From NCBI RefSeq assembly GCF_000337035.1, contig NZ_AOJL01000055.1, forward strand, positions 3,997-39,970: a stretch of DNA of 35,974 nt, in the 5' to 3' direction. The position numbers and the translations under genes were made by a program. This stretch comes from Halorubrum coriense DSM 10284 (lineage in GTDB: Archaea > Halobacteriota > Halobacteria > Halobacteriales > Haloferacaceae). A model generated the notes under the pieces. It was not told the origin of the DNA. It searched no databases and was given only the letters and a program-made list of their open reading frames with translations. This document shows, in pieces, positions 1-35,974 of the stretch (its first letter is position 1; each line of letters opens with the position of its first letter).

Positions 1-288
1 TCGGTGGAAGTGCGGTCTGAGGCGTGGACAAGTCAGGAGTGTCCGAACTGCGGTTCGACTGAGAATACGACGCGCCACCGCGACACGCTGACGTGTTCGT
101 GTGGCTTTGAGGGACACGCAGACCTCTCCGCGTCAGAGACGTTCTTGAGACGGCAGACGACGGTAACACGGTCGATGGCACGGCCTGTATGCCTCAAGTG
201 GGACGACCATTCATGGTCAGAGTCATCACGCTCTCTTCGTCCCAACGAGGAGCATACGAACCCGCAAGTTGCCTCCGTGGGTCGGTAA
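1..288 (+). CDS. tnpB: TnpB (IS1341-type transposon-encoded protein), C-terminal part, cut by window edge
   Basis: This is the 3' end of a TnpB/OrfB gene; the frame is open to the first base, so the start lies outside the window. TnpB is the RNA-guided nuclease carried by IS200/IS605 elements, ancestor of Cas12. The visible part contains the zinc-ribbon, with two Cys pairs (CPNCG and CSCG, about 15 residues apart), followed by the conserved [12 protein letters not shown] stretch, which corresponds to the family's D-x-NAA-x-N region carrying the last catalytic Asp. The C-terminus [15 protein letters not shown] recurs as a remnant near 13.3 kb. A hairpin typical of the element's right end follows directly. 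The family call is secure. Whether the full protein is intact cannot be judged from this window. Confidence 0.9.
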
Positions 289-341
289 GCGATACCCCCC
301 AGCGCGAGGAAACCTCGCCGTTCACGGCGAGGAGGATGTCA
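289..341 (+). mobile_element. Right end of IS200/IS605-family element
   Basis: Directly after the TnpB stop codon there is a perfect 8-bp stem with a 4-base loop at 313-332 (CCTCGCCG, TTCA, CGGCGAGG), followed by AGGATGTCA. Subterminal hairpins of this kind mark the ends of IS200/IS605 elements, which have no terminal inverted repeats. The same arrangement with a different stem sequence occurs at 13377-13405. The exact cleavage position is inferred as just after GATGTCA. Confidence 0.75.
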
Positions 342-360
342 TTGTGAGCCATCCGAGTCT

Positions 361-368
361 TTTATTTG
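361..368 (+). promoter_or_regulatory. TATA-like box of the geranylgeranyl reductase gene
   Basis: TTTATTTG lies 21-28 bases before the ATG at 389, the spacing expected for an archaeal TATA box serving a leaderless transcript. No Shine-Dalgarno site precedes the ATG. Confidence 0.45.
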
Positions 369-388
369 ATTAGTGTCTAACGAGTCAC

Positions 389-1471
389 ATGGACGATTTC
401 ATTATTGTCGGGGCTGGGCCCCCAGGCTCCCGGTTTGCGTATCAGGCTGCCACGGCCGGGTATGATGTGACGCTGCTTGAGAAGGGTGAGGTCGGCAAGC
501 CACTCGCGTGTTCGGGACACGTCTCAACGGATATCTGGGAGTATCTGCCTGCGGACGCGAAAGATGACCTCTTTCAAAATCAAATTTCAGGCGCTCGGTT
601 CCACGTTGGGGGTCCAGATTCGACGGCGTACCCATTCTATAAATCTGAGACAATCTCGCATGTCATTGACCGAGTCGGCTTAGACAAGCGGCTTGCGCGC
701 CGCGCTGCTGCGGCGGGTGCGGATCTTCGTGACGAGCACACTGTTGTTGACGTCGACGAACAGTCTGACCGTGTTGTCGTGACGGCGACGACGCCTGATG
801 GCTCGAAAACAACGCTGACGAGCCGGATGGTTGCTGGCTGTGATGGGCCTACCTCACGGGTTCGGCAGAGTGTTGGACTCACAGCACCAGCCGAACAGCT
901 CCACGGCGTGTTAGCGTTCAGTGAGGAGCCTGACGCAGGTGATCGGGTTGACGTCCATCTTACAGCCCCGACGTTTTTCGCGTGGCGCATTCCGCGTGGT
1001 GATGCGGGCGTCGAATACGGATTGGCAGCGCCGCCCGGTGCTGAAGTGCCACAACTGTTTGACGAGTTGACCACTGCCTATGATGTCGATCCTAGCCGAC
1101 GGTGTTCTGGAACGATCCCGATTGGCCCGCCTGACTCGGTCACCACTGACCGCGTGTTCCTGCTTGGCGATGCGGCCGCCCAGACGAAGCCGTTCACCGG
1201 TGGTGGGATCTTGTACAGTATGACGGCCGCCGATATTGCGGCATCGACGATCGATCCGACCGCTCCAAGTTCACTCGACAGGTATGAAACACAGTGGCGT
1301 GACGAACTCGCGACTGAGATCAGGCTTGGGTCGCTAATTCGTCGGTGTTACTCGCTTCCTGAGCCGGTCCAACGGGTGGGGTTGCGTGCGCTCGACGGCG
1401 AAATTGGCGTCCATATGGATCGCCCAAGTTCGTTCTTTTCGCGGGCACAGCTGCGTCAGCTCTTCTCCTAA
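389..1471 (+). CDS. Geranylgeranyl reductase family FAD-dependent oxidoreductase
   Basis: Flavoprotein of the geranylgeranyl reductase family, whose archaeal members saturate double bonds in the isoprenoid chains of membrane lipids or related polyprenols. The N-terminus has the Rossmann FAD-binding motif GAGPPG (residues 8-13) followed by the beta-alpha-beta Glu31 of LLEKGE. The cysteine-containing PLACSGHVS segment near residue 38 is typical of the family. The second FAD motif LLGDAAAQTKPFTGGG (residues 258-273) closely matches the GDAAG-x-KP-TGGG signature of these reductases. The length (360 aa) is slightly below the roughly 400 aa of archaeal digeranylgeranylglycerophospholipid reductases, so it may be one of the accessory paralogues common in haloarchaea, possibly acting on dolichol or quinone. 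It stands alone between an IS end and a convergent gene; the ATG at 389 has a TATA-like box at -25. Confidence 0.88.
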   Translation: MDDFIIVGAGPPGSRFAYQAATAGYDVTLLEKGEVGKPLACSGHVSTDIWEYLPADAKDDLFQNQISGARFHVGGPDSTAYPFYKSETISHVIDRVGLDKRLARRAAAAGADLRDEHTVVDVDEQSDRVVVTATTPDGSKTTLTSRMVAGCDGPTSRVRQSVGLTAPAEQLHGVLAFSEEPDAGDRVDVHLTAPTFFAWRIPRGDAGVEYGLAAPPGAEVPQLFDELTTAYDVDPSRRCSGTIPIGPPDSVTTDRVFLLGDAAAQTKPFTGGGILYSMTAADIAASTIDPTAPSSLDRYETQWRDELATEIRLGSLIRRCYSLPEPVQRVGLRALDGEIGVHMDRPSSFFSRAQLRQLFS

Positions 1472-1516
1472 TCTTGCTTTTTCACGGTCATCGCGTGTGT
1501 TCGTTGTCGGGTTCTC

Positions 1517-2098
1517 TCATCGTGAGTCGGCTTCTAGTGTCTGTCGAGTGTTCCAGTAGTGCCGGGCTCGGAGTCCGACGAACACAACACCGGCGACCCC
1601 GATGAGGGCAAGCTGTGGGTGTGCCCCCATATCTCGGTAGATATTGAACAGTCGAATCCATGGTGGAATATCATCGGCTGGCGACGTCGGCAACGAGACG
1701 AGTGGATACACGAGGAACCGGGCACTCCAGAACTCCCCCGCAAGTAAGAATCGATAGCTGTCCCCGATCAGGTGGCTCGCATACCCGAGAACAAACGCGG
1801 CTGGAGTAACGCGTCGTACCCATTCAATTCGCGAGTCAGCCTGCCACCGATCACGCAGTTGGTGTCCAACCCACCACAGTGTAAGCGAACACAGCGCGAA
1901 CGCAAACACAGAGTGAGCTAATGACCGACCGTACGGGAGGATACCGAGATACGCAAGCGGCTTGTCGATCATATCCGGGAACTGGCTCCCAATAGCGAGC
2001 GGGACAAGCGCGAGTTGCGCTGGGAGGCGGCGTGTCCGCACGGCTGCGTAGGGCACATACCAGAGATACGCAAACGCAAGATGGCCCAACGGAAGCAC
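1517..2098 (-). CDS. DUF457-type membrane-bound metal-dependent hydrolase, copy 1
   Basis: Integral membrane protein of the DUF457/YdjM type, annotated as putative membrane-bound metal-dependent hydrolase; the true reaction is unknown. Conserved metal-ligand-like motifs are visible: the N-terminal LPLGHLAFAYLW, GSQFPDMIDKP, GRSLAHS and GYASHLIGDSY. Four or five hydrophobic segments cover most of the chain. I place the start at the GTG at 2098 because the paralogue at 35296 begins MLPLGHL at exactly that point; an earlier in-frame GTG at 2161 would add 21 residues absent from the paralogue. It is convergent with the geranylgeranyl reductase gene and lies downstream of the Nudix gene on the same strand. 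The two DUF457 copies sit near the two window ends in opposite orientation. Confidence 0.8.
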   Translation of the reverse strand: MLPLGHLAFAYLWYVPYAAVRTRRLPAQLALVPLAIGSQFPDMIDKPLAYLGILPYGRSLAHSVFAFALCSLTLWWVGHQLRDRWQADSRIEWVRRVTPAAFVLGYASHLIGDSYRFLLAGEFWSARFLVYPLVSLPTSPADDIPPWIRLFNIYRDMGAHPQLALIGVAGVVFVGLRARHYWNTRQTLEADSR

Positions 2099-2167
2099 AT
2101 GTTGACGGTTGCGAGACAGCTTGATAGGGGTGGCGCTCTCAGGTGTCAGACAGGAGTACACTGGAAA

Positions 2168-2623
2168 CTAGTCTTGTGCGACCGATGAACCGGATGAGCT
2201 GTCTGTATTTGCTTCGGTTGTTGTCGCTGCCATGACCGCAGCGGCTTGTGGCTCACACAGTTGTTCTGTTGTTCTTTCTGGGAGAATCCACGCGCTGTCA
2301 ACGTGTTCTGGACTCAACTCAACAGTCTGGGTTTTCGTATAACACCGGTAGTGGACCGCAAATCGACCGTCACCGGCTGTGTTCACCCATGAGTTCGCTT
2401 TCACAACATCTTCAATTTCGACTGAGAGGGCGGTTTCTTCACGCACTTCCCGATGAAGGCCTTGCTGTGGAGGTTCATCCCGACTGAGGCGGCCTCCAGG
2501 AAGTTCCCACTCGTGGTCGGTTGCTCGTTTGACGATGAGCACTCTACCGCGCGTATCCAATATCACCCCACGGACGCTCACCGTCGCACAGAGGAGATCC
2601 TCAGTCATTGCCAACCGTACCAT
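2168..2623 (-). CDS. Nudix hydrolase
   Basis: Nudix proteins hydrolyse nucleoside diphosphates linked to another moiety, often damaged nucleotides or nucleotide sugars. The Nudix box is complete except for a Gly-to-Ala change near its end: GGRLSRDE, seven residues, then REVREETAL (about residues 43-66 from the first Met), carrying the metal-binding REVREE glutamates. The last 30 or so residues (TTTEANTDSSSGSS) are a low-complexity acidic or polar tail. Two starts are possible, ATG at 2623 or ATG at 2608. I prefer 2623 because a TATA-like TTATAAAG on this strand at about 2655-2662 would place initiation just upstream of it. A perfect 14-bp palindrome covers this start codon. The substrate cannot be read from the sequence. 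Confidence 0.85.
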   Translation of the reverse strand: MVRLAMTEDLLCATVSVRGVILDTRGRVLIVKRATDHEWELPGGRLSRDEPPQQGLHREVREETALSVEIEDVVKANSWVNTAGDGRFAVHYRCYTKTQTVELSPEHVDSAWILPERTTEQLCEPQAAAVMAATTTEANTDSSSGSSVAQD

Positions 2624-2632
2624 CTAGATGGT
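2619..2632. promoter_or_regulatory. 14-bp palindrome over the Nudix start codon, candidate operator
   Basis: ACCATCTAGATGGT is a perfect palindrome that includes the ATG of the Nudix gene and lies about 25-40 bases downstream of its TATA-like box (2655-2662, minus strand). A regulator bound there would overlap the likely transcription start. No binding protein can be named. Confidence 0.4.
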
Positions 2633-2663
2633 GATAAACATCTGGTAAACAACACTTTATAAT

Positions 2664-3905
2664 GAGCTATCAATCAATATGTTGGAATAGGGTGATACTC
2701 TCATCTCAGTGGGCGTCGTGTCCGCGTAGCTTATGCGCTTTTCGACCGATAGAACCGCCCATTCGTTGATCCTATACTCACGGATAATCGAAAGTGACGA
2801 CTTAGTTAGAAGACGCCGAACACACATCTAGTATGTGTTTCTCAATAATTAGTGTGATCAGCGTGGGTACTATTCCACGCTAAACCCCGTGACGGGGGGG
2901 CCACATACTATCTATGACCGATTGAATATAAGAATAACAAGCCACCTCACCGGACCGGATTGTGAGAAAGCCATCAAACCAATAGGCCACCACGGAGGGA
3001 GAAGAGAAACCAATCCATGGAACTCCTCTGAGCAAAACCTCCCGGGGACCCCCAAACTGGCGCTGTTGACGGCACTTGTACAGACTCAGGCCATCTCCTC
3101 CCAGTAGCGACCCCCATGGCGATGGAGTACCGTCGGGAAACAGACTCTATTTGTCTGTCCTCTTTCCTACGACTAGGCGCAGTGATCGTAGCCGCCCAGC
3201 CTTCAGAGTGATTCTGCTGCCTGGGGACCGACTGACCGAACGACGCACAGACGCATCGATATCGGTATGATTGCTGCCACTCACCCAGCCGTGCGAATCG
3301 AGACGACACGACGCCGAGAAACACTGTCTTCTTGAGTCATCTCTGATCGTTGAACTACTGTCAGAGATATCGATCACCTCGCAGAGTGCTGTTGGCTTCC
3401 CGCTCTCCTGCCGGCGGGAGTGCCGGCAACTCCAATCGCGATCGCCAAACCACTCAGATATTGTATGTTCTGATCTGGGTCTCTGTGATCGCCTAAAGAG
3501 CAGCAGCGGAACCCGGAGCCGATCTGTGGTGGTGGCTGCGAGCATCGATTGGCAGAAACATTGTGTGTCCCGCTTTGCGGTTACTTTCACATCTCCGATA
3601 TATTGTCCGACGGAAGTTGGATCCCGGTGGGTGGTTCGGCATTGTTATTCTTATATACAATCGGTTAGCACTAGGATGTCCTACTGTCGTCGTGCGGTTT
3701 AGTGTTTAGTAGGGTGACCCGTCTACATCCTACTTTACCGTAGTTTCACCCTAGTTTGTGCGGGTACTCTCGTAGTGTGTGCCGCTGATTGTCTCTGCTA
3801 GAGATCATATCGGTGTCGACTGGTGGCTCCCTGTCGGGACACTCTTCACAGAACAATGGCGGATCAGTAGTCACGCTGTAGCGCCACGAGCCGATGCCGA
3901 CATTT
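2664..3905. other. 1.2 kb without a convincing gene; several inverted repeats
   Basis: Open frames on both strands here overlap each other, have no recognisable motifs and show arginine/serine-rich composition typical of non-coding frames. Visible structures are: two adjacent hairpins at 2861-2880 (GCGTGG/CCACGC) and 2885-2897 (CCCCG/CGGGG); a 7-6-7 repeat at 3409-3428 (TGCCGGC/GCCGGCA); and nested repeats at 3673-3679/3725-3731 (AGGATGT/ACATCCT) and 3710-3717/3746-3753 (TAGGGTGA/TCACCCTA). It may be eroded mobile-element DNA. Confidence 0.5.
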
Positions 3906-4676
3906 CTATAACTGGTCAGAATACGTATACCCTGTCGCCACCTGATCAAGCACCTCGACGAGTGCGGCGGCGATTCCGAGCGAACACACTGCCCAAAGGA
4001 CATCGGCGATCGGACGTGTCACTGTTCCGTCACCGAAAGCGAGCAAGCCACCAACTAGGGCAGTTAGCGCGACACCGAGCGTTATGAAGCTCAGCCCAAC
4101 GTCCCACGGGTTCGAAAGCCGACCCCCTCCGAGTTGCGCGGGAGTTACTGCTGGTCGCGCAGCAGTGTTTGGGAGCGGCCAGATCGTTGTCTCGACATTG
4201 TGTATTGGAGTTGGATCGTTCATCACGATCGACTCTCGGATGTTATCCGTGTGTGTCCCATCAAATGCTGCGGCAACGTCTCGGTTCGGTGGGAGCGCAA
4301 AAAGGATCGCTCCGTTATGTTCTACTCGCTTGAGAATCCCGGCATCAACCAGCTTATCTATAGTCTTCCAGTAGGTCTTTCTCGTTATGTCCCTCGTCTG
4401 GCCCAAATTATTCTGTTCATGCCATCGAATGAGGTCCCCAAGGCGGAACCACTGTCGGTCGGTTGCGCCTGCCCGCAGTTGGACAAGACAAAAAGCTGTT
4501 ATTGGGTAGAACTTGTGACGGTGCTGTCCATTTGTCACGATATCTCCGTAGCTTGGAAACACATCCTTCATGGTGTACTCCTCACTTTGAGCAATCTGAT
4601 CGGAGACCCAATCCGGTATAAGCACACGCAGATTCTGCGTGAGTGGGTCATCAATATTGATTTGGTCTACAGACAT
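3906..4676 (-). CDS. Winged-helix domain protein with two C-terminal membrane helices
   Basis: No named family recognised. Residues about 60-150 look like a winged-helix DNA-binding domain: a helical stretch around FRLGDLIRWHEQ, then TRKTYWKTIDKLVDAGILKRVEHNGAILFALP, whose final strands form a typical wing. A linker of about 50 residues follows. The C-terminal third has two strongly hydrophobic segments (VGLSFITLGVALTALVGGLLAF and a second ending near AALVEVLDQ), suggesting a membrane-anchored DNA-binding protein. I start at the ATG at 4676 (MSVDQINIDD) rather than the GTG at 4688. The gene is alone on the minus strand. It resembles hypothetical proteins of haloarchaeal plasmids and integrated elements in general layout; a role in regulation or partition of the element is only a guess. 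Confidence 0.6.
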   Translation of the reverse strand: MSVDQINIDDPLTQNLRVLIPDWVSDQIAQSEEYTMKDVFPSYGDIVTNGQHRHKFYPITAFCLVQLRAGATDRQWFRLGDLIRWHEQNNLGQTRDITRKTYWKTIDKLVDAGILKRVEHNGAILFALPPNRDVAAAFDGTHTDNIRESIVMNDPTPIHNVETTIWPLPNTAARPAVTPAQLGGGRLSNPWDVGLSFITLGVALTALVGGLLAFGDGTVTRPIADVLWAVCSLGIAAALVEVLDQVATGYTYSDQL

Positions 4677-5058
4677 TAACGGGTACACTGTCGGCCGTCA
4701 ATTTGAATGTTATTCTGAAATTTCACCCGACTGAATCAAACGACCGTTCCGATGGGCTTGAACGGCTATGTTAGCTGGATATCGGCGCTAAGCCCCCACC
4801 CTCAACGGAGCGACCGAAGAGAGCGGAGTAGGGTAGGGTAGTTCACTTTTTGCGCTGATTGTGGCTACGACTCGGCCTCGCTAGAGTGCTGTCGTGGGGA
4901 GAGTTCGTCTCTTTTGACGTCTTGAGGCCTGCGCTGTCCGGTTCGTCAAAAAAAGCCGAGCAATGAGATACTTCTTCAATATAAATATGGCGACGAATAG
5001 ACACCCATCGATTGGTGGCGCGAATTATCTTCTCAGTCCCCCTTGCTACGCACACAAG
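4677..5058. other. 380-base intergenic region with nested inverted repeats
   Basis: No gene seen. An 8-bp repeat TTTTGACG (4912-4919) / CGTCAAAA (4944-4951) is nested inside CTCGGC (4871-4876) / GCCGAG (4955-4960), so the 90 bases between 4871 and 4960 could fold as one structured RNA or contain a bidirectional terminator. A TATA-like run CAATATAAATAT at about 4978-4989 lies upstream of the plus-strand gene cluster. Confidence 0.4.
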
Positions 5059-5301
5059 ATGCCAACCCACCTCGACATGCTGAACCGAACACACACACCT
5101 GACCGCGCCGGCAGGTTCTGGCGCACTGACAATACACATGAGATGACCGAACATGCTGACCCGACACTCCCACACCAACCAGGAGCGGCGAAGCTACCCC
5201 AGCCAGTCGCACTAGGGGACACGACCGCCACCGACTGGACTGACGCAGTTATCCGACGGATCGATCCCACCAGCAACGCCCGCTACAGAGACGCTCACTG
5301 A
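5059..5301 (+). CDS. Small hypothetical protein, first gene before the 712-aa gene
   Basis: An 80-aa frame from ATG 5059 to the stop at 5299-5301. No known domain is recognised. The sequence is polar (many Thr, Pro, Asp, Arg and His), with no membrane segment and a composition consistent with the GC-rich coding genes that follow. A TATA-like element at about 4978-4989 would start transcription some 40-60 bases upstream, and the next gene begins 18 bases after the stop, so the two are probably co-transcribed. A shorter start at ATG 5143 (MTEHADPTL) would give 52 aa. It could also be non-coding leader; confidence is limited. Confidence 0.35.
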   Translation: MPTHLDMLNRTHTPDRAGRFWRTDNTHEMTEHADPTLPHQPGAAKLPQPVALGDTTATDWTDAVIRRIDPTSNARYRDAH

Positions 5302-5319
5302 CGTATAGACACTGTACAA

Positions 5320-7458
5320 ATGTACGTTCCACGCGCAACTGACCCACCGGACCAACAGACGCCGGCGGTCGCGCGGCATGGCGCGATTCAGTGTCGTCAA
5401 AGCGGTGTCGATGATCCCTCACTTCGGATCTCGAATTCGCTGGGGCCGGCCCTCTCTCGGGTCCTCACACAGGGGCTCCGAGACACATCGTACGCATCGA
5501 TGGAACTGCTCGGGCTGACCGGCGTTGCGGTCCCAACTGTCGTGCTCCATGGGAGCGGTATCGACCGACATAATACGGGCTGGATCGGCGACGCCTCGCC
5601 GCCGTCAACAACAGACGCCAGTGATGCGTTAGCAGCGATCTGTACCGAGACGTTGCCGGATTGGTACGGCGTCGAAACGGGAACGCTCGTGCTCGATCCA
5701 GTTGGGCTTGCGGCCGCCCCGACCAGTCGGCTCGTTGTTCGTGAGGGGGCACCCTCTGGGGCAACGCTCGAGTCATTGGTCCGGACAATTTTCACCCGTA
5801 ACCACACCCGGAACGTGCCGACGCTCTGTCAGCTGCTCGTCCAGTATCGGGGCCACGATCGGTATCGGGTAACGGTCCGTGTCGCCGAACTCGGCGGTGC
5901 GTCTCGGCCGTTCGGCCGATATGGGCTCGCATCGTCGGTGGCGTCGCCGGCTCCTTGCCCGATCGATCGCGAGACACCGTCGACGATGACGTCCAGTCGG
6001 CGCTTGGCGACCGACGACTGGGAGACGCACGTTGAATCGAGCTATACACCGACACCAGGGCTGTCGGCGAGCGACGGAAGAACGCCTGCCTCAGACGCAG
6101 CGGAGGTTGGCTTACAGCTTCGGACGAGCATTCACGAGTACGCGGCGCTGCTTGCGGGAGCCACCGCCACGGAGCCGTATGAAGCGCTCACAGCGACGCC
6201 AACGATGGTCCTCTCGGAGACGGAGGTAGCAGGGCTCGTTGATTTCACGCCCCACTACGAGCCATGTCGCTGGCCCGAGACGTCCTCACGGGGGGCGCCG
6301 CGGTTCATTCGTGAGACCGTCCACACTGAGGCCGCCGGGACAGCGCGCGAGTCGTTGCTTGCCGGCCCACAACGAGAAATGACGCAGGGCGGCGTCCAAG
6401 GTGAGCCCTCGATCGGTGCGTTTGTCGACGGGTGGCTCTCAGTCAATGCCAGCAGCCACGAATCGGTCACGAACTGTTCACCTGGCGACCCGCATTTTCG
6501 TGGCCATCCCCACGACGCGACGGGGCCCGTCGTCGTGGCCGATCCCGAGGGCAACGGGTCAAAGGAGTCCATCACGAACGCTGGAGCACTCATTATCGCG
6601 GCAAATCGGGCACACCGGGCAGACGCACACCTCCTCGTCATCACGCCCACAGCGGAAGCCGCTGACTGGGCCCGCGACGTGTTGACCGTTCCGTATGTGC
6701 GCCGCCGTGGTGACGCCGTCGAGTTGTACACACTCCCGAAATCCATCCACACGACACGTGGCGACGTCCTTGTTGCGCCTCGGTGTTCGGAGCCGGTCTT
6801 CTGGACGGTCTCTGATACTGGAGATCGAGCGTTGTATCAGGGCGATCGGTGTCTCGGGTCCGGCCCGGTGACGGAGCCGCTCGGGTCGTATCCCTTCGAG
6901 TCGCCGCGAGCAAGGCGGCAGGATGGCTCGCTTTCCGTCAGTACTCACGACGGGGATATTCAGGCGGAGTTTGGCACAGATGCGGCGTTGTACGACGAGT
7001 ATCGGGTTGTCCAACGTCCAATTTTGCCAGTCCAGCCGCTGTTCTGTGCGGACGTTACGGTCGCCCACCGGGTGGGCAGTTCGCTCCATGAACCCCCTGT
7101 CCCGTTCCAACAGTTCGAGGAGACGAGCGGCGGGCGCCACCGGCGGCATCGTAACCGGGCGCTCTCGGAATTTCTCGAGCTATACACCCACCGAGCACCA
7201 GGGCGGACAACCGCTGGGACCAGCACCGCGCCGCGATTCGTTGACCAGCTAGCGAGTTGGTATGACGGCCACTCAACCCGAGCGCCGATTTGGCCGTTTG
7301 TTCGGTCGCAGATGGATCGGCGCCGGGGCGAGTGCGAAATAACCGATGACGGCGCGCTGACTGGCTACGCGTGGTGGACGCCCGCTCGGACGCTCTCGCT
7401 CGACCTCGCACACGGTCGCGCTGGTGAACCTGCGGTTGATCGGTCAAACAACAACTAG
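5320..7458 (+). CDS. Large hypothetical protein, divergent paralogue of the next gene
   Basis: A 712-aa protein without a clear named family. Segments align by eye with the following gene: residues 272-320 (HEYAALLAG...YEAL...HYEPC) match that protein's DYRALLAG...YEELFG...EYFEV; residues 404-450 (VVVADPEGN...NRAHRADAHLLVIT) match FHEIEVEND...ARADAHDHPVHVIT; residues 465-535 match a beta-rich stretch ending in a PFESPRARRQDGS-like segment; and the last about 90 residues (RPILPVQP, FLELYTHR, WPFVRSQM) match its C-terminal winged helix. The acidic residues that look catalytic in the partner are mostly not conserved here, so this copy may be structural or regulatory. It starts 18 bases after the preceding small gene and lies 207 bases before the preferred start of its partner, so an operon is likely. 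Codon use is GC-rich and regular, supporting a real gene. Confidence 0.55.
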   Translation: MYVPRATDPPDQQTPAVARHGAIQCRQSGVDDPSLRISNSLGPALSRVLTQGLRDTSYASMELLGLTGVAVPTVVLHGSGIDRHNTGWIGDASPPSTTDASDALAAICTETLPDWYGVETGTLVLDPVGLAAAPTSRLVVREGAPSGATLESLVRTIFTRNHTRNVPTLCQLLVQYRGHDRYRVTVRVAELGGASRPFGRYGLASSVASPAPCPIDRETPSTMTSSRRLATDDWETHVESSYTPTPGLSASDGRTPASDAAEVGLQLRTSIHEYAALLAGATATEPYEALTATPTMVLSETEVAGLVDFTPHYEPCRWPETSSRGAPRFIRETVHTEAAGTARESLLAGPQREMTQGGVQGEPSIGAFVDGWLSVNASSHESVTNCSPGDPHFRGHPHDATGPVVVADPEGNGSKESITNAGALIIAANRAHRADAHLLVITPTAEAADWARDVLTVPYVRRRGDAVELYTLPKSIHTTRGDVLVAPRCSEPVFWTVSDTGDRALYQGDRCLGSGPVTEPLGSYPFESPRARRQDGSLSVSTHDGDIQAEFGTDAALYDEYRVVQRPILPVQPLFCADVTVAHRVGSSLHEPPVPFQQFEETSGGRHRRHRNRALSEFLELYTHRAPGRTTAGTSTAPRFVDQLASWYDGHSTRAPIWPFVRSQMDRRRGECEITDDGALTGYAWWTPARTLSLDLAHGRAGEPAVDRSNNN

Positions 7459-7665
7459 CAACGTCATGAACTTCAGCGAAGTCACACTCCGGAATCCGCG
7501 ACGCGGGGGCCACTATAGCCGACCGAGGCCGCGGTGGCGCCACGCGTTGTGGAGTGCGGTCGCGCGATGTATCAACTCCAACCAGCGCCACAGCCAGCGG
7601 TCCGTCTTACCGCTGACTGTCCACGCTGGTGTGGCACTAACGCGGTTCCCCACTCCCTTCACCCA

Positions 7666-9999
7666 ATGATCAACACTCACGACACCCGATTGTACGTCGA
7701 TGAGAACGGCGAAATCCGGGCGTATCGACTGAATGCCGTCAGACTGGTCTTTCCTGGCTTGACTGACGAGACCGACGAGCGACGGCTTGAGAATCTGATC
7801 CCATTGGACGACGTCGCCGAAGACATCCTCAACGAGTACGGGATCGACCTGCTTGAGTTGTTGACGTGGCCGGGGAAAAGCCAACAGGAGTATTTCCTGA
7901 TCGGTCATAGTAAGGATGGCGGCGCAGGCTCACAAGCCGACCACCCGGCGGAATCACCGGATGTGGGGGGTGATGATACCACGGGCAGGACCGGGACACA
8001 GACGACAATTGAAGACGCTTTTGACGGCGAAGACGATGCGACGACGGCAGATGGTGAATCTGACCAGCCCGTCTCAGAGGGACGCGACGGCGACCGAGAT
8101 ACGCGGGCCGACCGGATCAAAGCGATCGTCGATGATCACTATGGCCACCTGCTTAGCACCCAGACGTGCGCCATTGATCTTGGCCCGGTTGGCCAGATGC
8201 CCGTTCCCACAAGTCGGTTACTTCAACCCAAAAATCTCTCTATTACCCCACCAACAGTCTCTCAGACCGCTGCCACGGCTGAACTCGTCCACCATCTCAA
8301 CGAAGAGCGCATCTCGTATCTCCACCACAGCCTGTTAGAGCCCGCCGGCGAGAAAGCCCCGCATGATTATCTCGTCACCTCGCGGCTCGCGCCGTTTGGT
8401 ACTGGACACGGGATTGTCACCGAAGACGACCTCGAACAGCATCTTGCGGCTGATAACGACTACCGAATCTCCGACTACGTGCCCGGCCCCTCGACAGACA
8501 ACTGGGATCTTCCCGTCGAGGCACACAAGCGCTATGCGAATAAGCAGACGACGCACCCGTCAAAACTCGAACAGTATGATGAGATGAGCCTCCGAGATGG
8601 TTCGGTCGAAGCGCTTGGTATCGGCTTTCCGGACTACCGTGCGCTCCTTGCCGGTCGTATCCACAACGACGATCGGTATGAAGAACTCTTCGGGGCCTAT
8701 GGCCGGATCCCGATCACAAAAGCCAATCTTGAGCATTTCTTCACGGTCCTGCCCGAGTACTTTGAGGTGAGTTCATTCGGGCAGCTCACGACCGTCGACG
8801 AACCGCGCGTCTACACGGAAGAGCTCGGCAGCGACGTCCCTGGCACCCGGCAGTCCTACGGCACAGATCACACCGGCGATTCGACAGCGCTGTCTGACAG
8901 CTCTGATGAAGAGTCAGAGCCGCACAAAGAGTTGGTCATCGAGCGAATCAAGTTCCTGCTTCGGCACGGCCACGAGATTGTTGCCGTCGATCAGGATATC
9001 ATCAGGATTGATCTCGATGATCCGGATCCCACGGAGGAACAGTATCTGGACGGAGAGTCTCGCCCGGATATTGTGAGTCAAAAAGACGGCGAGATTCTCT
9101 TCCACGAGATCGAAGTCGAAAACGACACGAAGCCGGCCGCACTGCTCACGAATCTCGCTCGGGCCGACGCGCACGATCATCCTGTCCATGTGATCACCGA
9201 ATCCGAGTCTGAAGCCCAAGGGAAACTGTGGTCGGATCCGCCCGAGGCCAAAGATGGCCCCGTCAGTATGGCGTTCAAAGACACCGACGATGTGGGGACG
9301 ATCCCGTACAACCAGGGGAAAACGGTCTCGACCGACGAATGTTGGTATTTGTTACCGCGTGTGCTTTCTGAATCGACGTGGCGACTGCTGCCAACAGATA
9401 CTGCCCAGCTGGTTGGACCAGACGGCTCAATCCTCGCGGAAGGCGATGCCGAACGGCCGGTTGAGTCGTTCGAGTTCCACACCCCCCGCGTCCGCGAAGA
9501 CGGAAGCGACTGGGTGTTAGAGTCGGCCTCTGGTGAGGAGCTTCGCCGGCGACAGACGAAAGACGCCGCCGCAAGCGGCTACACGTACATCCGGAAGCCG
9601 CTCATCCCGACACGGTTCGAGTATCTTGAAAATACGACCGTCGAATTTCAGTCGGGGAACGGCTTCACTATCTTCGAGAAGCCGCCGCTGTGGGAGCAGC
9701 CACAGCAAAATGCGTCAATTCGCTACGAAGAAGCCGCGAAAACGTTCGTGGAGTTAGTCACAGTCGAAGAAGAGGGCACCGAGATCCCGATTCCCACACT
9801 TCGCCGGCGGTTCAAGACGTGGTACACCGAACAGACGGATCTCAAAGAGCCGAACAAGACCTGGTTCGGGCGCGCGCTCCGCGTGTACTTCGAGGTTGAT
9901 GATGAAAACGACCACAACAAAACCCTCGTCGATCGAACGTTCCGGTTCTCCGAAGGGCTCGAATCACCGGCGCTGTCTTTCATCGACGACGAGGCGTAG
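7666..9999 (+). CDS. Large hypothetical protein with nuclease-like core and primase-like C-terminal winged helix
   Basis: A protein of about 777 aa from ATG 7666 (MINTHDTRLYVDENG); an in-frame ATG at 7567 would extend it by 33 residues of doubtful character. An N-terminal domain (about 1-80) precedes an acidic linker (TTIEDAFDGEDDATT). Residues about 420-495 resemble a PD-(D/E)XK-type nuclease fold: helix KELVIERIKFLLRHGHEIV, then RPDIV, then ILFHEIEVEND with closely spaced glutamates, though the usual Lys is Glu. The C-terminal 90 residues (FVELVTVEE...LRRRFKTWYTEQ...KTWFGRALRVYF) follow the spacing of the winged helix ending phage/plasmid D5-type primases. These are pattern resemblances, not database results. 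It is a distant paralogue of the 712-aa protein just upstream. The set suggests a replication, transfer or defence function of an integrated element. Confidence 0.6.
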   Translation: MINTHDTRLYVDENGEIRAYRLNAVRLVFPGLTDETDERRLENLIPLDDVAEDILNEYGIDLLELLTWPGKSQQEYFLIGHSKDGGAGSQADHPAESPDVGGDDTTGRTGTQTTIEDAFDGEDDATTADGESDQPVSEGRDGDRDTRADRIKAIVDDHYGHLLSTQTCAIDLGPVGQMPVPTSRLLQPKNLSITPPTVSQTAATAELVHHLNEERISYLHHSLLEPAGEKAPHDYLVTSRLAPFGTGHGIVTEDDLEQHLAADNDYRISDYVPGPSTDNWDLPVEAHKRYANKQTTHPSKLEQYDEMSLRDGSVEALGIGFPDYRALLAGRIHNDDRYEELFGAYGRIPITKANLEHFFTVLPEYFEVSSFGQLTTVDEPRVYTEELGSDVPGTRQSYGTDHTGDSTALSDSSDEESEPHKELVIERIKFLLRHGHEIVAVDQDIIRIDLDDPDPTEEQYLDGESRPDIVSQKDGEILFHEIEVENDTKPAALLTNLARADAHDHPVHVITESESEAQGKLWSDPPEAKDGPVSMAFKDTDDVGTIPYNQGKTVSTDECWYLLPRVLSESTWRLLPTDTAQLVGPDGSILAEGDAERPVESFEFHTPRVREDGSDWVLESASGEELRRRQTKDAAASGYTYIRKPLIPTRFEYLENTTVEFQSGNGFTIFEKPPLWEQPQQNASIRYEEAAKTFVELVTVEEEGTEIPIPTLRRRFKTWYTEQTDLKEPNKTWFGRALRVYFEVDDENDHNKTLVDRTFRFSEGLESPALSFIDDEA

Positions 10000-10165
10000 C
10001 GCTCTCGACAATTGCGAATTTTAACACGAGGCAATTTCTAACGTACTCCTGAACCTTCGGCTAGTTCACTAGACGCATTGAGCGAACTCTCATCGTGTTC
10101 CCGTACTCAAAATCAACAGCGGTAGGTATACACAGTGTCAAATTTGATCCCGTTATTCAAACTAG

Positions 10166-10186
10166 TTTATGCTCAATATGATTGAG
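10166..10186 (+). promoter_or_regulatory. TATA-like box and overlapping operator-like repeat upstream of fic
   Basis: TTTAT at 10166-10170 is followed directly by the inverted repeat CTCAAT-ATG-ATTGAG at 10172-10186. Position relative to the ATG at 10213 fits a promoter with a short leader. The Fic protein carries a C-terminal helix-turn-helix, so this may be its own operator; that is inference. Confidence 0.4.
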
Positions 10187-10212
10187 ACACGTCACGCACA
10201 ATCTAATTCAAA

Positions 10213-11370
10213 ATGAGAACGCAAGACCTCCCTTCGGATGCGCCCGGACACTATCAGGAGTCATATCCTCATCCATACTACATTCCAGAAAAATTGCCTG
10301 TTTCATCCCCGATCGAGATCGATGACGAACTCACCGCAGTAATCTCGGACGCGGCATTTCAACTAGGACGGATTGATGGAATCAGTCCGACAGTCGATTT
10401 CTCGCCGGTGATGTACACGTCGCTTCTCAGACTCGAAGCCGTCGAGACTGCCGAAATCGAAGGCGCAGATGTCGAGATGGATGAGGTATACGCGTATCAC
10501 ACACGAAGCAAGTCCGGCACCACCGGGAGCGTGAGTCGTGATCTTCAACAAGTGCTGAACGCGGAACAAGCGCTTCGAGACGGCTTCGACGCGATCACAA
10601 GTGGGGAACCGATTTCGATACCATTGCTCAAATCTCTCCATGAGACACTGCTTGGAGGAGTTCGGAACGAGGGTGATACTGTCGGCGAGTGGCGAGACAC
10701 TGACGTCCATATTCCGTCCCTACGGGGGGGTCAGCCTCCGTTTGTCCCCCCACCAGCAAACACTTTCCCAGAATTAATGGACTCGCTAGAGGCGTACATT
10801 CAGATGGGGGGTGAGTATCATCCGTTGGTCGACTTGGCGATCACTCACTACCAGTTCGAAACAATCCATCCCTGTTCGGATGGCAACGGCCGTCTTGGGC
10901 GGATTCTGATCGTGTTACAACTCCATGCGGCCGGCTATCTGTCCGATCCATATCTCTATCCGAGTGCATATTTCAATCGAAACAAACAGGAGTACGTTGA
11001 ACGGATGCGGGCAGTCAGCGAAGAAGGCAACTGGCGTGACTGGATCGCGTTCTTTGTTGAGGGCATTGAAGAACAGGCCCGCGATTCCTACGAGCGGACG
11101 TTCGAGTTGGTCGAACTGCGCCGAGCGTACGAAACCCAATATCCGGATCAAAAAACGAGCCACAAGCTCGCCAGAACGCTGTTTGAGCTTCCGTATTTCA
11201 CTGCGACCGATGTCACCGAACGGTTCGATGTGAGCAGACAGACTGCCTACAACGCGATCGAAGAAGTTGAGGCAAACGGCTTAGTTGTTGAGGTGACGGG
11301 CCAACAGCGGAATCGCGAATACAAAGCGGTCGATATCTTCGATATCCTCGAACGGGGGCCACACCGTTGA
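10213..11370 (+). CDS. Fic/DOC family protein with N-terminal inhibitory helix and C-terminal winged helix
   Basis: Fic enzymes transfer AMP (or another nucleotide-derived group) from a nucleotide to hydroxyl side chains of target proteins. The active loop is HPCSDGNGRLGR (residues 219-230), matching HPFx(D/E)GNGRxxR with Cys in place of Phe. The N-terminal domain has the autoinhibitory motif TAEIEG (residues 79-84), the (S/T)xxxE(G/N) pattern of class II Fic proteins, in which Glu83 blocks ATP placement. A Fic_N-like region (about 20-110) and a central helical Fic domain (about 135-260) are followed by a C-terminal winged helix (about 310-385, FTATDVTERFDVSRQTAYNAIEEVEANGLV). The length, 385 aa, is normal for this architecture. 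It is a single-gene unit, convergent with the PIN/UPF0175 pair 48 bases away. Target unknown; it could act as a stand-alone toxin-like or stress regulator. Confidence 0.92.
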   Translation: MRTQDLPSDAPGHYQESYPHPYYIPEKLPVSSPIEIDDELTAVISDAAFQLGRIDGISPTVDFSPVMYTSLLRLEAVETAEIEGADVEMDEVYAYHTRSKSGTTGSVSRDLQQVLNAEQALRDGFDAITSGEPISIPLLKSLHETLLGGVRNEGDTVGEWRDTDVHIPSLRGGQPPFVPPPANTFPELMDSLEAYIQMGGEYHPLVDLAITHYQFETIHPCSDGNGRLGRILIVLQLHAAGYLSDPYLYPSAYFNRNKQEYVERMRAVSEEGNWRDWIAFFVEGIEEQARDSYERTFELVELRRAYETQYPDQKTSHKLARTLFELPYFTATDVTERFDVSRQTAYNAIEEVEANGLVVEVTGQQRNREYKAVDIFDILERGPHR

Positions 11371-11418
11371 GTTCGTTTTGGGCTGTCTGCTTTATTGAAT
11401 CGGATGACGAGACGGGAG

Positions 11419-11937
11419 CTATTCCGCGGCATCGTCAATGAGCGAGTGGGCTTTTCTTCGAAGGCCCCCGGTCATGTGGAGTCCGTGTGAGTCAAGTCGC
11501 CTGACAAGGGTGTGCGCTTCCTCTCGGTCAAGCCCTTCCTCCACAGCACGAACAACAACACCAACTGTCCCGGTGACTGTCGCGCCGAGCCCACGGGCCG
11601 TGGTCCGAACACGCTGATCATCTGAAACGATCCCAATTGGTCGATCCGCGGCAGTGTAGGCCAACACAGCCGCAATCAACACGACGTCTCCATTGCGTTC
11701 AGTCTCATCAAGCACTTCTTTGGCCTGGTGAATTCGATCGTGAACAGTTGGATCAGTCGTCGCAACAGCATCTCGACTGACAAACCGACTCAGGTTTGTT
11801 TGTGCGGGTTCCGTCGTCACCTCGGCTTGGACTGCGGACAGGACAACGATCTCTCCACTAAAGTGTGTCAGCTGTTCGAGTTCACCGACCGTTCCGAGTG
11901 CGATACACGTCGTGGCGTCGAGAAAAATCCGCGTCAC
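11419..11937 (-). CDS. PIN-domain toxin (VapC-like ribonuclease)
   Basis: PIN-domain proteins are Mg-dependent RNases; as toxins they cleave tRNA, rRNA or mRNA. The acidic active-site set is visible: Asp7 (IFLDAT), Glu39 (VQAEV), Asp84 (RNGDVVLIA) and Asp106/107 (IVSDDQRV). The protein is 172 aa, a little longer than classical VapC, and ends with a helical segment (EEAHTLVRRLDSHGLHMTGGLRRKA) typical of PIN proteins paired with UPF0175 antitoxins. The GTG start at 11937 overlaps the antitoxin stop codon (GTGA), so translation is probably coupled and the two form one operon, antitoxin first. The substrate cannot be told from sequence. Confidence 0.85.
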   Translation of the reverse strand: MTRIFLDATTCIALGTVGELEQLTHFSGEIVVLSAVQAEVTTEPAQTNLSRFVSRDAVATTDPTVHDRIHQAKEVLDETERNGDVVLIAAVLAYTAADRPIGIVSDDQRVRTTARGLGATVTGTVGVVVRAVEEGLDREEAHTLVRRLDSHGLHMTGGLRRKAHSLIDDAAE

Positions 11938-12236
11938 AGATCACGCGCCGCGGCAGCGTCAGATTCGATGTCCTCTGGGGACAGTTGGGTTGTGAGATTG
12001 TGTTCGCGAGCAATCTCGAGCCACTCTGCAAGACTTACGTCGGCAAGTCGGGCTGCCTCGTTGACCGATAGTTCGCCACTTTGGTACCGTTCAATGGCGA
12101 CACGCTGCCGAATAGATGAGAGCCCTTCTGCGAGTGCCTTCCGGATGACTGTGCTCTTGTCTTCGTCTAGGAGTTCACTTACCGCTTCGAGTTCGTCCTT
12201 ATCATCGTCGGGGACACGAGCGCTAATTGAGGGCAT
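11934..12236 (-). CDS. UPF0175 family antitoxin with ribbon-helix-helix N-terminus
   Basis: A 100-aa antitoxin of the UPF0175 type. The N-terminus (MPSISARVPDDDKDELEAVS) followed by STVIRKALAEGL looks like a ribbon-helix-helix DNA-binding unit; the middle (YQSGELSVNEAARLADVSLAEWLEIARE) is the conserved UPF0175 helical motif that precedes the toxin-binding tail. I start at ATG 12236; the frame remains open upstream but that part is not antitoxin-like and covers a palindrome. It lies immediately upstream of, and overlaps by 4 bases, the PIN toxin. A perfect 7-3-7 palindrome 10 bases before the ATG is a natural autoregulatory operator. Confidence 0.85.
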   Translation of the reverse strand: MPSISARVPDDDKDELEAVSELLDEDKSTVIRKALAEGLSSIRQRVAIERYQSGELSVNEAARLADVSLAEWLEIAREHNLTTQLSPEDIESDAAAARDL

Positions 12237-12245
12237 GTATACACG

Positions 12246-12262
12246 GTAGTACGTTGTACTAC
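12246..12262. promoter_or_regulatory. Perfect 7-3-7 palindrome, likely operator of the UPF0175/PIN operon
   Basis: GTAGTAC-GTT-GTACTAC lies 10 bases upstream of the antitoxin ATG, where a ribbon-helix-helix antitoxin dimer would be expected to bind and repress its own promoter. The symmetry is exact. The identity of the binding protein is inferred from position. Confidence 0.6.
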
Positions 12263-12420
12263 AAAATGGTTTCTCACGTTGGAAGCGGTCCGGACCGGTG
12301 CCTGTGCCGTGAAAGTGCGGCTTTGGGCGATGGCCCGCCGATATCGAGCGAACTGAGTCTGGGACCACATACCAGCGAGACCCGGATCGACACCTGATCG
12401 AACAGATCCATCGCTTATCG

Positions 12421-12693
12421 ATGGCGGATGACCTCGTCGATCGAATACAGGCTGCGAAAGCCGAGATCGCCGACTATCGTGGGCGGTACGACACGGACAC
12501 TCCCGACGAACTGCTCGTCTCTGACCGGACGCTCACAGCCGAGGAGCTAAGTGATGTCTCACACTGGCGAACGGCTGTCCGGGATTTGGAGTATCTTCGC
12601 GCCGCGTATCGAATCCAACAGGCGAAACGACGAACACCCTCCTCGAGTGTGGAGACATCAGTGGGAGATTCCGATCCCGCATCCGCGCAGTAA
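12421..12693 (+). pseudogene. Truncated or decayed winged-helix antitoxin-like gene, copy 1
   Basis: From ATG 12421 this encodes 90 aa that match the C-terminal half of the intact protein at 15213-15731: here ADYRGRYDTDTPDELL...WRTAVRDLEYLRAAY, there RDFEDTYDAVSPEELA...WQTTERNLHIAQAA. The similarity continues upstream of the ATG in the same frame back to a TGA at 12310, giving IERTESGTTYQRDPDRHLIEQIHRL, which is the winged-helix wing and connecting helix (GTGTKYTRNEDTLLYQRIRDL in the intact copy). A neighbouring frame just upstream weakly resembles the recognition helix. The N-terminal DNA-binding part therefore appears lost by frameshift or deletion beside the UPF0175 module. The stop overlaps the next gene's start (TAATG). 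A short product may still be made. Confidence 0.6.
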
Positions 12694-13163
12694 TGGTTCT
12701 CGGAAACGGAACCACTCTGGACCCGGACGCGATTCTCGTGAGCGTGAACACGGTGGCAGACCAACTCGGACGTGGGTTTCTTCGGGCGCAGTACAAGAAT
12801 ACGCGTCACGGGAGCCACGAGGATGTCCCGTCTCGGCCACGAGAAGCGAGGATTACGGTTCAACCGGGTATCCATCAGGAGGCGGGGTACTTCGACATCC
12901 AGTGGTGGACAAACGGAGACTACAAATATCACTATCGGGAGCAGGGGCTGGAATTCCGATTCGGCTGCGAGCAGTCGAACGAGAGCACTACACACCCCGT
13001 TTATTACTTCCACCCTCCGAACGACGTAGGCACGCACATACAGTCGTGTCTCGGGTCGAATCACCCACCAGAACGGGTGACGCGCGCCGTCCTTGCGACG
13101 TGGTGGGCCGCTGTTCGGAGCGGCGACGAAGTGGTACTGAACACGCAGGACGGGCTCCCGTGA
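12693..13163 (+). CDS. TumE/DUF6516-like putative toxin, copy 1 (divergent)
   Basis: A 156-aa protein homologous by eye to the one at 14772-15209: FDIQWWTNGDYKYHYREQGLEFRFG here versus MEITWWNTGEYRYQY...LDFRFD there, then YYFHPPND versus AHFHPPPD, then RVTRAVLATWWAAV versus VITRAVISRWREV. The pattern (Y-x-Y-x-Y, then FRFD, then HFHPP) resembles TumE-type toxins of the DUF6516 family, which pair with small helix-turn-helix antitoxins; I propose this tentatively. In this copy the Asp of FRFD is Gly and the first His of HFH is Tyr, so activity may be lost. It starts one base inside the stop of the truncated antitoxin-like gene. The downstream side abuts an IS200/IS605 remnant. Confidence 0.55.
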   Translation: MVLGNGTTLDPDAILVSVNTVADQLGRGFLRAQYKNTRHGSHEDVPSRPREARITVQPGIHQEAGYFDIQWWTNGDYKYHYREQGLEFRFGCEQSNESTTHPVYYFHPPNDVGTHIQSCLGSNHPPERVTRAVLATWWAAVRSGDEVVLNTQDGLP

Positions 13164-13283
13164 GACGTACTTGCCAACGCGACTCACCGCACTGACACGT
13201 AGCGAGCGGAAGCCCACTCCTCCAGGGGTAGGTCTGAGCGACAAGCCAGCAAAGTAGTGAATGTGCTATCATACTCTCCCGAG

Positions 13284-13405
13284 AGGGCCAGTCCCAACGA
13301 GGAGCGCACAAACCAGAGTACCAGCAGTGGGAAAGTTGCCTCCGTAGGTCGATAGCGAACATCCCCACCGGAGGAATCCCACCCCTTCAGGGTGGGAGGA
13401 TGTCA
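13284..13405 (+). mobile_element. 3' remnant of an IS200/IS605-family element (tnpB end plus right-end hairpin)
   Basis: The frame from 13284 to the TAG at 13353-13355 reads RASPNEERTNQSTSSGKVASVGR in pieces, matching the TnpB C-terminus at the window start ([15 protein letters not shown]). It is followed by a perfect hairpin at 13377-13397 (TCCCACCC, CTTCA, GGGTGGGA) and GGATGTCA, as at the other element. The zinc ribbon and catalytic parts are absent, so only the last fragment survives. The stretch 13164-13283 may contain more degraded element sequence. Confidence 0.7.
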
Positions 13406-13618
13406 AGATCACGCTCTCGGTTTCTGCCCATGGACACTGCCCCCAGCCCGTGGCTTCGTGCCCGTGTCGGCCATCTGCTGTCATTTCCGAGCCTCGATTG
13501 CCCCGACTAGCGACGGTAGAGTCCGTGGGCGACGGAGACCCAGATACTCTCGTCGCAGTACAGCGGCCGCGTCGTGCGGACGCCGGCTCGCAGGACGACG
13601 ATCGGCAGTCGCCCGTGT

Positions 13619-13642
13619 AACACATGTGTTCTCTAGAACACA
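13619..13642. repeat. Overlapping palindromes of AACACA/TGTGTT units
   Basis: AACACATGTGTT (13619-13630) is a perfect 12-bp palindrome and its right half is reused in a second one, TGTGTTCT-CT-AGAACACA (13625-13642). Three AACACA/TGTGTT half-sites are thus packed in 24 bases, as in multi-site operators. No associated promoter is certain. Confidence 0.55.
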
Positions 13643-13651
13643 ATTACAGAT

Positions 13652-13685
13652 TTAACCAACGCAGTTGACCGATGTTGTTGGTTAA
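13652..13685. repeat. 9-16-9 inverted repeat TTAACCAAC / GTTGGTTAA
   Basis: TTAACCAAC (13652-13660) and GTTGGTTAA (13677-13685) are exact reverse complements separated by 16 bases, lying 10 bases beyond the AACACA/TGTGTT cluster. It could be a stem-loop, a protein-binding site or part of an element end. Confidence 0.55.
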
Positions 13686-13998
13686 TATTGGCCGATCTGA
13701 ACGCGGGTACCGGCTGCCGTTGGATCTGTTTGTAGCCCTCGAATGGGGTGAGAGGGAGTTGGGTGAGGAAGGTGCCCAGCGCTCTCTCGTGCTAGGATGA
13801 ACTACCAACGAGTCAAATCGCCGCGAGTGGCTTCTTTCACGTCGACAATGATCCCGTCGACGTGGCAATCGGTCACACGCGTGCGAGACCCAGTTGTATC
13901 GAGTCGCACAATCCTTGGGCAACGAGGGCAGAATCAACGGTCACCGATCAGTGACCAATCGCGCAGCCATAGCCGACCACTCAGCGAGGCTAGGGACA

Positions 13999-14724
13999 AT
14001 GGGTGACGACGAGCTCCGACAGGCCGTCCGCGACGCGTGGGGCGGGGCGTGTCTTGTCTGCGGCCGATCCCCTGAGAGTTGGCTCAACACCACCTCCGGA
14101 GAGCGACGGCAGGATGTGCTCTCACTCCATCACATCAACGGAGACGACACCGACGACCGTGTCGCCAACGTGATCCCGCTGTGCCAGAGTTGTCATGTCC
14201 ACATTCACAAAGTCGACGAGCCGCCCTACCGGCAGTGGCACCGACAACTGCCGATCGAACACCGCAACGCGTGGAACGCTCACTACAAAGAGTACTACGA
14301 GGGACCACGGATCAGCAGTAACGAGGCAGCCCGGCTGTTCGGCGACGACGATGGGACGCCAGCCAGTGAAAAGTATCGTCGCCATGAGCCAGGAGTGGCG
14401 ACGAACGAAGACGATCCTGCGGAGTCAACGTCGGACGCGACAGCTGAGGGAGACACCGAAGCCTCGGTGACTGGCGACGCCGAAACGGACACTGTACCCG
14501 AACCGGACCGTGGTCAAGTGTCTGCCACTGATCCAGCCGCGATCGGTATCACGTTCGTTCCTCCCGAGTCGTCACGCCGTCGGATCCGGTTCGTCGAACG
14601 TGACGATGGACCGGGATGGTGGCGGGTCGACAACGAGTGGACTGGCTGTCGATGGCGGCCGGTGGGACGCGAACCGGTCACCGACGTGGTAGTGAGTAGT
14701 GGAGGTGGCTTCGTCGAAGAGTAG
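13999..14724 (+). CDS. HNH endonuclease
   Basis: Predicted metal-dependent HNH nuclease. The zinc-binding pairs are CLVCG (Cys18, Cys21) and CQSC (Cys62, Cys65), bracketing the ββα-Me core LSLHHINGDDTDDRVANVIPL in shorter pieces: LHHINGDD (His44, His45) and NVIPLCQSCH, ending with HIH. This is a textbook HNH arrangement. The rest is a helical extension (about 75-115), an acidic Thr/Glu-rich linker (about 125-190) and a C-terminal domain with many Trp and Arg (GWWRVDNEWTGCRWRPVGREP), possibly DNA-binding. I start at ATG 13999 (MGDDELRQAV). It lies between the two TumE-like modules and is convergent with the intact one. It might be a restriction, homing or element-encoded nuclease; no methyltransferase is nearby. 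Confidence 0.85.
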   Translation: MGDDELRQAVRDAWGGACLVCGRSPESWLNTTSGERRQDVLSLHHINGDDTDDRVANVIPLCQSCHVHIHKVDEPPYRQWHRQLPIEHRNAWNAHYKEYYEGPRISSNEAARLFGDDDGTPASEKYRRHEPGVATNEDDPAESTSDATAEGDTEASVTGDAETDTVPEPDRGQVSATDPAAIGITFVPPESSRRRIRFVERDDGPGWWRVDNEWTGCRWRPVGREPVTDVVVSSGGGFVEE

Positions 14725-14771
14725 CTTGCTAATCTCGCATCATATTTCCGGGTACGTTGAGCGACTTCTCC

Positions 14772-15209
14772 CTACTCGGGACCCGCGTTGAGAGCGTCCA
14801 GAGAAGCTCCCTCGATTGCCACCTCGCGCCAACGACTAATCACTGCTCGAGTAATAACTTGGAGTTGGGTTTCTTCGCCCAGAAACGATGGTTCAGCAGC
14901 CCCAGCGTCCGGTGGTGGGTGAAAATGCGCGTCGGGGGCATTTGCTTTCGGGTGGTTGTCGAACCGAAAATCGAGTCCGTCAGGTTCCGTATACTGGTAG
15001 CGATATTCCCCAGTGTTCCACCACGTGATCTCCATTCGACCTGCCGCGTCTCGGCCAGATGAAAACGTCACGACGAGCTCGGTTGGATTCACCGGATTGT
15101 CGATTGCTGCGGAGTCGACAAGTGGCTCTTCGGTCACGAGCAGATCCCGAATCTGTTGAAGCACAACGGAATTGACGGGCCCAACAGGGCCGGCAATATC
15201 ACCGGCCAT
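14772..15209 (-). CDS. TumE/DUF6516-like putative toxin, copy 2
   Basis: A 145-aa protein, the better-preserved member of the pair with copy 1 at 12693. The conserved core is EITWWNTGEYRYQY, then LDFRFDNHPK, then DAHFHPPPD, then a C-terminal helix QVITRAVISRWREVA. Aromatic residues spaced by two, an FRFDN motif and a His-x-His near the end follow the TumE/DUF6516 toxin pattern as I know it; the assignment is tentative. The ATG at 15209 is three bases after the stop of the winged-helix gene upstream, an antitoxin-toxin order. It converges with the HNH gene with a 47-base gap. Confidence 0.6.
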   Translation of the reverse strand: MAGDIAGPVGPVNSVVLQQIRDLLVTEEPLVDSAAIDNPVNPTELVVTFSSGRDAAGRMEITWWNTGEYRYQYTEPDGLDFRFDNHPKANAPDAHFHPPPDAGAAEPSFLGEETQLQVITRAVISRWREVAIEGASLDALNAGPE

Positions 15210-15212
15210 CGG

Positions 15213-15731
15213 TTACTTTGTTGCCGCGCCAAGATCGCGAGCTCGACTATAGTTAATCGCGGCTTGGGCGATATGGAGGTTCCGTTCAGTCGTCTGCCAC
15301 GCAGCGACTGCCTCCCACGCCCCGTCAGGGGGATTGGTCTCCAGCGACGTCGCAAGTTCTTCTGGGGACACAGCGTCGTACGTGTCCTCGAAGTCCCGAA
15401 TTTGCTGTTTCATTGTCTGGACGTTTTCGAGAAGCGTCTCTCGGCTGTGGTTTGTCGAAAGGTCTCGAATGCGCTGGTACAGGAGGGTATCCTCGTTGCG
15501 CGTGTATTTTGTTCCAGTACCCTCCTCTACTGCGGTCGCCGTTCCAATGTCGACGAGTGAGTTGAGATGTTTTCGCGCAGTCGGCTCGCTTACAAGCGCT
15601 TCCTCGGCAATGTCGCCCGCGGTTTTCGGCGCTGTCGTCTGTTCAATTGTCTGGTGGACCCGTTCTAGTGCCGTCGTCGAACGTTTCCACTGGTCACGAG
15701 CGCTGTCGAGCGTCTCATGATCGGAACCCAT
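15213..15731 (-). CDS. Winged-helix regulator, putative antitoxin of the TumE-like protein
   Basis: A 172-aa DNA-binding protein. Residues about 30-85 form a winged helix: TAGDIAEEALVSEPTARKHLNSLVDIG (turn and recognition helix) followed by a wing ending GTGTKYTRN. The C-terminal half is helical with coiled-coil-like content (LLENVQTMKQQIRDFEDTYDAVSPEELA, then WEAVAAWQTTERNLHIAQAA), likely the dimerisation or partner-binding part. The gene is three bases upstream of the putative toxin, and a decayed copy of the same two-gene unit occurs at 12.3-13.2 kb. The ATG at 15731 has an AT-rich TATA-like element at -20 to -32, so the operon is probably leaderless and autoregulated. Without the pairing it would simply be called a haloarchaeal HTH regulator. 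Confidence 0.7.
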   Translation of the reverse strand: MGSDHETLDSARDQWKRSTTALERVHQTIEQTTAPKTAGDIAEEALVSEPTARKHLNSLVDIGTATAVEEGTGTKYTRNEDTLLYQRIRDLSTNHSRETLLENVQTMKQQIRDFEDTYDAVSPEELATSLETNPPDGAWEAVAAWQTTERNLHIAQAAINYSRARDLGAATK

Positions 15732-15750
15732 ACGTGATTATTCGGGACTC

Positions 15751-15763
15751 TACATAATATATG
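15751..15763 (-). promoter_or_regulatory. TATA-like box of the winged-helix/TumE-like operon
   Basis: CATATATTATGTA on the minus strand lies 20-32 bases before the ATG at 15731, in otherwise GC-richer sequence; spacing fits a leaderless archaeal promoter. Confidence 0.5.
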
Positions 15764-16059
15764 TTTCTCTAAAAAATTATTATTGTGTTTGAAGCGTACA
15801 TCCAGTACTCTTGGGTGTAGTAGTTGATGAATAACAATATCTGAACAGGGCTGTTCCGGGATATGGGTAAGCGTCACTATCCGGACGAACAGTCTGGATG
15901 CTACTACCGGCGACTGACGGACTGCTGTTGGGTTTGCTACTTCCGAATTATGCTTGGAATTAAAACGACGTAGCTCCCGTGGAGATGGATTCAGAATGGC
16001 GTGAAAATGGATGGAACCGCTTGAGTTCCTGAGTGCCTTGGGGCCTCCCCCAAGGTGAT
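15764..16059. other. Intergenic region with terminator-like hairpin
   Basis: No gene seen in about 300 bases. A stem CCTTGGGG (16036-16043) / CCCCAAGG (16048-16055) lies 5 bases past the stop of the endonuclease gene (minus strand) and may end the operon transcript; no strong T-run follows it. Confidence 0.4.
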
Positions 16060-16710
16060 CTAACTGAAGTCGTAGTCGCTCTCTCGCGCGTCGACGTACG
16101 CGTCGTTGCCCGTTCGATCAGGGACATAACAGGGGCCGCGGTCAGCCATGTGGAACACGGGTGCCTCGATGTCGAGGCTCGTTTTGCGGTGGAACAAGAG
16201 CGGGAGTCGGTCGCGTAACTCTTGGATGAACGGTTCGCGCCGGGCGCGGAGCGTGCCGCGTGGCGGCCGACAGTTGGTCAACGGTGGCAGTTGATCGTCG
16301 TGGAGATCGGGGTCGGTGATGATCCGGACGTCGAGCAGTTGTGCCAACTCCCACGCACCAGCGGTCACGTTCCGGGCGACAGCAAGGACTGGCATTGCTC
16401 GTGCGAGCGCGGCCCGGAGGGCGACGGCTTCGACTGCGTCACGCTGGACGGCCGTCTTGTGCCAGTCTTTACACTCAACAACGAGGAAGTCATCTGGATC
16501 CCCACGGAAGTCATCGCGCCGGGCGATCACGTCCGTTTCGAGGCCGAAGAGCTGCTCGTTGCGAGCTGTCCTGTACCCCCATTCTTCGAGTGTTTCGGCC
16601 ACTTCTGTTTCGAACCAGCGGCCGTTCGTTTGGTCGTGGTCCGGATCCTCGCCATCCGGCGTGCCGACGCTGTCGAGGTCGGTTGTAAGATCGTCTACGT
16701 TGTTACTCAT
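16060..16710 (-). CDS. PD-(D/E)XK restriction endonuclease-like protein
   Basis: Predicted nuclease of the restriction endonuclease-like fold, similar in layout to Mrr/NERD-type domains. After an acidic N-terminus (1-28) comes RWFETEVAETLEEWGY, the helix with a conserved Glu; then LETDVIARR with Asp60, then FLVVECKDW with Glu79 and Lys81, completing D-x18-E-C-K. The next helices (VEAVALRAALARAMPVLAVARNVTAGAWELAQLLDVRIIT) are as in this fold. ATG 16710 is chosen (MSNNVDDLTT); it overlaps the preceding gene's stop by 8 bases. It is the last gene of the six-gene minus-strand operon, so its partner proteins are probably the 81-aa and 939-aa products. No methyltransferase accompanies it, so classical restriction-modification is unlikely. 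Confidence 0.78.
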   Translation of the reverse strand: MSNNVDDLTTDLDSVGTPDGEDPDHDQTNGRWFETEVAETLEEWGYRTARNEQLFGLETDVIARRDDFRGDPDDFLVVECKDWHKTAVQRDAVEAVALRAALARAMPVLAVARNVTAGAWELAQLLDVRIITDPDLHDDQLPPLTNCRPPRGTLRARREPFIQELRDRLPLLFHRKTSLDIEAPVFHMADRGPCYVPDRTGNDAYVDARESDYDFS

Positions 16711-16948
16711 TGGTGGGTTCCTCCACACTGTCGGCTGTTTCTGCGCGTGCGGCCGCCTGATCGAGCGCTGTGGCGATTGTTTTGGCGTCTGCGGGTGTGA
16801 GGGCCGCGTAAGTGACCTCGTCGTTAGCACCGAAGCTGAGAGTCACCCGGGTATCGTCGGCTGCGGTGTCGACTTGGATGGCTCCGGTCACTGCTGTCGG
16901 GCGGTTGCGTCTGACGACTGTCTCCAGATCGAGCGTTGGGTCACTCAT
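16703..16948 (-). CDS. Small hypothetical protein between the 939-aa gene and the endonuclease gene
   Basis: An 81-aa acidic protein, family not recognised. It has a predicted beta-rich first half (VTGAIQVDTAADDTRVTLSFGANDEVTYAALT) and a helical second half (ADAKTIATALDQAAARAE), with an acidic C-terminal tail. Its ATG overlaps the end of the 939-aa gene (16945-16948) and its stop overlaps the endonuclease start, so all three are translationally coupled. The size and position suggest a subunit or partner of one of its neighbours, but nothing in the sequence says which. Confidence 0.7.
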   Translation of the reverse strand: MSDPTLDLETVVRRNRPTAVTGAIQVDTAADDTRVTLSFGANDEVTYAALTPADAKTIATALDQAAARAETADSVEEPTNE

Positions 16949-19764
16949 TGGTGGCCTCCTGTTGGCAGTTGGGTTTGTGGCGTTGCGACTGCTGTTGTCG
17001 GGATTGGTCGGGCATTTTCGTGGGTTGGTGTCTCGGTGGTATCGGATGTACAGTGACTGTTCGGTCGTTGGCTGTTGGTGTCTCTTGGATACATTGTGGT
17101 CGCAGCTGGGCAGGGGGTGAGTCTGACTGGCGGTTGCCTGCCCCAGTCGGTACTGCTGGGACCGCTCGTGTGTGCCGGCGGCCAGCTCCCCGCTTCAGTG
17201 ATTGGTGCGTCTCGATGCGTCTCCAGCTGTGTTGTTCTGTGGCCGCTGTGCGGTGGGAGCCACGTCGTTACCGGCGGTGTTCGTGGGCTTGTTGTCGTCC
17301 ACCGGCGGTGGCCCCCTTGCTGGACTGCTTGGACGCGATCGAGCTCGCGGACAGCGCTGATCCGCCGGTCGTAGCTGCTCGCCGAGATGTCTGCTCGCTC
17401 GATCAGTCTCGACCGGCCAAGTGGGCCGTCAGATCGGAGAAGCGCGGCGTACAGCTTTGTTGCTGTCGGCGTCAGGTCGGGCCGGAAGCGCGTCGGCGAA
17501 AGCGTGGCTGCGGCGCGTTCGACGGCGGCCGGTGATGGTGTGTGAGACTCGTTCAGCGCTCGGAGCAGGCTCACCACGACGTCGTACGGACACGCACGCT
17601 GGGTGTCCGCCGGGCCGAACGAGCGCAGACACAGCCGGATGAGCCGCTGGCGCTCACGGGGTGTCCACTCAACGTCTTGGATCATCGCTATCTCGTCGAT
17701 TACCCGCCGGATGGCGGGGTAGGTCGTCCCGTCGACGACCGGAATCTCGAGTGTTGGTGCGGCTTCAGTGCCCTCGGCGATCGCCTCTCGGACCTCGGTG
17801 AGTTCCGCATCGAGTGCGGTGGCAATTTCGTCGCGAAGTTCAGTGGCTGTCGGGCCCGCAACCACCCACGACATGGTGAGGTCCATCGTCGCGTTTTGGT
17901 CGGGTTCGTACGGAAGTCGGCGACGCAGTTTTTCGGGGCGGTCTTCGAATAGCAGTCGGTAGCCCGAGTGAATCCCGTACGCGGACTGTTTGGGCGCTGT
18001 TTTGGCGAGGAACCCACAGAGGTCTTGGAGGGTGGTGGTGTTGCGTGCGAGAGCGTCGGTGTCAGGGACTCTAATGGTAGTTGTGAGGTCGATGCCGGCC
18101 GCGTGATACAGTTGCGTTGCCGAAGCGATGAGCCCATGAAGATCCTCGAAGAGGTCGCTTCGGGCGGCCGTGTCGTCACTACCCGCGAGTTCAGCGACTT
18201 TTACGAGAAGATGATCTCGAACGGTGGTGATTCGCTGTTTCCATGCCTCGTACGTTGTTTCGTCATCGCTGAACCAGCCAACTTGGTGACCACGACGGAG
18301 GATGCGGCTGACATCGTGATCGGGAGTTTTGTGGAGTGTCTCGAACTCCTGGCCAAGCCGTGATGGGGTAAGGATTTTCGAGAGTGCTTTGTTGCTCAGT
18401 AAGGCGTTCGCGAGACGTCCCAACGTTGCGAGGGGGCCGCCCCACTGGAGCACGACGAGGGTTTCTTTGTTGGTGTGGCTGAGGTACGCAACACGGCTAT
18501 CCTCAAACGAACGTGGCTGGCCATCCACGAGCGTGATGGCGTTCTCATGCGCGACCGTGCTAAATCGCTCGTGGAGGTGGGCTGGGGCGTCTGCTGGGCC
18601 AGTGAGCCACTGGACGTATGCCCCGCCTCCGTCTGGGTCGCCAGTTGCTGCCACCCACTCGTCGGGTGTGGGTCGTGTCTCGCCCGGTCGGCGGGACGAC
18701 ACTGTACTTGTATCGTCCTGAAGGGTTGTGGTAAGACCCTCTCCGAGCCGGCGTTGATCCGAGGGGACGAGTCCGTAGTTGTCGTCGAGACACTGCTGGA
18801 CGGCCAGTTTTCCGAGGTCGGTCAGTTGGACCGTGTTCTGTTGGCCACGACGATCGACCGTGACGACGTTACGAGTCTCGAGATCGAGGACATAGTTGCT
18901 GATCGTGCCGTCGGCGATATCGATCGCGTGGTCGTTGGCAAGGTCCCGGTAGCTCCGGGCGTACTCTGTACTGAGGTTCCCGAGGAGTCGGCGTTTCCCT
19001 GGTTCGGTGTCGAGATCACGGATGGCCTCCCATGCGGCGTCGACACTCTGGGAAGAGTGGTCGGTGTTGGGGGACCGATCCCGGCTGTCAGTAAGATTGA
19101 GGTGACAGTCGGTCCAGTCCGGGTACCGTTTCGAGAGATGTCGTTGGACCGTAGGGGATGCGACGAGCCTGACGTCGAATCCAGTAGCGAGGACAGCCAT
19201 CGTCGCGAGTGCGCGAACGCCCGTGCGGCGATCCCTGAGAGTGGTCCACGCCTGGCCATCTAGTAAGAGCGTGATGACGCGTGGCTGGTCGTCGAGTTCA
19301 CGATGGAGTACCACCGGACCCCTCGCGAGTGCGCCGAGTCCGGCGTTGACTGGCCCACGTCCCGTGCCGATGCTGGTGACGGTGTCGGTTAGCTCGGCCT
19401 GTCGCCGTTGGTGGTACTCGGTGAGCGCGCTGTTAGGTTCGTCTCGGTAGGTGAGCGCGAGTTCCGTAATCGCGCGGGTGTACGCAACGGCCTCAGCGAT
19501 GTCGTTGGTCCATGGGTTGTCCAAGGTCTGCCACGCAGGCAGCGTTTCTGCGAGGAGCTGTGAACTCGTCCGACACGGATCTGTGGCGGCGTGATTGCGG
19601 ATGGTCTGCTCAGTGCGGGGCCGGAGCTTAGCGAGGAGCTCCGGTACCCACTCAGTTAGCTGAGGCGAGACCGCTGAACAGACGATTCCCCCGGTTGAAC
19701 TGGTTGTCTCGGGACTGACAAGCTGGACCCCACGCTTGCGGGCCGCAGGCCGGCGTGTTCCCAC
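16945..19764 (-). CDS. 939-aa protein with two winged-helix domains, unknown function
   Basis: Not assigned to a named family; it looks like large hypothetical proteins of haloarchaeal plasmids and islands. A helical N-terminus (about 35-130) precedes a region with RVITLLLDGQAWTTLRDRR. A winged helix lies near 250-325 (DLANDHAIDIADGTISNYVLDLETRNVV, then TVQLTDLG). A middle alpha/beta region (380-480) contains VAYLSHTNKETLVVLQWGG and a helical repeat region follows. A second winged helix occupies 767-825 (LYAALLRSDGPLGRSRLIERADISASSYDRRISAV). The last 110 residues are Thr/Pro-rich and unstructured. The start is taken as GTG 19764, the first after an in-frame stop; later starts are possible. 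No ATPase or nuclease motif is visible. It overlaps the 81-aa gene by 4 bases, and a stem-loop abuts its start. Confidence 0.7.
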   Translation of the reverse strand: MGTRRPAARKRGVQLVSPETTSSTGGIVCSAVSPQLTEWVPELLAKLRPRTEQTIRNHAATDPCRTSSQLLAETLPAWQTLDNPWTNDIAEAVAYTRAITELALTYRDEPNSALTEYHQRRQAELTDTVTSIGTGRGPVNAGLGALARGPVVLHRELDDQPRVITLLLDGQAWTTLRDRRTGVRALATMAVLATGFDVRLVASPTVQRHLSKRYPDWTDCHLNLTDSRDRSPNTDHSSQSVDAAWEAIRDLDTEPGKRRLLGNLSTEYARSYRDLANDHAIDIADGTISNYVLDLETRNVVTVDRRGQQNTVQLTDLGKLAVQQCLDDNYGLVPSDQRRLGEGLTTTLQDDTSTVSSRRPGETRPTPDEWVAATGDPDGGGAYVQWLTGPADAPAHLHERFSTVAHENAITLVDGQPRSFEDSRVAYLSHTNKETLVVLQWGGPLATLGRLANALLSNKALSKILTPSRLGQEFETLHKTPDHDVSRILRRGHQVGWFSDDETTYEAWKQRITTVRDHLLVKVAELAGSDDTAARSDLFEDLHGLIASATQLYHAAGIDLTTTIRVPDTDALARNTTTLQDLCGFLAKTAPKQSAYGIHSGYRLLFEDRPEKLRRRLPYEPDQNATMDLTMSWVVAGPTATELRDEIATALDAELTEVREAIAEGTEAAPTLEIPVVDGTTYPAIRRVIDEIAMIQDVEWTPRERQRLIRLCLRSFGPADTQRACPYDVVVSLLRALNESHTPSPAAVERAAATLSPTRFRPDLTPTATKLYAALLRSDGPLGRSRLIERADISASSYDRRISAVRELDRVQAVQQGGHRRWTTTSPRTPPVTTWLPPHSGHRTTQLETHRDAPITEAGSWPPAHTSGPSSTDWGRQPPVRLTPCPAATTMYPRDTNSQRPNSHCTSDTTETPTHENARPIPTTAVATPQTQLPTGGHQ

Positions 19765-19790
19765 AGCCGATCACCTCGGGGTAATCGGCT
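19765..19790 (-). promoter_or_regulatory. Stem-loop directly abutting the start codon of the 939-aa gene
   Basis: AGCCGAT (19765-19771) pairs with ATCGGCT (19784-19790) around a 12-base loop. On the minus strand the last stem base is immediately followed by the GTG at 19764, so the stem could control ribosome access. It is one of three consecutive stem-loops between this gene and its upstream neighbour. Confidence 0.5.
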
Positions 19791-19793
19791 GGC

Positions 19794-19823
19794 GGGTCGG
19801 AGTTGTCAGCATTACTCCGACCC
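19794..19823 (-). promoter_or_regulatory. 10-10-10 stem-loop containing the stop codon of the upstream gene
   Basis: GGGTCGGAGT (19794-19803) and ACTCCGACCC (19814-19823) are exact complements with a 10-base loop. The TAA of the cysteine/histidine protein (19812-19814) sits at the edge of the loop. It could be an RNA processing site, attenuator or terminator. Confidence 0.55.
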
Positions 19824-20288
19824 CTCGCGCGGAGGGCCACCATCAGAGCGCGCCGCTTCTCGAACAGCTGTGAGAAGCGGCGCTGGTTCCTGCTCTGGTG
19901 GGTCAGTTGGCGAGCGCGGTGTTGGGGCTTCCGGGTGGACGTGTGGCTCGGAGTTCGTTGTGGGGCTCGTGACTACGACGGTCGGTTCACAAAGGACGAA
20001 CGTTGTCGACTGCGTCTGGGTGTTGACGCACGTCCCGATGTGGCCCGTGAGGACGTACTCGTGAACACCACGGGTGAAGACGGTCGGGTGTTCGTGAACA
20101 TCCGACCCGCACATGATGTAACCGATAGCGTACGTGGGTTCGCCGGCCGCACGATAGGCGTAGGCCGTGATGCCGTCGCCTTCGTGGAGTTGTTGTCCGC
20201 ACACCTGGCAGATTGGGTTGGAGGTGTTGAGCGAGATGCGTGTGAGCTGTGAGATATCTGCTGCTTCTCGGTTGTCGAGGTAGCTCAT
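19812..20288 (-). CDS. Cys/His-rich putative zinc-binding protein
   Basis: A 158-aa protein with a zinc-knuckle-like CQVCG near residue 28 and further Cys/His residues (IMCGSDVHEH near 59, then HIGTCV) that could complete one or two zinc sites. The first 110 residues are a compact domain; the last 50 (PHVHPEAPTPRSPTDPPEQEPAPLL in part) are Pro-rich and probably disordered. Such small zinc proteins are common in haloarchaeal mobile elements, function unknown. It shares an ATGA overlap with the preceding winged-helix gene (20285-20288). Its final codons and stop are embedded in two strong stem-loops. Confidence 0.65.
   Translation of the reverse strand: MSYLDNREAADISQLTRISLNTSNPICQVCGQQLHEGDGITAYAYRAAGEPTYAIGYIMCGSDVHEHPTVFTRGVHEYVLTGHIGTCVNTQTQSTTFVLCEPTVVVTSPTTNSEPHVHPEAPTPRSPTDPPEQEPAPLLTAVREAARSDGGPPREGSE
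19850..19883 (-). repeat. 12-10-12 perfect inverted repeat within the 3' end of the zinc-protein gene
   Basis: GCGCCGCTTCTC (19850-19861) and GAGAAGCGGCGC (19872-19883) match exactly around a 10-base loop, giving the strongest hairpin in the window. It lies inside the coding sequence about 35 bases before its stop. It precedes two further stem-loops in the direction of transcription. Confidence 0.65.
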
Positions 20289-20611
20289 TTGTGCCCCCTC
20301 TCATTGGCGTCGCGACTGCTACCTTGCCACGCTTGCCGGGCGGTAAGTGCGCGACGGGCTGGCTCAGTCAGTTGGTACGTGGTCGTGTTGCGGGTCTTTT
20401 TGCTAATATAATCGCGCTCAATGAGTTCTTGGAGAGCGTTACAGACTCGAGTTTGGTCGATGCTGTCGGGGTAGTAGTCGGAGAGTGTGTGGTGGAGTGA
20501 CCGTCCCTCGCTGAGGCCAGCCTGCGAGAGTAGCCAGAGCAGGTCACGGTGGATGATTGAGAGATCGGCAAGCGAGTGAGCAGCATCGCTCTCAGTGTTG
20601 TGACTAGACAT
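20285..20611 (-). CDS. Small winged-helix DNA-binding protein
   Basis: A 108-aa protein that is essentially one winged-helix domain, PadR/MarR-like in layout: LSIIHRDLLWLLSQAG (helix 1), LHHTLSDYYPDSIDQTRVCNALQELIERDYI (turn and recognition helix), then a wing KTRNTTTYQLTEPARRAL. This is a typical haloarchaeal helix-turn-helix regulator and a reasonable candidate to control the operon. Its ATG at 20611 overlaps the upstream zinc-ribbon gene by 8 bases and its stop overlaps the next ATG (ATGA). No ligand-binding domain is present. Confidence 0.75.
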   Translation of the reverse strand: MSSHNTESDAAHSLADLSIIHRDLLWLLSQAGLSEGRSLHHTLSDYYPDSIDQTRVCNALQELIERDYISKKTRNTTTYQLTEPARRALTARQAWQGSSRDANERGHK

Positions 20612-20795
20612 TGTGCCCCTCTTTGGTGTCTTTGTCGATGCTGCGTGTCGTCGCGCACGTGCTACACAGTGGTCTCTTGGAGGCTGCGTCGTAGCGGTCA
20701 GCTATGTTTGTACACAAACGACAGCCAGGGCTGTTACTGTTCGATTCGTCAGTCGTCTCGCAGGGCTTAAGCCCCGCAGTTGCCACCATTAGCAT
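20604..20795 (-). CDS. Small zinc-ribbon protein, first gene of the operon
   Basis: A 63-aa protein with two Cys-x2-Cys pairs, CRLC and CSTC, about 17 residues apart, as in small zinc ribbons. The rest is polar. Two ATGs are possible, 20795 (MLM) and 20789; the first lies exactly at the foot of a 9-6-9 stem-loop. The gene overlaps the winged-helix gene by 8 bases, making it the head of a six-gene coupled series ending with the endonuclease at 16060. Short length lowers confidence, but the overlap and Cys pattern support it. Confidence 0.55.
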   Translation of the reverse strand: MLMVATAGLKPCETTDESNSNSPGCRLCTNIADRYDAASKRPLCSTCATTRSIDKDTKEGHNV

Positions 20796-20819
20796 GGTTC
20801 TGTGTTATGGCACAGAACC
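20796..20819 (-). promoter_or_regulatory. 9-6-9 stem-loop directly abutting the first start codon of the operon
   Basis: GGTTCTGTG (20796-20804) and CACAGAACC (20811-20819) pair perfectly around a 6-base loop. On the minus strand ATG follows the last stem base with no gap. It could be a translational switch in the leader or a DNA operator. Confidence 0.6.
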
Positions 20820-20821
20820 CG

Positions 20822-20854
20822 TCCCGGCTGGGTGTTGGAGCACCGCAGCCGGGA
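20822..20854 (-). promoter_or_regulatory. Second leader stem-loop with nested stem
   Basis: TCCCGGCTG (20822-20830) pairs with CAGCCGGGA (20846-20854), and inside it GGTG (20831-20834) pairs with CACC (20841-20844), so nearly 13 bp can form. It is separated from the start-codon hairpin by only 2 bases. Together they make a compact two-hairpin leader. Confidence 0.6.
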
Positions 20855-20931
20855 GTTCTACTCTTTCTCACTAGCCAAGAGTTCGTCACTTGGGTTCCGT
20901 AGATACCTGTTGAGGATCTTGTTACTTGAAT

Positions 20932-20944
20932 GTACTGGAAGTAC
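20932..20944. promoter_or_regulatory. Operator-like repeat GTACT-GGA-AGTAC upstream of PhiH1-like repressor
   Basis: A 5-3-5 inverted repeat about 50-65 bases before the repressor ATG, between the two divergent transcription units. Its position would let the repressor control itself or the minus-strand operon; this is inference. Confidence 0.3.
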
Positions 20945-20963
20945 TCTAGAACACTAAGCGGGC

Positions 20964-20973
20964 AGATATTAAA
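20964..20973 (+). promoter_or_regulatory. TATA-like box of the PhiH1-like repressor gene
   Basis: AGATATTAAA lies 23-32 bases before the ATG at 20996, fitting a leaderless promoter. Confidence 0.45.
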
Positions 20974-20995
20974 CACGGGTCCACTCATGTATCGT

Positions 20996-21334
20996 ATGAG
21001 ATATGCGGGAGAATGGATGTCTGCGGCAGATGACCGAATTCTAGAATATCTATCTGAATACGAGTCGGGCTCTCCAACGAAAATGAAGAAAGAGGGTCCA
21101 ATTCGATACTCCCGTGTACAAGTTCATAGACGGTGTAAAAAGCTAGCAGAGAACGGTCTTATAAATGATCTTGGTAATGGGGTCTACATGATCACTGACG
21201 ACGGTGAGGCATATCTTAAGGGTCAACTTGACACAAAAAACTGGCAGTATATTGATGAGGACGCTGATGTGGTTGGTACTAACGACAGTACCGACGCTAC
21301 TTCCAACGAGAGTTCCAATAGAGACAATTCCTGA
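20996..21334 (+). CDS. PhiH1 repressor-like winged-helix protein
   Basis: A 112-aa winged-helix regulator resembling the repressor of halophage PhiH and its many haloarchaeal relatives. MRYAGEWMSAADDRILEYLSEYESGSP is the characteristic start with helix 1; then IRYSRVQVHRRCKKLAENGLINDLGNGVYMITDDGEAYL gives the recognition helix and wing. The last 30 residues are acidic and Ser/Asn/Asp-rich. I start at ATG 20996 because relatives begin with this M-x-x-x-x-x-W-M pattern and the TATA-like box fits; the frame stays open further upstream. It is transcribed divergently from the zinc-ribbon operon and probably represses part of this element. Confidence 0.8.
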   Translation: MRYAGEWMSAADDRILEYLSEYESGSPTKMKKEGPIRYSRVQVHRRCKKLAENGLINDLGNGVYMITDDGEAYLKGQLDTKNWQYIDEDADVVGTNDSTDATSNESSNRDNS

Positions 21335-21794
21335 ACACGAATGCTTAAATTGTAATCTAGTAGCCGAACAAGCATATGGGTGAAGCTTCGCTAGTGATCT
21401 TCCAGCGTTTCTATTGACACTCCCTGCCATAGGGTTTCCTGAGAAGTCGTGTGCCTATTGTTCCCCCTTTAGCATACTCGTTCGACCTACTCTGTGATAA
21501 TATGTGGATCCGTTCAAAATTGAGTGTGCCTTATTCAATCTCGTACACCGTAGTATACATCTTCATGTATAGCAATTGAAATGTCTTCTCCCACGCCGTT
21601 GAAACCTAGTACGGTAGGTAAGGATACCATGAAATCTCAAGACTAGTTCCGGATCATCGGATAGTCACTTGTGGAGCGTACGGTATGGGTTGAGAAATTC
21701 TCGGCTTGCTAGTCATCAGCCGCGTAGTCACAACACAGGAATTGCTTCAGAGACAATACCATAGATGCTCTCGAAACTTTTTGTCAACAGTTAA
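21335..21794. other. 460-base intergenic region, no gene seen
   Basis: A/T-rich sequence between the repressor gene and the end of the epimerase gene. No motif-bearing frame, no strong repeat and no tRNA-like fold noticed. It marks the change from the GC-rich island on the left to the more A/T-rich surface-glycan locus on the right. Confidence 0.4.
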
Positions 21795-22709
21795 CTACGT
21801 CTCAGTAAGCAAGTTCCGGATCCCTTTGTTGAGCGAAACAGATGGTGTAAACCCAAGCTTCTCCCGTGCCTTCGAAATATCCGCAACACTCGCTTCAATA
21901 TCCCCCGCTCGTGGGGTAACGTGCGTAACTGAGGCACTTGTATCGGCTACCTTGATGATCGTCTCTGTAAGCTCGTCAATACGCGTCTCATGACCAGTCC
22001 CGATGTTGTAGGCTTCACCAACGTAGTCTGTCGTTGCCGCAGCGATATTCGCATCAACAACATCATCAATATGGACGAAATCCCTCGTCTGGGAACCATC
22101 GCCCTCAATGGTTAAATCGTCGCCAGCGAGGGCTTGATCACGAAAGATGGAGATGACGCCCGCATATTCCCCTGACTGACGCGGGCCGTAAATATTGAAA
22201 TATCGCAGTGCAACAGTCTCAACATCGTAGAGGTCGTGATAGATACGTGCGTAGTGGTCAATAGTGAGTTTGTCGAGGCCATAGGGTGAGGTTGGGTTTT
22301 TAGAGTGAGATTCGCTGATTGGGAGCGTTTGAGGGTGACCGTAGATGGCGGCACTGGAGGCAAGTACCACGCGGAAGTTGCGTTCACGGGCGAGTTCGAG
22401 GAGGGTGAGTGTTGCGTCCGTATTGACTTCATGACTGGTTGGTGGGTTGTCGATTGACTCCGTGACGCTGACCACCGCGGCTTCATGGAAAACAACGTCA
22501 ACTGAGTTGGTTAGCTCCGCAAGGACGTCTGGAGCGGTGATGTCTGCATGAACGAACTTTGCGTCTTCGTGGATATGGGTCTGGCTACCAGAAGAGAGAT
22601 CGTCGACGACAGTGACAGTGTTCTCTTCAGCGAGAGCATCAACAAGATGGCTGCCGACGAAGCCAGCACCGCCAGTCACTAGAATATTCGCGTCTGTGAG
22701 TTCAGGCAT
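21795..22709 (-). CDS. NAD-dependent sugar epimerase/dehydratase (UDP-glucose 4-epimerase type)
   Basis: Extended short-chain dehydrogenase that interconverts nucleotide sugars, most likely a UDP-glucose or UDP-GlcNAc 4-epimerase; the exact sugar is not determinable. NAD-binding GGAGFVGSH is near residue 14, the Asp of VVDDLSSG follows, and catalytic SSAAIYG and YGLDK (Tyr-x3-Lys) are present, then RYFNIYGPRQ and the QTRDFVHIDDVV substrate-domain motif. The length (304 aa) is normal. I take ATG 22709 (MPELTDANILV), which gives the usual short lead before the Rossmann strand; ATG 22757 would add 16 polar residues. It is divergent from the GT2 gene, with about 190 bases between. A second epimerase lies at 34316. 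Confidence 0.9.
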   Translation of the reverse strand: MPELTDANILVTGGAGFVGSHLVDALAEENTVTVVDDLSSGSQTHIHEDAKFVHADITAPDVLAELTNSVDVVFHEAAVVSVTESIDNPPTSHEVNTDATLTLLELARERNFRVVLASSAAIYGHPQTLPISESHSKNPTSPYGLDKLTIDHYARIYHDLYDVETVALRYFNIYGPRQSGEYAGVISIFRDQALAGDDLTIEGDGSQTRDFVHIDDVVDANIAAATTDYVGEAYNIGTGHETRIDELTETIIKVADTSASVTHVTPRAGDIEASVADISKAREKLGFTPSVSLNKGIRNLLTET

Positions 22710-22902
22710 TACTGGAGGTTGTTGATGTTGACGTATGAGTGTGTCTTGGTTTGTCATCTCGTGTCATGCTACGTCACCAAAGCTTGATGTTAGTATGATC
22801 TTAATGATACGCCAATGAATTGTAGGAGGCAGTTTCCGGAAAATTTGGGCCTATATGGGGGCATTAAACTGATGGGTAAATTTCATATCAATCAGGAGTA
22901 AT

Positions 22903-24219
22903 ATGGACGCACCTGACGTGACACAGGAGACATCATCAATAGAACAGCAAGCAAAACATAGACCAGCAGTTGGGTTAGTCGCCGTAGACGACCCGACTGT
23001 GCTTGAGAACGTTATTGCCGCCCAACAACGAGGTCTAGACGTGGTGATGGCTGATACTCTTGAGGGGACATCTGCTGTTGTTCGTGCGGCTCGCGATCTC
23101 GGTGTCGATGTCTTCGAGCCGCCCGCCCAAGGGGTTCCTGAGGAGGACCTCAAACACCACCTCTGGGTACGAGGTAGCGCCAGGACCGACGCCGGCATGA
23201 TTATCGCACCGGACAGTACCCGCCGCATTGACTACCAAGCAAGTCTCGAGGCACATACTCATAGCGAGCGGACATCTACAATCCCCGTAGATCAAGGCGA
23301 CGAACTCGGGATTCTCGTTGGCATTCCAGCGTACAATGAAGCAACCACCATCGCTGATGTAGTATCTGAGGCACACAAATACGCTGACGACGTGCTAGTT
23401 GTCGATGATGCCAGTCAGGATGCCACTGCATCGGTCGCCCGAGGCGCTGGGGCAACGGTAGTTGAGCACTCAAAAAACCAGGGCTATGGAGGTGCGCTCA
23501 AAACAGTCTTCGAAGAAGCTGATATCCGTGGTGCTAATCACCTTACTATCCTCGATGGCGACGGCCAACACGATCCAGCCGATATACCAGAAGCTGTTCG
23601 CATACAAGAAGAGACAGATGCTGATATCGTTATTGGGAGTCGATTTGTTGAGGGATCTGATACTGATTTACCCGTTTATCGACGCTTTGGATTGGCAGTT
23701 GTAAATACGCTCACAAACTTCTCAATGGGAATTCTTCGAAGTGAATCTTGGGTCAAAGATACACAGAGTGGCTTCCGGACATATAATGGGGACGCCATCG
23801 CGACACTGAGTGCTGACGGGACAATCGGTGAAGGAATGAGCGCCAGCACGGATATCCTCTATCACGCCCACGAACAGAACTACGATCTTGAGGAGATTGG
23901 CACAACTATTGATTATGACGTAGAGGATCCCAGCAGTCACAACCCTGTCTCGCATGGACTGACGCTTGTTAGTAATATTTTGAAGACTGTTGAGCGCGAG
24001 CGACCGGTAACCACGCTTGGCGTTCCTGGGTTCCTTAGTGCGTTTGTCGGCCTCGGTTTGGGTTACTGGACCTTCTCAAACTACATCTCTACGGGGACCT
24101 TCCCCCTCGGGTTGGCTGTTACGTCGGGATTCTTTGGGCTAGCGGGGATCTTTTCGTGTTTTACTGCGATCATTCTACACTCATTAAACCAGCACCTTGA
24201 TACCCAACCGGTAGAGTAA
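22903..24219 (+). CDS. GT2 family glycosyltransferase, DPM1-like, with extra N-terminal domain and two membrane helices
   Basis: Likely transfers a sugar from a nucleotide donor to dolichol phosphate, the priming type of reaction in archaeal N-glycan or S-layer glycan synthesis. The GT2 domain starts at LVGIPAYNEATTI (residue 138), has VVDDASQDAT, the DxD-type LDGDGQHDP (Asp218, Asp220), GSRFVEGSD and the DTQSGFRTY motif typical of DPM1-like enzymes. Two hydrophobic helices lie at about 374-392 and 403-428. Unusually, about 135 residues precede the catalytic domain, including a Rossmann-like segment (VGLVAVDDPTVLENVIAAQQRG...) of unknown role. AGGAG 4 bases before the ATG may act as a weak ribosome site. 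The deacetylase gene follows 14 bases later, so the two are probably co-transcribed. Confidence 0.88.
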   Translation: MDAPDVTQETSSIEQQAKHRPAVGLVAVDDPTVLENVIAAQQRGLDVVMADTLEGTSAVVRAARDLGVDVFEPPAQGVPEEDLKHHLWVRGSARTDAGMIIAPDSTRRIDYQASLEAHTHSERTSTIPVDQGDELGILVGIPAYNEATTIADVVSEAHKYADDVLVVDDASQDATASVARGAGATVVEHSKNQGYGGALKTVFEEADIRGANHLTILDGDGQHDPADIPEAVRIQEETDADIVIGSRFVEGSDTDLPVYRRFGLAVVNTLTNFSMGILRSESWVKDTQSGFRTYNGDAIATLSADGTIGEGMSASTDILYHAHEQNYDLEEIGTTIDYDVEDPSSHNPVSHGLTLVSNILKTVERERPVTTLGVPGFLSAFVGLGLGYWTFSNYISTGTFPLGLAVTSGFFGLAGIFSCFTAIILHSLNQHLDTQPVE

Positions 24220-24233
24220 CTCACTACCAACAC

Positions 24234-25058
24234 ATGACGGATCTTCGCCGCGAGAACCTTGCGTGGCCAGATGAGAAACGGGTCTACCTGACACTTGATT
24301 ACGAGTGTGACTACGGAACTGCACTTTCAGAGAACACGTACTATGCGCTTTCTCATACGGATGAGTTAGTAACTCTGCTGGAAAATCACGAAATACCATT
24401 AACTTGCTTCGTCCAAACTGAAGTCCTTGATGAACGACCCGATGAAGTAGAAACTCTTCGGAATAGTGATACCTTAGTTAACTTCCACCCTCACTCTCAC
24501 ACGCATGCTCCCCGAGAGGAAATATCCATTGAGGACGAAATAGAACTAAGTACAGCGCGATATAGAACATTTTTTGAAACAGACCCGTCAGGATATCGGT
24601 TTCCAAACGGGAATGTACGCGAACCTGATTACCGTCTGCTTGCTGACTACGGATACAAGTTTGATGCCAGTGTATTCCCCTCTTGGAGACCGGGCCACTT
24701 CAATAACACCAGGGCAGAGACCCGACCTGTCTACTTGCCTGAGTACGATATCGTTGAATTGCCGTTCACGGTGTTCTCAAAAGCCCTTCGTATTCCAACA
24801 GCTCTCTCGTACTGTCAGTTGATCGGACGCCCGTACACTGAGCTGTTGAAACGACGTGGCCCATCGTCAGTTGTCTTGAATATTCACATGCATGACCTTG
24901 TGACACCTCCAAGCTATGATGATCTTTCGCCGCTTTATCGAAGAATCTACGATAGGAATCCAAGTGGGTTTGATACGTTGCGGCATCTCGTTGAGGGGTT
25001 ATTGCAACGCGGATATGCATTTTCCACACTTAATAGACTGCACACCGAAATCGTTTGA
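24234..25058 (+). CDS. Polysaccharide deacetylase (NodB homology) family protein
   Basis: Carbohydrate esterase family 4-type protein that removes N-acetyl or O-acetyl groups from glycans. The three core motifs are recognisable: LDYE (Asp22, motif 1), HPHSHTH (His87, His91, motif 2 metal ligands) and YRFPNG (Arg122-x-Pro-x-Gly, motif 3). The C-terminal half has SVVLNIHMHDL with a late conserved His. The length (274 aa) fits. There is no signal peptide or membrane segment, so it probably acts on a cytoplasmic nucleotide- or lipid-linked sugar. It follows the GT2 gene after 14 bases, indicating a joint step on the same glycan, and converges with the FemAB-like gene. Confidence 0.85.
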   Translation: MTDLRRENLAWPDEKRVYLTLDYECDYGTALSENTYYALSHTDELVTLLENHEIPLTCFVQTEVLDERPDEVETLRNSDTLVNFHPHSHTHAPREEISIEDEIELSTARYRTFFETDPSGYRFPNGNVREPDYRLLADYGYKFDASVFPSWRPGHFNNTRAETRPVYLPEYDIVELPFTVFSKALRIPTALSYCQLIGRPYTELLKRRGPSSVVLNIHMHDLVTPPSYDDLSPLYRRIYDRNPSGFDTLRHLVEGLLQRGYAFSTLNRLHTEIV

Positions 25059-25107
25059 ATCGGGGTTGATGTAGACAAGCAAACGCTAGAATTATATCTA
25101 CAATTAG

Positions 25108-26148
25108 TTAGAGACTAAGATCTTTCCGTATGTGGGGGCCAATAAGCTCTGTTAGTCGGAGTGGCAATCTCTTCCAGATGTTTTGAAGCTTTTCGTATTC
25201 GGAATCATTGGGGTTTGGAAGTTCAACCTCTTCTCCAGGAAAGTAGAGAAGATCATCCAACCATACTTTTTTCGGGCTCATGGACTTCTTATACATGTAC
25301 ACTCCCGACCCTTCTCTGGTACGACCCAAGTCAAAAGTTGAGTAATCACCACTGCAAGCGTCTTCTATCGCCTTCCACATCAGGAGACTACCGCCATTCA
25401 AATCTCTATACTCATGATTAGAGACACCCATCCTATAGAGTTTTCGACCATTCCAGTTGACCATCATCTTTCCGTTGATCGCCTTCCCCTCGTAGGTGGC
25501 CAGATATATATCCACACTATCATTCAATTCAGACCAGAGGTTGTACAAAAAGGAACGAGAATGGGGTGGCGTGCCGTGGCCTCGCATAGTTCTAACAAAA
25601 AGGTTATAGTATTGTTCGAATCCTTGTTTCCCATTTACTTTCTTAACCTCCAAACCTTCCTTCCTAGCTTTACGTACTCCCCTCCGGAAGCGCGAATCAC
25701 AATCATTCCAAACTTCTTCAGAACTTCTGGTAGTGTCAACCTCCATGGTAACAAACCGATTCACTACGTCAAAATCACCAAATGAGCTGGCCTCGTTGAC
25801 TACATTATCGCCCCTAAGAACTAGATACTTAACTTGCAGCTCATCAGCCAATGCCGCCGCTCGCTTCAATAGTGCCAAGCGCGCCTCTTCGTTATCAGCC
25901 TCTACGAGAGTAGAGCCGTATTCAGAGTACGGCATTGACACTAGGTGGTTGTCAAATATCTTACTCTCAATGTGGATCAGAGGTAGCACTCCTACTATGC
26001 TGCCATTTTCTTGAGCCGCAAAGTGATAGCTAGTATGGCTGTAACCCTCACACAGAGTTGTCCACTCCCACGTGTTATATATTGGACCTCCGATCTTAGT
26101 CACAAAGTTATTCCACCTTTCCTTAGATTGAATTTCAGTTACCTGCAT
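25108..26148 (-). CDS. FemAB-like GNAT-fold aminoacyl/acyl transferase
   Basis: 346 aa with the layout of FemAB/PEP-CTERM-associated transferases, which carry two GNAT folds. Recognisable pieces: PIYNTWEWTTLCEGY near the start, GSIVGVLPLIHIES, MPYSEYGS, then FRRGVRKARKEGLEV (the basic hinge common in this group), KMMVNWNGRKLYRMGVSNHEYRDLNGGSLLMWKAIEDA and FDLGRTREGSGVYMYKKSM. In bacteria such proteins add amino acids to peptidoglycan precursors; in haloarchaeal glycan loci they probably acylate or aminoacylate a sugar. The start ATG 26148 has AT-rich sequence upstream (TTATATCC at about -35). It is divergent from the first sulfatase-like gene with a 92-base gap. The substrate is unknown. Confidence 0.8.
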   Translation of the reverse strand: MQVTEIQSKERWNNFVTKIGGPIYNTWEWTTLCEGYSHTSYHFAAQENGSIVGVLPLIHIESKIFDNHLVSMPYSEYGSTLVEADNEEARLALLKRAAALADELQVKYLVLRGDNVVNEASSFGDFDVVNRFVTMEVDTTRSSEEVWNDCDSRFRRGVRKARKEGLEVKKVNGKQGFEQYYNLFVRTMRGHGTPPHSRSFLYNLWSELNDSVDIYLATYEGKAINGKMMVNWNGRKLYRMGVSNHEYRDLNGGSLLMWKAIEDACSGDYSTFDLGRTREGSGVYMYKKSMSPKKVWLDDLLYFPGEEVELPNPNDSEYEKLQNIWKRLPLRLTELIGPHIRKDLSL

Positions 26149-26240
26149 ATTGAATTATAATTCTAAGTTCATCTTTTCGGTGGATATAAAATCACACCAA
26201 TATTACAAATACCTTTTCAATTTTGTCCGGTGTAAAAGAC

Positions 26241-27512
26241 ATGTGTGCTAAGACAGGTTGCTATGACCTCCCAGTAGCAGAAAATCGTGAACTACTTCAT
26301 GTAGTCACAACATTATATCGGTACATGATAGATGCCAATAACGTAGCCATTTTCATGTCTGACTCAGTTCGATGGGATTCTCTTCCTGAGTCCGTAGCTG
26401 ACCAAGGAGTGGCTCTGAAAACCGTCGCATCATCGCTATACACACCGACTGCTCATGCCAGTATGCTGACCGGGCTCTATCTTAACAATCATAGCGTTCG
26501 TGGATTTAGCGACTCATTACCATCTACTCAATCAACCATCCTCGACTCATTCCCGAATTCGGGGCTCAGCAACGTCGGGGGGACATTTGACGACCCTGTA
26601 CAAGGAGACTTCTTCAACGAAACTATCTATAATACGCTCCTCAAAGATTATGACCGCACATCTCTCTCAGAGATTGAGGAGCCCTTCGCTTGGTTTATGC
26701 GTGATCCGGGTGGCCACGCGCCCTACGGAGGTTGGGACCTTTCGCTGAATGTGTCTGAGTCTGTTCCCTCATTTTATGATAGATGTGCGGGTGATGAAAA
26801 TAAAATGAGAGATTTGTATTCAAAAGGGCTTCAGGATTCTGTGGATCGGTTTGAAAAATATGTTCTTGAACCGCTTGAAGACAGAGGTATTCTCAACGAC
26901 ACTCTCATCATATTCCTTTCTGATCATGGTGAGCAGCTCGGTGAATATGGCCATGCCGGTCAGTCATTCCCAGCGACCCCTGAACTGGTATATGTTCCCT
27001 CTGTGTTCATCCATCCTGACATAGAGCCTCCACAGGATGAGGGTATATTCCGCCACGTTGACCTTGCTCCAACAATTGCTGGTCTGCTCAACAGGGAAAA
27101 ACCGACGCCTGTTGAAGGGAAAAACGTATTCGAATCATCCATGCCAAAACAGGGTTATAGCCTCTACGACCGACCCTTCCCATCATTTCGTAATACATTC
27201 AGCTATCAGATACGGAGTACTTGGGATAGCGGCGGCGGTTATGTATTAAATACCTCCTCTCTTTGGTCGAAACTGAAATTGACTGCGGGATACTTGGCAA
27301 AAGTGCCAGCTGGGAGGGAACTCCGAAGGAACCTAAATCCGAAGGGGGTAAAATTATTATTGGAGTCAGAACGAACTTGGGGTGACCCAAACATTGCCAA
27401 AGATGAAGCAATACGGGACCTAAGAGAACTAGATTTCAATTATGGTCAAAAAACAAATATCGAAATGGATGAAGATGTTCAAGAGAATTTAGAAGATCTC
27501 GGGTATTTGTAA
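26241..27512 (+). CDS. Sulfatase-like alkaline phosphatase superfamily protein, Thr at nucleophile position
   Basis: Member of the sulfatase/phosphotransferase superfamily. Metal-site motifs MSDSVRWD (Asp41, Asp46 from ATG 26241) and FLSDHGEQLGEYGH are present. The nucleophile region reads YTPTAHASMLTG instead of CxPSRxxLLTG; aligned on HAS, Thr68 takes the place of the formylglycine Cys, so this is probably a phosphatase or phospho-group transferase acting on surface glycans rather than a classical sulfatase. The C-terminus LEDLGYL is identical to that of the second family member at 32559. Start alternatives are TTG 26223, ATG 26241 and ATG 26325; the last gives the usual short lead to the first motif. 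The gene is soluble, A/T-rich and followed by the GT4 gene. Confidence 0.82.
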   Translation: MCAKTGCYDLPVAENRELLHVVTTLYRYMIDANNVAIFMSDSVRWDSLPESVADQGVALKTVASSLYTPTAHASMLTGLYLNNHSVRGFSDSLPSTQSTILDSFPNSGLSNVGGTFDDPVQGDFFNETIYNTLLKDYDRTSLSEIEEPFAWFMRDPGGHAPYGGWDLSLNVSESVPSFYDRCAGDENKMRDLYSKGLQDSVDRFEKYVLEPLEDRGILNDTLIIFLSDHGEQLGEYGHAGQSFPATPELVYVPSVFIHPDIEPPQDEGIFRHVDLAPTIAGLLNREKPTPVEGKNVFESSMPKQGYSLYDRPFPSFRNTFSYQIRSTWDSGGGYVLNTSSLWSKLKLTAGYLAKVPAGRELRRNLNPKGVKLLLESERTWGDPNIAKDEAIRDLRELDFNYGQKTNIEMDEDVQENLEDLGYL

Positions 27513-27540
27513 ATGATATATATTCTCCTCATGTTGTGCG

Positions 27541-27566
27541 GGTTGGGACATTGCTGAGCCCCAACC
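27541..27566 (+). terminator. Stem-loop after the sulfatase-like gene
   Basis: GGTTGGG (27541-27547) pairs with CCCAACC (27560-27566) around 12 bases, 28 bases after the stop and just before the next promoter. It may end the upstream transcript. Confidence 0.35.
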
Positions 27567-27573
27567 GAAGGGG

Positions 27574-27580
27574 TTATAAT
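27574..27580 (+). promoter_or_regulatory. TATA-like box of the GT4 gene
   Basis: TTATAAT lies 24-30 bases before the ATG at 27604, ideal for a leaderless archaeal promoter. Confidence 0.55.
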
Positions 27581-27603
27581 TCTGTTAAGCGATTTGATGG
27601 AAC

Positions 27604-28776
27604 ATGAAGATAGCCCTCATTCTCTCACAGAGTAATGGAGGTCTACCCCACTATACGGCTCAACTAGCAAACTCATTAGCAAACTCCGAAAATGTGGCTG
27701 TATTTAAACCAACTAACACTACTGCGGACGGTATTTTTAATAAAGATGTAGAAATATTCGAAATATTTGAGCCCCTTTCGTTCTCATTGGTTGACTTCGA
27801 CACTCGAGATATCTCGTTCATCGAGAGCCTTCGAGGCATCCTATCATATAGGAAGATTAGCAAAATCCGAGATTTTGATCCGGATTTGGTTCATGTTCCT
27901 GTGAACCTATTCCCACAAGTACAATTAATGGCAAAGCTGACAAGAATTGACAGCGACTATCCGTTAGTAGTAACCTATCATGAAGTGTACCCGAATAAAC
28001 TGATACCGGACCGACCGATACCAGGTATCGTTCACCACTGGTTGAATATGTTGCTTCCTTCTCTCCGGGAGGATCATACAGTTGTTCACACGGAGGAAGC
28101 GAAAGAGATTCTCGTTGAGCGTGGCTACTCTCCTGAGCGAATTGACATTCTTCCGCACGCTGCGTACGACTTTTTTGACGAACACTCAGAGAGTGTCTCA
28201 CGACAAGACTCTGAACACACAGTCCTGTTCTTCGGAAACATTGTCCGGTACAAAGATCTTGAATTACTCACAAAGGCTATTGAGCTGGTGTCAGAAAACA
28301 TCAACAATCTTACATGCATTATTGCTGGAGACGGAGATATATCAAAATCAGCGCGCGATCAAATTGCACAGCATCCTGACCTCTTTGAGGTGCGGAACGA
28401 GTTTATCCCAAATGACGAAGTCGGACGACTCTTTTCACGCGCAGACGTACTGGCGCTACCATACAGGAGCCGGGACGGAAAAATGGGCCACAGCGGTGTA
28501 CAGACTATCGCGCACTCGTTCGGTTTACCAATCGTAGCCACAGACGTCGGTGAGTTTCCAGATCTAGTTGAGGGCTCTGGGGCGGGTCTGACCTCTCCGG
28601 AGGGAGATTATCGGAGGTTTGCAGACAACCTATTGGATATTCTTCAAAATGAGGAGACACAACGGAGAATGGCTGTATCGTCAAAAAAGAGAGCGAGCGA
28701 CGTCTCGTGGGAACGGATTGCTGAGCGACACTTGGAGATATACGCAGACATAAGTGGCAGACAGCAGGGCTTGTAG
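27604..28776 (+). CDS. GT4 family glycosyltransferase
   Basis: GT-B fold glycosyltransferase that adds a sugar from a nucleotide donor to a growing glycan, in the cytoplasm or at the inner membrane face. The N-terminal domain begins with IALILSQSNGGLPHYTAQLANSLA, a glycine-rich acceptor loop. The C-terminal GT4 domain has VLFFGNIVRYKDLELLTKAI, IIAGDGD, then the donor site region ADVLALPYRSRDGKMGHSGVQTIAHSFGLPIVATDVGEFPDLVE in pieces; the usual EAMA glutamate is replaced by a QTIAHSFG-type sequence seen in some GT4 enzymes. The length (390 aa) is normal. It has its own TATA-like box and lies between sulfatase-like and flippase-like genes on the same strand. Sugar specificity is unknown. Confidence 0.9.
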   Translation: MKIALILSQSNGGLPHYTAQLANSLANSENVAVFKPTNTTADGIFNKDVEIFEIFEPLSFSLVDFDTRDISFIESLRGILSYRKISKIRDFDPDLVHVPVNLFPQVQLMAKLTRIDSDYPLVVTYHEVYPNKLIPDRPIPGIVHHWLNMLLPSLREDHTVVHTEEAKEILVERGYSPERIDILPHAAYDFFDEHSESVSRQDSEHTVLFFGNIVRYKDLELLTKAIELVSENINNLTCIIAGDGDISKSARDQIAQHPDLFEVRNEFIPNDEVGRLFSRADVLALPYRSRDGKMGHSGVQTIAHSFGLPIVATDVGEFPDLVEGSGAGLTSPEGDYRRFADNLLDILQNEETQRRMAVSSKKRASDVSWERIAERHLEIYADISGRQQGL

Positions 28777-28799
28777 TTCTATGAAACATCATCACATAA

Positions 28800-28840
28800 C
28801 TTCCGTTGACGACCCGCTAGCGGAAGAGCATTTTCTTCCC
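28800..28840 (+). terminator. Hairpin with downstream T-rich tract after the GT4 gene
   Basis: CTTCCG (28800-28805) and CGGAAG (28821-28826) can pair, followed by GCATTTTCTTCCC. This resembles an intrinsic terminator; archaea mainly need the T-rich tract. Confidence 0.4.
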
Positions 28841-28865
28841 ATTCACTTTTTGTGAGCTGATAAAT

Positions 28866-29846
28866 ATGCCCAGACAGATACTCAGATTAGTACAGGAATT
28901 CGTGGAACAGGTTCAATCGCAAAAGTACGTAACAACCATTCTGAAGCTACTGATTACGTCTCTTGCTATACTGTATTTGATCCGAATTATTCCTGTAACG
29001 TCAGTTATCTCTCATCTCTCAGGCCTTGGTCGGATCACTGCTTTTATTCTTGTTCTCGCTATAATCGGGCAGAAACTATTCTCGACACTGTCTCTCTACA
29101 CATTAGTTCGAGAAGCGACTGACACTAGATTTCTAACCATAATTGAGATTGACGCTATCGGGTACGTGACTAATTCGGTTATTCCAACAAAGGCGGGAGC
29201 GGTTCTCTCAGTTCCTACGCTATTGCGCCAATATCTTGGTATATCTCTCATTGACGGGGGCCGGATTAAAGCAACCCAATTTGTCTATTCAGCTACATAC
29301 CAAGGTATATTTGCTGTTATGGGTCTGGCACTCACAATCTCATCGCTTGATAGCAAATTGCTCCCTATCTATTCAGGATCATCGGCGCTCTACATCTCCC
29401 TTCCAATATTAGCAATCGTCGCCAGTAGGTGGAGGAGTAGTATAGTTCCGTATCTTCCAAAGATTCTAACTCGATACTCAAGTCGTAGCGGACAAATAAA
29501 ATTTTCCAAAAAAACACTTGTGATTGTTAGTATCTTTACCTTGGGTTATTTCACAATGGTGCCTATTCGATTCTATTTGATAAGCAACTCGTATAGCATT
29601 CACTTCACATGGATTGGCTACCTCACAATCCCGATGTTAGCGTACTCAGTCACTATCTATCCGATATCATTTGGAGGAATTGGGGTTGCAGAAGCGTCGG
29701 GAACAATGTTACTGATCGCTTTGGGAGTGCCACCAGAAATTGCCGCCCCGATCATTGTCACTGACAGGATTGTATCCGCCTATATTCCGCTTACCTTATC
29801 TGGAGTTATAGCTGCTATAGGATCTATTCGATCCGAAGTTAACTAG
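28866..29846 (+). CDS. Flippase-like membrane protein (UPF0104/LPG synthase transmembrane family)
   Basis: A 326-aa integral membrane protein with about eight hydrophobic helices. The family signature is the C-terminal YPISFGGIGVAEASGTMLLIALGVPPEIAAPIIVTDRI in pieces (GGIGVAEA and the following Arg), and the mid region NSVIPTKAGAVLSVPTLLRQYLG matches the conserved P-x-KAG-x3-R segment of UPF0104/lysylphosphatidylglycerol synthetase membrane domains. In archaea the domain occurs fused to AglD-type glycosyltransferases or alone and is thought to help move or modify lipid-linked glycans. No catalytic aminoacyl-transferase part is fused here. Placement after GT4 and before DUF2206 supports a role in exporting or elongating the surface glycan. 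The ATG at 28866 has no Shine-Dalgarno site. Confidence 0.82.
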   Translation: MPRQILRLVQEFVEQVQSQKYVTTILKLLITSLAILYLIRIIPVTSVISHLSGLGRITAFILVLAIIGQKLFSTLSLYTLVREATDTRFLTIIEIDAIGYVTNSVIPTKAGAVLSVPTLLRQYLGISLIDGGRIKATQFVYSATYQGIFAVMGLALTISSLDSKLLPIYSGSSALYISLPILAIVASRWRSSIVPYLPKILTRYSSRSGQIKFSKKTLVIVSIFTLGYFTMVPIRFYLISNSYSIHFTWIGYLTIPMLAYSVTIYPISFGGIGVAEASGTMLLIALGVPPEIAAPIIVTDRIVSAYIPLTLSGVIAAIGSIRSEVN

Positions 29847-30660
29847 TGTTGGATGTCTCGGACTTTCCCCAACCGGTATTCTTGAATTTTTCTTTAATAG
29901 CCTTTCTAACAAAACCCTACTCGATCTACGCACAGAAAAATACCAATCTGCCCGCCTAGGGGAGGTGACCGTCAGTCTCTATGACTCTACGATTACTACA
30001 TATTTGTTGAAGCTGATGATCTCCGCCTCCTACTTCCCGGCGAGAACGGGACTAGCGTAAAGCATGCCCATTGTTACTGCATGATCAATGACAAGATTTG
30101 TCCAGCGGTGACTCATTCCTCTTCGGCTATTGGCGATGTATTTGTTATGTTGACTTCTATTGTGTAACCGTTGTCCAAACGTTGAAATGACTCTATGGTT
30201 CGACCTACCGTGTCTATTTATCTCAACAGTAGACAACCAAGTAAACATGTCCATAAATTTACTTCCACGCAATACGTGATTATCTTGATAACTGAGGTAA
30301 AACCCTATCATTTGTTGCCAGGGCCAAGTCGATCATGACAATATCTCTCCCCTGCGTACCCTGAATTCATCTCTTCGAACTTTGTAAAGACAGCTTCCCA
30401 GTCTTAGGTTCTTTCGCTTTAGCGTATTATTTTGTTGAGGAATTTGAAATTTAATCTATTATCTCGAACCTGTTACTCTAAAGTGTAAATCTTGGTTAAT
30501 TGACTATTTTACGATGGGATCAAGTTTTTATGAACAGATCTAATCATACTCCTGGACCAGATCAAATGCGTGTCGTCCGACAAGCTAACAACTTTGGTCC
30601 AAATCCCAACACCACCTATACCTAAATAAGTAACAACCGACACAATTAAATCAGAGTTGC
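29847..30660. other. 810-base A/T-rich gap without a convincing gene
   Basis: Only a 93-codon minus-strand frame (30030-30311) of unrecognised sequence is present, with no motif. A T-rich tract at 29885-29893 may end the upstream transcript. TACCTAAATAAG at about 30617-30628 may be the promoter of the next gene. The region may contain an eroded gene. Confidence 0.4.
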
Positions 30661-32430
30661 ATGGAACTAATAACAATGGAGACTCGACTTTGGAGTCGGG
30701 TTGGATCACTCAACCACGTTGAGACCGTACTCTACTGCTTTTTTCTCCTCTCTCTCGCCGCTGCCGGTGCGAAATTACAATACAGCGGCATAACCCCGTT
30801 CGTGGCGTATCTGTTTGTAATTCTCGCTGCGTCAACTCCTTTGCTACTCGTTACAGGTATCATCCCTGTGCGATCTCAGATGCCAGTGGTCTACTCTTTG
30901 GGGTTGGCAGTCCACTGGCATACAACCCTTGTCACAAACCACCTTTGGGGGTGGGATATCCACTTCGTTTATTACATTGCTCAGCAGACTCAGTCGGTTG
31001 GATCTCTAATACTGGAGACCTCAATGAGCGTCGCCGGACTGGTTGTTGTAACTTGGTTTTCGGCGTTCCTCTCAGAAGTTCTTAACATCCAAATTGTCAC
31101 TGTAATGAAGGTTGTGCTCCCTATGATCGCCGCCATGACACCAGTTGCGATTTTTGCTGTCACACGGCGAATTGATTCCTACAAGGCCGCACCCCCTCTC
31201 GCGGCTGCCGCATTCATCTTTTTCTACCGATATTTCAAGGTGATGCCAAACAAACAGGCACTCGGCGAGTTATTTATCGCACTGCTTCTCCTCTGTTTTG
31301 TTGTCCCTGCCTTCACGAATCGCCGATGGCAAGCGACAATTCCTGTAATTCTAGCAGCTGGACTCGTTCTCGCACACTATGCTACCACACTCATTTACCT
31401 GACTCTCATCTCCGGCGCAATGTTACTCGGTATCATTGCGCGACTTTACTACCGAGACAGCGTCTCGGTCCCCCAAGTGGTTACGGCAACCCTTATTCCA
31501 GCCGGCGTTGGCTGGACATGGTACTATCTCGAAGCTGCACAGGGACGAGTTTTGGTTCACGCAGTAGCGATTGGGTTCAACGCTGTGAGAAAAATCGCTC
31601 AATTGTTGGGAATCGTACCTTCATCTGGCTCCGCTGTCGCCAATCGATCCGGGAGTGGGTATCTGGTCCGCCTGCTCGGCGATCCGCTTTATGCCCTCTT
31701 ACTGGCACTCACTGCTGGCGTCCTAGGATTGGCCGTGCTTGGTGTATTATCCATGCTGTACGTACAGGTCGTTGAAAGACGCGAAGAACCGGAGCTCTTT
31801 CTCAAGGTCGCAGTGACGGCTATTGGACTGATGGGAGCTGGCGTCGTCTTGACTTTCGGACTTGGGTTTGATCGATTGATCTCAATAGTTCTCGTGGTCT
31901 TGGCACCCACCTTATTGGCTGGCGCTTTCGCTGTTCGCCAGTTTTTCCAAAAATCAGGCTTGGGGCTGCCCCGTCGACATGTTGCTGTATCAATCGCTGT
32001 TCTCCTCGGTGTCTGGCTTGTAGTGGGCTCGGGACTAGCGTGGGTGGGTACTGATACAGTACCATCATACGCAATTGGAATCAATGAGGAAGAAGCGGAT
32101 TGGAGAACTTATTCGGACTCAGAGGTATCTACGGTAGCTTGGGCCCACCAATATAACGGAAATGATAATATCTCGGTGTTCAGTTACTCCCGTCTGAACA
32201 GCCGCGATGGGCTACTCGTCGCGGAATTGTTCTACCGACACGACGTACAGACCGTTTCCCCGGGTGAAGATGAGCATAAAAATGGATGCGGAATGTTCTA
32301 TACATCCCATCGTCCGATGAGGGTTCAGAATGAATGGGTTAATCCGGAACAAACAGAGTACTATCGCTCGGCATTAGAGTATGATTCGAGGTACTACGAC
32401 AGCGGAAAAGGATCAATTTACTCCTGTTAA
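30661..32430 (+). CDS. DUF2206-like multi-pass membrane protein
   Basis: A 589-aa protein with roughly 12 hydrophobic segments over residues 20-460 and a soluble C-terminal domain of about 130 residues. The loop after the third helix reads TNHLWGWDIHFVYYIAQQT, matching the WDI-x-x-x-YY signature of archaeal DUF2206 proteins and occupying the place of the acidic catalytic loop of GT-C glycosyltransferases. I therefore infer a polyprenol-phosphate-sugar-dependent glycosyltransferase that works on the outer face, but this is not proven for the family. ATG 30661 is taken; ATG 30676 is nearly as good. It is more GC-rich than its neighbours. The second sulfatase-like gene follows after 128 bases. 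Confidence 0.75.
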   Translation: MELITMETRLWSRVGSLNHVETVLYCFFLLSLAAAGAKLQYSGITPFVAYLFVILAASTPLLLVTGIIPVRSQMPVVYSLGLAVHWHTTLVTNHLWGWDIHFVYYIAQQTQSVGSLILETSMSVAGLVVVTWFSAFLSEVLNIQIVTVMKVVLPMIAAMTPVAIFAVTRRIDSYKAAPPLAAAAFIFFYRYFKVMPNKQALGELFIALLLLCFVVPAFTNRRWQATIPVILAAGLVLAHYATTLIYLTLISGAMLLGIIARLYYRDSVSVPQVVTATLIPAGVGWTWYYLEAAQGRVLVHAVAIGFNAVRKIAQLLGIVPSSGSAVANRSGSGYLVRLLGDPLYALLLALTAGVLGLAVLGVLSMLYVQVVERREEPELFLKVAVTAIGLMGAGVVLTFGLGFDRLISIVLVVLAPTLLAGAFAVRQFFQKSGLGLPRRHVAVSIAVLLGVWLVVGSGLAWVGTDTVPSYAIGINEEEADWRTYSDSEVSTVAWAHQYNGNDNISVFSYSRLNSRDGLLVAELFYRHDVQTVSPGEDEHKNGCGMFYTSHRPMRVQNEWVNPEQTEYYRSALEYDSRYYDSGKGSIYSC

Positions 32431-32529
32431 ATAGAGCAAATTGAGTAATCGAAATTTCAAAATACTCTTTTCGGTAGGTTCAACAAGGCACCCGAAACGG
32501 CGTTAGAGTTCATGATCCAACCCGAGAGC

Positions 32530-32537
32530 TTTTTTAT
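32530..32537 (+). promoter_or_regulatory. TATA-like box of the second sulfatase-like gene
   Basis: CTTTTTTATG at about 32528-32538 lies 21-30 bases before ATG 32559, supporting that start over the GTG at 32538. Confidence 0.45.
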
Positions 32538-32558
32538 GTGGTACGACAGGGTTATTAT

Positions 32559-33950
32559 ATGTCGCGAAACGTCGTACTGCTCGTCTTGGATTCCGTTCGA
32601 AAGGATGTTTTTGACGAGTACGCATCTCGAATTCAATCTAAGTCTAGTATCTCAGCTGCGCAGTGTCGGGCAGCGAGTTCATGGAGCGTACCCAGTCATG
32701 CGAGTATTCTTACGGGCAAACTTCCTCATGAGCATGGGGTTCACACTTTCAACAGGGACATGGAATCGTTGCTTTCTCAGGAAACGATTTGCGACCGCTT
32801 AGATGCTTATCACACCCTAGGAGTGTCAGCGAATGTGTATGCCGGCCCTGCATATGGATTTGACTCCATATTTGACGAGTTTGTTGAGGTACCCAGATAT
32901 CAAAAATTCCCAGAGGCCCTGAACGCCACCACATTCTATAATGAAAGTAATGCAGAGGGCCTTCAGTTGTACCAGGAATTTCTCTCTGCATCTCTCGATA
33001 ATGGGCACTCGCTCAAGAGTCTCGCAAACGGAGTACTCGCGCAGGTCAAACAGTCTACCATGGGGACACGGTTTCCGGACCCCATTGATGATGGGGCAAA
33101 GCTCATCGCTAAAGAATTGAAACGCCGAGTTAAGAAAAGTAAGGAACCGGTCTTCGCGTTTGCAAATTTCATGGAGGCTCATGAGCCGTTCGGTCACATT
33201 CTTGGGTTGGATCGTTCTCTACACACTGCACCGCGAGGCTGGACGTCGGCTGGTGTTGATCGCTGGGAACTCATCACACAACCAGAAGAGTACGAACAAT
33301 ACATTCAGTGGATGAAAGAGTTGTACGCTGCTCACGTAGATTACCTAGACCGTATCATCGCCTCACTCGCCGAAGAATTAGGCGAAAACACGACCATTAT
33401 CGTGACGGCCGACCATGGAGAAAACTTCGGAGCAGAAAGCGGTGATGACGGGCTCTTCGTTCATACGAGTAGCTTGAGTGAGGGTCTGCTCCATGTCCCC
33501 CTTGAGATTCTAAATCCACCAGAATCTGTTAATCGAAATATTTCAGACTATGTGTCACATCTCCAGTTTCCTGAAATTGTTACCAGTATTGCCAACGAAA
33601 CTATTCCTGAACTCACTTGGTCCGAGGTACCTGCGGAAGTGATGGGAATGGCGGCGGGCACAGATCCGCCCTCGAATGAGGAGTACTGGAACAGAACGAT
33701 TCGGTGTGCATACCGGGAATCAGAGAAGATGGAGTGGGACACAGAGGAGAATACTGTCTGCTACCGGATTACAGAAGGTAATCCGAATCAGCAGGAAGAG
33801 CATTCTAATGATATCCAAGTACCAGACTGGGCACTAAACCAATTTGAGGTTCCTATACAAGACGCGAGGCAGCGTGCCCTTGAGCGAAGTAGTGAGATTG
33901 TGGTTGATGATTCAACTTCAGCCCGATTAGAAGATCTAGGCTATCTTTAG
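32559..33950 (+). CDS. Sulfatase-like alkaline phosphatase superfamily protein, Ser at nucleophile position
   Basis: A 463-aa paralogue of the protein at 26241. Motifs: VLLVLDSVRKDVFDEYA with Asp11 and Asp16 near the start; SWSVPSHASILTG, in which Ser43 replaces the formylglycine Cys of the CxPSR motif and His47 the Arg; PHEHGVH; and later TIIVTADHGENFGAE with the paired metal ligands. A Ser-type sulfatase could be activated by an anaerobic maturase, but the SxPSH form is common in haloarchaeal genes where the activity is untested, and a phosphotransferase is equally possible. The C-terminal residues LEDLGYL are shared with the first paralogue. ATG 32559 has a TATA-like box at -25. No signal peptide is visible. 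Confidence 0.85.
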   Translation: MSRNVVLLVLDSVRKDVFDEYASRIQSKSSISAAQCRAASSWSVPSHASILTGKLPHEHGVHTFNRDMESLLSQETICDRLDAYHTLGVSANVYAGPAYGFDSIFDEFVEVPRYQKFPEALNATTFYNESNAEGLQLYQEFLSASLDNGHSLKSLANGVLAQVKQSTMGTRFPDPIDDGAKLIAKELKRRVKKSKEPVFAFANFMEAHEPFGHILGLDRSLHTAPRGWTSAGVDRWELITQPEEYEQYIQWMKELYAAHVDYLDRIIASLAEELGENTTIIVTADHGENFGAESGDDGLFVHTSSLSEGLLHVPLEILNPPESVNRNISDYVSHLQFPEIVTSIANETIPELTWSEVPAEVMGMAAGTDPPSNEEYWNRTIRCAYRESEKMEWDTEENTVCYRITEGNPNQQEEHSNDIQVPDWALNQFEVPIQDARQRALERSSEIVVDDSTSARLEDLGYL

Positions 33951-34315
33951 ATAGATATTCACTTGAACAAGTCATACCCCTTTATGATATTTTAAATACA
34001 TAATCTAGCTGGCTGTACACTGATAATATAAACCTTCTCCAATCTAAGTGCGATCACTAATTGCGTCCTAATGTTGTTTTAATAAAACCACCGCCATACT
34101 GTAGGTGTAGTCGTTACACGCAATTGGCTCGTACGACAATTTAACGATAACCACTAAACAGAGACAGTCTAGATAGCCTGACCGCTATACCTGATTCCAG
34201 TAAGCAGCGTGCCAACCTGACTACTAACTTGGAGTTCGTGGATAGGCAGGTAGAACGCTCTCAACGTGTTTTTTGTATCGCAACCTTTTCACCGGGCCAT
34301 TTGACAGTTCTAAGC
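33951..34315. other. 365-base A/T-rich intergenic region, no gene seen
   Basis: Contains only short repeats such as ACTTG-AA-CAAGT just after the sulfatase-like stop, and several TTTTAAA- and TTTAAC-like runs. The frame of the downstream epimerase is open back to 34229 but the lead has no epimerase-like content. Confidence 0.4.
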
Positions 34316-35227
34316 ATGGACAATCAACGCGTCCTCGTTACTGGCGGGGCCGGTTTTATTGGATCAAACCTCGCAAACCATCTCGCTGAACACAACGATG
34401 TGATCGCCGTCGATGACTGTTACCTCGGTACGCCTGACAATCTTATTGACGATGTCGAGTTCGTCAACGCCTCTGCCGTCGATGACGACCTGCCTACCGA
34501 CGTGGACGTCGTGTTCCACCTTGCAGCGCTTTCGTCGTACAAAATGCACGAGGAAGACCCCGCTCAGGGCGCCCGCGTCAACGTCGAAGGATTCGTGAAC
34601 ACCATCGAACAAGCGCGCAACGACGGCTGTGACACGGTGGTGTACGCAACCACCTCCTCAATCTACGGCGATCGAACCGAGCCGTCGCCGGAAACAATGG
34701 ACGTCGAAGCCCGTACCGGGTATGAAGCCTCCAAACTCGCCCGTGAGCGTTATGCGGAGTACTTCCACAACTTCCACGATATGACGCTCGCCGGCATGCG
34801 CTTTTTCTCGGTGTATCAGGGCTTCGGCGGCGCCGAAGCACACAAAGGCGAATTCGCGAACACGGTCGCGCAGTTCACCGACAAGATTGCTAATGGCGAG
34901 CAGCCTGAACTGTTCGGCGACGGGACTCAGACCCGCGATTTCACTCACGTCGACGATGTCGTTCGCGCCTGTGAACTCGCCGCTGATCACGAACTCCAAG
35001 GGATCTACAACGTTGGCACCGAGGAGAGCTACTCGTTCAATACAATGATTGATCTGATTAACGAGGAACTCGGGACCGATATCGAGCCCACATACATCGA
35101 AAATCCGCTTGATGAGTACGTCCACGATACGATGGCAGACTACTCAAAGCTTCACGAGGCCACCGGGTGGGAGCCAACAATCAGCTTCGAAGAGGGCGTC
35201 TCGCGGGTGTGTGAACCGTATCAATAA
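34316..35227 (+). CDS. NAD-dependent sugar epimerase/dehydratase, second copy
   Basis: Extended SDR nucleotide-sugar epimerase or dehydratase, 303 aa from ATG 34316 (MDNQRVLVTGG). Motifs: GGAGFIGSN, VDDCYLG, FHLAALSS, catalytic TTSSIYG and YEASK (Tyr-x3-Lys), RFFSVYQGFGG and QTRDFTHVDDVV. The RFFSVYQGFG segment differs from RYFNIYGPRQ of the copy at 21795, so substrate choice probably differs. Its codon use is markedly more GC-rich than the 24-34 kb genes to the left, resembling the genes at the window start. The preceding frame (34229-34315) lacks family content, which decides the start. It is followed after 68 bases by the DUF457 copy on the same strand. Confidence 0.9.
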   Translation: MDNQRVLVTGGAGFIGSNLANHLAEHNDVIAVDDCYLGTPDNLIDDVEFVNASAVDDDLPTDVDVVFHLAALSSYKMHEEDPAQGARVNVEGFVNTIEQARNDGCDTVVYATTSSIYGDRTEPSPETMDVEARTGYEASKLARERYAEYFHNFHDMTLAGMRFFSVYQGFGGAEAHKGEFANTVAQFTDKIANGEQPELFGDGTQTRDFTHVDDVVRACELAADHELQGIYNVGTEESYSFNTMIDLINEELGTDIEPTYIENPLDEYVHDTMADYSKLHEATGWEPTISFEEGVSRVCEPYQ

Positions 35228-35295
35228 ATACACGAGTCTCCACTCCACGCCCTCCGATCAGCGACTCCAATCAAGATACTCCCCACGTTCACCGT

Positions 35296-35862
35296 ATGTT
35301 ACCACTGGGGCACCTCACTTTCGCGTATCTCTGGTACGTGCTGTACGCGGCCAGTAGCACCCATCGACTCCCCGCTCGCTTCGCACTCATCCCCCTCGCG
35401 ATCGGGAGTCAGTTTCCAGATCTCATCGACAAACCGCTCGCATACGTTGGCGTCCTCATCTCTGGCCGATCACTTGCGCATTCACTGTTCACATTCGCCA
35501 TCTGTTCGCTTGGGGTCTACTGGGTCGCCATCCGCTTTCGTGGCCGCTGGACTCCAGAGTCATTCGCTGAACGGCTCCGGATTGTCACGCCTGCGGCGTT
35601 CGCCGCTGGGTACGTGAGCCACCTTGTTGGCGATTCGTACCGCTCGCTGCTCATTGGTGACTTTTGGAGTGTCCGGTTTCTGGTGTTCCCGATATATCCC
35701 ATCTCTCGGTCACCCGCTAGCGACATTGCTCCGTGGACGCGGATGTTTCGCATTTACCAGGATATGGGCACGCATCCACAACTGGAACTCATCATCCTCG
35801 CAGTCACACTATTTGCGGCGCTTCGGGTGCGCCAGTATTTGCGAGGAGTTCGGACCGAGTGA
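35296..35862 (+). CDS. DUF457-type membrane-bound metal-dependent hydrolase, copy 2
   Basis: A 188-aa membrane protein paralogous over its full length to the gene at 1517-2098: LPLGHLTFAYLWYVLYAA, GSQFPDLIDKPLAYVG, GRSLAHSLFTF and GYVSHLVGDSYRSLL are all shared. Family and caveats are as for copy 1: predicted metal ligands (His5, the FPD Asp, AHS, SHLxGD) on a multi-pass membrane protein of unknown substrate. The start is ATG 35296. It follows the epimerase gene closely and is followed within 40 bases by an IS200/IS605-type end hairpin. The copies may have arisen by duplication at the two edges of the locus. Confidence 0.82.
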   Translation: MLPLGHLTFAYLWYVLYAASSTHRLPARFALIPLAIGSQFPDLIDKPLAYVGVLISGRSLAHSLFTFAICSLGVYWVAIRFRGRWTPESFAERLRIVTPAAFAAGYVSHLVGDSYRSLLIGDFWSVRFLVFPIYPISRSPASDIAPWTRMFRIYQDMGTHPQLELIILAVTLFAALRVRQYLRGVRTE

Positions 35863-35892
35863 ATCGCTTACTACAGGGTTATAGAGATTCGA

Positions 35893-35931
35893 GGAGAATA
35901 CCTGCGGCTTTAGCCGCAGGATGAATCCGAC
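35893..35931 (+). mobile_element. IS200/IS605-type end hairpin without adjacent transposase gene
   Basis: GAGAATA precedes a perfect 8-4-8 hairpin at 35901-35920 (CCTGCGGC, TTTA, GCCGCAGG), then ATGAATCCGAC. This sequence is typical of ends of haloarchaeal IS1341/IS605 elements. No tnpB coding sequence lies to its left, so it is either a solo end, a palindrome-associated mini-element, or one end of an element continuing past the window. Confidence 0.6.
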
Positions 35932-35974
35932 AGAACTCTCCACGAACCACTGTTCGGTGACATTCCTGAGTTTC

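Follow-up and report, generated by a model that had tools for sequence, protein, structure and literature searches.

A haloarchaeal gene pair related to the C-terminal half of archaeal coupling ATPases, with a nuclease-like site conserved in only one of the two paralogues

A 35,974-nucleotide stretch of the Halorubrum coriense DSM 10284 genome (the window, to which coordinates refer unless another locus is named), taken from a contig of 39,970 bases, carries two very large open reading frames in tandem, which raises the question of whether their products form a functional unit and what such a unit might do. Gene A (5320..7458, + strand) encodes 712 aa, and gene B (7666..9999, + strand), whose open frame starts at 7534 upstream of the ATG at 7666, encodes 777 aa. 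The original prediction described them as distant paralogues with collinear segments. This description is borne out by BLASTP (E = 4e-8, 21% identity over 588 aa) and by comparison of an A profile built from 21 sequences with a B profile built from 23 (E = 2.4e-68, 668 columns, 16% identity), and the two results together rule out chance similarity of the neighbouring genes. Because the profile match spans 668 columns, the paralogy is full length and collinear. In a phylogenetic tree, 53 long members split into an A clade (25 sequences, with gene A in this lineage) and a B clade (28 sequences). The nearest named carriers of the pair are Halorubrum ezzemoulense, H. tebenquichense, Halorubrum sp. 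Atlit-26R and Halovenus aranensis. Neither protein has a significant match in Pfam, NCBIfam, PHROGs or PADLOC, in keeping with the proposal that the pair is an undescribed module.

If A and B act together, they should be inherited together, and the original prediction suggested a survey of their neighbourhoods. Among 391 genomes of the class, B-like matches were found in 30 and A-like matches in 17. Five or six of the B-like matches are weak and mostly hit the winged helix of coupling ATPases; without them the distribution is patchy, over about 6% of genomes, with several divergent copies per genome. Genes outside the window were called by a simple codon-usage script. An A-lineage gene adjoins B in 28 of 28 cases, and the pair does travel as a unit. 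Full-length A and B are adjacent in 24 loci, one further locus has B cut by the contig end, and in four (L081, L082, L083 and L092) B is accompanied by a protein of 330-386 aa that consists of the C-terminal half only. In a tail tree that left out L092, the short partners of the other three loci group with A (100/99). A precedes B in 13 loci and follows it in 12. Many loci have overlapping or almost overlapping frames, the overlap being 4-11 nt in nine of them, as would be expected of co-translated subunits. In a mirror-tree analysis, the pairwise distances of A and B correlate with r = 0.961 over 23 loci, as compared with a maximum of no more than 0.40 in 5000 permutations. Joint inheritance of a unit would give a correlation of this kind, which supports a complex without proving one. 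Remnants of the pair, consisting of fragments or interrupted frames, are present in L084 (genome G317), L086 (G251) and L087 (G008), evidence of frequent loss.

Two neighbours had been counted as possible parts of the module. An 80-aa ORF (5059-5301) in the long region upstream of A (4689..5319, + strand) is not conserved: the nearest relative has only a 51-aa ORF in the corresponding position (E = 0.001), the next relative has none, and the neighbourhood comparison rules it out as a constant third partner. No repeats of 14 nt or more occur in this upstream region. A divergent winged-helix protein with two C-terminal membrane segments (3906..4676, - strand) is confined to the window's sub-family, where it is present at six loci; four loci of another sub-family have an unrelated gene family of similar layout in the same position. 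A third, short paralogue of the tail module lies upstream in five loci (201-227 aa) and, as a 271-aa protein, in L085.

Several other features lie near pairs. A Fic/SoFic-like protein with a C-terminal winged helix is encoded just downstream of the pair in the window (10213-11370), and a similar gene stands beside the pair or a remnant in L058 and L087. The window also has an HNH-nuclease-like gene (13999-14724), and in ten loci from several sub-families a member of its family lies no more than 6 kb from the pair. L075:13115-18058, directly upstream of an A-B pair, consists of about 4.9 kb without a called gene and carries arrays of 44-nt and 22-nt direct repeats, and downstream of a B-A pair, L078:13929-16428 contains four repeats of about 88 nt, spaced by about 114 nt and bounded by TAATTAC.

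The two paralogues were originally proposed to differ at a nuclease-like site, with catalytic residues conserved only in the second protein. Seven residues of B (H420, P467, D468, E481, E483, N496 and R499) are invariant in all 28 homologues, most of which are only about 20-25% identical to the B of the window, and K489 is kept in 25 of the 28. They fall within a restriction-endonuclease-like core (aa ~413-519; 8902..9222, + strand) delineated by conservation in B and coupling ATPases and by the order of elements in a low-confidence model, and they include a PD...ExE motif at aa 467-483 (9064..9114, + strand) defined in the homologue alignment. The region of A that aligns to this core (aa 365-456; 6412..6687, + strand) is degenerate. 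None of 25 A homologues has the complete H/PD/ExE/N/R set, nor do any of the four short A-like partners, and many A homologues retain one aspartate near the place of the glutamates. Strict conservation in B and absence of the set from A support the reading of the pair as an active-looking and an inactive paralogue.

Where does this C-terminal half come from? The first lead was a series of weak matches between the C-terminus of B and ORFs of more than 1000 aa in the search of 391 genomes. One such ORF was scanned and found to be a TraG/VirD4-type coupling ATPase (TrwB_AAD_bind, TraG-D_C), the plasmid homologues of which are annotated as 'type IV secretory system conjugative DNA transfer family protein'. 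In hhalign comparisons the tail of these ATPases matches B with E = 3e-21 (4 ATPases) or 2e-24 (22 ATPases), and A with E = 9e-8 or 1e-9, respectively. Outside the pair, the B profile matched mainly ORFs of coupling-ATPase size in 145 genomes, and all those inspected were ATPases; the C-terminal half, comprising core, beta domain and winged helix, was found elsewhere only in archaeal coupling ATPases. Of 36 haloarchaeal coupling ATPases, 35 or all 36 retain each of H, PD, ExE and N. A wider search located the PD..ExE core at the end of VirD4-like ATPases of another archaeal family as well (L181:1599-3374, L182:2725-5601, L183:2298-4823 and L184:574-3264), and the tail domain is therefore not confined to haloarchaea. 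The core is thus a tail domain widespread among archaeal coupling ATPases and undescribed in the libraries searched. Alignment A7, with which the core was searched, includes one window row from which an insertion was removed, and it served as a search profile only; in the tail tree the depth around the ATPases is poorly resolved. 'Transfer' was one of the functions originally guessed for the pair, and the C-terminal half shared with conjugative coupling ATPases now gives that guess real evidence.

Three long ORFs were also seen. The products of L159:1367-11254 and L160:3922-12000, about 3200-3300 aa in length, combine a coupling-ATPase motor with the PD..ExE core; by eye, both have a region like primase/TOPRIM and L159 has a winged-helix-like C-terminus, suggesting a transfer-plus-primase fusion. 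L158:320-8368 encodes a 2683-aa coupling-ATPase-like protein with hydrophobic N-terminal segments and the nuclease-like tail.

The remaining domains of A and B were also compared with the ATPases. The beta-rich domain of B (aa ~559-670; 9340..9675, + strand) is present in coupling ATPases too, and the C-terminal winged helix of B, of primase/D5 type (aa ~683-760; 9712..9945, + strand), matches the end of ATPases of about 1040 aa. A winged-helix-like region of A (aa ~603-690; 7126..7389, + strand) aligns to B and to the coupling-ATPase tails. The related winged helix of the coupling ATPases scores against Pox_D5 and PHROG primases, weakly and below curated cut-offs, which agrees with the primase-like character originally assigned to the winged helix of A and B. 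At the N-terminus, A (aa 18-124; 5371..5691, + strand) and B (aa 17-171, with an acidic linker; 7714..8178, + strand) each have a predicted beta-alpha-beta-beta-alpha-beta region, based on low-confidence AlphaFold2 models and a weak profile match. A joint A and B N-terminal profile matches the pre-motor region of the ATPases in the right order with E = 3e-4 and a probability of 40%; its score of 39.9 compares with 24.6 for the best decoy in 56 comparisons and with scores of about 20 for reversed profiles, and scores were weaker with other profile sets. This resemblance is suggestive. N-terminal homology to the 375-aa product of a separate gene that lies upstream of the ATPase was considered and rejected, as that match alone is below significance. 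A P-loop pattern is present in 0 of 25 A and 0 of 28 B proteins, in contrast to 59 of 60 coupling ATPases, and no motor domain was matched in A or B by Pfam. The N-terminal membrane anchor typical of VirD4/TraG proteins was detected by hydropathy in 0 of 28 B proteins and in a single A of 25, which barely exceeds the 1.6 threshold. With a shared tail, a weakly similar N-terminus and no P-loop, A and B look like motor-less coupling proteins.

Taken together, the comparisons establish a C-terminal half in common with coupling ATPases, an acidic site that is strict in B only, obligate pairing and co-evolution, all at the level of sequence. Our preferred reading, to which we would give an even chance, is a hetero-oligomer of A and B that processes the replicon or island carrying it; the complex would be motor-less and derived from, or co-ancestral with, the DNA-handling parts of coupling ATPases. 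The N-terminal regions of A and B would assemble the complex, their winged helices would bind a DNA site, and B would cut or nick the bound DNA; A would serve as a dead scaffold or specificity subunit, an arrangement known from nucleases that have one inactive subunit, and the target would be mobile-element DNA. The biochemical part of this proposal, a heteromeric complex that binds and cuts mobile DNA, is probably correct, while a mobilisation-like role in processing the carrying replicon or island is held tentatively.

Evidence on the biological role comes from genomic setting. The window's pair shares an island with a RepH-type replication module (16060..21334, - strand) that contains an Mrr-like nuclease (16060-16710), RepH (16945-19764) and a regulator on the + strand (21017-21334). 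RepH was identified by 46% identity to pNRC100/pHH1-type RepH and by a PHROG replication-protein match. Parts of such a module lie within about 10 kb of the pair in seven loci spanning three A/B sub-families (the window, L058, L059, L068, L075, L077 and L079), and in a sample of 16 genomes from the window's genus the pair and RepH co-occur (4/4 vs 3/12, p = 0.02). Pairs sit in islands among toxin-antitoxin genes, and in the most complete assemblies intact pairs are on chromosome-sized contigs (G085, G202 twice and G154). No record of the plasmid collection matched A, B or two divergent B queries, and no homologue was found in phage records or IMG/VR scans, near records possibly being left out of both searches; a plasmid-borne module and a viral origin were rejected on these grounds. 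No T4SS genes occur near any pair, and neither A nor B matches a relaxase or MOB domain in Pfam, NCBIfam or PHROGs. The window's own genome has no VirD4/TraG-type coupling ATPase with the tail, and one is present in only 7 of 25 genomes with the pair or its remnants; in a background sample of 145 genomes, 61 carry one (p = 0.27). The pair is therefore independent of a resident coupling machine of this type.

This setting is also compatible with immunity, in which a chromosomal system would recognise incoming or conjugating plasmids through the shared tail module and either cleave their DNA or poison the coupling ATPase. The patchy occurrence, multiple divergent copies and frequent remnants of the pair fit such a system, as do its islands among toxin-antitoxin genes, its chromosomal location and the fact that coupling ATPases are no commoner in genomes that carry it. 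Absence from plasmid records favours interference with incoming plasmids; it is unexpected for a plasmid mobilisation module and counts against self-processing. Conversely, PADLOC 2.0 has no model matching A, B, the divergent neighbour, the third short paralogue or the short A, known defence genes are not consistently linked to the pair, and linkage to RepH is equally expected for a gene of the element itself. Self-processing is favoured by that linkage to a replicon module and by the fact that coupling ATPases strictly conserve the site seen in B. Support for the two is almost equal, with island self-processing narrowly ahead and immunity a possible, though doubtful, alternative.

A PD-(D/E)XK-type site was originally proposed for B, and its acidic part stands, with PD..ExE invariant; the canonical lysine is not at its usual place, and nuclease activity is for this reason putative. 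The PD..ExE residues could instead form a metal or nucleotide site used in regulation. The missing lysine is consistent with this, as is a model of too low confidence to place the residues of a protein with no solved relative. The AlphaFold2 models of A and B, built on shallow alignments of the window and related loci only, have poor mean pLDDT values of 46.8 and 45.5, and Foldseek returned nothing significant for either, so the folds are predicted only. The structural comparison originally suggested yielded a similar predicted order of N-terminal elements in the two proteins and no significant fold match. The core had no significant match among solved structures or curated families; one core member scored 0.0014 against Pfam REase_AHJR-like, under the family cut-off. 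A non-catalytic role nevertheless appears unlikely, as the acidic triad is strictly conserved and the predicted order of strands and helices in the low-confidence B model fits the restriction-endonuclease fold.

An improbable alternative is that the pair serves integrated RepH/Orc replicons in replication or partition, its winged helices binding the origin and its nuclease-like site nicking or structuring that DNA: the RepH modules in the same islands, the Orc1/Cdc6-like genes near other pairs and the resemblance of the winged helix to primase C-termini agree with it, but related RepH modules without the pair in G013, G014 and G103, and 51 plasmids with RepH relatives and no pair, indicate that RepH replicons do not need it.

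The tail domain may have a wider significance. Archaeal conjugative plasmids have no recognisable relaxase (review PMC9905601; recent study PMC12857230), and this makes the domain, of which we found no description in the non-subscription papers searched, a candidate for the missing nuclease of archaeal conjugation. It is conceivable, if something of a long shot, that the PD..ExE and winged-helix tail of the ATPases is that DNA-processing nuclease and that A/B is its free-standing, motor-less, relaxosome-like heteromer, with a cutting subunit directed by its dead sister. A conserved ATPase tail, together with a two-gene, motor-less version that has a catalytically dead control subunit, would be a compact candidate for cutting transferred DNA. 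Should the pair block conjugation instead, the host would have a barrier against plasmid transfer that descends from the very machinery of transfer.

Comparison with known systems places A and B closest to archaeal VirD4/TraG ATPases, with which they share the core carrying H/PD/ExE/N, the beta domain and the primase-type winged helix, and from which they differ in lacking the whole motor and nearby T4SS genes and in being duplicated with one dead site. B may resemble the PD-(D/E)XK superfamily in having PD and then an acidic ExE on what are predicted to be successive strands, with a fitting predicted helix order, although its third position reads ExE rather than ExK. The C-terminal position of the winged helix and its W...WFGR spacing recall poxvirus D5/P4-type primases, whereas A and B have no primase or helicase domain. 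XPF-ERCC1 and RecB-RecC are nucleases with one catalytically dead sister subunit. A and B have no detectable sequence relation to them, and the analogy is one of organisation only: catalytic and non-catalytic sister subunits that co-evolve.
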